Source: Aurantiochytrium sp. KH105
Taxonomy: Eukaryota; Sar; Bigyra; Thraustochytrida; Thraustochytriidae
Length of the DNA: 64,000 bases
NCBI GenBank assembly: GCA_003116975.1
Contig: BGKB01000109.1
Location: forward strand, 186,001 to 250,000
Direction of reading: 5' to 3'
Every line of letters begins with the position of its first letter. Positions within the stretch are counted from its first letter, which is position 1. The translations under genes and the position numbers were made by a program. The notes beneath the pieces are model-generated. The model did no database searches and was not told the DNA's origin. It saw nothing but the letters and a program-made list of their open reading frames with translations. Shown piece after piece: positions 1-64,000 of this stretch.

Positions 1-401
1 TCGAACTGGGTGATGCGAGCCATGGCGACCTCTGCTCCGAGATCGATGTCGCCGAGGCGGTCTGTGAGGTCATCCACACAGACAGTCTTTCCGTCCGGGT
101 TAAGAGGCAGGAAGCGGGCAAGGGCAATGTACATAAATTGGGAGTCCGCGGTGATGGCAGGGCTGACGAAGCGAGCGCGCAACGGGACTTCGCACGCTCT
201 TGAATTCTTGTGGTCCTTTCCGCACATGGGAAAGCATCGCAGATGCTTTTTGCCGCCCGTCTTGTTATTGCGCTGATAACTCTTTCTGAATGTCTGTTGG
301 CTGCAAAACTCGAGATTACACTTGGGGTCCACGGTCTCGGCCACGCCGAGCGACACATCTTCTGTCTTCTCGCTGCGCGATACGCCCTCAACATTCGTCA
401 T
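1..401 (-). CDS. Unknown Cys-rich protein, 5' part only
   Basis: Reading the minus strand from the ATG at 401 gives an open frame of 133 codons that runs off the left edge, so the gene is cut at its 3' side. The visible part has a hydrophilic N-terminus, then a region with paired cysteines (CNLEFC, then CFPMCGKDHKNSRAC about 25 residues on) and Lys/Arg-rich spacing that could bind a metal or nucleic acid. It continues with a more ordered stretch (FMYIALARFLPLNPDGK). I do not recognise a family. The amino-acid composition is normal and there is no repeat, unlike the DNA just upstream, which is why I regard it as a real gene. The 5' flank holds CAAG and TCTG microsatellites. Confidence 0.55.
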   Translation of the reverse strand, partial: MTNVEGVSRSEKTEDVSLGVAETVDPKCNLEFCSQQTFRKSYQRNNKTGGKKHLRCFPMCGKDHKNSRACEVPLRARFVSPAITADSQFMYIALARFLPLNPDGKTVCVDDLTDRLGDIDLGAEVAMARITQF

Positions 402-531
402 CCTAGCAAGAGGCGATGCTTTCGCCACTGCTCGACGACGGCGATTTGCTTGTCCACAACAAGGGAAGCTGGCAGCCGCTTGTCAAAGCGCTCGCAAGCC
501 CGAGTGCCGTGTCCTTTTCCCTCGTTTGCCC

Positions 532-559
532 GCAAGCAAGCAAGCAAGCAAGCAAGCAG
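532..559. repeat. (CAAG)n microsatellite
   Basis: Seven uninterrupted CAAG-type units upstream of the partial gene at the left edge. Confidence 0.9.
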
Positions 560-753
560 GCACGGTGCGTCGAATCAAGCAAGACAACAACGTGCTGGCT
601 TCCTTTCCTTTCCCCTCGCTCGTCTGCTTCGGGCCGCAGTTGTTTTTATTGTCGGAGAGGGCGCTGGATGCGTCCGGGCTCCTCGTCCGCAGGCAGCTCG
701 AGCGAGAGGGGCGAAGCGGCGCGCAGGAGCGAAAGGAGATGAGATGGACCCTG

Positions 754-791
754 TCTGTCTGTCTGTCTGTTTGTCTGTCAGTCTGTCTGTG
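754..791. repeat. (TCTG)n microsatellite
   Basis: TCTG/CTGT units with two single-base interruptions. Confidence 0.9.
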
Positions 792-2071
792 CTCGCCTGG
801 TACGAGTGGAGAGGCTAGGCCAGTCCAGGCCCTTTGTCCTCCGGCCTCGGCCTGCGGACTTCGCGGTCGAGGGCCGGGAGCGGCGGGCGAGCTCGGCTCT
901 GCGGCGCGCGCGCGCGGGGAGGGATGGGCGCGAGGCTAGCCCGGACGCTCGCGAGATCTCGCGACCGTACCGCGCCCTCGCTTCGGTTTTGAACGTGCCC
1001 GGCGCAACCAGATGCAGCCTCTCGTCTTGCGCGCAAACACTCCGTACCGCACCGGGTCGCTAATAGCCTGCACACTCCCAATCCCCTCGTTATCTAATAT
1101 TCCTTGTGCCTTTTTCACCAGACACACCGCTTCCCCCGTGCCCCTGTGAACCCACCGCCCGTGTCTCAGAGATAACAACTCCGACCTCGGCCGGAGAAAA
1201 TTATTCTCCTCGGAGGATCCTGTGCTACGCTAGTTTCACCGACCTACGCCACCAAGCTGCGCGGCCGGAGAAACCTAAGCGAAACCGCTAGCCGTTGCGA
1301 GAGGTTTCGTAACGGGCAAAGGTGGAAAAAGAAGAGGGAGATAAAGGCAGTTTGGCTGGTCGCTGAATGCCCGAGCGGCGGGGGAAGAGGCGACCAGGAA
1401 CCAGTATGCAGCAGCAGCGTGCGGCTGCGACTTGCTCGCGGCGGCTGCAGCAGGCGCGAGGGGGCCGGTTGGTCGTTCGTCTGCTGCTGCTGCTCGACCC
1501 CGGGTGAGGGCGACGAGTTCTCAGGCAGCCAGCCACCAGCGAGAAGTGGGAAGCCCAGGGACTCGGATGCGGCGGGGGTTTTTTGCGCTTCTGCGGTGAG
1601 ATGTTCGCGTCCCCAAATTGACACGGAGGTCGATTGGCAAAAGTTGCCCGAAGCTGCAAGAGAGTGCTTCCCGCCGTAGATATCTCTGACCGCAAGAAGA
1701 GGCTCCCTGGCACGGCGGCGGTGGTAGCCGGCGTGAAGGACAGCAACTATGGTGGCTGCACTGCACACGCCTTGGGGATAAAGCGATGAGCCAGGCAGAG
1801 GCAGCAGCTTCATGGCCGGGCGACCAGCCAGCCAGAGCGAGACTGCAAGTCGAAAACGCCGGCCAAGGTTGCGGATTGCGAGGGGTTATACTTGTCAACC
1901 ATAAAGATGCCAGCCAAACAAACAACAAGCAAGACTTCTGGCGGGTATTGCTCGTCAAAATTGGTCTTCAATTAACTTTTAAACCAGACAAGTACAGAAA
2001 GTGGTTGAAGGAGGCAAATGACCTGCCTGGCTCACTGAGTTGGTTGCTGGCTGCAGCCATCTGCAACTGCA

Positions 2072-2099
2072 CTGCTGCTGCTGCTGCTGCTGCTGCTGC
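2072..2099. repeat. (CTG)n trinucleotide repeat
   Basis: Nine CTG units in non-coding DNA. Confidence 0.9.
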
Positions 2100-3415
2100 C
2101 TGGCTCGAGCGAGGACTGGTTGGACGAACGAAAACTTGGAAAAGCTACAGCTTCACCGTGCCAAGCTTGTTGCTTGCGGAAACTCGCCACGAACTAACGT
2201 AATTTCCCTCGAAAGAGAAGCGCGGTGTATGCCTTTACTTCTACCCAATCTGCCAACCAAGCTTGCCTTACCTTGCTGCATGCATTTCCCTTCCCACCTT
2301 GCTGGCTGGCTGACTGGCTCGCTGGCTGATTGGCTGGATCATCGACGGGCCAGGCTGCAACCCGTCAAGTTCCTCCATGCCTGCCGTTATGTGCCACAGC
2401 CAAAATTGACCTCAGGCTGGTCGGTGGAAATCTCGCGCACGGGGACTGCGCAGAGTCACAGAGCAGCCGCCCATGGCCGTCGACCCATTAAAAAATAGAA
2501 GATCGCCTCAGCGCTGTCGTGGCCGCTGGCGACTGATCGAGACGTTCGCAAGTCAAGCTGCAGCAACAGGTTGGTGCCAGGTTGGTCAAGTTCACGCAAG
2601 GGTCCATGCCACTGTGATGAAGCGGATCGACTCTCAGTCAGTGGAAATGTTGCTTTTGTCTAGCAGCCGCAGCCAAATGTCCAGCACGGCGCGCGATTTG
2701 CACACAAGCGAGAACGCACGTGCAACGCACGGACGCGAGAACCCGGAAACGTGCAACTCTCTTGCAAGTTGAAGTTGCGGTGTATACACTGTCAAAAAAC
2801 GGTCATCAGTCTAGCTAGTGTGTCGCTGCATCGCTGGGACCGTGCGTCGATCGACGTATACGGGCTGGCCCGGACCTGATCGATTCCCCGTCATCATCCA
2901 GCACGTCCCGTCCCGCCGAGTCCCGCCGATGGACATTTTTCTGTCCATCGGGCGGTCCCTCGGCATAGCATTCTGACCACCCGCCCGTCGCCGCGCTTGT
3001 CCAGCCTCTGCGGCTTCGCATCGGCCGCCATGGCGACTTGCCTCCGACCTTGGCCGGCGTGTGATGCTGGCCGGCGTGCGCTTCTGCGTTGCCCTCCCGA
3101 GAACGCGCACACCCTCTCCGATCTCCGGAACGTGACGAATTTGCGTTCTGCAGTCGAGGCTCTTCCGGGGCCTGTGTGCGCCGAAAGTCTAATAAACCTA
3201 GAACAGTGCCGCGTGCAATTTGAATTGGGATAAGGGGCGAAAGCGTTCTCTGTTCCAGTGGACGGCGCCTCCATTGACTGGCTGCGCGGAAAGGGAGAGA
3301 AGCAGGGGCAAGCAGCAGCAGCAGCAGCACGAGAAGCAGCGACGGAGCGGCAAACTCGATAACTTTTGGGGGGAGGCAGACGTCCTGAGAACCCCGGCGC
3401 CCAACACTCGCAACC

Positions 3416-3550
3416 ATGCCCAAGCAGGTACGTGCGCGAGCGAGAGATACACGCGGGTCTGCGCGACGCGGACGTGGAGCAAACCAGCGGAGACGCGGCA
3501 GCGATTGATGCCATGTGGAGAGGTGACGAGCGGCACGAGCGGCTGGCTGT

Positions 3551-3583
<33 letters not shown>

Positions 3584-4188
3584 GCGCTGAGAAGCTTGCC
3601 TACGTGCGTGCGTGTATACGCGCGTGTGTACGTGCGTTTGATCGAGATGAGGCTGCGCTCGCTCGCTCGCTCGTTCGCTGTCTGGCAGTCTGTCTAGATG
3701 TCTGGCCGGCGTGTGTCCCTTCTCTACATATCCTTCCTTCGATCGAGATGCTCCGTTTATTCTGTTTTGTCGTCGATGCGTCCTCTATGCTCGATTGCTT
3801 GCATCCCGCAAGCACTTTGAAAGAACAATGACTGACTGACTGACTGACTGATTGATTCATGACTCTATTGTAAACCTCACAGAAGAAGAAGTCGCAGGAG
3901 AACTTGAACTCCAAGCTTGCGCTTGTCATGAAGAGTGGCAAGTACTCGCTTGGTTACAAGTCCACCATCAAGTCCCTGCGCAACGGCAAGGCCAAGCTCA
4001 TCATCCTCTCCAACAACACCCCCCCTCTTCGCAAGTCCGAGGTTGAGTACTACGCCATGCTTGCCAAGTGCAACGTCACGCACTTCAACGGCAACAACAC
4101 CGACCTCGGTCTTGCCTGCGGTCGCTACTTCCGCGTCTCCATGGTCAGCATCACTGACCCCGGTGATTCGGATATTGTCGCTGAGTAA
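3416..4188 (+). CDS. RPL30: 60S ribosomal protein eL30 (RPL30), two exons
   Basis: Large-subunit cytosolic ribosomal protein L30e. Exon 1 is 3416-3427 (MPKQ). The intron runs 3428-3882 with a GTACGT donor and a CACAG acceptor. Exon 2 is 3883-4188. Together they encode about 106 residues, the usual length of the family. Exon 2 begins [20 protein letters not shown] and contains the typical [24 protein letters not shown] core and the [19 protein letters not shown]-terminal half, so identity is secure. An intron after a few codons is common in ribosomal protein genes. The intron carries CTGG and TGAC repeats. Yeast L30 binds its own pre-mRNA to block splicing; whether this happens here cannot be read from the sequence. 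Confidence 0.95.
3554..3582. repeat. (CTGG)n in the RPL30 intron
   Basis: Seven CTGG units within the intron. The same unit recurs at many other intergenic sites in the window. Confidence 0.9.
3829..3856. repeat. (TGAC)n/(TGAT)n near the RPL30 branch region
   Basis: TGACTGAC repeat grading into TGAT, ending about 27 bp before the 3' splice site. Its position overlaps where a branch point would be expected. Confidence 0.8.
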
Positions 4189-4963
4189 TTGATTTTACAG
4201 CTTCTTCTGCGCTCCTCTTCCTACGATGACCTCCTTTTGCGACGAGTTTTTTCCGAGTGGCCCGCTGGACCGCTTTCTCGGCAACCGCGACCTTGTATCA
4301 CTTGTCCAAACTCTTTTACCCGAAATCCAGCTGATTAAATATCGCTCTAGTCTTCGCAGCGTCGTTTGCCTGAAGGCTTGGCACGCTCATGAACTTGAAC
4401 AGACGTCGCATGGTCCTTGAGTGTTTTGGGGGCACCCCGACTTTCGAAAATAGACAACCAATCCTGGTGGCCTCGAGAAGCAATCCATGATGGATAGTTT
4501 GTGTAATCTGACGACTGGAAAAATCAAAATTTGATTTGACCGTATTCATTCATCAGTCGAACCGTCTGCGTGGCGCTTTCTTCTGATAGCGAGTGATAAT
4601 TTTGGCGTTCTCCCTTTCATCGATGAACAAGCTCTCTCCTTGCTGCCTTCCGTCGGCTTCTGCTTCACTTGCTCCAACCAATAAGCAAATGAACATCATC
4701 CAAACAAAGGAGGTGTGTACCTTTTGGGACGATTTTTTCGCCATTTTTATTTTTTTTTTTCCCAAAACGAAACCGACGCGCCTCTCGACCCCACCTGCCG
4801 CCATCAAGCGACCGAAATGCCAGTGGGCAGAGGACAAACAGCAACGTAGACTTTCTCACTTTCGAGACGCTACGACATAGCAGTGCAAGTCGCGCGCTTG
4901 CGCGAAACTTTTGCAGACGCAGACGCGCATCGTGTGGCAAAACATTGTACCGAACGCGGCATC
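4189..4963. other. Intergenic region, no gene seen
   Basis: This holds the RPL30 3' flank and the 5' flank of the EF-hand/DM10 gene. A run of T lies at 4747-4760. Small open frames (for example 4226-4420) have no recognisable features. Confidence 0.6.
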
Positions 4964-7567
4964 ATGGCGCAACGGTATGCACAGGCGAGCGCGCTGCGGC
5001 AGCGCGAACAGACGAATGCAATGCTCATGGGCCTCGGTACAGTCCAGCTCCCGGCAAAGTACGCGCAAAGGAGCGCCCCGTCGCGACAGATTAAAGCTGT
5101 GCAGCTTGAACCACCAGCCGTCGGCAGACTTCGCGACAAAATCGCTGGTCGTGGACTCTATGGCATGCATGATCTCACACGTCTGCTTCGCGTTATGGAT
5201 GAAAATGGTGATGGTGTTCTGACGTGCGATGAGCTCAAATACGGACTCGAGGACCTAGGCGTGCGCGTCAATGACGCCGAAATTGTCGAGCTCTTTCAGT
5301 ACTTTGACCGTGACAATAGCGGCGCCATCTCACAGCAAGAGTTCCTACGCGGAGTCCGCGGACCCCTTCCTAAAAGTCGAGAGTCCTGTATTCTTGATGC
5401 CTTTGCTTCTCTCGATAAGACGCGCGACGGCTGCGTCACCCTCGACGACATTGAGCTCGCATTTGCACCGTCCCAACATCCGCTTGTGCGAAGCGGCCAG
5501 CAGACAGCGGCCCAAGCCTTGCGCGACTTTCTCCGTCGCTGGGACCACTTGGAGGACGACACGGAAGTCACGCTGGCAGAGTTCCTTGAATACCATAAGA
5601 ACTTGAGCGCCACAATCGCTGACGACCAAGAATTCGTGGCGCTCGTGCGTGGACTCTGGCGACTTGATACACACAAGGACACCAAAGAGCACGGACGAGC
5701 TGGCCTTCAATCGAATCAAGTCGATATTTCTTCGTTCGACGCGAGTGAAAACGCTGGTGCATTGTATAATGCCGCTCCTGCAAATGCACCTCGTGGACCC
5801 GGGCGGCCCGAGGCAATGGGTAAAGCCGCGCGCATCTACGAGAGTCAAAGTGCTCGCGCACAACGGCACCCCGATGCTCCTCGACCTGGAAAACCCTCGG
5901 TACCAAAGTGGATTCGCTTTGATGGAGTCTCTTTGGGGTTTTCGCTTTATCACAAGGAAACCACGCGAGAACACACGGGTCGATTTAACGCACAGACACG
6001 TGTCTTTGACACGCAGGAGCAAGAAAGCTTTCGCATTCGCACCTTCGTGCTCCGCTACTTTCTTGAAGACGACACAGTCGCCGTGTCGGAAACAACGGCT
6101 AGTCAGCAGCGCTCGCTTCAGTTCATGGGCCGCACACCGTCTCCATTGCAACTGCGCGATCTCGCAGTCGGAAACACGGTCACGCTCAAGGGTCTGCCCA
6201 TGCACGTTGCAGACGCAGACGCCAAGGCGCGGACACACATGAAGCAGGTTTTTCCCGATCTGCATATGCGCGAAGCTCTCCCCATTCCCCAGGATCCGCT
6301 CACGCAGCAGGAGTCGATCCAAAAGCAGCATCAGGAGACCAGCCACAAGCAAGCGGTTCGTGCCCCAAGCGCCCCATCTGCACAAACAACATCTCGCAAG
6401 TTTATCGAAAACGATGGCAAGGTGATGCAATTTCTCTGCACGTGGAATGACCCGGGCCTTGTGGCAGGAGACGGTCTTCGCAAGTTCAAGCTTCTCTATT
6501 ACCTTAGCGACGATACACTGGAGCTGCGTGAAGTCAATGAGCGCAATTCAGGCCGAGAGCGCCAAGCGCTTCTCAACTTGAATCGTCAACGCCTGCCCAA
6601 CCCATTAAGCGCAGACTGCGCAACGTATAAGCCGGAAGATCTCTTTGTAGGGGCCATCGTAAATGCCTTTGGACGAGCCATGCGCGTTGTGGACTGTGAC
6701 GTCTACGCAAAACGGTACCTCGCAAAGCAAGGGCTTCCCAGCAAGAGTCTTGTTGACGAATCCACGACTGGCGCAACGCGGCAGACCCTCGGCGGGCTCC
6801 AGGGTGCCCCGCCGCCGACGGAGCCACTTGGACTGTACAGCGATGCTGTGGACCAAAAGTTGAGCCAGATCATTGGCGCTATTCGCGCCACAACGGAGCA
6901 GCGAACGCGATTTGGGAATCGTTTCGATCAAAGGCGGATGCTTCGCGCCTATTTGAAGCGCTTTGCTGACGCCGATCCGGAGCGCAGCGCAGAGCTTGTT
7001 CTTGACCGTGAAGGATTTACCTCGGCCATGGCAGGCTTTTCGTGTTTTGGGTCAGATTGCGAGCTGCTTTTTGAACTCTTGCAGCGTCAGCAAAAAGAAC
7101 AGCACGAGGCGCAGCGCCGGCAGGGTAATCGCTGGGAGCAGCCGACAGAGCCGCACGACATTGCTGCGCAAGTTATCATTGACGCCGTGTATGGACCTAG
7201 CGAGGAACAAGGGTCGCAGGCCGCAGGAGGCTTCAACGAGGTTGATGACACCGAAGTTGCAGCAAGCGAGACTCGCACAGGGCTCGGATCTCGCGTCGAA
7301 GGCCTCATTCGCGCCATCAAGGACAAACTTGAGGTTTCAACCAACTTTGGCGAGGTGCATCAGCAAAAGCGGGCTCTGCTTCGCATCTTGCAAAAGTCGT
7401 GTATTGGATCGACAGCCTCTATTACACGCAGCCAATTCCGCGGTGCCATGGCGCAGCTCAACTGCTGGGAAAAAGACGCGCACGCATTATTCGATGCGTT
7501 CGATTCGCGTCATGAGGAAAGACTTGCTTGCGCTGCGCTCGTCGATCGCATTTTCGCAGCGACATAG
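4964..7567 (+). CDS. EF-hand and DM10 domain protein, EFHC/Rib72-like
   Basis: Predicted ciliary doublet-microtubule protein of 867 residues. Three calcyphosin-like EF-hands lie near the N-terminus, with loops starting at about residues 79 (DENGDGVLTCDE), 115 (DRDNSGAISQQE) and 151 (DKTRDGCVTLDD). All have acidic residues at the calcium positions. Two DM10 (DUF1126) domains follow at about 314-423 (PKWIRFDGVSLGF...) and 478-586 (FLCTWNDPG...KFKLLYYLSDDTLELRE). The C-terminus has two helical stretches like weak EF-hands. Known DM10 proteins (EFHC1/2, Rib72) usually have three DM10 domains and C-terminal EF-hands, so this domain order is different. The frame extends 27 codons upstream to a GTG; I use the first ATG. 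An upstream exon cannot be excluded. Inference: calcium-sensitive axonemal inner-lumen protein. Confidence 0.85.
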   Translation: MAQRYAQASALRQREQTNAMLMGLGTVQLPAKYAQRSAPSRQIKAVQLEPPAVGRLRDKIAGRGLYGMHDLTRLLRVMDENGDGVLTCDELKYGLEDLGVRVNDAEIVELFQYFDRDNSGAISQQEFLRGVRGPLPKSRESCILDAFASLDKTRDGCVTLDDIELAFAPSQHPLVRSGQQTAAQALRDFLRRWDHLEDDTEVTLAEFLEYHKNLSATIADDQEFVALVRGLWRLDTHKDTKEHGRAGLQSNQVDISSFDASENAGALYNAAPANAPRGPGRPEAMGKAARIYESQSARAQRHPDAPRPGKPSVPKWIRFDGVSLGFSLYHKETTREHTGRFNAQTRVFDTQEQESFRIRTFVLRYFLEDDTVAVSETTASQQRSLQFMGRTPSPLQLRDLAVGNTVTLKGLPMHVADADAKARTHMKQVFPDLHMREALPIPQDPLTQQESIQKQHQETSHKQAVRAPSAPSAQTTSRKFIENDGKVMQFLCTWNDPGLVAGDGLRKFKLLYYLSDDTLELREVNERNSGRERQALLNLNRQRLPNPLSADCATYKPEDLFVGAIVNAFGRAMRVVDCDVYAKRYLAKQGLPSKSLVDESTTGATRQTLGGLQGAPPPTEPLGLYSDAVDQKLSQIIGAIRATTEQRTRFGNRFDQRRMLRAYLKRFADADPERSAELVLDREGFTSAMAGFSCFGSDCELLFELLQRQQKEQHEAQRRQGNRWEQPTEPHDIAAQVIIDAVYGPSEEQGSQAAGGFNEVDDTEVAASETRTGLGSRVEGLIRAIKDKLEVSTNFGEVHQQKRALLRILQKSCIGSTASITRSQFRGAMAQLNCWEKDAHALFDAFDSRHEERLACAALVDRIFAAT

Positions 7568-8196
7568 TCATCTTTCTTGTACTCGTTCATTCAGCAACTA
7601 ATCCAAGAGCTGTTCCTACCCTTCAACTTATGCTCGCTCTGAATAGAGCCACAACTCCAAAGTTCAGCTTTGACTGAAAAAAAAAAGACGTCGAAAAAAG
7701 ATAGTTCACCTTCGAGATGGGCCTTGTTCGTTCTTTGTGGGGGCGCAGGCGCAGCTTCGGTGTTGGGGAGGAGCGAAAAAGCTCGGAGCGGGCTTGCCGT
7801 ACGTACGAGGGAAGTCCATGATTCATTGCTTTTCGCAAGTTCTTGCGCGCAAGAAGAAGTTCAACGAAAACATGAAGACGACGAAGGTAGTCTGCTTTGC
7901 ATTGGACGGCCGTATTCAAAGTTTGCTACAAGACAAGGAAATAAATTGGCTTCTTTTTCTATAAAAGCTTTATTGACGTTGGCGAGAAGGAGACTTCGAT
8001 CGTAAAAGGATCGTCTAGAAACAACACCGAATATAAAATCAGGCAGAACATGATATCAGTTTTTTTCAAAGCGAAATTGGAGAAAAAAGTGTCTTGCGAT
8101 CGATGACATTCGTCGCAGCTTTAGGGGCCGTAAAAAAAGAATTAGGAAATGCAAGCAGCAGATTGCCGTCCTCGGAAAAAGAGGGGGCTGAAGATT
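7568..8196. other. Intergenic region between convergent genes
   Basis: The 3' flanks of the EF-hand/DM10 gene and of the first sulfatase meet here. It is A/T-richer than the coding DNA. I see no gene. Confidence 0.65.
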
Positions 8197-10048
8197 TCAA
8201 CATTCATCCATGTCAAAGGGCAACTGCCCAATGAGATGGGTCCAGTCCGAGTCTGTGAGGGACGTGACAAGGTTTGTGAGCTGCGTTTCCGCGTTACTCA
8301 TTTCAGCATCAGACGTGTCTCCATCCTCGTATTCCCAGACGCCGGGCTCCGCATAGCGATAGATTTCGACAGCGGTGATCTTGCTCGTATCTGGAGTGGG
8401 ATCGCTAGACCCCTCATTGAGCGGCATGTAAACAATCAAGCGGTAGCATTTCGAGCGGATTGAGTAACCCATGCATACCCAGTTGCTATTGGTTTTCCCC
8501 GTGCAAGCCTTTCGTACGCTCGAGGTAGTCTTTTGGTTCTCATATTCCGAGAGCGCAGCCGCGCGCGGACAAGCGTTGGTGTCCTCGAAAAGACCTGTCA
8601 AGCTTGTGCCACCAAGAACAACAGGGTCTGTTGAGCCTGACTGCGTAGCCCTGTCGAGTCCAATCATGTCGAGAACCGTCGGGTAAAAGTCGACGGTATC
8701 AAGAGGGCAGGTGGAATATGAACCGATACCGTTGCGCCGTGCCGAATCGAGAGAAAGCCAATTTTCGGGCGGGACAATGCCCGCCGGAACGCGCGTGGCA
8801 TGCTCGTAGACTGTTTTCTTTCCGAACAGGCCGCGATCTCCAAGGTGAAAGCCGTGGTCGCCCCACATGATGATCAAGGTATTCTGGCGGACCTCTTCAT
8901 CGATTTCGTCAAAAGCCTTCATGAGCTCGCCAATCTGCTCGTCAATGAAGCGAGTGCCGGCGTAATAGCCTCGCACGCGATCACTGTCGTCGAGATCGTC
9001 TTGGTTGCCATACTTGCTAAGCTCCTGATTGTCGCGCGCACTGTACTCTTTGTCGGAGAACCAGGTGGTGCCATCCTGCACAAGAGGATCAGGATTGAGC
9101 AGGCTGTCAGGAACGGTGCGGTAGGCGCCAAAGTCTTCGTTGCGCGCAACCCACGGCATGTGAGGCTGAACAAAGCCCACGCCGAGGAACCACGGCTGAC
9201 TGGCGTTTGAGGCCAGCTCTTGGAGTTTTTCAATACCAAGCTTGCGCACACAGTAATCGAGATGACGATCTTGGTACGCTGAGTCGAACGAGTACTCGAG
9301 AGCGTAGTTTTTGTCGTTCTCCAGCGATTCGTCGCCGTTTTCGCCCGCGGTCGGCCAACGCAGCACTGTTTTCCCGCACAGTTCAGCCGAGGTCCGCATC
9401 TCTTTCGGCGGATAGTACTCGTCCCATGAGCAGAACTTGTCATCTTCATCTTCGCAGATGTCAGGTTTGTTAATGGTTGTCGTGTCATCCTCGTCGGTGG
9501 AGCTGAAACTCCGCGTGTCGAGAATCTTGCCCACGCCCACGGTTCTGTACTTGGACTCTGAGTTCCGCAACCACCCTGGCATTGTATGCAGGTTGGCATT
9601 CTTCTCGCGGAATGTGCCTTCGAATCCCCAGGCTCTGATCGGGTCGTTTCGCTTGCCCGTGATCATACTGTGTACGTACATGCATTTTGGTTCGTTCATC
9701 AATTCATTCAGTGTGAGACCAGCTCGCGTTCGTCAGTTTCGAGTTTCCCTTTTTGGTTTATCGCTTGCTTTCGTGCGTCGTCTTGACTTACCTGATGCGC
9801 GAGGGCGCGCACTCGGCCTTGGCCGCCTGGATATTTTCGTAGCGAATGCCTCGGTCCAAGAGCGCGTCCATGTTTGGCGTCTCGGCTACCTGCGAGCCGT
9901 ACGCGCCGAGCACAGGCTGCAGGTCATCGATCGCGATGAAGAGCACATTGTACGGCCGCTCCACCGAGGGCGCCGCCGTGGCCACGAGCGCCGTCGCCAG
10001 CGCCACGAGCGTCTGCAGCGTCCTCCTGGTCGCAGGCGAGGCCCTCAT
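8197..10048 (-). CDS. Sulfatase 1, iduronate-2-sulfatase-like, two exons
   Basis: Secreted or lysosomal sulfate-ester hydrolase of about 575 residues. Exon 1 is 10048-9792 and exon 2 is 9667-8197. The 124-bp intron has donor GTAAGT and acceptor ACAG. The protein starts with a hydrophobic signal peptide (LVALATALVATAAP), then YNVLFIAIDDLQPVLGAYG with the metal-binding Asp pair. The CAPSR formylglycine motif has Cys at about residue 80. The motif continues across the intron as ISMITGKR, which fixes the splice junction. Later HMPW, GDHGFHLGDRGLFGKKT and FYPTVLDMIGL are typical of the iduronate-2-sulfatase branch. The frame also reaches a GTG further upstream, but the ATG at 10048 places the signal peptide at the start. 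Substrate is unknown; sulfated polysaccharide is likely. It is adjacent to a second, related copy. Confidence 0.92.
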
Positions 10049-10308
10049 GCTCACGAGACGCCTGAACACCCCCCGGGATGGCCGAATCCGGACTAGATCA
10101 GATTAGATCCCCGCGCGCCCCGCTCGACCCCGTGCGGCCTCGCCCGCGGCCTCGGGCCCGCGCCTCTTTCTCCTCTCCCGCGCCGCGCCGCGTTGCGTGT
10201 TTGCGGCGGGCTCGTGCCTGCCCGTCCCGTGACGGGGCGTCTCGTCGCGCTCCAAGGTCTTGCTTCTTATGTCAGCGTCGTGTCGTCTCGTCTGGCCTCC
10301 AGTGCTGC

Positions 10309-10341
10309 TTCTTTCTTTCTTTCTTTCTTTCTTTCTTTCAT

Positions 10342-10372
<31 letters not shown>
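10309..10372. repeat. (CTTT)n microsatellite
   Basis: About 16 tetranucleotide units with one A interruption, upstream of sulfatase 1. Confidence 0.95.
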
Positions 10373-10831
10373 GCTTTCTCTGCTCGCTGGACTGCGACTC
10401 GCCCGCGCGGCTTGACTGACTGCGCGGCCAGCCCGAGGCCCCGCTGGCGGGCACCGCGGCCGAGAGCCGCGCTGTCTTCCTCCCCGTCCTCGCGCGCGCT
10501 GGCGCTTTCGCCGCCTGGCAGCGAGCGGCGTGCCGTGGCGAAGGATGGAGGGAGGCAGGGAGGGAGGAGGAGCGGCAGTGCAGCTCGCAGCTGGAGATCG
10601 ACGGCCTCGCGACCCGACTCGCGCCCCAGCTCGCGGCGGAGACGGCGCCGCGACGGGGACGTGCAGGGCGAGGCGCGGCAGGGCGCGAGAGGGCGCGAGG
10701 CTGTTTGCATTCGGCAGCGGCTGGCTAGAGTGGAAGGATAGAAGGGCGGGGAAAAGAGGAGGAGAGGAGGCGGCATCTCTTCTCTTCTTTGTCGGCGCGC
10801 GGCCCACACACACTGGCGCGCCGAATACTGC

Positions 10832-10881
10832 ACTTGCGGCCGGCGCATTCTCCACTTGCGCGCGCGCAGAGGTCCACTTGC
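10832..10881 (-). promoter_or_regulatory. Three 22-bp-spaced GCAAGTG motifs
   Basis: ACTTGC occurs at 10832, 10854 and 10876, exactly 22 bp apart. Read on the minus strand, the middle copy is GCAAGTGGAGAATGCGC. This matches motifs found near 23.1 kb and 34.5 kb. It lies about 0.8 kb upstream of the sulfatase 1 start, in the same orientation. Its function is inferred only from recurrence and spacing. Confidence 0.5.
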
Positions 10882-10963
10882 GGGGCGCGTGCAGCGCGGA
10901 CCGGCTCGATGCGGGCGGTCATGATGGCGCCCCGCCCAGGCCGACTCGACGCCGCGCGAGGCA

Positions 10964-10980
10964 CTCGCGCTCGCGCTCGC

Positions 10981-11016
<36 letters not shown>

Positions 11017-11018
11017 GA
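10964..11018. repeat. (GCTCGG)n/(GCTCGC)n hexamer repeat
   Basis: About nine near-identical hexamers. Confidence 0.9.
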
Positions 11019-11534
11019 AAACGCGCGCTCGATCGCTCTCGTAAAATGTACGCGCGCTCGCGCTCGCGGTCACCGCCGCTGCTGGCGCACGCGGAGACGA
11101 GACGGGCCGAGACGACCACGCCGAAAAGTGGCGAGAATGGAGCGCACGTTTTCCTTACCACGAGTGAGTGAGAGAGAGAGAGATGGATAGCGCGGAGATA
11201 GCCTGGCTGGGTGGCGGGCGTGGCAGTGCAGTGCGCGGCGACGAGTGGGTGTGACTCGCAACGCGAGCGAAGAGCGTTGATACCGAGGCACGCTCTCCCG
11301 GCACCAGAAAGATAGTCAGAAGGAAATCAGAAGACGTCGAGAGAGTCACTCGCCGTAACAGCACCGGTCGGTAATATCACCTGCGTGAGCCGTGCGCGAC
11401 AGACGCGACACAGCAGGAGGCCTACTAGTAGGCTACAAGAACGCCCGAGGATAGGGAGTTTTTCATACATGTATAAGAGGTATTGTAGTATCATAGAAGC
11501 AAGCAATTGTCCTTTACTAGAATCCAAAACGAAA

Positions 11535-13190
11535 TCAGGCGTCAAAGGGAGCAACACCGAGGAGGTGCGTCCAGTCCGGGTCCGACGGGTCGCCAATAAG
11601 CGCGAGCATCTCGGCCTTGACGTCAGCATAGTTGTCATCGTCGATGCGATTGATCGTCTCAAAGGCACCGGGCTCGCCATAGTGGTACAACTCCATCTTC
11701 TTGGCAGTGCTGTAGTCAAACACGCCTTTGTTTGAAAGCTTCATGTACACAATGAGGCGGTACGACTGCGTGCGAATCGAGTAGCCCATAAAGTTGGAGT
11801 TTTCGTACGAAACGTACTCGCTAAGCGCGGCAGCGCGCACTTGCGCGGACGAGTTCTTCATAATTGGCACGAGACTGGTGCCCGAAAAGGTCTGGTCGGA
11901 CGGCGGGTCGACGCCCAGAATATCGAGCACTGTCGGATACAAGTCAACACTGTCTGTGGGCGAGTCTGAATGCGCACCGACCTGGACCTCGTTGCCTGAG
12001 ATCGCAGTCCATGCAGGAGGGGCCACAATGCCACACGGCACGCGCGCCGAGTTCTCCAAGTTTGTCTTTTTGCCCCAAAGCCCAAAGTCGCCCAGATGAT
12101 AGCCATTGTCACCCCAGAGAATGATCATGGTGTTGTTGCGCACGGTTTCGTCGATTTCGTTATCGAGCGTTGAGATGAGCGCGCCAATTTGTCGGTCGAC
12201 AAAGGCCGTGCTGGCATAGTAGGCACGGACCAGGTCCGAGGCATCGTAGGTGTCCCAGCCTTCGTATTTCTCCAACTCTGCGTTCGAAGACGGTTTCGTC
12301 CACGACGAAGATTGCTCAGTCCAAAAAATGTTGTCGTCCAAGTCCATCTGGATCTCTGGCGGTGGGAGAATTGTGCTGTCCGGATCCGTGCGAAAGGACT
12401 CAAAGTCAGCGCGTGGGCCAGTCCACGGCAAGTGCGGCTTCACAAAGCCAACTGCGAGGAAGAAGGGCTGCTCTGTGGCGTTGGCGGCAAGCTCGACGAG
12501 CTTTTCGCGGCCAATGAGGCCGATGCAGTAATCCTCATGGCGCGTGACATTGTCAATCTCGAGAATGATGGCCTCGAACTGATCGTATTGGTCCCAATCT
12601 TCGTAATCGTCTGCTGCCCAGCGCAGGGCCGTCTTGCCATTGCACAGGGGCTCTTGACGCATTTGTTTTGGGGTAATGTACTCGTCCCAGCTGCAATGGA
12701 CATTGTCCGCGTTCTCCCACGTGTCTTGCCCGCACAAATCAGGGGCAAGTTCTCCGTCGGTGTTAAAGTTTCGATTGTCCAGAATCTTGCCTACGCCTAC
12801 TGCGCGGTGGTTTGTCTCTTGACGCAAGTGCCCCGGAAGCGTCATGAGCTCGGGCGAAACTTTGCGAAAGGTCGGCTGAAATGCCCATGTCTGCGTTGCG
12901 TCTGCGTGTCTGCCCGAGATGAGAGACGCGCGACTTGGTCCACAGATTGCCATCGAGCAGCTCATGGACTGGAACACGGTTCCTCGGCTGAGCAGATCGT
13001 CCATATACGGTGTTTTCGCCTCCTCGTCGCCAAAGGCGCCCAGCGTCGGTTTGAGGTCGTCAATCACGATGAAGAGCACATTGTACGTTGCCTGCGCGCA
13101 CGTCGCCAGCTCTGCCAGTGCCACCGCGGCGAGTGCCGCCGTCGCGCGCACAGTCCACCTCCGTCGCGGCGCATTGGCACGGGTCGCCAT
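11535..13190 (-). CDS. Sulfatase 2, iduronate-2-sulfatase-like
   Basis: Single-exon sulfatase of 551 residues with an ATG start and a hydrophobic N-terminus (about residues 12-33) expected to be a signal peptide. The Asp pair lies in YNVLFIVIDDLKPTLGAFG (residues 44-45). The formylglycine Cys is residue 83 in ICGPSRASLISGR. PHLPW, WGDNGYHLGDFGLWGKKT and DLYPTVLDILGVDP follow. It ends in THLLGVAPFDA, which resembles the THLIGQLPFD ending of sulfatase 1 and the TSLHGLIPFDA ending of sulfatase 3. The three genes are therefore paralogues. It lacks the intron of sulfatase 1. It is a tandem neighbour on the same strand, consistent with duplication. Activation requires a formylglycine-generating enzyme, not in this window. 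Confidence 0.93.
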   Translation of the reverse strand: MATRANAPRRRWTVRATAALAAVALAELATCAQATYNVLFIVIDDLKPTLGAFGDEEAKTPYMDDLLSRGTVFQSMSCSMAICGPSRASLISGRHADATQTWAFQPTFRKVSPELMTLPGHLRQETNHRAVGVGKILDNRNFNTDGELAPDLCGQDTWENADNVHCSWDEYITPKQMRQEPLCNGKTALRWAADDYEDWDQYDQFEAIILEIDNVTRHEDYCIGLIGREKLVELAANATEQPFFLAVGFVKPHLPWTGPRADFESFRTDPDSTILPPPEIQMDLDDNIFWTEQSSSWTKPSSNAELEKYEGWDTYDASDLVRAYYASTAFVDRQIGALISTLDNEIDETVRNNTMIILWGDNGYHLGDFGLWGKKTNLENSARVPCGIVAPPAWTAISGNEVQVGAHSDSPTDSVDLYPTVLDILGVDPPSDQTFSGTSLVPIMKNSSAQVRAAALSEYVSYENSNFMGYSIRTQSYRLIVYMKLSNKGVFDYSTAKKMELYHYGEPGAFETINRIDDDNYADVKAEMLALIGDPSDPDWTHLLGVAPFDA

Positions 13191-14803
13191 TATCCCCGGG
13201 AAAGAGTGGTCGAGTCGGCCTTCGCCGGCGCGTGCGTAGTCCAGGTCTCGCGCGCCTCCGCCTGCTCCGGAGTGCTCAGAATCAGGCAGTCCGTCACAGG
13301 CTGACTCTGGCCGGCCAGAGTAGCTGAGCGCGCCGCGGCGCAGCAGCGCCCGGCGGGCGGGCCTCGTGTCGCGCGTCCGCCGCTCTCCGAGCGAGCCCGC
13401 GCGCCTCTCGTCTCCGTCTGCCCGACCTCTGCCGGCCGGCGTTCTGCTTTTGTCGCTGCCTTTGTTAGGCCGTCGTGCTTTTCTTTGCCTTGCCTTGCCT
13501 TGCCTTGCCTTGCCTTGCTCACTTACCTAAGTTATACTTGCCTTCGCACACCAGTAATAACCTGAGCTCCGACCCCAGCCTGCCTGCGCGAGAGCGGTCT
13601 GCCACGGCCGCTCGGCCGCTCCGAGAGCCCGGGTGGCCGGGCGGGCGTGCGAGCGGGCCCTGGGAGACGCAGACCGTGCGCAAGACCGCGCCTTCCTGCC
13701 TCTGGCCGCCTGCCTGCCTCAGCCTGCGCCTAGAACTCGAGGCCGGGGCGACGCGCCATGATGGGTGAAGCAGTGGTCACTTTTGCCCACCGAATCGCAC
13801 GAAGCCGGCGCCGAATCGGCGGCGGGAAGCCTCTCGATGCAGCTGCAGCTGGCTGCGCATTCCGTACTGCGAGGCTGGCGACGACTTGGCGACGACTCGG
13901 CGACGATGAAGAAGGAGAAGGAGAGCTCGTGGAGACGGAGCTCGAGGAGATGAAGATGGAGAAGGACCACGAACGAGGACCAAGAGCGCGGCAGCGGAGC
14001 TTATGCTCGAGCGACACGATCCAGTACGACACGCCCGGGTGGGGAACGTCTCGTCGGGACGCAGATCGTGCATCACGCACGCGTGCACGTTGCCGTGCGC
14101 TCGCACGCACGTGCAGCAGCTGCAGCCAGCCCCTGCCGCTGTTGATATCGCTGCCGGTCAAGTTGCAGTTGACGGAGCGGGTCGTGCGGGCGGCAAAGGC
14201 AAGCGGTGCGGCTTGTAGCAGCAGCAGCTCCTGAAAAGTACGATGTGACGTCTCGTTTCAAGCTGCGTTGGCTGCACGCAGTTGCAGCTGTAGGCGACGC
14301 AAAGTTGATCGGTCGCAAGGTGTTGTCGCGACTTGGTCCGCTCGCTCGCTTGCTCGCTCGAGGACTGTCACTCGGCCTCGAGCAGAGTCGGACGACTCAC
14401 AGTCACAGTCAGTCTTCCGCGGTCGCGACGGCCGGCCGGCAGATCGATCGACGGCACGAGCGAGCGGGGGCGGTAGGCCTGTAGCGATCGATACCTTATC
14501 TCGGTGGCAAAGTGGACTGCCATCGAGTCGGCCACGTGTCTGAATGCAACCACATTTGAATGGACGGATGCATCGCTCCATTTCAGCTGACCTCGCGTAG
14601 AAGCCGCGTAAAGCTGCTTCTTTGCCACCTGAAGGAACTCTTGTCGCCCGCCAGGGTAGACCCTCGGCCCGTGAGGCACGACCAAGATCCCGCGACATCT
14701 CGTCACGAATCTGCAGGAAAGGCAAAAGAAAGGCCCTAGGAGATGGTTGATAGAAACATATACATACGGAGCGAGGCGAAGGAAGAAGAGCAGGATCCTG
14801 CCG
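13191..14803. other. Intergenic region, no gene seen
   Basis: GC-rich DNA between sulfatase 2 (5' side) and GLE1 (3' side). It contains CCTTG and CTCG-type simple repeats. Overlapping open frames on both strands look like composition effects. Confidence 0.6.
13483..13520. repeat. (CCTTG)n pentanucleotide repeat
   Basis: Seven CCTTG units. Confidence 0.9.
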
Positions 14804-16480
14804 CTAGAGAGCCTGGTTACTGGCCACTTGGAGCACGAGCTGACGAACATCCTGGCCGTCTTGCTCACGGCCGGGGGCGCGCACTTTGCTGGATTTGGCA
14901 AAGGAAGTGAATAGCTCAGTGTAGGTCGTGTACCGGTCCACATCGTTGTCATCATCGCCGAGATCCATCTTGGCGACAGCCTTGCACTTGTCAATAAAGT
15001 CGGCCGAGGCAAAGAGCTTGAGCATTTTTGCCATTTGCGTGGGGAAGTGCCGCGAGAGCTCGAAGCCGCACACCGACACGAATGCAAGAATGAGATGAGG
15101 GGTCCAGCGATTCGGAGCGCGATTTGCGTTCATTGCAAGCCAACGCCAAGCCTCGACGAGACCGCCTCCCTCCTTGCATGGGTGCTTGCTTCCCGGGGGC
15201 ACCATCTCGTAGGGCGCCTTGGAGAGCATCGAGACCGACGTCTGGTACACGCCAGCCAAAAAGCCCACGTGCGCCTGCATGCGGGCAATGTAATCTGCGT
15301 TGGTCTCGCCGGCGCTATAACCGAGCTTGGCGCGCAAAGCGTCCGTGTCTGCCCCATCTGCGCTCGCAATAACGGCTTCGCGCAGCCCTGGACACATGTA
15401 CGGACACGCGTGCGCCATGGATTCCATGAACCGCTCAAAGAATCCTTCAAAGTTGATGCTCAGAGTCACGACGAGGTACACAAGGGCAAACTTGGTCTCT
15501 CCTGCCTTGATACTATCCGGGGCCGTTTGTGTCGTGCCGAAGCGAATGATGCGGTCTGCCACCACGTGCATGCCCAAATCGATTAGCTCTGGCTTCTTGG
15601 CTTGCAATTGCGACAAAAAGGTGCCCGCGCCAGCATTCTTGCGGTTGCCCTCGTACCCGAGCTTTTTCATGTCCTGCACGGTTTCACCCGTCATTTGGAT
15701 CATAAGATTGCACCCATTGACCATCTTCTTGAAACGCTTTACAAAGTCGTCCACATCCTTGGAACGTGCCGCATAGGTAGCGCGGCGTTGCATGTTGAGC
15801 TTGATAAGATCGCGTACGCTGCGCTGCGAGGCCTCCTCTGCCTGTTTCGCCGCAACGGCCTCTTGCGCTTTCTTTTCCTGGGCGGCGCGAGCTTCTGCAG
15901 CTGCACGTGCCTTGGCCTCTGCCTCTGCACGCTCTCTTGCTTCGCGCTCCTTCTCTGCAGCGGCGGCTCGAACGGCCTCCTCCTCGCGCTGCTGCCGGAC
16001 TTTTTCGGCTGCCTTGAGCATGTCGTTGCGTTTGTATAGCTCAACTTTAAGGTCAGCGAGCCTCTTGGCTAGAACTTCGCTTTCCTCCTGAAAAATAATC
16101 TTATTGTGCCGGCTGGCGCTGCTCGGCGGCTCATCTAGTGCCACGACTCGCACGTGTGGACCAGCGTCGTGCTGCTCTCGATGTTGATGGCCATGGTGAT
16201 GATGCCGATGATGAAGTCGATGCCCTGCGTGTGAGTTTTCGTCAGCCAAAAGAGGGTCTTGTTGAGGTTCTTCTAGGCCATCGAGCAGGCCTGCAAGTTT
16301 GCTTGCAGCAGCTCTGCGCGCCCGTTTCTGCGCGCGGTTGCTCGCAAGCTCGTCGTCGCGACGCTCGCGGTTGTGGCCGCCGAGGCGGTCTAGCTCTGCC
16401 AGCTGCGTCGCCAGGGACTCTGTGGCGGCTCGCCGCGCCTCGCCGGCCGCGCGTGCGAGCTGCTCCATGCCTGCCTGCAT
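14804..16480 (-). CDS. GLE1: GLE1-like nuclear pore mRNA export factor
   Basis: Predicted 558-residue protein of the GLE1 family, the nuclear pore factor that activates the DEAD-box helicase Dbp5 (with InsP6) during mRNA export. The N-terminal third is low complexity with a His-rich patch. A long charged coiled coil follows at about residues 140-245 (EKVRQQREEEAVRAAAAEKE...), as in animal and fungal GLE1. The C-terminal half matches the helical GLE1 domain. It includes MIQMTGETVQDMKKLGYEGNRK, a conserved FALVYLVV helix, GETNADYIARMQAHVGFLAG and GGGLVEAWRWLAMNANRAP. The frame extends 23 codons upstream to a TTG; I place the start at the first ATG. Assignment rests on my reading of the domain pattern. 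Confidence 0.85.
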   Translation of the reverse strand: MQAGMEQLARAAGEARRAATESLATQLAELDRLGGHNRERRDDELASNRAQKRARRAAASKLAGLLDGLEEPQQDPLLADENSHAGHRLHHRHHHHGHQHREQHDAGPHVRVVALDEPPSSASRHNKIIFQEESEVLAKRLADLKVELYKRNDMLKAAEKVRQQREEEAVRAAAAEKEREARERAEAEAKARAAAEARAAQEKKAQEAVAAKQAEEASQRSVRDLIKLNMQRRATYAARSKDVDDFVKRFKKMVNGCNLMIQMTGETVQDMKKLGYEGNRKNAGAGTFLSQLQAKKPELIDLGMHVVADRIIRFGTTQTAPDSIKAGETKFALVYLVVTLSINFEGFFERFMESMAHACPYMCPGLREAVIASADGADTDALRAKLGYSAGETNADYIARMQAHVGFLAGVYQTSVSMLSKAPYEMVPPGSKHPCKEGGGLVEAWRWLAMNANRAPNRWTPHLILAFVSVCGFELSRHFPTQMAKMLKLFASADFIDKCKAVAKMDLGDDDNDVDRYTTYTELFTSFAKSSKVRAPGREQDGQDVRQLVLQVASNQAL

Positions 16481-17333
16481 GTCTGCCGCTTCGCTCGCTC
16501 CCCTGCTCGTCTGCGCAGAAGCGACCTCGCGTGGCAGCGCCAGCGGCAAGGCGCTCCCTCTCGGTCGACGGATTGATTGATCGATCGAGCACTCCCGTTT
16601 TGGTGCGGCACTTTATTTGGGTCTTTTACGTCCGCGCATAGGTCTTTTCATGCTCGACTGGATCTCGAGATCCTGATCATCACGATCGAGCACGAGGATC
16701 ATCATTGGCTCGTTCTAGGCCCCCTACCTAGGTAGACTATGCGAGATGGAAAGCAGAAGGATGGATGCTCTCTTATGAGGTCTAGGCTACTTACACTTGC
16801 GTTGAGCGTGATTATTGTGAGGCGACCGTGACCTTTCATGATTGGATTTCTTGTTTTATTTTACTTTTTCCAGGCCGCCCTGACACCGCGCGGCACGTCT
16901 TAGGTTTTCCCCTGAGACATGGCATCAATCGCCTTTTATCGACTGGTCACTGCGACTAATCATCATGCGCATGAGCCACGACTGCACTGGAAACGCGACT
17001 GCGCGAACCCAAGCGCAAATCATATTGAAAGCCGCGCAGCCCATAGCCACGTATACAGATCTATACGCTCAGTTTGTATCACTGTCAAGAGAAAGCCTTT
17101 GCACTCTGCTCAGTGTAATCTGGGCCGACAGGACTGTGCTGGTGGCGCACGACCGTGCGCTTTATTTTAAAAGGCGCGTTCACGTCTGCCGTTGCACGCA
17201 CTTTCAATGATGATGAAAGCAAAATGAGTCCTACACTGGCAGTGTGGTGGCCCCTTTTCCTCCCTTTTTTTTATTAGTATTTTAACTGCCATCGCCTGCT
17301 TCCGTCCAATCAACCAACAGCAGCCAAAACAAG

Positions 17334-17504
17334 ATGGAGCCACTGGCCTTTTATGGAAGATATGAAAGACTCGCACTTTTTTGGACCGAACACATTCAGG
17401 TGTACTTGCTCTTTGCAGCAGCAGCAGCAGCAGCAGCAGCAGGTGCTGCTGCGGTGTTGTTCGTGAGGTTCCTCAACGGGCGCTGCGTACAAACGCAATT
17501 TTAA
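17334..17504 (+). CDS. Possible small membrane peptide (56 aa)
   Basis: An ATG-started frame of 56 codons encodes a hydrophilic start (MEPLAFYGRYERLALFW). It continues as a single hydrophobic, Ala-rich stretch made partly by a CAG/GCA repeat, and ends in a short basic tail. The hydropathy fits one membrane helix, but part of it comes from the trinucleotide repeat. There is no similarity I recognise and no splice support. It may be chance. Confidence 0.2.
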   Translation: MEPLAFYGRYERLALFWTEHIQVYLLFAAAAAAAAAGAAAVLFVRFLNGRCVQTQF

Positions 17505-18329
17505 TTCTGACTACCCCGCGCACGCTGACGCGACCGGCGAGGGGCGTCTTTTCAGGCCCGGAGCGGGTACCGATAAGCCTCGAAGACGCCATCTTTCGAT
17601 TCATGCCGCTTGCGCTTCGGGGTGTAGATCAGCTTTGTGAGCAACTCGCGGGCAAACTTCATCAACCTGGCCTTCATCAAGGTCGGCCGGTGCCACTCTT
17701 CAAGTCACTGTTCGACGTTGACGTTAGGCCTTTTCAGTCTCGACCCGCCACAAGCTCTCCGTGCCGTGCGCCCGTGATGGCGGCACGGCGTACTCGTCTC
17801 GACACCGAGACAACGGACGAGTCTTTCTCCCCGATCAGCCCGTGCCGACCGTGTGTTCGCGTGTCCTGCGCACCGACTGCCTGCACCCGAACGCACGCGA
17901 GGTCCCGGTTGCCTGCCTGTCCTGCCCATCCTGCTTCACATCACGTCAACTCTGCGCGCGCCAGCCAGTATAACCCCGCCGTCCGGCCGGGAGACATATC
18001 GCGACCCGATTGTGCCCTTGCCAGACAGATCCTGCGCGCAATCTCGGCTTCCCGCTTGCGGACCGTGCGCGGCCTTGCCTTCGCAGCGCTGTCGTGAGTC
18101 TATGTCGCGAGTCCCTGTCGCGAGTCTTTGTCGCGGCCATGCTCGTGGCCATGCTCGCGGCGCTCGCTTATCGGGGCGATCGATGGCCGCGGGCTTACCG
18201 TGCGCACGCCTCGCCCCGCCTCGCCTCCGCGCGGGCTGCTGCTGGCGCGACGGTCAGAAGGGACAGCCGCGCTGCGTCTCGAGCACCGCAGCTGCGCCTC
18301 GCGCCATAGAATCGGCCGCAGAGCGAAAG

Positions 18330-18357
18330 GGAGAGAGAGAGAGAGAGAGAGAGAGAG
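18330..18357. repeat. (GA)n dinucleotide repeat
   Basis: About 13 GA units. Confidence 0.9.
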
Positions 18358-18866
18358 TGAGGCCAGGCCGGCCGAAAGCGAGCTCGTGATCGGGCGGCAA
18401 TTGAGCATCACAGCTCGCTTGCCGAGAAGCGTAGCTTGTCACCGGGCGCGAGGACGTGTCTCGCCCGCGGCGCTGCCTGCCTGCCTGCGTGCCTGCGTGC
18501 CTGCGTGCTTGCCTACGAGCGCGACGGTCCTGTGGGCCGGGCGCCCTGGCCCGGCGCGGCCCAGGCCTTCCTGGACAGCGCGGGGCTCCGCGCCGTCATC
18601 AGGGATCGGTCGACCTCGCGCTCCTCAACCACGGAGAGACGCCGCGCCGCGCGGCCGCGCAGCGCGACGCTAGGCTGCTTATTTACAAGGAAGGAGAAGA
18701 AGAGCGGGTTCGGGAGAAGGAAGGTCGCGCGCGACGGAAAGCGGCGCGGCATCCTACGGCGCGGACCGTGAAGAGAAGATCGGCGAACCACCAAGCAGCC
18801 CAGCAGCCCAACAAACCCCGAATTTCCCCACTACAAAGGCTATACCTTTGGTAGCGGAACAAAAGG

Positions 18867-20498
18867 ATGATGCGCGGTCTCTACTTTCTTGCGCTCTTGA
18901 TGCTCGCGCTGGGCGGACAATCTGCGCAGGCAGCGAAACCCAATGTCCTCTTTTTCGTGGTGGACGACCTCAATACTGGCGTTGGGGCCTTTGGTGACGA
19001 CCTTGCAGACACGCCGCACATTGACGGGTTGGTTGGCAACGGAACAACCTTTACAAACGCGCATGTGATCAAGTCAGAATGCAGCCCTTCGCGTGCAACA
19101 ATGTTCACCGGCCGACTCCCCGACATGAATCGCGTTTGGGACTTTGAGCCGCGATTACGGCACTTCAACCCAACACTCATGACCCTTCCTGGTCTTTTCA
19201 GAGAGCAAGGCTACCGCACCGTTGCCTTTGGCAAGGTCTTCGACTCTCGAAGCTTCAAGAAAAACGAGAAACTCGACCTTTGCGAAAGCAGCAACAGCAC
19301 AATCTGCTCATGGGACAAGATTGCGAGTCTCGAAGACATGGAGAAAGATGCTAGAAACGTATGCGGGATCAAAAAGCTCAAGTACTCCTGGTCCAAAAAG
19401 CAAAAGAAGAAGAACCGTGGCAAGTTGGCAATTGTCGTCCCCGACAAGAAAGCCAAGTACACTTCCGATCATTGCTCAGCTACAGCAGCAGGTCAAGAAC
19501 TACGCGAGCTCGCCGTTTCAGGAACGCCTTTCTTCCTTGCCGTCGGCTTTAGCCTTCCTCACATGCCATGGGTGTATCCGCGAAGCTACGCAAGCATGCT
19601 CAACGATATTTCCGATGAAGAACTCGTGAACCGCGTTGCGGGCGACACCAATTCTTCCTTTTTCGAGGAACAGACCAACACCATGTCGAACTCTGGGAGC
19701 TATGAGATCACCAGGTACTCTGATCATGAGAGTGTCTCAACGGCGGACCGTATCCGTCATTATTACCGCAGCGTCTCATACATGGACGATCAGCTCGGAC
19801 GGGTACTTGACGTGCTTGACGAGACTGGGCTCGAAGACGTCAAGGCCAATACCCTCATCGTTTTTGCGTCAGACAATGGATTTCATCTGGGAGATCATGG
19901 CATTTGGGGCAAAAAAACTCTCTATGACCGAGCTACGCGCGTTCCGTTGGCAATCGTGCCTCCGCCAACCCTTCTGGAGACACAACCTGCACTTCGCAAC
20001 GGTTTGGGAGCAGAGATCCCCTTTCCTGTACAAATTGACGATGTCTTTCCAACGGTGCTCGAGCTCTGCGGTATTGAGAACGACGATACAGACCACGATC
20101 GTTCGGGTGTCAGTCTCGTGCCATCGATGCAAAACACAACAAAAGCGGTGCGTGGTGCTGCCGTTTCGCAGTTCTGGGCGCACGCTGGTGAAGGCATGAA
20201 TCGAAAGATTATGGGGTACTCGCTTCGCACCGTGCATACGCGCTACACGCGTTACATGGCATTCTCCAAGAACATTCGCTCTACAGCAATCACGCCAACA
20301 CTGTATGATCCGAGTCAAGGAGAGGGTGTGCCCGAATTCTTTGACTACGCGATTGACGGAAGCAGAGAGCTTGCAAATCGGGCGAACGAGTCAGCATTCG
20401 AGCGGTCTGTCGAGCTCTTGCAAGGCGAAATTATGGCCAATGGGGATCGAGGATGGACCTCTCTCCACGGTTTAATTCCCTTTGACGCGCGCTCATAA
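18867..20498 (+). CDS. Sulfatase 3, iduronate-2-sulfatase-like
   Basis: Single-exon 543-residue sulfatase starting at a double ATG. It has a clear signal peptide (GLYFLALLMLALGGQSAQA). The metal Asp pair lies in PNVLFFVVDDLNTGVGAFG (residues 33-34). The formylglycine motif ECSPSRATMFTGR has Cys at 72. LPHMPWVYPR, ASDNGFHLGDHGIWGKKTLY and DVFPTVLELCGI follow. A Lys-rich insert near residues 165-200 (KKQKKKNRGK...) is absent from the other two copies. It is on the opposite strand from sulfatases 1 and 2. The HxxDHGxWGKKT block and the ending TSLHGLIPFDA group it with them. Likely a secreted or vacuolar hydrolase of sulfated glycans. Confidence 0.93.
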   Translation: MMRGLYFLALLMLALGGQSAQAAKPNVLFFVVDDLNTGVGAFGDDLADTPHIDGLVGNGTTFTNAHVIKSECSPSRATMFTGRLPDMNRVWDFEPRLRHFNPTLMTLPGLFREQGYRTVAFGKVFDSRSFKKNEKLDLCESSNSTICSWDKIASLEDMEKDARNVCGIKKLKYSWSKKQKKKNRGKLAIVVPDKKAKYTSDHCSATAAGQELRELAVSGTPFFLAVGFSLPHMPWVYPRSYASMLNDISDEELVNRVAGDTNSSFFEEQTNTMSNSGSYEITRYSDHESVSTADRIRHYYRSVSYMDDQLGRVLDVLDETGLEDVKANTLIVFASDNGFHLGDHGIWGKKTLYDRATRVPLAIVPPPTLLETQPALRNGLGAEIPFPVQIDDVFPTVLELCGIENDDTDHDRSGVSLVPSMQNTTKAVRGAAVSQFWAHAGEGMNRKIMGYSLRTVHTRYTRYMAFSKNIRSTAITPTLYDPSQGEGVPEFFDYAIDGSRELANRANESAFERSVELLQGEIMANGDRGWTSLHGLIPFDARS

Positions 20499-20872
20499 AA
20501 GCTACCCTCTTTGTAAGAAACAAAGAAGGAAGCGAGGAAGCAAGAAACTAGCAAGAAAAAACTCTTGCTTGCACATGAAGCTGAACAACAACTGACACAA
20601 CTGATAGATTTATGAAACTCACACAAATTACAAATTTGATGCAAACCGGCATCTCACCGTCGCCACGCAAAGCGATCGGCAAGCCTTTCTTTCCGTAGAG
20701 CAATCAAGGTGGCGCCAGCCACTCTCGCGCATGCAGAATTCAGGGTCTAGAAATATGTAGCCCTACCAAATGTTTAACCTTCGGAAACCTCGGGGTCTCG
20801 CCCTGGGTCTTTCGCCTTTTTGTGCTTCGGAAGAAGAAGAAGGTAGCCAATTCGGGCAGCGCGAGCCGTCAT
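20499..20872. other. Short intergenic region between convergent genes
   Basis: 3' flanks of sulfatase 3 and of the laminin-IV protein. I see no gene. Confidence 0.7.
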
Positions 20873-21976
20873 CTAACACTGTGTGCCAACGGTACGGCAA
20901 AGGCAGCTTTCTGGCAAGACGTGTCTCTTGCCAGTAGCCCTCGACTTGAGATGAACGTCGTCGAGACCAACTGTCTCGTACCACAAGGTATGGTCTCCGA
21001 GAATATGAATGGCCGAGAGATTATCGAGCATCTCGACGAACTCGCACTGTGATGGCGCCGTAGCAGAGAGCAATGAATTTGTGGGGAGCTTGAGCCAGCC
21101 AGCTGTCTCTGACAGCCCCAAATTGAAGCGCTGCGGGGACCCTGTAAAGGTGACGCTCGACAGCTTGTAAGCAAACCGCATGCCCGCGCCCCGTGCGCAA
21201 GCCCGGCACTCGAGGACAGCGAGGTTCGCGTCCGGATTTTTAGGCCTTGAAAAATCGCCTGAAAAGGCGCCAAGACTGAATGAAAGCTCGCCATTGTACG
21301 CCCAGGCTTGGAATCCAAGGAACTTGCTTGGAGCCGAGAAAAGCCATTGCTTGCGGTCAATACCGTTGCGGTCAATGTCGAGCAGCTCGTCGACGGCGTA
21401 GATAAAGTGGTTCAGTAGCCGATAGCTTGAGCGCTCGTGGACCGGGGCCTGCTGTGCAGCTCTGCTGTTGGAGAGAATAGTCCATCCGTCGGTGCCATCG
21501 CGAAAGTCACTTGCAGCGAGGACATGGTCAGACACCTCGGTGTCGGCGATTATGGTCACGTGTCCTTGCGCACTTGTTGCTTGGCCATCTGAGACGGTGT
21601 AACTGAAGGTGGCCAGCTTACCAGGCTTGGCGGCCACGCGGGGAGCCTCGTACATGATCCGCAACTTGGAGCGCACGGGTACGGGGTGCCCTGCCGACGT
21701 AATGACGGTCGATGTCGAGTATTTGGGACTGTGCCCGTGCTGCGCATACACCTTGGCCAGGTCATACAGCGTTCCTGCAGCAGGCAAACTTGTGATGGTC
21801 GCCTGAAGTTTGTCGCCGTCGTAGTCATAGCCAACGAGCGATATCTCTACCGACTTGCCTGGTGCAACGCGATATACGAGATGGTGTGCCTTGGGCACCG
21901 TGTTAGCGGCCGCTGCATGGCTAACGGAGAGTGCTGCAATGAGGGCGGCGACCACCGCGCGCACCAGGGAGCGCAT
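20873..21976 (-). CDS. Secreted protein with cadherin-like and laminin IV domains
   Basis: A 367-residue protein with a signal peptide (LVRAVVAALIAALSVSHAAAA). A cadherin/Ig-like beta domain follows at about 27-145. It has the phrases VGYDYDGDKLQATITSLPAAGTLYD and FSYTVSDGQATS typical of tandem-95/bacterial cadherin-like repeats. From about 155 to 350 the protein matches a laminin B (domain IV) module: ASDFRDGTDGWTIL, FSAPSKFLGFQAWAYNGELSFSLG, TFTGSPQRFNLGLSETAGWL and LDNLSAIHILGDHTLWYETVGLDDV. The short C-terminal tail contains three cysteines. Laminin IV domains are best known in animal basement membrane, but also occur in protist secreted proteins. A role in cell wall or matrix adhesion is inferred. 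There is no membrane anchor. Confidence 0.8.
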   Translation of the reverse strand: MRSLVRAVVAALIAALSVSHAAAANTVPKAHHLVYRVAPGKSVEISLVGYDYDGDKLQATITSLPAAGTLYDLAKVYAQHGHSPKYSTSTVITSAGHPVPVRSKLRIMYEAPRVAAKPGKLATFSYTVSDGQATSAQGHVTIIADTEVSDHVLAASDFRDGTDGWTILSNSRAAQQAPVHERSSYRLLNHFIYAVDELLDIDRNGIDRKQWLFSAPSKFLGFQAWAYNGELSFSLGAFSGDFSRPKNPDANLAVLECRACARGAGMRFAYKLSSVTFTGSPQRFNLGLSETAGWLKLPTNSLLSATAPSQCEFVEMLDNLSAIHILGDHTLWYETVGLDDVHLKSRATGKRHVLPESCLCRTVGTQC

Positions 21977-22888
21977 AGGCTCCGCGGTGCGCGGGTCTTT
22001 GTTAAAACGCTAGCTTTCCAACAAACGAACTTCGAGCGGACAGCAATTACAGAAGCGCACTGCAGTGCAACGTCGCGTTCGTCGTTGTTGGCGTCCTTGC
22101 AAAAATCGAGGAAAATGGGCAAGTCCGGCGATGAGGTTGACGAGGCGAAGAAGCGAGGTTCGTTGTTGCACCCTCTCCTTCTCCAACTTCTTCTCCTTTC
22201 GACCAGCTCTCTCGTGTCTAAGTTTGCGGCACAGCGTAGTGCTCCGCGCACGTGATGTAGCGCGAATGTTCGCGCCGGGGTAGGCGTCACCAAAGCCGGC
22301 TAGCGATCAAACGCACGCGCGCACTTGCGTGCGAGCGAGCGTGCGAGCGGCCGCTCACCCAGTCGCTCGACTAGCTGTTTGGATGCCAGATGCCTGCAGT
22401 GACTCCTTCTGTCCGTGGCGCACACCCCCTCTTTTTTTTGCGTAGGCTTTGCAGCAAGCAACACGTGCCAGACAGCTTGCCGGCCTCAATTTTGCTCTCA
22501 CGAATGAACGGCCAACAAAAGTCTCCACGTGCACTTTTTTTGGTCGACTCAAAGCTAGCTAAAGGCGCACGTACATGGGCGCACACCCCCTCCCCTCCCT
22601 TTATATTGCTCATTTTCGATCTTTCACGCACACTGTTGCCGCTCACCAGTGTTCGTTTGATCGGAGCGCTCTCAACTTCCCGAGTCCGAAGTAAAGTCGC
22701 ACCCCGCAAGGATATTGCACGTCGTCGCAGCGCACCATAACGGATCTTCCTTAAGGACTCCTAGGTCCTCCCTACCAAGGTGCCGTTGCCCGTGAGTGCG
22801 CACACAAGGCTCGCTCGAGGGCAGCGGCCGGGGACGCGCCGAGCGAGCCGTTCACGCCGTGAGCGCCCGAAAGTTCGTCGCGCTCGCC

Positions 22889-22965
22889 CTGGCTGACTGG
22901 CTGGCTGGCTGATTGATTGGCTAGCTGGATGGATAGATGGATGGATGGATGGCTGGCTGGCTAAC
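22889..22965. repeat. CTGG/GATG tetranucleotide repeats
   Basis: Imperfect CTGG units grading into GGAT units and back to CTGG. Confidence 0.85.
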
Positions 22966-23097
22966 GCGTACGGAGCGACCGAGCGCAGTCAGGCATGTCT
23001 GAACGTTAACAATAAATAATAGATTTCGCAAGTTATTTTCCCCTGCTGCCTACAAGCGACTGCGACGCAATGCAAATAAACAAATCAAAGTTTCCCT

Positions 23098-23190
23098 ACA
23101 AGTGCGTGACGGCGGCCGCAAGTGGAAAAGACGCGCGTGCAAGTGGAGAATAGGCGCGCGCAAGTGGAGAATAGGCACGCGCAAGTAAAG
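23098..23190 (+). promoter_or_regulatory. Five-copy 21-bp periodic GCAAGTGG array
   Basis: The motif (G/A)CAAGTG starts at 23098, 23119, 23140, 23161 and, in a weaker form, 23182. Every step is 21 bp. The two best copies read GCAAGTGGAGAATAGG followed by a GC-rich linker. It ends about 200 bp before the pseudokinase ATG. Related copies occur at 10.8 kb and 34.5 kb. The period equals two DNA turns, so bound factors would sit on the same face. The promoter role is inferred. Confidence 0.55.
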
Positions 23191-23390
23191 AACGGGGCCG
23201 GGCGGCCGCGGCGGTACCGAGGAGAGGTACCTCGACGCGGTACCGGTAGCGCCAATAGTCGATAAAAAAATAAATAAGAGATGGATCGAGGGCATCGATC
23301 CTGGAATACTTTGCGTCGCCACGTCGCTTTGCTCGCGAAGAGCCCGCGGCAGAGCGGCTTCGAGGAGCTCGCGCGGGCGCGGCGGCGAGC

Positions 23391-26300
23391 ATGGGCGCGC
23401 GCGCGTCGGCGCCCGAGGGCGCGGCGGACGGCGGCGGCGGCGGCGGGAGGTCGACGTGCTGGCGCGAGGGCTCGAATGTGAGGTTCAACGAAAAGCTCTT
23501 CGCGGCGAGCCGTGACGAGCGCCGCGCGCGGCTGCGCAGGCTGCTGGAGGAGGACCCGGAGGACGCCGCCCTGCACATCGGCATCGACGAAAACCCGGGG
23601 TACGACCTCGCCGCGCGGAACGAGCCTGCGAGCGGCAGAGTCGTCCGCGGCGAGGGGGATCCTGGGACGCGTGCCAAGGGCAGGGGATCCCAGGGAGGAC
23701 CTCCTGGCCACGCCCAGCTGCTCTTCGTCGAGGACGAATTAAGCGAGGATGGAGAGGACGATGACGAAGTGGGAGAGGGCGAGAATTATCCATCCGACGC
23801 CCGGACCGGCAGTGCCCAGACGAGGAGCGATGGTCGAGGAGGTAGTAGCAATCAACAATTGCGACCGATTGGAGTTCCGTTTCCAAGCATTCCGCGCCAG
23901 GTGCAACCCGAAGATGACCACGACCCGGAAAGTGTGATTCCTTACGAGGTCTTGCAACGTGTCTCGGAACAGGCACGTGCGCGTGGTTTCGCCAAGCGTT
24001 CCGGAACGTCGCAGGTCCCAGCAGCAGGAGTCGACCGCATTGCCCCATCCAAGACCTCGTACAATGCCCCGCTCGTCGGGCAGCCTCTTGCTCAGATTCC
24101 GGAGGATTCCAAACTCACCAATGAAGACTGGGACGAAGATGACGAGGATGATGATGACATCGACGATGACGAAGCATACATGGGGGGGCTTGCACGTGAC
24201 GATGATGATGCTGGTGATGATGATGACGAGGAGGAAGAAGACCATGAACATGCCGATCATCTTGACAACGAAAGCGATCAAGTCTCGGACGAACAGGATG
24301 AGAGCCCTGTATCTTTGGACGGTGCCGATGCTTTCAGGAGTGCCGACGAGGGAAAAGGCGAGGCTTCGAAATCCAGCGACGAAATCGCCGCAGAGATCGA
24401 GCAGGCCCATGCCACAGGCCTCGAGACGGCTAAAAAGGGAGAACTCATGCCGTCGAGTAATGTTGCGCAAAAAGAGGCCCAGATTCCGCCACGCGGACCT
24501 CCTGCAAAGGACGGTTCCGCGACGGGCAAAGCTTCGGCAAGCTCGAGAATTCCTTCGCGCCAACTGCCTGGGACCCCGACGGGACTTCGCGAAAGCAAAG
24601 ATCTTGACTTGCGAGATGTCCAATTCTTGCCTTCATTATCCAAACGCGGAAATCGAATGGGGTACCTCGGGCGTCAGCTGGTAGAGCTCCATGTGATCAA
24701 ACTCCGCGACTTGCCTACGACGGCTCGTTTTGCGGAAGAGTACTCTTCAAATCTGCGCTGGATCGCGCATGAATACTTGACACCCATTTATGGCGTGAGC
24801 AAACGCAAAGAGAATCTCTTTGTCGTCGCGACTGGCTTTGTGGAGTTCACTTTGCAGGAGCTTCTCAATACGGCCTCTGAGATTCCGTATCCATTCGTTC
24901 TCCGATTTGCCTTTCAGCTTTGTGGCGTGCTCATGTACCTGCACCAGCAAAAGCTCGCTCACTTCAACATACATGCTCATACTGTCTTCATGGATACTGC
25001 GCAGCCCCCAAACCTGCGTCTTCTCGACACGGGCATCGGGCGCGCGTACCAAGGCTCGCCCTTTGCTGTGGGAAATCACAACATTCTCGTTGCCCCGGAG
25101 TTGCACTCGGAGGCAATGCGGCGGCGCAAGGACGGCGAGGCGCTCGATGGTGGACCCATAGATGTCTTTCATTTCGCCTTTGTGCTCTGGGAAATGCTCG
25201 CGGGCGTAAATGCCGCCTCTGTGACAAGTAAAATGAAGGACAAGTCCAAACTTCGCGCGCAAGAGACCGCATCACGCGGGCCATCGTCCAAGATTTCAGG
25301 CAGGAGCTCTGCGATGAGCTCAGAAACAGACTCTGTTGAGGGAGAGCGCCTTCATTGCGAGATTGAGGAGAACACCCGTCCGCCTCTCCTGGGTGTCCCG
25401 CCCGAGTTTCGACCCTTGCTCGCACAGTGCTGGGCCAATGATCCCGCCCAGCGCCCCCGGGTCGCTGGCTTGGCGCAACGGATCAAGAAACTCATTCTTG
25501 CAACGCGCCAGCAGTTCGAGCCTGTACGATTTTTCTCTCCGCAAGAGGGACTCGCTTCAGCAAATCTCCCTCTTTGCACGCCTGCGGCCGTGCGCAGCAG
25601 ACGGCGGGCGCGAATGCTCGGCAAGGAAAGACTTAAACTCCAGGTCAATCTTTGCGTTCTCCAAGACATTGCATCGACCGCGGCCGTCTCGTCAACAGCA
25701 GAGGTCGTGAGGTCAGATATCTTTGAAGGCCCGGGGCTTGCCTTCCGTAAACAAAATGCTGTGGACCTCCGCACTCTCGAAATTTGGCGGATCGAGCCTC
25801 TTTTGCGTGCCGACTCGATCAACAGTAGTGCCAACAGCAGAGGACTTCATCATGACAAGGCGAGCCAGGTCGTGCACCATTGTCGCGAACTGCGAGAACG
25901 TTTTGCCAAGTGTCCTGGTCTCTGCATACCGCACAGCTTTCGTCGCGCGGCGCCACAGAGCGCCGGCTCTCCAGAGTCCTCAGCCAAGGGCTCCGTCTTG
26001 CTCGATTACGTCAATGGCGTGTCCCTACAAGATATTCTTGACCGCGGAGGCTGCGTTGAGCCGCATTTTCTTGCGCGGGTCGCTTGGGGCGTGCTGCAAG
26101 GTCTCGGATGGCTGCATCGCTTTGGTCAGTCGCACGGCGCGCTTTGTCCGCGGAACATTCTGCTTGACCGCGCAGGCAACGTCCATTTGTCAGGCCTGCA
26201 CGTGTCTCCGAGCGCGACCGCAGTACGTATGGAGGAGATTTGGCGCGAAGAAACAACTGAGATCGGCTTTGTGGCACCCGAGGTTCTTCTCGGCAACGCC

Positions 26301-28436
26301 CGAGACCCTCGCGGAGATATATGGTCCCTTGGAATGTGTCTTTGGGCTTGCGCGAGCGGACAGGCGCCACTCACGCACATTACCACCTTTGAGCAGGCCC
26401 GCGAGTATGCCGCAAGCTACTCGATGACCCCAAATTTGGACCAAGACGTAGTTACTCAAGCTTTTCGCAAGTTTGTGGGTCGGTGCATCCTCTCACTGCG
26501 CGAAGAGCGTCCACGTTGCGACGATCTGTTATTGGATGACTTCTTGCACGAGTATGTAGACTACCAGCCATTCAGCGTTGAAAGGAGCGATGGAACACTC
26601 GTGCTTATGGATCCGGACGAGGGCAAACTACACGACGACCCTACCGATATGGAGACCCCGATTTCGAAGGCGCGTGCAAATAATCGACTCGAGCGACTCA
26701 TTGTTCGCCATGAGGTCGCAGTTCTCACGTCTTGTGTGAAGCAGGCTTCGCTGGATGGCCAAGTGCCGACCGCGGAAGTCAAGGTCGATCGCTTTGCGCA
26801 TCAGCTCACTTCGTTATATCCAGATCACGTGCGCCGTCTCTTGGCCACCCTCTGGGGTCCCGGTCTGACAAATGCGCCCGCATACAACAACGTCGAAGTC
26901 GATATGACACGTATACATGCGGAGACGGAAAACCTTTTGCAGGAGCTCTCGCAGCGCGCCCTCTCTGCCAAACAGCCTGCTGGCGCCTCCGAGGTCGAAG
27001 CCAAGCCTTCTAGCGTCTTGGAGGCAGCAATAATGGAGCTCACGTGGCATGTGGCGCTTGTAACTGGGCAGGTCTCGGGCAAGTCTTCTCCGAGTGACTG
27101 GGAAGTCTATCTGTCGAAGATCCTCTGGCGACAGGGCATTATTGGCCTTTCTGCAGAGGCGCTGGCAGAGCGAGGACTCCTGGACGTGATGCTGCAAACG
27201 CGCGTGCCTCGAGTTGTTGTCCTCGACGCTGATTCGGATGGTCTTGAGATCCTCTTTGATCTCAGCGCGGCTCTCAAGGAGGATGCGGACCTCTTTGTGC
27301 TTTCTGCTCGTCCCAATGAACACATGCACGATGCAAAGGGGGAGAAAATTAGCCGCGCCGGATTCGCCGAGGTGGTTCTCGGCCGTCTGGCGCTCATGTA
27401 CGTCTTGCTTGCGCGGCAAGGCGCCATCATTCTTCACGAGCAGGGCGACCCTGTGTTATACAGTATTGCATCCTTTGGTCGCAAACGCGAGCCGCATCGG
27501 ACATTCGAGACGCGGTATGACGTTTTTGTAGGGTGCCCATTCGAGAGCGACGGCGACGCGCAGACAGCCTCTCAGGTTATCGTGAGCTGGCTCGCCACCA
27601 AACCATCCGAATTGCTGCTGGCTTGGGCGCGCCATGACGACGCGGAGAATGTGAGCCACTTTTTGGAACGTCTTGTAACTCTCGAGCTCACGTCCTCGGT
27701 TCTTTTTTACGCCTTTCCCTCCGATGCGCGGGCCTATTCGGGCATGGTTCGAGCCATCGCCCATGCGGTGTGCGGCAAGCCTGTGGTCGTTGTCTTTGGG
27801 CCACTGCCAAGCGAAGGCGACGAGGGCTCCGAGCAAGCATCGACCGCAGATATGCGTCGTGCAAGAGAGCTCTTTCTCAAGCATCTTGAACCTCTGATTG
27901 GCGACACTGTGCACATTTTCGATACAGCTGCCATGGACGAGGCCATTGAGATGGCTATCAGCATCAGCACCCTTCAGGACTCGTCGCTGCTCGCGTCGCT
28001 CGAGGCACCATTGGAGTCTGGATTGTCGACAGACTCAACTGATGGTGCCAAGTCTGCTACCGCTTCTGAAGGCACGGACGTGACTGTGTATGCGCGGACA
28101 GACGCTTTCTCTTCGACTGTGCAAAAGCTTGTGGAAACTTGGGACCACGCTCGTGTGCTCAAGGATCTTGGCGACGCTGCTCTCCAGGGTGATTCGACAT
28201 GGTCAATGCCGCAGGGCCTGCATAACGAACTGAACATGGCCGCCCAGCTCGTGCAACGCACGTTGTCGGCAGTCAGTGGCGTTGCTGTTGGTTCGGAACC
28301 CCCTTCGTTTGCGGATCCGAATCTCGAGGTGGCCGTGCAGGCTCTCCCGAGTGCCTTTGACCGTTCTTCGTCCTCGTTGTCCTCGTCGTCATCTGCGTCG
28401 GGCCCTTCTGCTGTTTCCGGTCCAGACGAGCGCTAA
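23391..28436 (+). CDS. Giant tandem pseudokinase with acidic N-terminus
   Basis: Uninterrupted 1681-residue protein. It starts MGARAS, which fits the N-myristoylation pattern (Gly2, Ser6), so membrane tethering is possible. Residues about 110-400 are disordered and rich in Asp/Glu runs. A first kinase-like domain covers about 415-710. It has a possible VIK lysine, but HRD is HFN and DFG is DTG, while APE is kept. A second, STE-like domain covers about 740-1060. It has HGA in place of HRD and LSG in place of DFG, with APE and DIWSLG retained. Both should be catalytically dead or very weak. The last 600 residues contain an ordered alpha/beta region (VPRVVVLDADSDGLEILF, GKPVVVVFGPLP) that I cannot assign. 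Inference: signalling scaffold. No introns. Confidence 0.8.
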   Translation: MGARASAPEGAADGGGGGGRSTCWREGSNVRFNEKLFAASRDERRARLRRLLEEDPEDAALHIGIDENPGYDLAARNEPASGRVVRGEGDPGTRAKGRGSQGGPPGHAQLLFVEDELSEDGEDDDEVGEGENYPSDARTGSAQTRSDGRGGSSNQQLRPIGVPFPSIPRQVQPEDDHDPESVIPYEVLQRVSEQARARGFAKRSGTSQVPAAGVDRIAPSKTSYNAPLVGQPLAQIPEDSKLTNEDWDEDDEDDDDIDDDEAYMGGLARDDDDAGDDDDEEEEDHEHADHLDNESDQVSDEQDESPVSLDGADAFRSADEGKGEASKSSDEIAAEIEQAHATGLETAKKGELMPSSNVAQKEAQIPPRGPPAKDGSATGKASASSRIPSRQLPGTPTGLRESKDLDLRDVQFLPSLSKRGNRMGYLGRQLVELHVIKLRDLPTTARFAEEYSSNLRWIAHEYLTPIYGVSKRKENLFVVATGFVEFTLQELLNTASEIPYPFVLRFAFQLCGVLMYLHQQKLAHFNIHAHTVFMDTAQPPNLRLLDTGIGRAYQGSPFAVGNHNILVAPELHSEAMRRRKDGEALDGGPIDVFHFAFVLWEMLAGVNAASVTSKMKDKSKLRAQETASRGPSSKISGRSSAMSSETDSVEGERLHCEIEENTRPPLLGVPPEFRPLLAQCWANDPAQRPRVAGLAQRIKKLILATRQQFEPVRFFSPQEGLASANLPLCTPAAVRSRRRARMLGKERLKLQVNLCVLQDIASTAAVSSTAEVVRSDIFEGPGLAFRKQNAVDLRTLEIWRIEPLLRADSINSSANSRGLHHDKASQVVHHCRELRERFAKCPGLCIPHSFRRAAPQSAGSPESSAKGSVLLDYVNGVSLQDILDRGGCVEPHFLARVAWGVLQGLGWLHRFGQSHGALCPRNILLDRAGNVHLSGLHVSPSATAVRMEEIWREETTEIGFVAPEVLLGNARDPRGDIWSLGMCLWACASGQAPLTHITTFEQAREYAASYSMTPNLDQDVVTQAFRKFVGRCILSLREERPRCDDLLLDDFLHEYVDYQPFSVERSDGTLVLMDPDEGKLHDDPTDMETPISKARANNRLERLIVRHEVAVLTSCVKQASLDGQVPTAEVKVDRFAHQLTSLYPDHVRRLLATLWGPGLTNAPAYNNVEVDMTRIHAETENLLQELSQRALSAKQPAGASEVEAKPSSVLEAAIMELTWHVALVTGQVSGKSSPSDWEVYLSKILWRQGIIGLSAEALAERGLLDVMLQTRVPRVVVLDADSDGLEILFDLSAALKEDADLFVLSARPNEHMHDAKGEKISRAGFAEVVLGRLALMYVLLARQGAIILHEQGDPVLYSIASFGRKREPHRTFETRYDVFVGCPFESDGDAQTASQVIVSWLATKPSELLLAWARHDDAENVSHFLERLVTLELTSSVLFYAFPSDARAYSGMVRAIAHAVCGKPVVVVFGPLPSEGDEGSEQASTADMRRARELFLKHLEPLIGDTVHIFDTAAMDEAIEMAISISTLQDSSLLASLEAPLESGLSTDSTDGAKSATASEGTDVTVYARTDAFSSTVQKLVETWDHARVLKDLGDAALQGDSTWSMPQGLHNELNMAAQLVQRTLSAVSGVAVGSEPPSFADPNLEVAVQALPSAFDRSSSSLSSSSSASGPSAVSGPDER

Positions 28437-28808
28437 TTCCTTTTGCTTTTCAATTCGCATAACGTTTTGACTCTGCGTCATCTTTGTTTGGGATGTGCTC
28501 TTTTTCTTGCTTGTTTGCGTATACTACTACTACTACTGGCCGCCGCGGTTTTGGCCCTTGATGTCATGTCATTTCAGGTCATGTCATGTCATGTCAGTTC
28601 ATGCCTTGTCATGTCATGCTTCTTCGCTTCTTCCACAGTTCCTCTCGTTGGGTTCATGACCAGCAAACAACATTGACGAGGTGAGAGAACTTGCAAGAGA
28701 AAAAAGAAAAGAAAAGAAAGAAAGCGCGATTCGCCCAGCCAGCCTTTTCACGCCCCTGCGCAGGCAAATTGCTCTTGCATCGTGGCACGTGCGCAAGTTT
28801 GGCGCAAG
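28437..28808. other. Short intergenic region
   Basis: Holds a CATGT pentamer repeat and an A-rich stretch before the ATP23 gene. I see no gene. Confidence 0.7.
28562..28616. repeat. (CATGT)n pentanucleotide repeat
   Basis: About ten imperfect CATGT/CATTT/CAGTT units in the 3' flank of the pseudokinase gene. Confidence 0.85.
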
Positions 28809-29498
28809 ATGAGCGACGCAAGCGAGACAGGCCCCGCGGCCCCGGCCTCCACGACGCCAGCCTCGGAGTCGCCGGTCTCGGAACAGCAAGCACAAGAGGC
28901 AGCGGGACCGAAGCAAGGCATGAGTGGTGGCGCAAGCACCAGCGCGGCGCGAAGCACGTGCGAGGGGTACCGCGACAAGGCGATGACGAGCGAAAAGGTG
29001 AAGATCGTCCGCGAGGGCATGGAGAAGCTGGGCTGCGACGTTCCCTTGCCAGAATTCTTTCGTTGCAGACCGTGCGAGAATGAGGGCATCATTGGTGCCT
29101 TTTCACCCGCGAACGAGAGCGACAAGGGCCATGTGCTCTTGTGCGAGGACAACATTGAAAAGTTTAGCGTCTCTTCGGCACACGTGGAGCGAACAGCGGC
29201 TCACGAGCTGATTCATGCCTATGACCACTGCCGGGCCAAGCTTGACTGGCAAAATTGCCTTCATTTGGCATGCACTGAGATTCGTGCTGCCAACCTCTCT
29301 GGAGACTGCACGATGAAAGCTGAGATGGGTCGCGGGCAGTTTTCCATCAAGGGTCAGGGCGAACGCTGCATTCGAAGACGCGCAGAATTGTCAATTGCGG
29401 GTCACGAGCATTGCAAGGACATCGCCAAGGCTGCTGTAGACAAGGTTTTTGACAAGTGCATTGCAGACCGCGCACCTTTTATTGGCAAATTCTACTGA
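28809..29498 (+). CDS. ATP23: ATP23-like mitochondrial metalloprotease
   Basis: Predicted 229-residue homologue of Atp23, the intermembrane-space protease and chaperone that processes ATP synthase subunit Atp6 in yeast. The zinc-protease signature HELIH sits in AAHELIHAYDHCR. The surrounding pattern is typical: an N-terminal Cys-rich segment (FRCRPC), then LLCEDNI, then LACTEIRAANLSGDC. The C-terminal part has RRRAELSIAGHEHC and PFIGKFY, close to the family ending PFD. Many cysteines fit disulphide-based import. The frame extends nine codons upstream to a GTG; the ATG at 28809 follows a GCGCAAGT motif. It is tail-to-tail with DNA ligase I, and the two frames overlap by a few bases. Confidence 0.9.
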   Translation: MSDASETGPAAPASTTPASESPVSEQQAQEAAGPKQGMSGGASTSAARSTCEGYRDKAMTSEKVKIVREGMEKLGCDVPLPEFFRCRPCENEGIIGAFSPANESDKGHVLLCEDNIEKFSVSSAHVERTAAHELIHAYDHCRAKLDWQNCLHLACTEIRAANLSGDCTMKAEMGRGQFSIKGQGERCIRRRAELSIAGHEHCKDIAKAAVDKVFDKCIADRAPFIGKFY

Positions 29499-32386
29499 TT
29501 GAGATTTATCCTTTTTTTTTTGACCTGGTGTTCTTGTTCGTTCAATCGCTTGCTTATATGGGCGAGCCAGCCAGCCAGCCAGCCAGCCAGCATCATGGCG
29601 GAATATGATAAGACANCCTTACTGCCCGAGGCGAGGCTCTGGCTCTGGTACATGTCTGCGACCTGAGCAGCACTGGTGGCATCTTCGGCGGTCTTGTCCT
29701 CCCGGATGCGAAGAAAGCGCGGGAAGCGAAGCGCAATGCCCTTGCTGGCGTCCACTTTGCCGACTGCAGCGCGATGCAGAGGCGAAATAGAGAGATCCGC
29801 CGCGCGAACCTCCCAAACATGCGAGGGGCTGAACCAGACGTCAGGCGCGAGATCGCAATCGTAGGAAGAGGGCATGTCGTCAATGACGGATTTCTTGAGA
29901 AGCTCCGTGAACTCCTTGAGCGCCTCATCCGAGAATCCGGTTCCAATCTTTGTGATGCTCTGGAAGCACTCTAGGTCTGGGTCATAGCAAGCAAGAACGT
30001 AGGCGCCAAAAACGCCAGTTCGCTTTCCACGACCGTGGAATGCGCCGATTGGCACAAGGTCCAACGAATCGGCGAGGTTGTTGAGATAGTCCTTTTTCAG
30101 CTTGAGCCAGTTGAGACTGCGACGAGCAGGCTGATAGAAAGACTCGGGCCCCTGAAGCGCCTTCACCATGAGGCCTTCGCACTTGTCCTCGACGGCCTTG
30201 TTGAGAAAGGCTTCGATTTCTTCGGTATCGTTGCCATCCATTGAGACGGCAAAGCGGAACTTGTGCTCGACGGGTTGAAAGTGCTTGCGAAGGAGAGCCC
30301 GGCGCTCTTCAAGCGGGCGCTCCAGAAGCGACTCGCCATTCAAGAAGAGAAGGTCAAAGGCGCAAACGATGACCTTGACCTTGACATCCTCAATGTTGAC
30401 ATCCTTGCGGGCGCGGGTGCTGAGAATCTGGAAAGGAAGCAAAGTCGCTTGGTTCACGTCGTAGGCCACGGCCTCAGCGTCCATGATGAAGCTCGAGACT
30501 GCGTCGTCGCCCTCCGTTTTGAAAGCGGCGAGGATGTCCTGGACAATGTCGGGGTACTTTGCGGTGTTGTCCTCTGAATTACGGCTGTACACCTTGACCT
30601 CTGGCGTTTTCCCATCATCCTTGGTGACCATGTGGATCTGTGCGCGTTCTCCATCGTATTTGTATTCGCAAGAAAAGGCGCGATCCGAAAATCGGTCGAG
30701 CACAACGCTTACTCCGTTGGTCGGCTTGGCAAGCATGGGCTTGAGTGGGACGCCAGCGCGAATGTGGCATTCGTTGCGCAAGATATTGTACCACATTTCG
30801 TTTGGTTTGGTGGGCTTAAGGCAGACCTCGAGGATTTCATCATAAATTGGCAGCTCACACTGTACTTGCTTGAGCGTAGCGACAGCGTCTTCGCGGACCT
30901 TGGCGTCAGTAGGATTCCACTTGATTCGCTTAGTCTGCTTGCCGTCCTCGTTCTCGTCCATTTCTTCGTCCTCATCACGCTCCTCGTCCTTGCTGCCACT
31001 GGCGTTTTCGAGGGCTGCCAGCTGTTGCTTGTAGTGAAATTCGCAAAGAGCGTGCGCTAGGGAAATGACAACGGTTTGCTCGGCGAGGCCAATGCGCAGC
31101 TTGCCCTGAAGGAAGCGGACAAGGTATTTGGCTTCGGTACCCTTGGCCGAGGAGAGCATTTTGAGAATGATTTTCTCTTTTGCGTCCTGGGCGCCAATAT
31201 CTGCGACCTTGCGCATCTGCGTCAGAACGTGGTCGATTGCAAGCGATTTGGGTTTCGAACCAAAGAGCGTGTTTTGCGACTTTTTGCAAACCATGGCAAC
31301 GGTGCCGAGATCACCAAGTTCCTCGTATTTGTTTGAGATGGAGGCTTTGGTTCGGCCGGTCGAGTTTGCAATTGCCTTCATGAGAAGTGCGTCTCCAACG
31401 CCAATTTCGATGCCATGGAAGGCAGGGGCGACCTGGCCGGAGCAAATGTATACGCAGGGCAATAGAGCCGCTTGCGAGGTGTCGAGCACTTTGACAAAGA
31501 GATCGCAGAGAATGCGCTGGATCTCGAGCCGTTTGGTTGTCGCTTCGATCTTGTCAAAGGCCTCAGAGACCCACTGGTACGGAACTTCTCCATTAACAGC
31601 CGCGACGGAAGGACCCGGCTGAATTGACGAGGACTTCTTTGTAGTGGTTGAGGCAGATGCGCTTGAAGATGATGATGATGCTGATGATGCCGCTGCGTTT
31701 GCACTTTTGGTGGTCTTTGCTTTGGTCTTCTCCTTTGCAGACGATGTCGTCTTGGCAGCAGAGGTTGTTGTTTCGCTCACTTGGACACGCTTACCATTCC
31801 CGGCCTTGCTGTCCTCTGTGACGAGCACCTTTGTGGGCTTGACCTCGGAGTCACTCTCGGCGTCGGAGACGATTCTCTTGCGTTTCTTTTCCTTTGCGCC
31901 CTTGCCTTTGGGTGAAGAGGGCACGTCGGCGCTGCTTGCGCTGCTTGCGCTGCTCTCGCTTGCGCTGCTGTTGCTGCGTTTCTTGCGCACGAGCTTCTTC
32001 TTCTTCGTCGTCTTCTTCGTTGTGGCGGCGGCGGCGGCGCCAACGTCCAGCTGTTCGCCATCCTGCGAACCTTCCTCTGCGGCCTCAGCCGCGGCCTTTT
32101 TCTTGTCGCTCTTGGCGGCGGTGCTGGCGCCGCGAGCGCCTCCGCCGGCGCCGGCGCCGCCCCGCGCGGCGCTGGACTTGCTGCCGAAGAAGCTGCGAAT
32201 GTCCATGGCGAGCGCGAGCTCTTGGCGCGCTTGAAGCCGCGGCTGCGCCAGCACGAGCGGATGCGCCACGAGCGCCGCGGGCCTTCGCGAAGGGGCGAGC
32301 GCTGCGCCAGGGAGCGTCTGCGACAGGCCGCGCGCGCGCACGACCCGGATACCGCGCGCTGTGCCCCGCAACGTGCGCGCGAGCAT
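29492..32386 (-). CDS. LIG1: ATP-dependent DNA ligase I, probable dual start
   Basis: Replicative DNA ligase that seals Okazaki nicks. The adenylation motif KYDGER occurs in FSCEYKYDGERAQIHM. The N-terminal DNA-binding domain and C-terminal OB fold (DVWFSPSHVWEVRAADLSISPLHRAAVGK...GIALRFPRFLRIREDK) are complete. The ATG at 32386 gives MLARTLRGTARGIRVVRARG, an Arg-rich presequence like mitochondrial leaders. The ATG at 32206 gives MDIRSFFG, like the PCNA-binding N-terminus of nuclear ligase I. The frame also reaches an ATG at 32575, which I doubt. An unresolved base (N at 29616) lies shortly after the expected end DMYQSQS. Beyond it the frame runs through a CCAG repeat and meets the ATP23 stop. 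The true C-terminus is probably near 29600. Confidence 0.93.
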   Translation of the reverse strand: MLARTLRGTARGIRVVRARGLSQTLPGAALAPSRRPAALVAHPLVLAQPRLQARQELALAMDIRSFFGSKSSAARGGAGAGGGARGASTAAKSDKKKAAAEAAEEGSQDGEQLDVGAAAAATTKKTTKKKKLVRKKRSNSSASESSASSASSADVPSSPKGKGAKEKKRKRIVSDAESDSEVKPTKVLVTEDSKAGNGKRVQVSETTTSAAKTTSSAKEKTKAKTTKSANAAASSASSSSSSASASTTTKKSSSIQPGPSVAAVNGEVPYQWVSEAFDKIEATTKRLEIQRILCDLFVKVLDTSQAALLPCVYICSGQVAPAFHGIEIGVGDALLMKAIANSTGRTKASISNKYEELGDLGTVAMVCKKSQNTLFGSKPKSLAIDHVLTQMRKVADIGAQDAKEKIILKMLSSAKGTEAKYLVRFLQGKLRIGLAEQTVVISLAHALCEFHYKQQLAALENASGSKDEERDEDEEMDENEDGKQTKRIKWNPTDAKVREDAVATLKQVQCELPIYDEILEVCLKPTKPNEMWYNILRNECHIRAGVPLKPMLAKPTNGVSVVLDRFSDRAFSCEYKYDGERAQIHMVTKDDGKTPEVKVYSRNSEDNTAKYPDIVQDILAAFKTEGDDAVSSFIMDAEAVAYDVNQATLLPFQILSTRARKDVNIEDVKVKVIVCAFDLLFLNGESLLERPLEERRALLRKHFQPVEHKFRFAVSMDGNDTEEIEAFLNKAVEDKCEGLMVKALQGPESFYQPARRSLNWLKLKKDYLNNLADSLDLVPIGAFHGRGKRTGVFGAYVLACYDPDLECFQSITKIGTGFSDEALKEFTELLKKSVIDDMPSSYDCDLAPDVWFSPSHVWEVRAADLSISPLHRAAVGKVDASKGIALRFPRFLRIREDKTAEDATSAAQVADMYQSQSLASGSKXVLSYSAMMLAGWLAGWLAHISKRLNEQEHQVKKKRINLNQ
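29565..29590. repeat. (CCAG)n microsatellite at the ligase 3' end
   Basis: Six CCAG units. Read on the minus strand in the ligase frame they give the AGWLAGWLA tail. Confidence 0.85.
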
Positions 32387-32725
32387 CAATGTGATGGTTA
32401 GGCGATTGATCGACCGATTGATCGACCGGCCGGGCGTACGTCGATGCTTAACCACCGCGAACGGGACAGGTGGATAGAGTCCCGCGTTCTGCAAACAATG
32501 CTCACGGGCAGCAAGTTCGTTCCTTGGCCCCAGACCTTTCAGGTTGACATGATGTGCTCGATGAGACCGCAGCATGAGAAAGCCATTAGGCCTACTACAC
32601 TTGAGCAGAGCCTACTGCTCTAGACGAAATCAATCACTGCGTGCTTGATAACGAACGCCTCATGATCTCGCCAAATGTTCATGCACAAGTAATCGATCGA
32701 CGCAATTCGTGACTGATTCTTTGCG
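32387..32725. other. Short intergenic region upstream of ligase
   Basis: Lies between the VOC gene 3' end and the chosen ligase start. An in-frame open stretch reaches 32575 but has no domain content. Confidence 0.5.
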
Positions 32726-34024
32726 TTACCCTTGTGCCCGACGCGCATCGAGAGCACGGAATCTGCCAATGTCAGACTGATCCGCAAGTCGTGAGCTCGA
32801 TCGCGCGGCCATGGCAAGTGAGTCACGACGTCTACGTCCCGCAAAGGGCTGATCCTTGGGGTTGTCAATGAGAAAAGCAGACTGACTGTCAATGAGATGA
32901 ACCAAGACGCCATACTCATCTGCAAAGGAGCAAAGGCGACCAACAGCGTCGTCCTCGTGCGGTTCATCGTAAAATTTGACGGGGTATCGCGTGTGACGCT
33001 GGAGACGAGCACGCGTCTCGTCGAGGTCGCTGACCATGATGCCGAGACCGAGAAAGGGGTCAATTTCCTCGGCGGACTTTGTTTCCATGAGGAATTGAAA
33101 AGCGCTTTTGGCCGCATCTTTGCGCGCTGTGAACGAGCTGTCTTCCGATTCGGGATCGCTTGCTGCTTTGGACTTGAAGCTGCTCGCAATCGATGCGCCT
33201 GCGCGCGCATTGCCAGCAAAGCGCGTGCGTGGGACCTCGATACTCCGCCTCTCGACGCGGTGCATAAAGCAAAGCGTCGAGTGGTGCGAGCGCGGCCCAG
33301 CGCCAATCCATACATAGGTGGCCAAGAGTTCAGGAAAATCTTCTTTGTCGACAATGGAAATGCCTCGTGTCTGTGGTCCGATGGTAGATAGCCGAGACTT
33401 TCGTGCAACACGAGTGTCTGTGCGAGGTCTGAAAAGGGCCTCAAAATACTGCGCCTGCTCGAGGGCAGAGGGGGACCGAAGAAGAGCATGCCCGAAGCGT
33501 ATAGGAACCTGCGTGGCATTCGGCAGACGCGCGTCGCCTGGATTTAAAAGGTGGGCTGGTACTTTTTGCAGGGCGTTGGGCATCTCTACGAGCTCGAGGA
33601 GAATTCCATTGGGGTCGACAACGATGGCAATGAGCACGGTGGAGTGCCGTTGCGGAGGGCAGAAAACCCAGGCGCCTGTCGAACTTCGCTCCACAGAAAG
33701 TATCACCGAGCGTAGATCTCTTACATAGAAGACGAGCTTGACTCGACTCGTGGTGCAAATGGGAACCTTTGCGGCCTTGCTAAATTTTAGTTGCTTGTAC
33801 CTCTCACACTCGAATCGAAGGTTCAAGGGCGTAGGTTCGTCCGTCTTTGGCGTGAGCACGATGAGTGTGAGCGCTCCGTCTTCGAGTTCGCTTTTGCGCT
33901 TGAGGTCGAACCCGAGGCATGAAGTGTAGAACTTGGTCGTCCTCGCAACAGAAAAGCACTTGAGCCGCACAAAGGCCAGAATGGACCCATCTTCGGGCTG
34001 CCTTGCTTCTGCCGGGGCCGACAT
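32726..34024 (-). CDS. Tandem VOC (glyoxalase-fold) domain protein
   Basis: Predicted 432-residue protein with two vicinal-oxygen-chelate modules. The first (about residues 12-150) has the beta-alpha-beta start AFVRLKCFSVARTTKFYTSCLGFDLKRKSE and the ending DPNGILLELVEMP. The second (about 175-400) has IRFGHALLRSPSALEQAQYFEALF and later LGLGIMVSDLDETRARLQRHTRYPVKF with DEYGVLVHLID. The second is interrupted by a Ser-rich, low-complexity insert (KSKAASDPESEDSSF). VOC proteins include glyoxalase I and dioxygenases; too few metal ligands are clear to assign a reaction. The frame extends 27 codons upstream to a GTG; the start is placed at the ATG at 34024. It is divergent from the J-domain gene. 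Confidence 0.75.
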   Translation of the reverse strand: MSAPAEARQPEDGSILAFVRLKCFSVARTTKFYTSCLGFDLKRKSELEDGALTLIVLTPKTDEPTPLNLRFECERYKQLKFSKAAKVPICTTSRVKLVFYVRDLRSVILSVERSSTGAWVFCPPQRHSTVLIAIVVDPNGILLELVEMPNALQKVPAHLLNPGDARLPNATQVPIRFGHALLRSPSALEQAQYFEALFRPRTDTRVARKSRLSTIGPQTRGISIVDKEDFPELLATYVWIGAGPRSHHSTLCFMHRVERRSIEVPRTRFAGNARAGASIASSFKSKAASDPESEDSSFTARKDAAKSAFQFLMETKSAEEIDPFLGLGIMVSDLDETRARLQRHTRYPVKFYDEPHEDDAVGRLCSFADEYGVLVHLIDSQSAFLIDNPKDQPFAGRRRRDSLAMAARSSSRLADQSDIGRFRALDARRAQG

Positions 34025-34497
34025 TCGCGACTTGTCTCGTATTTTCGTTTGCTGCGTCCGCGCTCGCTGCCAAGCTCTTGCCTTCTCAGTCCGTGTTGCG
34101 ACCACTCACACTATACCGTTTTCCTCACCCTCTCGCGGCTTTGCAGACGCGTTCTTTCTTTCTCTGATTTCTTCTGCGCGTCTCACACGCTCAGACCTCT
34201 CCGCCGACCCTTGTATCTTTGCTTTTACCGCCCTCTGCCTAGCGCAGCGCAGCTCCGAAGAGCTCCTCGCGACACCGCGCAGCCTGCACCCGCTCGCTCA
34301 GCTGGTTCATCCCCTTGTTCTATTCTTTCTCCATTCCATTCCATTCCATCAATCGACGACGATCAAATCGTCCCACACCCCCTACCCTGGCGCGCTCCAA
34401 AACGCGTTGCGCACGCCGCGGCAGGGCGCTAACGGGTGCGGGCGGGGGCTCTTAGCGTTCCCCCTAGCTCTCCCCGTAGCGCGCGGCGCCCGCGCGC

Positions 34498-34573
34498 GCA
34501 AGTCGAGAATGGCGCCATAGTCCTCTTGCGCGGGCGCGCGCGCAAGTGGGGCGGCGCGCCATTCCCGACTTGC
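34498..34573. promoter_or_regulatory. GCAAGTSGAGAATGG motifs in alternating orientation
   Basis: Two plus-strand copies start at 34498 (GCAAGTCGAGAATGGCGCC) and 34542 (GCAAGTGGGG...), 44 bp apart. Minus-strand copies lie between and after them (CTCTTGC at 34523, ATTCCCGACTTGC ending at 34573). The cluster lies between two divergent genes. A role in bidirectional transcription is inferred. Confidence 0.5.
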
Positions 34574-35151
34574 GCGGCCGGATCGCAGAGCAGGGCAGAT
34601 AAGGCGGCGCAGGTGAGGTGAATAAGCGGCGTCAGGCAGGCAGACGTCGAACATACATCACATCGCTCAGACCCCATCGGGAGCGCGCCCTCGCTCGAGG
34701 CGGAGACGCGCCGCGGGCTCGCAGAACCGCGCGCAGGGCCCGGCCTCTGTGCGGCGGCAGCGAGGCAGCGAGCGAGGCGGCGGCCGGGCGAGCGGCCCGC
34801 GGAGGCGGAAGCGGAAGCGGCGTGATCGGCGTCGACGCCGTTTTGAAATCGAGAGCAACATTCCATCCCTCGCGATTGTTGGCCTGGATTTGATTTCTTC
34901 AACTCCAAGTCGAGGCCCGAGCAAGCCCGAGAGGAGCGCGCTCGGGGAGAGGCCGGGGCGCGAGGAGAAGGAGACCAAGCCAAGGCCTGGCGCGGGGCTC
35001 GTCCGGCGGAAGCGGTTCCGGCGGAAGGCCGAGCTTCTCCTGCGCAGAGCGAGAGAACGAGCAAGCGCGTGGCCCAAGCCAAGCCAAGCCAAAGCGGCAG
35101 AACGTTTGCTTTGGTTTCCCGCCAGTGCGCGCATTGCTGCTGCCTGCTTGA

Positions 35152-35176
35152 GAGAGGGAGAGAGAGAGAGAGAGAA
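35152..35176. repeat. (GA)n dinucleotide repeat
   Basis: GA-rich tract in the 5' flank of the J-domain gene. Confidence 0.85.
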
Positions 35177-35303
35177 GGAGAGGAGGCAAAGAGGACAACA
35201 AACTCGAGCCACCGAGCAAGCACGAAAGGGGCCGCGGCCGCGCGAAGTCCGTCGGCCGCGCGAAGATTGGCGCCCGCGCGAAGGAGGGAAGCGGCCAGAG
35301 AAG

Positions 35304-38144
35304 ATGCGCGGCCACGCCGGCGCGAGCGCAGCGTACCGGCGCGGGGCAGCCTACGAAGGCAGGAGCCGCGAGGCGAACGGAGACCCCTTTGCAGGCTACC
35401 GCTCCGCAAATAACGGGCAGGGCGGAGCGTCGTCGTCGTCGTCGTCGTCGGCGAGCTCGTCAGCGAACTCGTCGGCGCCGTTCGCGAGCATGACGGCGAT
35501 GCTGTCGCACAAGCTACAGCAAGTTGCAGAGGAGATGGAAGCCTCGTTCACGACGGAAAAGGATAGGTACGAAAATGCGCTCGTGACGCTTCGTGACAAG
35601 GTGGGCTCGCTGCGCACGTCGTTGGACCTGGAGAAGACGCGGTCATCGCGACAGCAAGAATTAATCGATTCTTTGCAGCAGCAACTGCACGATTCGCAAC
35701 TGGTGGAAAACATGCAATCCAAGGAAAGGCTGCTCGAGCAGGGCAAACTCGTCAAGGAAGTGGAGAGCCTCCGCGCCGAGGTTATGGCGCTGCGATTCCA
35801 GGTGCTCAACAACGGCCCCGACCTCCTGAACGGGACTGGGCGCGGCGAAAACGTGAACCCAAACACGCCAACGAAACGGAGTGACAAAAGCAACGCCAAG
35901 GAGTCGTACTCGCAGCAGCTCTTGGCCGCGGCGCGCGACGGCAAGCTGGAGACGGTCAAGTCACTGCTGAACCCGGAACGGGCGATTGTCTCGAGCGCCT
36001 TGGAGGCGTATCGGCGGACGCTCTCGGCTGCGCTCTCGGAAGCGGCAAGCACGCGTGGACGCAAATCGCTGGACATGGTGACACTGCTGTTGACGTGCGG
36101 CGCGGATCCCTTTGTCGCAAGCACAGAAAAGACGGGCTGGAATGCCGTGCACTGCGCAAGCAAGGCGGGTTCGGATAAGAGCTTGGAGAAAATGCTAAGC
36201 TTTGGCGCCAAAGTCATGGGAAGGCATTTGGAGAAAACGGTCGAGCCAGAGACGCAGACGGCGCTGCACCTTGCGGCACGTGGTGGCCACGCGCGGTGCG
36301 TGCGACTTCTCATGCGCAACGGTGCCGATGTGACGGCACGCGACAAAACTGGCAAGACGCCACTGGAGCTCGCCGAGCTGACTCTTGTTGCTGCAGGGGA
36401 GGCCGACGCGGCTGCTCTTGCGAGGTCGAGGGCCTCGAGCGCGGGAAGTCCCAAGTCAATCGCGGGCACGCGTGAGGGTGGCGCGGACGATCCGGAAGAT
36501 CCAGCGGTGTCGGCAGATGATGCAGCACCAGGACCCCAGACGCAGGCCACGGACGAGGAGGCGACGACGCCCCGCGAAGGTTCGACACCAAGTGAAGAAA
36601 GCAAAACAAGGAGTACTCGCGCCAAGAGCAAGCACAAGAGCCCAAAGGCCACGGCTGCGGCGGTGGTAAAGGCTGCCGAGGCTGAAAAGCTGTTGCGAGA
36701 CGCAGATCTCTTGTTTTGGTCGCACTCGGTGCGCGCCAACCGGCTGTACGCCCAAGAGGACTTCAAGGGCGCCTTGGCCGCCTATTCTGCTGCGATCGAT
36801 CTTGCAGAGTCGGTCAAGGACGAGCGCGTGGCGACACAGGCCAATCTCGCCACGTTGTATTACAACAGCGCGCGCGCGTGCGTCAAGGCCGGTCTGCACC
36901 TGCAAGCGATCGAGCGGTGCTCGACAGCGATCGAGTTGCGGGGCGGCTCGTACAAGAATGCGCTTGCACAGCGCGCCTCGTCTCACATGGCTCTTTTTGA
37001 TTATGCGCGCGCAGTGACTGATTATGAGCAGCTCATACAGCAAAGTCGCGCCGATGCGGAGCCGGCGTCTGGCTCAGAGGACTGGACGGCTTGTCTCGAG
37101 CGAGCGCGGGACTTGGCAGCCAAGGCCACGGATCATTATCTTGTACTTGGTCTCCAGGCAGATGCCACGCCAACGCAGGTGAAACAATCCTTTCGCAAGC
37201 AGTGTCTCAAGTGGCACCCGGACAAGCATCGTGGCAGTGCTGACGATACAGCGCGGGCGTCAATCATGTTCAAGGCCATCAACGAAGCCAACGAGATCCT
37301 AAGCGACGAGCAAAAGCGAACTCTGTATGACATTGATCGCATCTCCAAGCGTATGGATGACATTGTGCGGCGCCAGCACGAGGAACAGACGCAATGGAAT
37401 GCGGCTGCGGCGGCTGCAGAGGCAAACGCCAGCTACTTTTCGGCCTCGAAGCGGTCGCGACGGGCGTATGCGGACACGCGAAGCCCGCCGTATGGCAGCG
37501 AGACGGGGAGAGCGCGCGCTGGCACCGGGTTCCGATCGAGCGGATCCAGCCGTCACAACAATGAGGATGATGACGACCTGGACTTGGGCGAAGATGATGA
37601 CGACCTTGGCGAGGGCGTTGTCGATGACGACGACGACGACGATGATGTTCATGTTGGAGCCGCGCACCACGACGATGACGACGACGATCTTGACGATGTT
37701 TCTTCGCTGGGTTCAACGTCGGATGGGTCGCAAGCGGGTCGATTCCCGGAGGCCGGGGCGGCGCATCGTTATTTTCGTGCGCGCGCGAGAGAAAGTCCAA
37801 GTGCAAACGAGAGCTTTGAAATTCACTTGGATGGCGAAGGTCGACCAGGCGTTGCTTCGGTCGGAGGTGACGGTGTGCTTTCCGATGACGATGATCTTGA
37901 TGACGATGACGATGATGTGGACGAGGACGAGATCTTTGAGCGTCTGCATACGGCCAGTCGCAATTTTGAGGCGAGAGCCGCTCGTTCTCGTTGGAGTAAC
38001 GCAGGTGGGATTCGTCGCAGCCATCTGTTTAGCTTTGGGTTCCGTGGCGGGGGCGCAGGCAGCAACAGCAATAGTAGCAATGCGAATGCATCCTTTGGCG
38101 CCGGTGAAAGCTCGGCACGTTCAGAGTTCAAGATGCCGCTGTAG
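35304..38144 (+). CDS. Coiled-coil / ankyrin / TPR / J-domain protein
   Basis: A 946-residue co-chaperone-like protein. After a Ser-rich N-terminus there is a coiled coil at about 66-165 (MTAMLSHKLQQVAEEMEASF...). Ankyrin repeats follow at about 200-355 (QTALHLAARGGHARCVRLLMRNGADVT...). An Ala/Ser linker leads to TPR-like helices at about 460-580 (NRLYAQEDFKGALAAYSAAI). The J-domain is at about 610-680, with HPD at 638 in CLKWHPDKHRG. The C-terminus has several Asp runs (about 752-875). J-domains stimulate Hsp70 ATPase, so the protein likely delivers clients bound through TPR and ankyrin modules. TPR-J proteins (DNAJC7-like) are known; addition of ankyrins and a coiled coil is unusual. The frame is open 185 codons upstream without an ATG, so the start is at 35304. 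Confidence 0.88.
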   Translation: MRGHAGASAAYRRGAAYEGRSREANGDPFAGYRSANNGQGGASSSSSSSASSSANSSAPFASMTAMLSHKLQQVAEEMEASFTTEKDRYENALVTLRDKVGSLRTSLDLEKTRSSRQQELIDSLQQQLHDSQLVENMQSKERLLEQGKLVKEVESLRAEVMALRFQVLNNGPDLLNGTGRGENVNPNTPTKRSDKSNAKESYSQQLLAAARDGKLETVKSLLNPERAIVSSALEAYRRTLSAALSEAASTRGRKSLDMVTLLLTCGADPFVASTEKTGWNAVHCASKAGSDKSLEKMLSFGAKVMGRHLEKTVEPETQTALHLAARGGHARCVRLLMRNGADVTARDKTGKTPLELAELTLVAAGEADAAALARSRASSAGSPKSIAGTREGGADDPEDPAVSADDAAPGPQTQATDEEATTPREGSTPSEESKTRSTRAKSKHKSPKATAAAVVKAAEAEKLLRDADLLFWSHSVRANRLYAQEDFKGALAAYSAAIDLAESVKDERVATQANLATLYYNSARACVKAGLHLQAIERCSTAIELRGGSYKNALAQRASSHMALFDYARAVTDYEQLIQQSRADAEPASGSEDWTACLERARDLAAKATDHYLVLGLQADATPTQVKQSFRKQCLKWHPDKHRGSADDTARASIMFKAINEANEILSDEQKRTLYDIDRISKRMDDIVRRQHEEQTQWNAAAAAAEANASYFSASKRSRRAYADTRSPPYGSETGRARAGTGFRSSGSSRHNNEDDDDLDLGEDDDDLGEGVVDDDDDDDDVHVGAAHHDDDDDDLDDVSSLGSTSDGSQAGRFPEAGAAHRYFRARARESPSANESFEIHLDGEGRPGVASVGGDGVLSDDDDLDDDDDDVDEDEIFERLHTASRNFEARAARSRWSNAGGIRRSHLFSFGFRGGGAGSNSNSSNANASFGAGESSARSEFKMPL

Positions 38145-38765
38145 GTTGTTTTTACTCTTGTATTATGGGCCTGGCGCCCTTGGCCTGTTACAAAACCAAG
38201 ATTATTCATTTGTTTCTTACACTGCTCTTGGGTTGTTTCTTGTAGTCTACCTTTTCATGCAGCAGCAGCAACATCAACAACAGCAGCAACAACAACGACA
38301 ACAACAGGACTTATTTTCTGACTCGAGCAAGCTTGCGCTGGAAATCGCGAGCTTTGCATGAAATTTCGCATTCCACAAAGACAACATTTTTTGGGGCGGG
38401 GGGAGCCAAAGGAAGTCTCGCCTCAAGTGCTTTTCCTTTGAACTAGCGTCAACTTCTTTCTCCTCCCCTCCCAAGTGCTGCAATAAAGAGAACAGAGGAG
38501 AAAATTTGAGTCGCTCAGTTGCGTGTTTCAACGAGAAGAACGGTCGGAGCAGAAGAGAGAATTCTTTGGAGAAAAAGAAAAAAAAGGAATCCAAAAGATA
38601 GATCATTGCAGCCGTCTTTGCGAACAACAGAGCGACAAAGGCCGCGCGCAAGTAGCGCGCGAACGACGGGGACGCTTGGAAGCAGCACGAGACGGTGTAC
38701 ACGGACGGCAACGAGACGAGACAAGCCACACACGCGCCCTCGCAGACAAGCGAGCAAACGGCACC
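38145..38765. other. Intergenic region with CAGCAA repeat
   Basis: 3' flank of the J-domain gene and 5' flank of CSN2. It includes an imperfect CAGCAA/CAACAA tract (38258-38308) and a single GCGCGCAAGT motif at 38646. I see no gene. Confidence 0.65.
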
Positions 38766-40226
38766 ATGTCTGACGACGAGTACGTGTATAGCGACGACGA
38801 AGGCGATTACCAGTATTCGGACGGCGGCGAGGAGGAAGAAGGCGGCAGTGGGCAGAGCGACTATGCTATTGAGGTGGAGAACGCGTTTTACGAAGCAGAT
38901 GACAAGCGACGAAACGATCCAGGCGCAGCGCTCGAGCTATTCAAAAAGGTCGTGCAGCTCGAAAAGGACAATCGGCCGGACGAGGTCAAGTGGCGTTTCA
39001 AGAGCTTGGAGCACATGGTCGTGCTCCATTACCGGCTAGGTCAGGGAGACGCCATGCTGCAAGTATACCAGGAGCTCTTGGGTTGCCTTGACAAGGTGAC
39101 GCGAAACGAATGCAACGACACAATCAACCATGTCTTGGATACGGTGTCGGCCGGCGCTGGGCCTCAGGGCGCGCAGGTTTCGCTCGCGCGCATGTACGAG
39201 ATTACCCTTGACGTCCTTCGCTCATCACAGAACGAGCGACTATGGTTTAACACAAATCTCAAACTCGGCAAGATGCTGCTTGATCGTGGAGACTATGGCG
39301 CCTTGGAAAGGACTGTCGGCCTCTTGCACGACTCACTCAAGTCGGGGCAGTCCAAGGAGGACCAGAATCGCGATGCATACCTCTTGGAAGTGTATGCGTT
39401 GGAGATTGCAATGTATGATGCAACGCGGCAAAACGCAAAGCTCAAGGAGATTTGGCACAAGACGAACTCGCTCTCGGCGGCGATTCAAGATCCGCGTATC
39501 TTTGGCGGCTTGCATGAGGCGGGCGGCAAGATGAGCATGGAAGAGGAGGCCTGGTCAAAGGCATATGACGAGTTTTTCCAGAGCTTTCGGAATTATCAAG
39601 AAGCCGGAAATCCGCGCGCAAAGCAGTGCCTCAAGTATGTTGTTCTCGCGAACATGATTGCGCTCAAGGACATCAACCCATTTGACAGTCGCGAGGCTAA
39701 AGTGTACAAGGACGATCCGGAGATCCAAGCCATGGTGGAGTTGCGCGCAGCGTATGAGTCGTCTGATGTGAAGCAGTTTGAGCGATTGCTCAAGGACGAG
39801 AAATTGGGCATCACCTCGGACCCTTTTATTATGCGTTACGTAAACGACTTGCTGCGCAACATTCGGAGCGAAGTTCTCAAGAAGCTTGTGCGCCCGTACA
39901 AGCGTGTGCGGCTGGACTTTCTTGCACGTGAGATCAACGTGCCAGCGTCAGAGGTTGAGGGGATTCTGGTGCAGCTTATTTTGGACAACCGCATCAACGC
40001 ACGGATAGACCAGCGTCTTGGTGTGCTGGAGAAGTTTACACCGGTACATGGACCTTCATCCTCTGGATCGTCCGGAGCAAAGGCTGCGAATGCGCCGGGT
40101 GACGCCGGAGGATCGGTTGGTCTTGGCGCCGAGATGGAGGAATCCTCTACTCGTGTGGCGATGGATCGCAAATTCCTTTCGTTGAAAGCATGGGCCTCCT
40201 CGCTTTCCATGATATCATCAAACTGA
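38766..40226 (+). CDS. CSN2: COP9 signalosome subunit 2 (CSN2)
   Basis: 486-residue subunit of the COP9 signalosome, which removes NEDD8 from cullins. The acidic, Tyr-rich start (MSDDEYVYSDDEGDYQYSD) and the following VENAFYEADDKRRNDPGAALELFKKVV match CSN2 (Alien/TRIP15). TPR-like helices follow to about residue 330. The C-terminal PCI/winged-helix part covers about 330-430, ending RLDFLAREINVPASEVEGILVQLILDNRINARIDQRLGVLE. A Gly/Ser-rich linker then leads to an extra C-terminal helix (ESSTRVAMDRKFLSLKAWASSL). Slightly longer than the human protein (443 residues). An AATAAA lies at 40226-40231, overlapping the stop codon, and may serve as polyadenylation signal. The ATG has a good context (CACCATGTC). 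Confidence 0.94.
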   Translation: MSDDEYVYSDDEGDYQYSDGGEEEEGGSGQSDYAIEVENAFYEADDKRRNDPGAALELFKKVVQLEKDNRPDEVKWRFKSLEHMVVLHYRLGQGDAMLQVYQELLGCLDKVTRNECNDTINHVLDTVSAGAGPQGAQVSLARMYEITLDVLRSSQNERLWFNTNLKLGKMLLDRGDYGALERTVGLLHDSLKSGQSKEDQNRDAYLLEVYALEIAMYDATRQNAKLKEIWHKTNSLSAAIQDPRIFGGLHEAGGKMSMEEEAWSKAYDEFFQSFRNYQEAGNPRAKQCLKYVVLANMIALKDINPFDSREAKVYKDDPEIQAMVELRAAYESSDVKQFERLLKDEKLGITSDPFIMRYVNDLLRNIRSEVLKKLVRPYKRVRLDFLAREINVPASEVEGILVQLILDNRINARIDQRLGVLEKFTPVHGPSSSGSSGAKAANAPGDAGGSVGLGAEMEESSTRVAMDRKFLSLKAWASSLSMISSN

Positions 40227-41021
40227 ATAAAAGATGACGAAGCCATTATGATACTGAGACAAAAGTCGTCCGTCTCGCTTTCCTCTGTTCACGGATCGCT
40301 TCGTGGCGGGGAGGCCCAACTTTCTTCATTTAGATTGAATTTTGGGAAAGAGTGATGTTCGCAACTGTACCGAGTGCCATTCCTACTTTGTACTTTTTTT
40401 TTTTCCCTCATGGTATACCTTATCGTGGAGCGGCAATCCGTTGCATGTGCCCATGTTGAAGGGAGGTGAGCCGGACGAAATTGATGCACTTGAGAGAAGG
40501 CAATAAGAGCAGTTTGAACCTTGCAGGAGGAAGCGGCCGCGAAGCCTCGAGATGTAGCTGCAACGACAACATCCGCACTTTCTCGTCGAGGAACTCTTTC
40601 GAGGTTGTTTGACCGGAGATAAGCAGTCTTTTTGTTAGTTTATGTAATCAAATAAAAAAACAAATAAATTAGCGGATGCGGGGAGTGCTAGAGCTCGACT
40701 TCCTCGGGATGTTTCGATGAGGCCAAAAGTTGCGTTCGAAGAGCATGCCTTCCATTCCACACGTTAGCCTTTGCGGACGACGAGCTTGTGTCCAAAAGAA
40801 CAAGGATATTACATTTTCTGACTGTGAAAGTAGCAAATTCAGGCGATCGTATTTACTCGAAGAGCAAAGAGTATCTCTCTTTATCGCAATGTCACAGCCT
40901 GAGATGATAGAGCAAGACACATTGACAGAAATGGTCTCGAGCAAGCTCACAAGAAAATACCAGTATAAATGACCTGGTTTGCTGGAGATGTTTCGTTAGG
41001 TTAGCATGGTGAAAAAAAAAA

Positions 41022-41176
41022 TGCGCGGCCTCGTGTAAAAGCGGCATTTAAGGAGATGGATAAAGTGCTGGGCCTTCGACAAGGCGACATTATCCAGTAA
41101 TGCGCTGGACCTTCGTCAAGGACGGCATTACTCATTGACGGAATGATACGCAGGGCCTCGTTAAGGCGGCATCATT
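41022..41176. repeat. Four diverged hairpin-forming repeats
   Basis: Units at about 41022, 41068, 41105 and 41151 share CTGGGCCTTCGTCAAGG followed by CGGCATTA. The second forms a perfect GCCTT-CGAC-AAGGC stem. Spacing is 37-46 bp. Confidence 0.6.
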
Positions 41177-41287
41177 GCAGTGGGTGCGATCTTTGATGAC
41201 ACGCGTTGATTGGGTTGCGATACGCATTGCGGTTCGCACGATGGGTAGGTACTTTGGATCTGCTTGTGCGTGGATGCTATAGCAGTT

Positions 41288-41330
41288 TACCACCTGGTCT
41301 CAAGGTGATGGGTAGCTCATCGTGACGGGC
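41288..41330. repeat. Hairpin sequence shared with 55.9 kb
   Basis: CCACCTGGTCTCAAGGTGAT and the bases up to TGACGG match 55910-55952 at about 31 of 39 positions. It contains the stem CACCT/AGGTG. Confidence 0.5.
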
Positions 41331-41440
41331 ATCGTCGAATACTACATTACGATTCGATCAAGATGGAAGCAACAACATCAAAAACATCAGGGTATGGAGA
41401 AGAGCAAGAGCTAGACTAGACTCCGTGAGAATACGTGGAC

Positions 41441-42166
41441 TCAAAGCTGCGCTGCGGACACAGACGCCACACGGGATTTGCGACGAGCGCTTTCGACACT
41501 TTCTTCCTCCCAAGCCTCGCTCTGCACATTCTCCTCGCCAGTGACAATGTTGGCCAGAAGCTGACGACGCTTGGTAGTAAAGAGACCGTGACTGATACGA
41601 ATAAGACGCCAGACTCGGGCAATGATAAGTGCCGAGGCAATGGCGTCATCCTCGGTCTCATGCAGCAAAATCTCGAGCGCGATGCTAGTTGTGACGATAA
41701 AAAGATCGAGCTGGTATGAGAGGTTGCGGAGGAACTGAAAGGGGCCCAGGGTGATGAACGCAAGGACGAGTTCGATCTCAAAAATAATGAGAATGACGAG
41801 ACTGACAACGTACATAATGGCAGAGGTTGAATGGACAATGTCTGAATGTTCCTCGCAGTGAATATGGGCCGTAAGAGACTCGACGCCGCTCGAATCGACG
41901 CATTCAGCATTATTTGTGATGGCGTAGCAAGGCGGGAAATGTGCGTCAAGGAAGACTTGCGCAAAGAGGAGAATCACGTCGAACATGAGCAGGCCCGTGA
42001 GGGTGTATTGGGTGTTTCGCGCATGGAGCCACCGGATGGATGAGGATCTCCATAGCGAGTTGTACTCGACGTCCACGTAGGCAACCTCTTCTCGCTCGGT
42101 CACGTAGCACTTGATGCGCTTGTCGTAGTCTTCACGGGTGAACTTGTCCGGATAGGCGTCAGCCAT
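41441..42166 (-). CDS. Voltage-gated proton channel Hv1-like
   Basis: A 241-residue protein made of one voltage-sensor domain with no pore module. S1 (about 54-76) is LTGLLMFDVILLFAQVFLD, with the Asp (D63) that acts as selectivity residue in Hv1. S2 (about 114-138) carries E130. S3 (about 150-168) carries D154. S4 (about 177-196) is IIARVWRLIRISHG, matching the Hv1 signature RxWRxxRxxxG. A Cys/His-rich S1-S2 loop (C80, C89, H101, H103, C104, H107) could bind zinc. The C-terminus is charged and possibly a short coiled coil. Proton channels of this type extrude acid in protists and drive signalling in dinoflagellates and coccolithophores. The frame continues upstream as low-complexity sequence; start placed at MADAYPDK. 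Confidence 0.85.
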   Translation of the reverse strand: MADAYPDKFTREDYDKRIKCYVTEREEVAYVDVEYNSLWRSSSIRWLHARNTQYTLTGLLMFDVILLFAQVFLDAHFPPCYAITNNAECVDSSGVESLTAHIHCEEHSDIVHSTSAIMYVVSLVILIIFEIELVLAFITLGPFQFLRNLSYQLDLFIVTTSIALEILLHETEDDAIASALIIARVWRLIRISHGLFTTKRRQLLANIVTGEENVQSEAWEEESVESARRKSRVASVSAAQL

Positions 42167-42196
42167 CTCTCTCGGTTTTCTCCCGCACTCTTTCCT

Positions 42197-42227
<31 letters not shown>

Positions 42228-42858
42228 CGGCGCGGGTCAATGATGTAACAGCACTCGTGCTTTCCCTTCTCCGCGCCCGAGCAGTGAAGGCGCGGCCTCT
42301 CACGCGCGCGACCAGAGGTAGTACGCCTTCTACTTGCCGAAGTTGTACTTGTAGTTGCCAAGTGGGTGTCCCGCGTGCGCGTGCACGTGCTGGCTGCCGT
42401 AGCGGTGGAGACTCGTACGGATTTACTTGATAGCCTCCTAGGACCTACTTGTGTAGGACGCCGGACTAAGTTTTCACCCGTAATGGGCCGCTTTTGCTTG
42501 GGACTATGGCCGCTATAAGAGCCGTGGTGGGAGCAGTGGTATACGGACGCAGAACCGGCCTCTCGAACGTGAGCCCCATGCGCTGTGCGATACACCATGG
42601 ACCAGCCGTGCCGAGGATCATGGTGGTAAATTGCGCACAATTTACGGGCAGCATCCACATGCTGGCACGAAGCGCACATTCCGCCAAGACAGTCAAAGAC
42701 TCTACTTTCCTGATCTTGCGTGCTAGTGAGGTCCAACGTTTGCCAACTGTCTTGAAGAGGACGACACCTCGTCGCAAACAATGCAAGTTTATGCTCTGCT
42801 TTACTGGTCTTGCGAGCACTTGGACTCCGACGTTTTCTATCATGAAGAGGAAGAAACC

Positions 42859-42889
42859 TCGTCGCAAATACTTGCATTATTTGCGACGA
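42859..42889. repeat. 12-bp inverted repeat (TCGTCGCAAATA)
   Basis: The left arm is 42859-42870 and the right arm 42878-42889, a perfect complement with a 7-base loop. A partial copy of the left arm (CCTCGTCGCAAA) lies about 90 bp upstream near 42770. Confidence 0.75.
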
Positions 42890-43077
42890 AGACGGTTAGT
42901 CGCGTCGCAGGTAGTGTCATTTTCAGGTTCAGAGTCGTGACCTGAGGACGAAAAAGTAAAACATGCATTTCGCAAATGGCAAGCCGCAGAATGCTCGTGG
43001 CGGTTGTACGTTGGTGGCTTTGTGCATTACGATAAGGAAGTTCTTACAGAATCGTGCATGATGAAGCCAACGTGAAC

Positions 43078-43132
43078 TGCGACAAGACAAAGAAAGTGTC
43101 AGCGGAGGAGATGCGACAAGACGAAGAAAGTG
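43078..43132. repeat. 21-bp direct repeat, 34-bp spacing
   Basis: Two copies of TGCGACAAGACRAAGAAAGTG at 43078-43098 and 43112-43132, differing at one base. Confidence 0.85.
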
Positions 43133-45144
43133 GAAGTGGAGGTGATACTTCTCAACGTCTCGTATAATCATCAAGCAAAGACAATGCAAGAGATAATAGA
43201 AGTAGCAAGATTTTGGCCCTCTTGCTCTGGTATTCTACATTTGCAAATCGAGCACAGACCCTTCATAAACTTGAAGCATGTTGTCTGCAGAGAAACTGAG
43301 AAGCAAGCTCTTTTGCTTGGGGATGAAGGTTTACGCTTTCAGAATTCATGTTGTAGCAGCCTGACTCCATGCCGTCTGGATGCTACCAACAGCTACAGCT
43401 AAGCCTGTTCGTCCTGGCCCAGAATGCCACCGCAATAGCCAGCATTCATTCATTCATTTTGCGACCTTTACGGGCGCCCATTCGTTCATTCGCATTAGGT
43501 CCACCATACCCTACCTACCTGCCACGCGCGGCCGCACCAAGGGGGGCAGTCTGGCAACCGCAAATGGACTCTCCAACAAGCAAGTAAAAAGGATGGAAAA
43601 AGAAAGTGAAAAGAAAGAAATGGAAAATGAAAAGCCCGACCGTGGTAGATGGGTGGATGGGACAGAGCAAAGTAAAAGAAAAGAAAAAGAAATAAAACGA
43701 AAAAAAGTAAAAGAAATACTTACTCGAGTCCGTTGAGTCAAGGCCGCCCGCGCGGGCGGTGCAAAGTACGGGACCGGGCGCCGCCCTGGCTCCCGTTCCG
43801 GTGCACTTCCCTCGCCGAACGCCTCGCACCCGACCCCGCTCCAGAACACTGACCTAATACAAAGTATGGCTTTGTGTCTGGTGCGCATCAACGGAGGGGG
43901 GCGGCACGTGTGGCGCGGGACACGGAACTCGGTGGCAGAGCTTCCCCTTGCGCGCGGCAGCTTCTTCCGGTCCGTTGATTGGCTGGACGCCCCCGGGCGG
44001 GCGGCGGCGCGGGCGGCGCGGAGGTACGGGACCCGGGCTCGACCTTGGCGCGGACCTAGGCTTCAACTATACGGAAAGCTAGGCCCTCGCTGTCGCTGCA
44101 CCGACTCGCTGCCACCGCCTGGACCGGCTCGCACCTCGCGGCGATGAATGGATGGGTGATTTTTTTGTTTGTTGATTAGTTGGCGGCGAATGGATAGTCG
44201 AGGTGGTAATGAAAAGCTCCGGCTTTTTCAGAGGTTGCTTGGTTGGTGGCCGTGACAGTGGCGACCAGTCAGTGGCTGGCAGGTGAATCAAGTCGGTGTA
44301 AACCGTATTTTCATTTGCAGGTTTTCGATCGATCAATCGACCAATCCATTTTCTCTCAAGAAGACGGCTAGTTTCCGTTGCTTGTATCGATCTGACTCGA
44401 AGAGGGAGGAGGCGATGCATTGTTCATTTGAAACTCTCCAACCGACGCGGCGGCGCCAGTGAAGACGCAGCGCGTGCGTCTGAGGTGACCCTGCGAGGGA
44501 GCGGCAGGAAGCCTGCGAGGGGGAGGGAACGGAGGGAGGCGGCCGCGCCGGTTTCGGTGGCTAAAAAAGCCCCCCGCGAAAAAAGGGTTTCGGGTGGCGC
44601 GCGCATCCGCGGACGGCGCGGGACGTAGAATTTCGTCTAGCCGGCCAATAGCCCCCCTCTTCGCGGTAGCCGGCGTCAGTGTGGAACCGGCAGGAACGGG
44701 CGGTCTGGGACTCATTGGCGGCGAAAAGTTTTTTGTTAGATCAATCAACCAAATCAAGAAAAAAGAAAAAACAAAGGAAAAAGAAATCAAGGGGGGCGAA
44801 TGGCGACGATGGACTACGTGTAGCTCTTAGGCTGCTGCCGTCCGTCCGTAGCGCGCCAACGGCGCTCGAACCGAGACGGCTCGAGTCGCCAGCTTTGGGC
44901 AAGTGGTGTCTCGGGCAACGGGCCTCTTTGCCCTGACGGAAGGGAGCGCGAGCGAGCGCAAGAGTACGACGACTCAAGGCTGTGTTTTGCTCAAGCTAGC
45001 TTATAGACTACCGGCCAGCGTGGCGACTGGAGCGAGTCGGTCCAGGGAAGCTGGCTCCCGGGTGCGAGCCGATCCAGCGTGACGCGCTCGCAGCACCATC
45101 AGAACGGCGCGCTGCTTGACGCTTGAAGCGGTGCGCTCTGGCAG

Positions 45145-45181
45145 TCATGCCATGCCATGCCAATTCATGCCATGCCATGCC
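45145..45181. repeat. (CATGC)n pentanucleotide repeat
   Basis: Seven CATGC-like units with one CAATT interruption. Confidence 0.85.
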
Positions 45182-45386
45182 GTGGCAAGTTCAAGTTCAA
45201 GATCGAGATCGAGACCAACAGGTTGCATCGCGATGTTGCGGCGGATCTTCGTGAACGACGGAACCGTCATGGAGGTTGGGTATATCTCTGATCTGGAACA
45301 GGGTCGGGTCCGGTAGGGCCTTCCTGTTTGGTTATTATGTTGGTTGCGTTGCGTTCATCGACCGGTTCTTGTACGGACCGATGGAT

Positions 45387-45416
45387 CGATCGATGGATCG
45401 ATTGATCCATCGATCG
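45387..45416. repeat. 13-bp perfect inverted repeat in GATC-rich DNA
   Basis: Arms CGATCGATGGATC (45387-45399) and GATCCATCGATCG (45404-45416) flank a GATT loop. Confidence 0.85.
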
Positions 45417-45902
45417 AGCGCTGCGCGTCCGCATCCCTAAGCCACATGCCACTGGCACTGCTACCTTTCGACGTCTCGCTTCCTCTGCGCTGCTGCAGCT
45501 GCTGCTGCAGCTCGCCCCGGCGGTCGCACGCGTCCCAAGGATTCTCTATGGATCTTGAACTCGAGAGCGACAGCGAGCGAATCTCGCAAGCCTTTCTTCT
45601 GTTTTCGACTTGAGTCGTCCGCTTCGAGCCGAGTGGGTCCCTTGCACGAGCCAGGCCTGACGCTCGCACGCATCTGCTGCATGTCGCACTGTCGCGATCG
45701 CGTGCATGTCTGGGACTCGCGAGGCCGAGCGCGGCGGCGTCTCCGAGCACGTCCTTTTGAGGCCCTCACCTTTCAAGTTGCTGTTGCTCCCCCGAACGGC
45801 TTTATAGCGGCTCAGTGCAGCACGGAGGAGATGAGGCCCACCGGATCCGGCCTCGGCTTCTCATTCCATCGTCGCGATCTCTCTCCTCTGTTGGGGACCG
45901 TC

Positions 45903-45966
45903 GCGACCGCTCGCCGCGACCGCTCGCCGCGACCGCTCGCCGCGACCGCTCGCCGCGACCGCCGCG
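45903..45966. repeat. 13-bp GC-rich tandem repeat
   Basis: Four and a half copies of GCGACCGCTCGCC with almost no divergence. Confidence 0.95.
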
Positions 45967-47149
45967 TCCTGGAGCCCGGCGTTCGCGCGCGCGAGGCCCT
46001 CGCCCGTGCACGTGCACGCGATGGATGGAGCAAGTTGGCGTGCAGCAGCAGCAGCAGCAGGAGCAGCAGGCGCTGCGCGTCCCAAGCCGACGGTCAGCCG
46101 TCTCCGCGCGCGCGGTAGGTAGAAGCAGCTGCTGCTGCTCGTGTCCACGCCACGGGGTGGGGCAGAACCGCGTGCGTTCTCAGGCTTGCTCACTCGGCCA
46201 AGCTCTTTGTTTGTAAAAAACATGCGTTCGTGGAAGCCCAAAACCCGTGGCAAGGTCGGTTGATAAATGCTGCTGCAGCCATGGCAGGTGCGGTGCGGTG
46301 CTGCTGTGCTCGCTGGGCTCTTTCTTGGAGTTTGCGGCACGGAGAGAGAGAGAGAGAGAGATGGACGGTCGAAGCTTGGAAAGGAAAGAAATGGAAAGGA
46401 ATGCGACGGCGCTCGGTTCTTTGTTCTGAAACGCAGGAGGGAGACGGCAAGTTACCGATGACGATGGATCCGGATCCTCCTCGAGACACGAACCGCACTC
46501 GCGACCGCTCGTCGCATCCCTCGCTCGCGGCAGCAGCAGCTGCTGCAGCACTGTAGATCCTGCGCGCGACAGCGAGCGTCGGGCTGGCGTTCAACCGAGC
46601 ATGGCGTAGCTGCACTGCGCGACGTGCTGCAGCGGCAGCGGCAGCAAGACCAGAGGCAAGGCGCTCCCGTGTCTCAAAACGGCCGCCTGGATCGGCGAGG
46701 AGTCGATTCGCGGCGCGGCTCAGTTACACACACAATATACATGCGCACGCACACACGCGCACAGAGGGGTTTCATTGGGCGTTAGGTAGGTATCTCTTGG
46801 TAGCAGTAGCGTGGCATGTGGCCCGCGCTGCGAGACGATCGCGCCCAAGCCGGCCACTGGCCGTCATCATCGAAAACATATGGCTCCCGCGCGCCGCTCC
46901 CTCCGCCTTGCGGCCACCCACCCACGCACGCACGCACGCCCGGGCGCCTGCGCGGCTTGGAGCGAGTCCGCTTTGCGCCACGCAGCACGCCGCGCCACGC
47001 ACGGCGGGCGAGCCTGCACCGCTAGGCCTCGACCGCCCCCGGCACACAGGCAGGCAGAGTGAGCAAGCAAGCAAGTGAGCATGCACCGCGAGGCTTTTAT
47101 TCGCAGCGTCGATCGATAATGGCAGCGGCACCACCCTCGCCCGCCCGCC

Positions 47150-47175
47150 AGTCAGCCAGCCAGCCAGCCAGCCAA
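47150..47175. repeat. (CCAG)n microsatellite
   Basis: Six CCAG-type units, one interrupted as TCAG. Confidence 0.85.
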
Positions 47176-49062
47176 CATGCCAGCCTGGTGCGCGCCGCCG
47201 CAGTCGCTGCCAGAATCGCGTTCTAAATTTCATTTGATTATAAAAAGCGCTGCTGCATCGCGCTGGGTTGCGTCGCGTCGTGGGTCGCGTGTCTCGATCG
47301 TGTCTCGCGTCGCGCGGGGCGCTGGGTGGCTGTGCTCGAGCTGCCTAACCGTGCCTGGAAGTTTTTCGCGGCCTCTTCTACTTGCCATTCGGTTTACTTG
47401 ACTTTGATTCTTACGATTTTCTGTTTGGTTTATCATGGGTCGTACAATGGCTGGCCAGTCAACAAATTATCTGGCACTGGCTGACTGGATGCAGATGGCC
47501 GGTGGTTATTTAGTCACGTTGTTTAGCGAGTTACGATTGTTTCAAATTCATTTGGGTGGAAAAGGAAATAATGAACAAAAATGATTTTTTCTTCCTTCTT
47601 TGCTTTGAACCGCCCTTTCAATAAAAAAAATAGAAAGAATAAAAAAAGTGAAACATCATGATCAACCCAAGCGCCTTCCACTAAACCATCGAATCCAGTC
47701 CTCCGGCCGGGCAGCCTGCCGCCAAAGCCAGCCAGCAGCCTTCGTTCTGCACGGTGGCCCGGCCGGTCAGTAGCAGCAGCCACGCAGCAGCCACGACCTC
47801 GTCGCTCGTCTCGCTCTTGTGTCCCTAGCTAGCACAGCTAGCTTCGTCTCGGATCTTCGCTGCCGTCTGTCGTGTCTTTGCGCGTCGAGAAGCCTCCAGT
47901 GGTCGCCAAGAAGCCTCGTTCATTTCGAAATCGCGGTCGCGGCGCCCATACCGTAGGCCCGGTAAGACTGACGTGGCAACAGCACAGCTGTGCCACTATT
48001 ACCTGAGCGTCATTTGCGCAACGAGAGAACGGCCCTGGCTCTCCCGCCCTCGTTCCTTCATTCACCCCTCCTCTCCCTCTTTCCCCCCCCTTGGCCGAGA
48101 GAACGGCGTCACGCCTCGGCTGCCCCCGCGTTCCTGCCCGTTCGCTCGGCGCGGGGGGCACGCGGCGGCCGTAGTGCGGGGTCCCGGCGTGACGCGCGCG
48201 GGGTCCTGCGTGTTCCGCGTAGCCAGGGCCTAGACGCGCGCCGGCCGCCCGCCGGAGGCCTGCTTCGCGTCGGACGCCGCCTAGCTGGGGGGGGAGGGTA
48301 CGCCGCGAGATCTACCGCGCTTCCAGGAAGGCCGCGCCGCGCCCCTAGCAGTTCCGCCCGTGTTCCCCCCGCTCCCTCGGCCTGCGCCCCGCCGTAGAAC
48401 GCGCCGGAACGCGCTCTGGCCTCCTCCTCCTTTCCCCTACACAAGCATAGTATTGCTTATTTTGAAATGGCCAAGAACGGAGAGCACGGAACCCGAGAGC
48501 GCCCTCTTCGCCTGCCGCAGCCGCCACGCTCTCGCTCGCTCCCAAGCTGCGGCTGCTCGCCGCCCCGCTGCCTCTCGCATCCTTCCGGCCAGGTTCTGGC
48601 CGCGCCGCTCGCTGCCTGGGCTTCGGCTTCGGCCTCGGCACGACACGATACGACACAGCGCGACACGACGCGAGGGCGCGACGCGAGAGAGCGGTGGCGG
48701 CGGCGGTTCCTCTGGACGCGCCCGTGCCTTCCCGCCAGGCCGCGCAAGGGGGGAAAGAAAGGAGCAGGCAAGGAAGAGGAAGGCGGAACCGGGCGGAACC
48801 CGGACTTGACTCGGCTGAATGAGGAAAAAACCTTTTAGATTGAAAGGAAAGTGCGTGAAAATTATTTTTCTTTTTCGATTCTTTTTTGTTTTCTTTGTTT
48901 TTCTTTTTAGTTGTTATAATTTTTTCGGCGGCGGTCGAGACCCTCGAACACCAAACCCGAAACTCCAAACCCTCAAACCCAACCACCCCCAAACGCAAAC
49001 TCCGCTAGCAAGCTGGAGACCTCAGAGTCAATACCCCTCTACGACAGACACCAACGAGCACC

Positions 49063-49713
49063 ATGCTGGCAATACGTCCCGCCATCGCGCGCTACAATAA
49101 GCTCCTCGTCGACCGCCCTGTTATTACCAACGCGGTCACCGCCGGTCTCCTCGGTATGACCGGTGACGCCGTCTGCCAGTTTGGCATCGAGGGCAAGACG
49201 CTCGCGACCTTCGACACCAACCGCATGCTTAGCATGGCCACCTTTAGCGCCTTCTACTCGCGCGTCAACTTTAAGCTCTTCCAGCTTTACCCCCGGATCC
49301 TCCCCGCCGTTGTTAAGCGCAAGCCGCTCGGCGAGGGTGTCGCCAGCAGTCTTATTGACAACCTGGTCCATTCGCCCCTCCTTTACCTGCCCACCTTTTT
49401 CCTTTGGACGGGTGCGGTCGAGGGCAAGACCATCAGCAGATCCATGGAGGACATGTGTGAGCAGTTCTCCACCATCATGCAGAGTCTTCTCCTCATCTGG
49501 CTCCCGGTCAACACCTTTACCTTTAGCGTTGTGCCCCAGAGCCAGCGCGTCTGCTTCGTCGCCGTCGCCAACCTCGTTTGGAACATTGTTCTTGATCATC
49601 TCCACCACCATGGCGCTCCGGACTTCGACTTCAAGAAGTGGCTCGACCTTCCCTCAATAAGTTTCGAGATCCCCTCGGATATCCCGGTCTCCCCGGCTGT
49701 AGCACTAGCCTAA
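49063..49713 (+). CDS. Mpv17/PMP22 family membrane protein
   Basis: A 216-residue Mpv17-type protein, the family of small four-helix membrane proteins of mitochondrial inner and peroxisomal membranes (Mpv17, PXMP2, Sym1). The N-terminus YNKLLVDRPVITNAVTAGLLGMTGDAVCQ is the classical start of the family. The central segment keeps HSPLLYLPTFFLWTGAVEGK. The C-terminal signature region is IWLPVNTFTFSVVPQSQRVCFVAVANLVWNIVLDHL. Length fits (human Mpv17 176, PXMP2 195) with a short extra tail. The ATG has context GCACCATGC. Which organelle cannot be told. Function in the family is linked to mitochondrial DNA maintenance and channel activity. Confidence 0.9.
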   Translation: MLAIRPAIARYNKLLVDRPVITNAVTAGLLGMTGDAVCQFGIEGKTLATFDTNRMLSMATFSAFYSRVNFKLFQLYPRILPAVVKRKPLGEGVASSLIDNLVHSPLLYLPTFFLWTGAVEGKTISRSMEDMCEQFSTIMQSLLLIWLPVNTFTFSVVPQSQRVCFVAVANLVWNIVLDHLHHHGAPDFDFKKWLDLPSISFEIPSDIPVSPAVALA

Positions 49714-50429
49714 ATCGAGAGATGGCCAGCCCTTCTCTCACGTCTTTGCCCCCTCCCTCCACAGAAAAAAAGCGTTTGGTCCAAAGCAATCAATCAACAC
49801 ACACGAGAAGTCAAGCAATCACTTGACCACGACCGAACCATGGAGCGAGTCCGCGGGTCTGCGCTCGCACTGCATTGCCGTCCTTTACCCCTGCCAAGTC
49901 CAGGAAAATGAAGCGATGCTTTGCGCAGCCAGACATCTGCTGTTCCGCAACGCACCAGGGTCAGCCTTACGCTGACCGCGACGCTCGTGCGCAAGCGCGG
50001 AACAGGGCAGTGTATCTCAACAAAATCTAAACACAAGCACACAGACGCCTACGCCAGCTTGCTTGCGCAGCCGCCTCTGCCTGCTTTAGGAGTCGAACTC
50101 ATCAAATCTGCTCGCGTCGCGCTTTGTTTGCGTTGCGCGCGTGCAGTTCACATCGACCGCAGAGGCCCCTGTGCTCAAGCAGCTACTAAACTCACAAAGC
50201 ATTTTGATGTCATTCTTTCTCAAACCAAATCTCCTCATCTCATTCATGATTCGATTTCTCCTATACTGTTCGTTCACTCTACGTCATGTTCTTTCTCTTG
50301 CCGCCGTCCGTCTATTGGCTCATAAAATGCCCGTGCGATCAGGGTAGTACGCGCAGCGCGCACCCCCAATTTAAAAAAAAATCTCCTCTTCAGCACGCCG
50401 AAGCTTTGGACGAAGCAGGGTAAACAGAC
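49714..50429. other. Intergenic region, no gene seen
   Basis: Between the Mpv17-like and site-2 protease genes. Open frames are short. I see no repeats of note. Confidence 0.65.
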
Positions 50430-51593
50430 ATGTCAAAGTTCGCGCGATGGCTTGGGCAGGCATGGTTTCTCGGCGGATCCATCATTGTCTGCGCCTTTGC
50501 AGTGGCTAGCCTCGCTGCCGAGGTGCACAGACTTCCCGGCCGTTCAGAGACTCGGGCAAATAAAGTCCACGCGTTTCGCCATGACGTGAGGAAAGTTCAC
50601 CACGACGAAAACGACGACCTTACCGCTGCGCTCGCAACAGCGCTCCATGAACTCCTTCTACCGGTCCATGAGATGAGTACCCTCATGCTCTCCCTGCCAA
50701 TGACTCGCTCGCTTCCTTGTCTCGCTGCAGCACTGGTACTCGTCCTCGGCGCGCAGTAAGTCGCATCTTTCTTTTCCAAGCGTGCCGCCTCCGTGAAACA
50801 CGAGACTCACATGCCTTCTCATCCCATACTCACACTTAGCGAGCTTGGGCATTGTCTTGCTGCACGCGCATTCGGACTCAAAGCGCACATTAGGCTCGTT
50901 AGCGCTCTCGCGGCCGAAACACGACTTGACGAGACAACATTTCGAGCTAAACCACTCTACGCGCAAGTGTCCATCGTTCTCGCCGGTGTATATCACAATC
51001 TTGTGACACTGGTCGCTATCAGCGCGCTCGCACTTGCGTTGAAGCGCGCCGCGCCTCCTCTGCCTCGGTCAGATCTCAATTTTGTCGTGGTCGCCTTGCC
51101 AAACCAAGGCCCTCTTCAAATGGCAGGCCTCGCGCACGGAATGCTCGTCTCTCGAATAAATAACATTCCAATCCGTGATTTATATCAGGATGATGCCATT
51201 GGTGAAAGATTAGCAACACTCTTCCCGGCTCGCTTTGAAGCGCTGACAGCCACAAACACCGATTTCCAAGACTCTTGCCCACGAATAATAGTCTCACGGG
51301 ATGGACCCGCAATGGCGCTTACATTTCCCGGCAAACAAACATATGTACATGCTCTACAAGATGTAGCATTGCATAATGCTGACAAGACTTCCTGGCCTCG
51401 GTTCTGGCTCATCTCACGGATCGCTCGACACGTGTCGGCTTTGGGGCCGCCGCTTCTCAACATTCTCGATGACCTTCATCTCTTTGCGCGTCTCGTCATC
51501 ACCTTTAGTTTCGGCATGGCGCAGGTCAACTTGCTGCCGATTCCTTTTCTCGATGGTGCACGTCTCTGCAAACTATTTTTCTCGCCGCTCTGA
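50430..51593 (+). CDS. Site-2 protease (MBTPS2-like), two exons
   Basis: Predicted 359-residue intramembrane zinc metalloprotease of the S2P family, which cuts transcription factors such as SREBP and ATF6 within the Golgi membrane. Exon 1 is 50430-50755 and exon 2 is 50840-51593. The 84-bp intron has donor GTAAGT and acceptor TTAG. The zinc site HELGH is built across the junction: the His codon is split between the exons (CA then C), followed by ELGHCLAARAFG. The third ligand motif, NLLPIPFLDG, is near the C-terminus in GMAQVNLLPIPFLDGARL. A PDZ-like insert (LPNQGPLQMAGLAHGMLVSRINNIPIRDL) lies between them, as in S2Ps. Several hydrophobic helices flank these motifs. An AATAAA is at 51638-51643. 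Confidence 0.9.
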
Positions 51594-52089
51594 TGTTCCA
51601 CCTTGGTTGCGTCTTATCAGTAGAGCCCAAAAAGTAAAATAAAGACCAATAGGACGAGATTCTAGCTAGCGACGCTGATCAAGACACAGATCCTCTCTAA
51701 GCTTACTTACACTTGGTTTCCTTTTCTTTGTATGACATGCCAAGGTACAGGATGATCTTCTGGTTGACTGACCTGGCTGGCCAGAAGAAATATCTCTGCC
51801 TTTTCTTCCGCCTACACAATGAATGTAGCTTCACAGCCTTGTCATGATGAAGCCATTAATCAGCCTCGCTGCGCCTTCGCCGCCTGCTCTGATTTGCCCT
51901 GGACCGCTACCCTGGCTAGGATAGCTTGCGGGTCGGCGCATCCTCGGACTCTCGCTTCGGTTTGCCAAGAAATCTCTGTCTTCTCCTTCCTCCAAGCTGG
52001 TCTGACTATGACAGAGTCAAGAAGCACATGCATGCAGATCGGCAAACGAAGGAAAAAAGACGCGACGCGAGCTCGACGTGCGCGTCTCG
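51594..52089. other. Intergenic region, no gene seen
   Basis: Contains the S2P polyadenylation signal candidate and the 5' flank of the acid phosphatase gene. Confidence 0.65.
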
Positions 52090-54075
52090 ATGAAGAAGTC
52101 CCGCGCCGCGCTGCCGCTGGCGTTGGCGGCGCTGTGCCTGGCTGCGCTCGCAGCGCCAACCCCTGTCGCCGCTGCCTCGCTCCGCGTGCCCGAAGAGGTC
52201 GAGACCTTGCTCCTCGGCGGCCGCGGCGGCCCGGACGGGGGCGGCGGGGCAACGGGCTTGCTGGACGCGAGCAGGGTCCCGCAAAGATGCCGCGCTCCAC
52301 CGACGCCCTGGAGAGAAGCCCTCCTGTCCTGGAAAGAGATTTCCCTATACGCGATACCGCGACTCGACGTGCTCAGCAAGAAAGTCGTCGATGAAAGCAA
52401 CGAAATCGAGATCGAGGTCGCATGGTCCTCACTCTCCTTTCTTACCAAACATGACTGGGTTGGTGTCTTTGCGTGCGAGGACGTCAAGGAGCCATGCTCG
52501 CCTCTCGGAAAGTATCCTGTTCAATTCAAGCCCCAGACCCACAAACACACCAGCGGCACGGAAAGCTTTCGGATCCTTGTTCGCCCTGGCGTCCAGGGCT
52601 ATCGCGTCGCATACGTGGCCCCCAGCGTCGCACCATATCCCGAGGTCTTGGCCATGTCTCCCATCATCGTTGTCCCAGAGGCTTTGCTGGAGCGCCCTCG
52701 CCACGTGCGCGTTTCTCAAGTCGTCGATGATCCTTCTGCCCTGCGCTTTGTCTGGGCCGTTGCGCCCTCACTCGCCCAAGATCCTGGCGAGTGGCAGGTG
52801 CGCATAGTTGCGCCCAACGGGACGCTTCTTGCAGCTCAGACCCCGCAGAACTCCTTCACGTACTCGCGCGAGGATCTCTGCGAACAGGCCCTCATGCCTG
52901 CTGCCACGGTTGGCTATCTGCAACCTGGAACGCAACTTGTTGCCATTGTGCGCGGCGTCTTTCCCACCGAAGAGCACCCCACCTACGTGATTGAAAACCG
53001 CAAGCGCGGCGTCGCCACGGCACCGCGCCAAGTCCGCGGTGTCCGTCCCCCTCATTCGCGCACCCAAATGGTTGTCTTTGGTGATATGGGCCAGTCCATG
53101 GAGGATATCGACGGCTCTTCGCAGCACAGCTGGGATAATTCTGGTCACGGTGAGATCGGTGCTCATAATACAACCCGGCTTGTGCGCGCGCTGTTGGACC
53201 AATACCCTAACATGGCTCTCGTGAACCACATTGGAGACATTAGCTATGCCACCGGAGCGCTTGCACTCTGGGACAACTTTCTGCACCAAATCGAGAACGT
53301 CTCGGCTACAGCGAGTTACATGACTTGTATCGGCAATCACGAAATGGGCTGGGCCGAGAGCGCCATTCCCGGTACTGACAGTCAGGGCGAGTGCGGCATT
53401 CCTTATGCCACCTTTTTCCCATTCTCTGGACAGCCCGACCTCTCGGCGCGCGCACAAAATGAACCCTTTGACCAACGCGCAAGCGACATTCGTGACCGCC
53501 CCTGGTACTCATTCGATCACGGCTTGGCTCACATTACCATGATCTCAACCGAGCATACGCTTGATCCAGAGTCGCCTCAATATGAATGGATTGAGAACGA
53601 CCTCGCCGCCGTCGACCGCACCAAGACGCCTTGGCTCATTTTCATGGGCCACCGTCCCATGTACGTTTCGTCTGACTTTCAGGGAGATCACGACAAACTC
53701 GCTTTTACGCTTCAAGCCTATATCGAGCCTCTCATGAGCAAGTATGGCGTTGATATGGCGTTTTGGGGTCATCATCACTCGTACCAACGCACTTGTTCCC
53801 ACTTGGTTGGCGGCAAGTGTAGAGACGCTGGCGACGGTGGCGTGCAACACTTTGTCGTTGGGGCGGGTGGCTATGCGTTTTCTCCAATCAGCAAGAAAGC
53901 AGACCCTAAGTTTGTTTTCGCAGAAGACAGAATGTGGGGCGCTGCCCTCGTTGATCTCGTCAACGCCACATCGGCCCGCATCGACTTTCACAATTCCCGC
54001 ACCGAGGATGTCATTGATTCCACCTGGATACATCGTCGGTCCTTTACCGACAACGATCTCGTAGCTCTCCTGTAA
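52090..54075 (+). CDS. Purple acid phosphatase, secreted
   Basis: A 661-residue metallophosphatase with an N-terminal signal peptide (LPLALAALCLAALAAPTPVAAA). A beta-rich N-terminal region to about residue 320 resembles the fibronectin-like domain of plant-type purple acid phosphatases. The five metal-binding blocks are all present: GDMG (about 330), GDISYA (about 381), GNHE (about 415), GHRPMY (about 520) and GHHHSYQR (about 559). This supports an active Fe/metal centre that hydrolyses phosphate monoesters. Sequence near HSWDNSGHGEIGAHNTTRLVRALL is typical of large (PAP27-like) forms. The likely role is phosphate acquisition from organic phosphorus. The frame reaches a GTG four codons upstream; start placed at ATG (MKKSRAA). 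It is convergent with the next gene. Confidence 0.93.
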   Translation: MKKSRAALPLALAALCLAALAAPTPVAAASLRVPEEVETLLLGGRGGPDGGGGATGLLDASRVPQRCRAPPTPWREALLSWKEISLYAIPRLDVLSKKVVDESNEIEIEVAWSSLSFLTKHDWVGVFACEDVKEPCSPLGKYPVQFKPQTHKHTSGTESFRILVRPGVQGYRVAYVAPSVAPYPEVLAMSPIIVVPEALLERPRHVRVSQVVDDPSALRFVWAVAPSLAQDPGEWQVRIVAPNGTLLAAQTPQNSFTYSREDLCEQALMPAATVGYLQPGTQLVAIVRGVFPTEEHPTYVIENRKRGVATAPRQVRGVRPPHSRTQMVVFGDMGQSMEDIDGSSQHSWDNSGHGEIGAHNTTRLVRALLDQYPNMALVNHIGDISYATGALALWDNFLHQIENVSATASYMTCIGNHEMGWAESAIPGTDSQGECGIPYATFFPFSGQPDLSARAQNEPFDQRASDIRDRPWYSFDHGLAHITMISTEHTLDPESPQYEWIENDLAAVDRTKTPWLIFMGHRPMYVSSDFQGDHDKLAFTLQAYIEPLMSKYGVDMAFWGHHHSYQRTCSHLVGGKCRDAGDGGVQHFVVGAGGYAFSPISKKADPKFVFAEDRMWGAALVDLVNATSARIDFHNSRTEDVIDSTWIHRRSFTDNDLVALL

Positions 54076-54243
54076 GTAATTTTTTTTCCATCAGTCGCAG
54101 TCTCGACTGCATCATTGAGGTTTTTTTTAAAAATATCTCAAAAGCTCTGCCGCGCCGCTTGAAAGCGCACGAAAAATGATATAACATGACTTTCCGTCTT
54201 GTCAAAGTTAAACATGCACAACAACACGAGAACATAAACTGTC

Positions 54244-54996
54244 TTACACGAGGCCATACGCAACGAGCACCCGAGGCGGTGTTTCACCCTGTTCGAGAAA
54301 CTGGCTCACGTCACGCGGAACGCGGTCACGCTTCTTGAAAAAAGGAGTCAAGATCGAATGGACGTGGCTTTTGCGATTCACGATGAGCAAAACGATTTCA
54401 TCGTCAATGCGCGCAAGCGATTGCGCAATAATGAAATTGATAAAAATCTCCGTGGGTGTCGTGGAGGTGATCACGAAAAGTACGGCAAAAAACGGCAACG
54501 TGACTGTCTGCACCACGTCCACCAGGACCAGTAGCTGATGCACTCCCTTGCGTACTTGACCGAGGGATCCCAAAAGTCTTGCTGGAAGTTTGAGCAATGC
54601 GACGATAACGCCACCATACACTCGCCAAGACGACCCATTAAAGTAGACTTTGCCCATCTCGTTGACGGCCAGAACCTCACCTCGTCGGCCAACGAGAACT
54701 TCAGACTTGCCTTCGAGGACAGCGAGCAGCGTTGCGTTGACCATGAATGCCTCGTTCAGGTACGGCAGGAGAAATAGCGCCGCCGCTCCGGCCATAAAAT
54801 ACCTGAAAATGCACAAGGAGAGCTCCATGTCCGCGATGCATGTCCACTGCGTGTCGCGAACTTCATACACGTACCATGACATCAATCCGAGCATGATTAA
54901 GTTCACGAACCCTTTCAGCACGACTCCCTCCACGCGGATGTGCGAGCTCCATAGCTGCGCATCGCCGACCTTGCGGCCATCATCCACCTCGTCCAT
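54244..54996 (-). CDS. Multispanning membrane protein, unknown
   Basis: A 250-residue protein with an acidic start (MDEVDDGRKVGDAQLW). About four hydrophobic helices follow: VVLKGFVNLIMLGLMSWYVYEV, IFRYFMAGAAALFLLPYL, WRVYGGVIVALLKLPARLLG (amphipathic) and VVQTVTLPFFAVLFVITSTTPTEIFINFII. The soluble C-terminus is ARIDDEIVLLIVNRKSHVHSI.... Between helices 2 and 3 is a conserved-looking hydrophilic loop (EGKSEVLVGRRGEVLAVNEMGKVYFNG). I do not recognise a family. The C-terminal RIDDEIV after the last helix resembles proteins of unknown function seen in other stramenopiles, but this is only an impression. The start is at the first ATG; the frame extends 25 codons upstream to a GTG. Confidence 0.65.
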   Translation of the reverse strand: MDEVDDGRKVGDAQLWSSHIRVEGVVLKGFVNLIMLGLMSWYVYEVRDTQWTCIADMELSLCIFRYFMAGAAALFLLPYLNEAFMVNATLLAVLEGKSEVLVGRRGEVLAVNEMGKVYFNGSSWRVYGGVIVALLKLPARLLGSLGQVRKGVHQLLVLVDVVQTVTLPFFAVLFVITSTTPTEIFINFIIAQSLARIDDEIVLLIVNRKSHVHSILTPFFKKRDRVPRDVSQFLEQGETPPRVLVAYGLV

Positions 54997-56545
54997 GGTT
55001 GCAGCGCACGAGGTTGCAGGCCTTTCGTGTTTGCAAGTTGTGTTGCTTTGGGCAGCATTTCCAGCGTGCACGTGCTTCTCTTTCTTACTTCACCCAGAAA
55101 ATCTATATATTCAAGTCTGGTAAGCGCAAATCGTACTACTATGATACCTCTCACATGGTCGGATAGTGCACCCGGTTACAAGACTAGTTGGCGGAAAGGG
55201 AGGCGCGCGGAGAAGTCAGGAGCGCACGCAGTGGCCGAGAGTCGCGCGCAATGTACAGCAATGGAGAGAACGATGGTCCAAAGGTGTGGCTCTAGCATTG
55301 TGCGCACCTGAAATGGGGAGGACGGACGTTGGAACCAACTGATTTGACGTCTCGAACATCAAGCACAAAGCGATCCGCAACCTGTCATTGGTGTTAATCT
55401 GCAAAACTAGACCTTCGTCAGTCGTCGTCATCATGATCTCCCCGCAAACGTGACTTTTTTTTTTTCCGCAGGAGGCACCAAGTGCTCGCGCGCACGTCTA
55501 GATTCTATGTGTCACCGTTTTGCAGTATGACGGCAAGCTCGACCGGTACAGTGCGCGCGTGCTGCTCGAAGCCATCTTGGTCGAGAAATGCAATAGTGTT
55601 GCGCATGCTGATGCGTATACTCCATACAACTTATAACTAAGAATGTAAGGCCAGAGCCTCCGAAAGAAGGTCTTCGTTTTGTCGTGGCGCTCACGCCGGG
55701 CGTAGAAGATATGGTGTGCTTCCGGCGAAGCAGCAAGGTAGAGGTGGCCTCGTGAAGAAAAGTTACTTACAGCACCTTTTCTCTCTCTAGTTTTGAGGGA
55801 TTCAAGAACTGTAGAAGACGTTGCTTCAGAGACGTAAAATGCTTCAGCTTGGCCCGAAATTTGCGACGGCTTGGTCTGATATGTAGGGTTTGCACAAGTA
55901 TACATTAACTTGCCTCCTGGTGTCAGGGTGATAGCAACCTCATCATGACGGAACGAGGTAATTGAGCTGATGCTGTCCTTGGCATAGAAATGTCTACGTC
56001 ACTCTCGAGAGAAATTCAAAGACTATATCCTTCAACGCACCAGTTGTGCGTGCATTGTCGTTGGCACAGAAATGCCCAACGCGAGTGTTTCATTGACATC
56101 TGACTAGGTTCTGCTCATGCTGTTTTCTAGTCTTGTTGCTTTTGTGAGCTGCTGCAATCGGCTGCAGACAAGCCCTTCGGGACTCTTGACCTTAGATTTC
56201 TAGAAGAGTTGCTTGAACGCAGCGCAAATCTAATAATCGCCTTTGAATGTTGTTTCAACAACTTATCCCGACTTTCGTTTATCAATGCGTCAATCGTAAA
56301 TGCCCGGAATAGAGCACAACGAAGCAGCCAGCTCGAGTCTTGAGAGGAGCAAAAACGAAAAAAAGCACATGTAAGGGTGAGGAAGGAATCTTGACAGCTT
56401 TCGCAGTGTTCCGTTGATCCGTTGTTCCGTTTTGGCAGTGAATCAACCTCTCAACGCTCGATCAAAGTATCATGAACAACCGTTACTATCTATCTCTATA
56501 ATCAATATTTTACAAGCCGAAACTAGCATAACTTTACCAGAAGAG
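54997..56545. other. A/T-rich intergenic region, right flank of the transposon
   Basis: No supported gene. It contains hairpin sequences at 55910-55998 and 56060-56080. It is also the expected downstream side of the Fanzor gene, where a guide RNA and transposon end would be located. Confidence 0.55.
55910..56080. repeat. Hairpin sequences, one shared with 41.3 kb
   Basis: CCTCCTGGTGTCAGGGTGAT (55910 on) matches 41288 on. It is followed by TTGGCATAGAAATG (about 55978) and by GTTGGCACAGAAATGCCCAAC (56060-56080), a near-perfect hairpin. These last two are related to each other. Confidence 0.5.
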
Positions 56546-57812
56546 TCACTTCGTGCACGAGATGGATTTGATGTAAATATTGCGAGCACCGTTGATGTCT
56601 CTGTCAACAGAGAGACCACAACGATCACAGTTATATCGTGTATTCCCACCAAGATTGCGTTTCACGTATCCGCATCTTGTGCAGGTTTTTGAAGTGTTAC
56701 TCTTCAGGAACGGCCAACGTGTTTCTTACATGTCCGTGGTTTTGAATGAGTCTGTCGTGAAAGCGGCAGTGAGAAAGCATTTGCATCTTGCGTTTCGCAG
56801 TTAGATGGAGCTTGTGTGATTCGAGGATACGCTTGACACCCAATTTACCAACCCGGATTTCTTGAAAGTTGTCCAGAAGAAAGCGAATGATTCTGTCGTG
56901 TGCGTCTTTGAGTTTGTTCTTCATTTTTGCCCGAAGCATTTGCTCTTTGCGCTTGTAGGTCTTCTTTCTATGAATGCGACTTCCAGTCTCTTCATCCCCA
57001 TCCCGGGAGCTTCTGATCTGGTCAATACGCTTTGCCAAGTCGAGCATATTGTAAGACTTGAATTTTCCACGTTTCTCAGAACCAGTCGTACGTGGCAAGA
57101 CGTTGAGTGTTGCGCATAGTTTTGCATCGTTCGAATAGAGTGTTTGAAAGTCACGAGCGCCTGGATCGAGAGTCGCGTCTTTGAAAGGTGCTGGTTTGAG
57201 CTTTTCTCGCTTTTTCTGATATGGAATGATCAGGTACCAACGACCAGGCTCTTCGTAAACGATTTTGCAGTCCTTTTTAATCTTGGGAAGCTTTCGATTT
57301 CGCTTTTTCGAACCTTGACGTTTGTATCGCAGTGGTCCAAATGGTTTAGCTTTGTCGTCAGCATCCAACCTCCACCTATATCGTTTCATGAGGAAGATGA
57401 AGTTGTCGTCAAATGCATTGTTCTTGGCGAACATACACTTTTGAACTGGAATAACACCAAAACCTCGCTTGTCGCGCCTTGACTGAAAGCGCATTTCGAA
57501 CTTTTTCACAGTTCCAGCCTTTTTGTTCGAAAAAGCGGATTTGTAAGCTGCTCCTAGACGACGTAGAGTGTCACCACGCATATGGTATGGAAGACTCTCA
57601 ATCTCGTCATCGAGCTTTCGTTTCTTCTCGACTACACGATTTAACGCTTTACGGGTTGGTCCAAGAAAGTACTTTTTCATCTCCGCAAAATGAGTGCCTA
57701 CATTTCCTTTCTTGATATGCTCAAGAGCCAGGTTCCACAATGCACGTAGTGCGTGGTGAATTTTGGTAAAAATCTGTCTTTGACGAAGTTTTGGTCGCAG
57801 CTTAACTTTCAT
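56546..57812 (-). pseudogene. Fanzor (TnpB-like RNA-guided nuclease), interrupted
   Basis: From MKVKLRPKLRQRQ (ATG at 57812) an open frame of 371 codons runs to 56697. It has the TnpB N-terminal basic region, the ALWNLALEHIKKG start of the family and the RuvC-I Asp in LDPGARDFQTLYS (about residue 216). A basic bridge region (KKTYKRKEQMLRAKMKN) and LGVKRILESHKLHLTAKRKMQML follow. It stops at VPEE-TAA. One extra base at 56696-56699 appears to have turned a Tyr codon into this stop. The other frame continues TSKTCTRCGY, a second CxxC (NCDRCG) and RuvC-III DRDINGARNIY, ending at a TGA at 56546. The zinc finger and last catalytic Asp are thus cut off. The expected RuvC-II Glu would be the one in VPEE, as in IS607-linked forms. 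Confidence 0.88.
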
Positions 57813-58421
57813 CGATCTTATGTCGCTTTCTTCCTCCTCGGCTGCTTCGTTGACCGTGGAGACGACACCCAAAGACAGTGATGATTGAGACGAGGTCTTT
57901 GACGATTTCATCTTGCGGTCCTCCATCGTCATCTTGTCCATTTGGATGGACAACTCGAATTGAGGCTCCTTTGGAAGTGACAATCCACTCGAGCAAGTCG
58001 AATGCGAATCGACAGAGACGGTCTCTATAGGTAACCACGACTTCTTCGAGTTCTCCTTGCATTGCGAGTTCCAGAATGGAACGAAGACCGCGCCTTTTGA
58101 AGTTGATGCCAGACCCAATGTCTCGGATGACTTAGTGTTTGGGGAAGTTTTCTTCGAACCAAGCGACTTTTGTCTGGAGAGGTCGTCTTTCTGCGCTTTG
58201 CTACTGACTCTTGCATAACACAGTCGACGTCGCTCAACTTCCGTTTGCCTAGGAATGTCCGAGTTAATGTCAAAGTCCTCGATACATACTCGTCGGTGTC
58301 CGCCTTTTGTCCTGTAACTTCTGACTTTGTTGTCGATAGCGTAGTTTCGTATTCTATCTCTGTGCAGTCCGAGCCGCAAAGCGGCGACTCCAACGGAGAC
58401 GTAGTGTCGCTCGTCTGACAT
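57802..58421 (-). pseudogene. tnpA: IS607 tnpA (serine recombinase), frameshifted
   Basis: The start at 58421 encodes a MerR-type helix-turn-helix (VGVAALRLGLHRDRIRNYA..., with KGGHRR). The first catalytic block, YARVSSKAQKDDLSRQK, contains the nucleophilic Ser. The frame is then lost by one missing base near 58168-58171. In the shifted frame the sequence continues VAWFEENFPKH, hits a TAA at 58132-58134 where a residue is expected, and goes on VIRDIGSGINFKRRGL, then ELEEVVVTYRDRLCRF. It ends near 57802 with VHPNGQDDDGGPQDEIVKD and ITVFGCRLHGQRS. These blocks match IS607 TnpA along its length. Two lesions make an active recombinase unlikely unless another copy supplies it. Confidence 0.9.
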
Positions 58422-61301
58422 CGAGCGACACCACCAACCCGAGTTTCGGTTGTGCTGGAAACGATCCTACAATCTTCTAATAATTTGTTGTAACTGCTTG
58501 TCCCCGGCAAGTTGCTGATTGTTGACGGTAGAATCAGTGCGGATCTCGCTCTCCAGCGCGCCAAAACCCGCAGAGGGACAGGCAGGTCCCCGCCGCGTCC
58601 CAAATCTGATGCACGAGGTGGCCTGACAAGCCTTGGCCTCTAGCCGATGAGGTTCCGCCGGTACGTAACCTCATCCGTCGTCAGGTTTTGACCTGACCGG
58701 CCCTCACGCGTGGTGGGGGAGGCGAATAGAATTTCTTGCTCGAGTGCTTGCTTGCTTGCTTGCTCTCTCGCTCTCTGGCTCGACCTCGGTGGCGCATCTT
58801 TGCCCTCCTGCCACCCATGGTGCGTGGGGCGGCGCGCACGGCCGCGGCAGGCTCGGACATGCCGACGGTGCCATTCACGGCGCCTTGTTGGTTGGTCGAG
58901 AGAGAAAGGCGGAAGATGCGGTCCCAGCCAACGGGAAGAAAGGAAGAGCGCGCGCGGTACGGGCCGGCCGCGGCCACCTGAGTGGGCTGTCCGCTTTAAC
59001 ACCGTGACGTTGAGCGAGACGAATGAACGGGTGGCTGTGGCTTGGGCCAGGTAGCTTGCTATGCTAGCCAGCCACCATGGCCAGCTAGCTGTGCATCTTG
59101 CCCAACCTCGCCAGCGCCTTGCGTTACGTTGGAATGTGTCCCATGCAGCGGTGCGGCGCAGTGCGGTGTAGGCCGGTCTGTGCCGTGAGAAGACGAATAT
59201 CACAAGAGAGAGGAAAACACAGGTTTCAGCCGCCCGATCTCGACCACGAAAGACTCGCGCTTGACCGCGGTTCTTGCCTTTTGTTGCCTTCAACTTGCCT
59301 TCATTGTCTGTCAAGTTTGTCTTGGCGACCACGAGGACCCCGTCGCTAGGGTTGGTCGGATGCTTGGCTGGCTGTGGCCGGCAGCAACTGCGAAGCTCGA
59401 CTCGAGACCGATGGCGGCCCCGCCTGCGGCTTTACCCGGGCGGACATCCGGCTCGTCGCGGCCTTCTTCGCCTCCCCGCCGCAGCCGATCTCCAAAGCTG
59501 CCGCGGGTTGGCGCATTCTGTTGCAGTTGCGTGCAGCACGGCCACGCGAGCCCTGCGTTCCTCCCTCCCTCGGGGCACCGGCGGCAGCGGCAGCGGCACG
59601 GATGGGGGGCGAAGATACGGCCGGTGAGCAACCCGGCACGCCACGCGAGCCCAGCTTGTTTTTTGACGGTAGAAGAGCGAAGACGGCGGAGGAAAAGCGA
59701 CCGGCGGGGGAAGTCCACCTTAACGCCAAGGTCACGACGAAACGCGCCGAGAGTGCGAGTTAAGGCGATAGGAAAACACAGCCCGCAGGCACTGGCCACA
59801 GGAAAAACAGCCGCACTGGCTTCGCTTGCATTGCTTTGCATTGCTTGGCTTCGCATGGTCTTGCCATCGCTTGCTTGCGTACATTGCTCTTCTTGCATGG
59901 TCTGTATCGCTTTGCATTGCTTGCTTGCATGATCAGCTTTGCATGCATTCGTTTCGCGAGGCCGCCGCAGGTGCTGTATACGTACGTCCTTGGATGAGTG
60001 CGGCAGCGGCTGTCGGTCGCGGAGGGTCGGTCAGTCGGCAGGCCGTACGCTGGCGGCAGCGGAAGCGGAGGCGGGAGAAGGTGGAGGTTTCGTTTCGTCT
60101 CCCTCCGCAGGTATGTGCAGTTAGTTGTTGGCGGATGAGACTTATTAGGAGGAGACGAAGCGAAGATTGGAGATTCCGCCACGTTCTCTGACTCGACTTG
60201 ACTCGACTTGACTAGCGGGTGCGTACGGGAGGGAGGGAAGGAGGAAACGAGGCGGCCCAGCGCGTTTCCCGCCCGCCCGCCGCCAGTGCCTGCCGGTCGA
60301 TACGCCGCGGCAGCGTCGGAGATGCGCCACCGCAACTTCAACGGGCGGCGATTCCAAGGCAACCAACGGCTGGAGGCTCTGCGGAGGCGCGCGTCCTCCC
60401 TCGCTGGGCCCGGGCCCGCCTCGCGGGCGCCGAGGCCGAGGCGAGCGCCGCGAGGAGCAACGAGAAGAAAGGTTTTCACAGAGGCGCGCGGGCTTGGACT
60501 CGCGCAGGTTTGCAAAACCCGGCCGGCCAGAAGAGGAGGAGGAAAACACAGCCGCGGCGGAGCAAAACACAGCGCGTCCCAGGAAGGCGATTTGAATCGC
60601 AATTCGAATCGCGATTCGAATCGAGAAGAAAGGCGATTTGAATCGGAAAGGCGCGCGGGGCTGCGCGGCAGACACGCAACGCAACGCAAGGCAACGCAAG
60701 GCGCGGCGCGGCACGGCAAGGCGACGCAAGGCGAGGCGAGCGAGGAGCGCGCGGCGTGGACGGGGAGGAGGACGCCGAGGAGAAGGAGCTGGGGCGCGAA
60801 GACCGGGAGTGTTTCGCGTCGAGACGCGAGAAAGGCGAGGAGGTTTCTTTGTGTCCTCTCTCTGCTGCTGTTTGATTGGCTTTTTTAGCTTCTTTCTTTC
60901 TTCTCTCACGCGCGCACTCGCGCGCTCGCTCGGGTGCGGTTGTCGCCGGCCGAGCTCAGCTTGCCCGGCAGGGAGGAGTCAAGAACCGTCTCGCCAAGCG
61001 CACCGGCCGGCGGGAGCTCCACGTCCGCCGACAAAGAAGCAGGAAAGAGCAGAGCAGAGCAGAGCGTGATCGCCGGGACCGCGCGCAGAACTCGCGGCGA
61101 GAGAGCCGAAAGGCAGCTTCGACGAATACTGGCTAGCTCCTAGCTAGCCGTAGCTCGTTGGAGACAGGCGGGGAAAAGGTGAGCGGAAGAGGACCCGGAG
61201 CCAAGTGGGCAGTGGGACGCAAGAGGCAAGAAGCAAAAGCGCAAAGCGCCAGCGAAAGCGAAAGCGGACCAGCGAGGCGGAAAGGAGACCTAGCAAGGAG
61301 G
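58422..61301. other. Long intergenic region, no gene seen
   Basis: The left flank of the transposon, then GC-rich DNA up to the RCC1 gene. Overlapping frames on both strands are composition effects. It holds CTTG repeats near 58.74 kb and degenerate TTGCATTGC repeats near 59.83-59.95 kb. Confidence 0.55.
58741..58763. repeat. (CTTG)n microsatellite
   Basis: Five CTTG-type units. Confidence 0.8.
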
Positions 61302-62915
61302 ATGCTCGCGTACCTCGGGCGCACGCAGGACGAGGCAGGGACCGCGCCCGCGGCGCGGCGCGTGGTCGCCTACGCTGCGTATGAGGCCACCGTGGCGCGC
61401 GTCGCGCAGAAAATTAAGGCCGAGGTCCTCGTCCCGCTCTTCGGTAACCGCGCCGGCATCCCCGCCGAACTCGGCGTCTTCATGCTGCAGTTCCTCAGCG
61501 CAAAGGACCTCGGGAACCTTGCGCAGGTGAGCGCGGAACTCAAGGAGGTCGTCGACCACGTCTGCGAGGAACAGCTTCGCTGCGTGCTCGCCCTGGACGC
61601 CGAGAGTGAAATTCAAAGTCTGCCCATCGCGGCCCATTTCCTCGAGCGCCCGCGCGGCTTTGGCGTCCCCTCCGTGACTCGTCTCCTGCACGTTCTGTGC
61701 AACAGCAGACAGGAGACGTACGCCACCACCCTCACCTGCGGCGAAGGTCACACATGCGTCATTCAGGGCAATGGTTCTACCCTTTTCACCTTTGGCGATG
61801 GCAGTAGCGGCCAGCTCGGATCTGGAGAACGAGAGCGCTCGGTCCTGCCCGTGCGGCTCTCGGCCCCGTTCGGAGAAACCTTTGTCGGCGTTGCCTGCGG
61901 CGCAGAGCACACCTCCGCGCTCACCTCGAGCGGTCGCATCCTCACCTGCGGTGCCAACCTCGCCGGCCAGCTTGGGCGGCTTACCGAGAACAACGAGCCT
62001 TCGGCGACTCTCGCCCAACTTGACCTCTGCGACGCGCGCTTCGTTCAAGTAGTAGCGGGACGTTTCTACACGGCCGCAATCACAACCGACGGGAGAGTCG
62101 CCATCTTCGGCACGGGTCTCGACTGCGAGCTGGTCGCCGACACCTGCCTTTTGGTGGCGGGCGACATCGACGCCGACGAGCGCATTGTGCAGCTCGCCGC
62201 CGGGGCCGGCCACTTGCTGCTGCTCTCGAACCGAAACCGCCTCTTTGCTCTCGGTGACGGCACAGACGGCAAGCTTGGCCTCGAGGCGAACCTTGCCGGT
62301 GGAGCAGCTGCTCGTAACGATGTGGAGCGCGAGCAATCGCTCCATGCGTCGTCAACGTCGCCCCGTCTTGTTGCGATGCCCGAATCGGCGCTGAGCGAGG
62401 ACATTGTCCACATTGCCGCTGGCGGCAGACACTCTGGTTTCATTGCCGCGTCTGGTGCTCTGTACATGTGGGGCTCTTGCAGACACGGTGAGCTGGGCAT
62501 CGGTCGATTCCAGCGCGCCATCTTTCAGCCCACAAAGGTGCGCCTTCCGGCCTCGAACCCTTTTGCGCTCGCCATGTCGTGCGGCACAGCCCACACTGCC
62601 GTACTCACCACGGGCGGCCGCGTCGTTACCTTTGGCAATGGCTCGCACAACCAAGACGGCAAGCAGAACTCTTTCTGGGCCACGAATGCTCCTCATGAGA
62701 TCTGCCCGGGCGAAATGGCAGATCTCAAGCCCGAGCTTGTCCACGTTGTCTGCGGCGGCCGCCATAGCGCGGCTCTCGACGTGCGTGGACGTCTCTTTAC
62801 CTTTGGTGATCCCCTCTGCTGCGGTCGTCCCTTGCGGCTTGCCATGGCGGGCCCGCACTTCATGCCTCGCCAGGTCAACCTCATTCCGGAGGTCCATCGC
62901 CACAACAGTGTCTAA
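61302..62915 (+). CDS. F-box-like and RCC1 repeat protein
   Basis: A 537-residue protein. An F-box-like helix bundle lies at about 51-90 (IPAELGVFMLQFLSAKDLGNLAQVSAELKEVV). From about 145 to 530 come RCC1-type blades: TCGEGHTCVIQGNGSTLFTFGDGSSGQLG, CGAEHTSALTSSGRILTCGANLAGQLG, AAGGRHSGFIAASGALYMWGSCRHGELG and CGGRHSAALDVRGRLFTFGD. These should form a seven-bladed propeller. F-box proteins bind Skp1 in SCF ubiquitin ligases, with the propeller as substrate receptor; RCC1 itself is a Ran exchange factor. The F-box makes the ubiquitin role more likely, by inference. The frame extends 48 codons upstream to a TTG; the start is at the ATG at 61302. Confidence 0.85.
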   Translation: MLAYLGRTQDEAGTAPAARRVVAYAAYEATVARVAQKIKAEVLVPLFGNRAGIPAELGVFMLQFLSAKDLGNLAQVSAELKEVVDHVCEEQLRCVLALDAESEIQSLPIAAHFLERPRGFGVPSVTRLLHVLCNSRQETYATTLTCGEGHTCVIQGNGSTLFTFGDGSSGQLGSGERERSVLPVRLSAPFGETFVGVACGAEHTSALTSSGRILTCGANLAGQLGRLTENNEPSATLAQLDLCDARFVQVVAGRFYTAAITTDGRVAIFGTGLDCELVADTCLLVAGDIDADERIVQLAAGAGHLLLLSNRNRLFALGDGTDGKLGLEANLAGGAAARNDVEREQSLHASSTSPRLVAMPESALSEDIVHIAAGGRHSGFIAASGALYMWGSCRHGELGIGRFQRAIFQPTKVRLPASNPFALAMSCGTAHTAVLTTGGRVVTFGNGSHNQDGKQNSFWATNAPHEICPGEMADLKPELVHVVCGGRHSAALDVRGRLFTFGDPLCCGRPLRLAMAGPHFMPRQVNLIPEVHRHNSV

Positions 62916-63405
62916 TGGCAAAGGCAGGCAGACTTGGTCACATTACATTTCTTTCTTTCCCTCTGGAGCGAAGGATGACAACACTTTCTCTAACGTGGCT
63001 CTCGAGCTAGACAGAAAAGCAACACGCAGAACGCACGCACCTGTGGCACGAGAAGTCGCCCTTATGGCGGCTTTGCATCTCCAAAGCACACGAGCTAGGT
63101 GTCCTCGTAGAAATAGATTGTTGCAATGCATTGCAAAAAGAAAAGCAAAAGCAACGAGGACGGGTGTGTGTCGCGTAAGCGCAACAAGCAAGATGGGCAA
63201 GGGGCGAGCAAGAAGGAATATCACACGCTCTCCACGCTTAGTATCATGGGGATTTCTTTCGGGAATGTCTCCTTCTTCTTTATTTACTTTAACTTTTTCT
63301 ATTTATCCGCGCGCGGCGGGCAGCATGCCGGGAGGTTTTTAAAGTTTATTTTATTTATCTTTTTTTTACCAAGCATCGCGTCATTTCTTGTGCCCGCGCG
63401 CGTCT
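62916..63405. other. Short intergenic region between convergent genes
   Basis: 3' flanks of the RCC1 gene and of the RRM gene. A/T-rich near 63.3 kb. I see no gene. Confidence 0.7.
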
Positions 63406-64000
63406 TTAGGCGTAGTCGACACGAACAGGGCGTCCCAGCAATTTCTTGCCATTGAGTTTCTCCACGACTTGATCCACGACGTCCTCCGTGAAAAAGTCGG
63501 CGAAGGCGGCACCCTTAAATGCGCCCGTCTCCTTGTCTTCAATCCATCGCAGCGCCTTGATCGGTCCAAACGGCTTGCAAAACTCGTGGATCTGGTCTCC
63601 CGAGGGATCCAGGTCAAACGAGAGGTTGCCAAAGAATACAGCCTTGGTGCCACCCTCGGGACGTGTGCTCGGAGGCCGCGTTGGTCGCGAGGCACCTCCA
63701 GCGCCTCCCTTGGACTTGTTACGGTGCGGGCAGTACTCGATGCGAATAGGCCGGTCCTGAATACAAAATCCTGCGTTCGAGTACGCCACCGCCCACGCTG
63801 CGTCTTCGGCCGTGTTAAAGACGATGAAAGAGCTGCCATAAAAGTTGCCCGTCTCACGATCCGTGACCCAGTTCACGTACGAAGGCTGGATTTCATGTTC
63901 CTCGAAACAAGCATTCAACGTGGTCTCGTCAATGCCGAACGGCAGGTTTCCCACAAAGCACCGATTCACGTTGTCTGGATTCGGCGCGGGCGCTTCGGGC
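63406..64000 (-). CDS. RNA-binding protein with two RRMs, 5' part missing
   Basis: The frame is open to the right edge (PEAPAPNPDNVNRCFVGNLPFG reading left from the edge), so the N-terminus lies outside the window. Two RNA recognition motifs are visible. The first has RNP2 CFVGNLPF and RNP1 GNFYGSSFIVF. The second has RNP2 AVFFGNLSF and RNP1 GAFKGAAFADF. A basic Gly/Arg linker (KSKGGAGGASRPTRP) separates them. The C-terminus ends soon after the second RRM with RPVRVDYA. The arrangement resembles nucleolin-like proteins or small eIF3g/SR-type RRM proteins. Because the N-terminus is missing, further domains such as an acidic stretch cannot be judged. RNA processing in nucleus or nucleolus is inferred. 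Confidence 0.88.
   Translation of the reverse strand, partial: PEAPAPNPDNVNRCFVGNLPFGIDETTLNACFEEHEIQPSYVNWVTDRETGNFYGSSFIVFNTAEDAAWAVAYSNAGFCIQDRPIRIEYCPHRNKSKGGAGGASRPTRPPSTRPEGGTKAVFFGNLSFDLDPSGDQIHEFCKPFGPIKALRWIEDKETGAFKGAAFADFFTEDVVDQVVEKLNGKKLLGRPVRVDYA

Follow-up and report, generated by a model that had tools for sequence, protein, structure and literature searches.

The window, the whole 64,000-nucleotide stretch of Aurantiochytrium DNA that we analyzed, carries on its minus strand an IS607-type element with two damaged genes, a tnpA for a serine recombinase and a gene for a Fanzor2 nuclease (Table 1). The element is wider than the 56546 to 58421 assigned to it in the first-pass annotation. 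Its right end, AGTAACGG at 56480, is sharp, with unrelated flank beyond it, and ~100 bp just inside the left end are absent relative to L012, an intact sister copy elsewhere in the genome. The GC content of positions 56001 to 58000 (0.448) is the lowest of 32 two-kilobase bins in the window. Three other long ORFs of the window (8197 to 9702, 11535 to 13190, and 18867 to 20498) resemble sulfatase-type paralogues by eye.

Table 1. Features of the IS607-Fanzor2 element in the window (positions in the window)
Feature	Position	Strand	Basis
Whole IS607-type element, family A copy	56480..58499	minus	similarity to sister copies drops sharply at both ends; flanks unrelated
tnpA, IS607-type serine recombinase, broken	57802..58421	minus	homologous to L012 tnpA (NF033518, PF00239, PF00376); coordinates by alignment
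Net 2-base insertion in tnpA relative to L012	~58170..58171	minus	comparison with sister copies
In-frame TAA, distal tnpA	58132..58134	minus	
Fanzor2 core (TnpB-like, RuvC DPG motif, zinc finger)	56546..57812	minus	domains scored on intact sister L012
One extra base 5' of zinc finger, breaks Fanzor frame	56697	minus	common to L028 and L029
tnpA stretch also open in Fanzor frame, proposed dual-coded N-terminal extension	57813..58169	minus	
Extension motif PFWNSQCKENSKKSWLPIET, Fanzor frame, opposite TnpA resolvase domain	58020..58079	minus	translation of 56697-58421 and family-wide conservation

The element and its copies in the host genome

The two genes lie on one strand and overlap by 11 bp, as first described, from the Fanzor core ATG at 57812 to the end of the tnpA stop at 57802. 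Calling this overlap bacterial in style understated it, however: the Fanzor frame continues without a stop through most of tnpA. The stop codon seen in tnpA is there, but the accompanying "one-base deletion" is a net 2-base insertion relative to L012, frame-equivalent to such a deletion and present in no other copy among the 17 aligned. The insertion joins the N-terminal 84 tnpA codons to the Fanzor frame, giving a fused TnpA-Fanzor ORF of 574 amino acids by mutation; a fused gene specific to the window was rejected on this ground. In L012, L023, and L028, the tnpA ATG is followed 7 nt later by a second ATG; the window copy has ACG there, and some other relatives also have no ATG at this point. 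The base added ahead of the zinc finger is likewise present but is older than the window insertion. It was inherited within a subfamily that comprises, at the least, the window copy, L028, and L029, and its presence in three copies led us to reject a sequencing error. L028 carries this base and still has an open tnpA frame, so elements may have been mobile even when they lacked a usable zinc finger. The claim of a decayed insertion holds, but "fairly recent" would fit the youngest copies (98 to 100% identical to L012 in aligned pieces) and not the window copy (94.6%). Judged by these comparisons, the feature in the window is a eukaryotic IS607-Fanzor2 element in a decayed copy.

The 1,876 bases of window DNA match 23 other stretches of the host genome (76 Mb, 367 contigs, eukaryotic) at 89 to 95% identity. 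When merged, they make up family A, with 18 places, the window included, and two fragments of 75 and 63 bases. Two further IS607-Fanzor2 families are present, B (L009 and L010) and C (L020, L021, L022, and the gapped L032). The family assignment made from the letters alone is borne out by domain scores: the L012 tnpA product (205 amino acids) scored 173.3 bits against NF033518 transpos_IS607 (cutoff, 110), with MerR (PF00376) and Resolvase (PF00239) domains, and its Fanzor scored 110.2 bits against NF040570 guided_TnpB (cutoff, 100), with PF07282. Family C TnpA scored 124.4 bits against NF033518. The sister copies with both frames open that had been anticipated were recovered by the genome search, namely, L012 in family A and L020, L021, and L022 in family C, the latter three being 98.3 to 99.4% identical. 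Contamination, which had been raised as a possible objection, is unlikely, as copies occur on many large contigs and the neighbors of the element in the window include a homologue of COP9 subunit 2. The matches to a COP9 subunit that carry an organism name come from stramenopiles and other algae, at 46 to 52%, and the remaining ones reach 79%.

Counting the window copy, 17 family A copies were examined for their right end, and 14 of them have AGTAACGG. Flanks of family A insertions are unrelated, no target-site duplication was noticed, the left edge is fuzzy, and no empty site was found among the copies examined. The element resembles the IS607 family as described in the text available of a 2018 eLife paper (PMC6188088) in its MerR-type helix-turn-helix plus resolvase domain and its two ORFs in one direction, and perhaps also in a right end finishing in GG and in the lack of a noticeable target-site duplication. 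Some flank sequence is common to pairs of copies (L013 and L027 on the left, L027 and L029 on the right), as would result from segmental duplication or from an exchange between elements. Assembly gaps (N runs or one N) inside the Fanzor genes of L015, L016, L017, L019, and L032 mimic internal deletions; the first four had been candidates for MITE-like nonautonomous copies with missing middles and were rejected as such, their gaps being N runs or a single N. No Rfam match for a guide RNA was found in L012, L010, L021, L133, or L033, and a subthreshold match to NPPA-AS1_1 was taken as chance.

In an alignment of 56 sequences, D416, E570, and D605 of the L012 nuclease, together with the zinc-finger cysteines, are invariant; its DPG motif reads LDPGARDF. 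The window family belongs to the same clade as the pro-Fanzors, the cyanobacterial IS607 TnpBs with DPG and a repositioned glutamate (Yoon et al. 2023, PMC10711439, main text); it has the DPG and a glutamate that precedes the first cysteine of the zinc finger by seven residues. A tree with bacterial TnpBs, as the first-pass annotation had proposed, set the DPG/DCG loci in one group apart from other IS607 TnpBs (node support, 0.57; the mis-trimmed P0085 was ignored). This tree places family A apart from families B/C, which makes the earlier suggestion of horizontal transfer plausible, but deep supports are weak. Two side observations come from the wider set of loci. L116 and L121 have TnpAs that are 99% identical and TnpBs that are 86% identical, which suggests that related cyanobacterial elements have recombined between their two halves. 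L114 lies on a 4.1-kb contig titled as a Parachlamydia MAG, and its clade element groups with viral L037 (support, 1.0), possibly through transfer or mis-binning.

A second open frame across tnpA

In the host families, the Fanzor frame is +1 relative to tnpA. From stop to stop, it runs for 674, 671, and 679 codons in L011, L012, and L023, spanning all of tnpA, for up to 618 codons in family B, and for 644 to 647 codons in family C. We gathered loci with a complete tnpA and nuclease from the host, viral contigs, genome contigs, and IS607 matches in bacterial genomes, with 73 distinct loci left after filtering on completeness, N, and exact duplicates. They were sorted by the DPG motif in the nuclease core, a criterion independent of the extension, into 45 DPG loci and 28 others, and stops were counted against a null model of synonymous codon shuffling, which keeps both amino acids and codon usage. 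The nuclease was in frame +1 in all 45 DPG loci, whose tnpA genes contained 23 +1 stops versus 173.6 expected and 589 +2 stops versus 589.7 expected (the loci are related, and the counts are not independent). The 28 other IS607 loci had 345 +1 stops versus 363.0 expected and 455 +2 stops versus 468.8 expected. The median open stretch before the core was 594 nt in DPG loci and 30 nt in the others. A long open stretch was also seen in three of the 28 (L036, L048, and L051), which were moved into the clade for later tests despite lacking DPG; the tree then placed them there. One control, L294, is an exception with 393 nt open, but in frame +2. When loci were thinned at 70% TnpA identity, 23 clade loci, including three DPG-lacking relatives, had 16 +1 stops versus 92.4 expected, and 17 controls had 238 versus 242.6.

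Elements sharing one genome differ in the same way. In G001, loci L133, L201, L206, and L220 had 0, 0, 1, and 0 +1 stops (~5.5 expected each), compared with 15 (17.8 expected) in L195, an IS607 element outside the DPG group. In G002, L124 and L211 had none, and L221 had 15 (15.1 expected). Among all 80 DPG/DCG nucleases with a tnpA match (not de-duplicated), the open stretch before the core was 100 codons or longer in 76, and one or more pieces of the loose extension motif described below were present in 77; most of the exceptional loci (four with fewer than 100 open codons and three without any motif piece) have damaged tnpA or nuclease ORFs. The long overlap is common to host, cyanobacterial, and viral relatives.

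The depletion is concentrated in the distal part of the gene. Among 26 clade loci at <80% identity, +1 stops numbered 13 versus 17.1 expected in the first 20% of tnpA, 4 versus 15.9 in the second 20%, and 1 versus 73.5 in the last 60%; the last 60% of 25 controls had 234 versus 246.9. Of 24 loci, 14 had an in-frame ATG no more than 5 codons past the frame opening, compared with 2.6 expected by density, and 20 had one no more than 13 codons past it, compared with 5.6 expected; read by eye, this excess is partly owed to the Tyr-Val start region of TnpA.

A scan of viral sequence with the single L012 protein gave no matches, and viral loci were afterwards gathered by alignment search. A later viral scan with nuclease-core patterns gave 28 complete loci, and the 16 that were new at <90% TnpA identity formed the hold-out. 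All 16 had DPG and the nuclease in +1. Their tnpA genes had 0 +1 stops versus 64.4 expected in the last 60% and an excess, 29 versus 15.4, in the first 20%; by eye, the [FY]W and SW[FY] pieces of the motif were present in all 16 extensions.

Conservation of the +1 peptide

The +1 peptide of the clade loci ends in a motif, PFWN..C.E.S..LWLP.TD and then SWF, that is conserved far beyond what TnpA dictates. Column signal peaks opposite TnpA columns 100 to 125 and 140 to 149 (z = 19.1, 21.9, and 22.6 in three peak windows, versus 7.6, 8.3, and 13.9 for +2), where the +1 frame reads P[YF]WN..C.EIS..LWLPTKTD and NSWFS and where TnpA is poorly conserved. The z value of the best +1 window was 16.7 for a set of 11 host and viral loci, 20.1 for 14 bacterial loci, and 4.7 for 21 controls. 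For pairs at <50% identity, the mean z over the shuffle null was 2.5 to 2.6 for +1 peptides and 1.6 to 1.7 for +2 peptides; in a six-locus outgroup, the +1 mean was 0.7 to 1.0. The overall peptide z values, 30.8 for +1 and 14.7 for +2, both exceed the null. Since +2 is also above the null, part of the peptide signal reflects shared codon ancestry, and the z values are inflated. Conservation of at least 90% at W126 and P128 of the extension in set A2 was discounted, as most of its rows had been picked for bearing the motif.

Synonymous change gives a separate measure. In 19 clade pairs, synonymous codon differences were 0.400 in the first 40% of tnpA, 0.244 (408/1674) in the last 60%, and 0.446 (2262/5075) in the TnpB core, so that change in the dual-frame part of tnpA is nearly halved. 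Five control pairs gave 0.429, 0.406 (197/485), and 0.405 (491/1212), respectively. Host families B and C, compared through two pairs that are near duplicates, differed at 27/76 in distal tnpA versus 154/271 in the core (P = 0.001). The family A pair L012/L028 showed no slowing (6/111 versus 14/326). By these sequence tests, the second frame is stop-free beyond chance and constrained in its amino acids, two of the marks of dual-coding overlapping genes.

The motif also occurs in proteins. Among the 120 homologues listed of 1,012, the PFW...W.P pattern was found in 43 and a shorter pattern in 12 more. Three metagenomic proteins (P0001, P0003, and P0005) and a Yasminevirus protein (P0015) have long N termini with the same motif. 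In the cluster P0027, of 17 member sequences, a MerR domain of the TnpA type is directly followed, in one fused protein, by the +1 extension and a Fanzor2 core. Other occurrences are apart from tnpA. L311, on the contig of L047, is a DPG nuclease ORF with ...KSPYWTDKIEQISKQLFIPNGD...STNSWFTV..., with no TnpA match nearby and with numerous stops in the tnpA register. In P0083, P0241 to P0243, and P0119, known as protein only, PFWN/PFWD..W.P is present, and the linker is too short or too different for a +1 reading of tnpA. A short W.P...NSWF form is seen in P0007, P0021, P0031, P0032, P0045, P0098, and P0099, again from protein; the short-N-terminus group (A4, with P0007 and others) was judged on protein sequence alone, and a scan for its relatives found none.

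A dual-coding reading of distal tnpA

We consider it very probable that, in the Fanzor2/pro-Fanzor clade, distal tnpA is a dual-coding region in which frame 0 would encode the serine recombinase TnpA and frame +1 an N-terminal region of the nuclease, running stop-free into the TnpB/Fanzor core. The extension would start at a variable in-frame site in the first 5 to 40% of tnpA, would always span approximately the last 60%, and would end in the conserved motif. Translation of the +1 frame may begin at the nearby in-frame ATG, in the eukaryote possibly via leaky scanning. Because the motif persists where tnpA is absent, the extension presumably serves the nuclease itself rather than contact with TnpA; it may act in handling of the guide RNA or DNA, in binding of a partner, or in localization.

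It is possible that translation instead starts at the tnpA ATG and shifts to +1 inside tnpA, so that a programmed frameshift would yield a fusion of the TnpA DNA-binding domain, the extension, and Fanzor. In many loci, the +1 frame remains open up to the start of tnpA or close to it, and fused arrangements do occur in P0027, where MerR is followed by the +1 extension, and, by mutation, in the window copy. We regard a frameshift as unlikely, though, given that the first 20% of tnpA shows little or no depletion of stops, that an in-frame ATG comes so soon after the opening in most loci, and that no common slip site was noticed on inspection. It is still less likely that the open frame is an untranslated by-product of TnpA amino acids or codon usage. 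Loci taken singly are only mildly unusual (0 versus 3.5 stops in L012, P = 0.005; 2 versus 3.6 in L021), and depletion in single family B and C loci is not significant, as a by-product would predict. Yet the null that keeps amino acids and codon usage expects more than seven times the +1 stops seen in the DPG loci, the +2 frame and the control IS607 elements, same-genome controls included, fit that null, and the hold-out, the synonymous rates, and the presence of the motif without tnpA all speak against this explanation. A further alternative, in which the window copy would be no more than an inactive IS607-Fanzor2 element of the usual kind, fits every feature of this copy taken alone, and such elements are described in the available text of PMC3627910 and PMC10711439; we nevertheless find this the least credible account, for it leaves the family-wide dual-frame signal unexplained.

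With regard to how the proposed dual-coded extension arose, overprinting of the +1 region on tnpA is more likely than the reverse, since TnpA is general to IS607 and the +1 region is confined to the Fanzor2/pro-Fanzor clade, a grouping that the tree backs weakly (0.57). On balance we lean toward a history in which the N-terminal region of Fanzor2 and its bacterial relatives was overprinted on the transposase gene, was kept by the need of the nuclease, moved among bacteria, viruses, and eukaryotes, and was freed in some lineages on loss of tnpA.

IS607-Fanzor2 elements of eukaryotes and viruses have been described before (PMC3627910 and PMC10711439, in the text available), and IS607 ORFs are said to "often overlap" in the corresponding text of PMC6188088. 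That text describes no long dual-coded overlap, whereas the Fanzor2/pro-Fanzor clade has a putative one over most of tnpA; our control IS607 loci are without it. The eukaryotic Fanzor2 of Bao and Jurka (2013, PMC3627910) is alike in combining, within one element, a DPG nuclease, a zinc finger, and an IS607-like serine recombinase and in its occurrence in eukaryotes and giant viruses, but the accessible portion of that paper calls the N-terminal halves highly variable, whereas here an N-terminal region is conserved and would be read from the +1 frame of tnpA. The main text of PMC10711439 does not contain the terms "overlap," "N-termin," "open reading frame," or "start codon," and our searches of the open-access literature, including the available text of PMC6188088 and PMC11061315, turned up no description of dual coding over a long tnpA/tnpB stretch. 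The closest solved structure by sequence is the Mimivirus TnpB-like L79 (PDB 9b0l), with 94.4 bits over the C-terminal half; L79 residues 57 to 90, a motif remnant by eye, scored 0.8 bits, which is not significant, and were dismissed. Thus, IS607-Fanzor elements in eukaryotes are known, and the family-wide dual-frame region appears to be new.

Research on Fanzor2 and pro-Fanzor nucleases treats them as ancestors of eukaryotic RNA-guided enzymes and as potential editing tools. If the dual-coding reading is right, clones starting at the apparent core ATG miss a conserved region of the nuclease. The overlap may also be a reason why tnpA and the nuclease stay together, as most distal tnpA mutations alter both. 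If the overprinting history holds, a domain of the Fanzors would come from the second frame of another gene, which would be a clear and testable case of a protein segment that arose in an alternative frame of a transposase and afterwards occurs apart from it.
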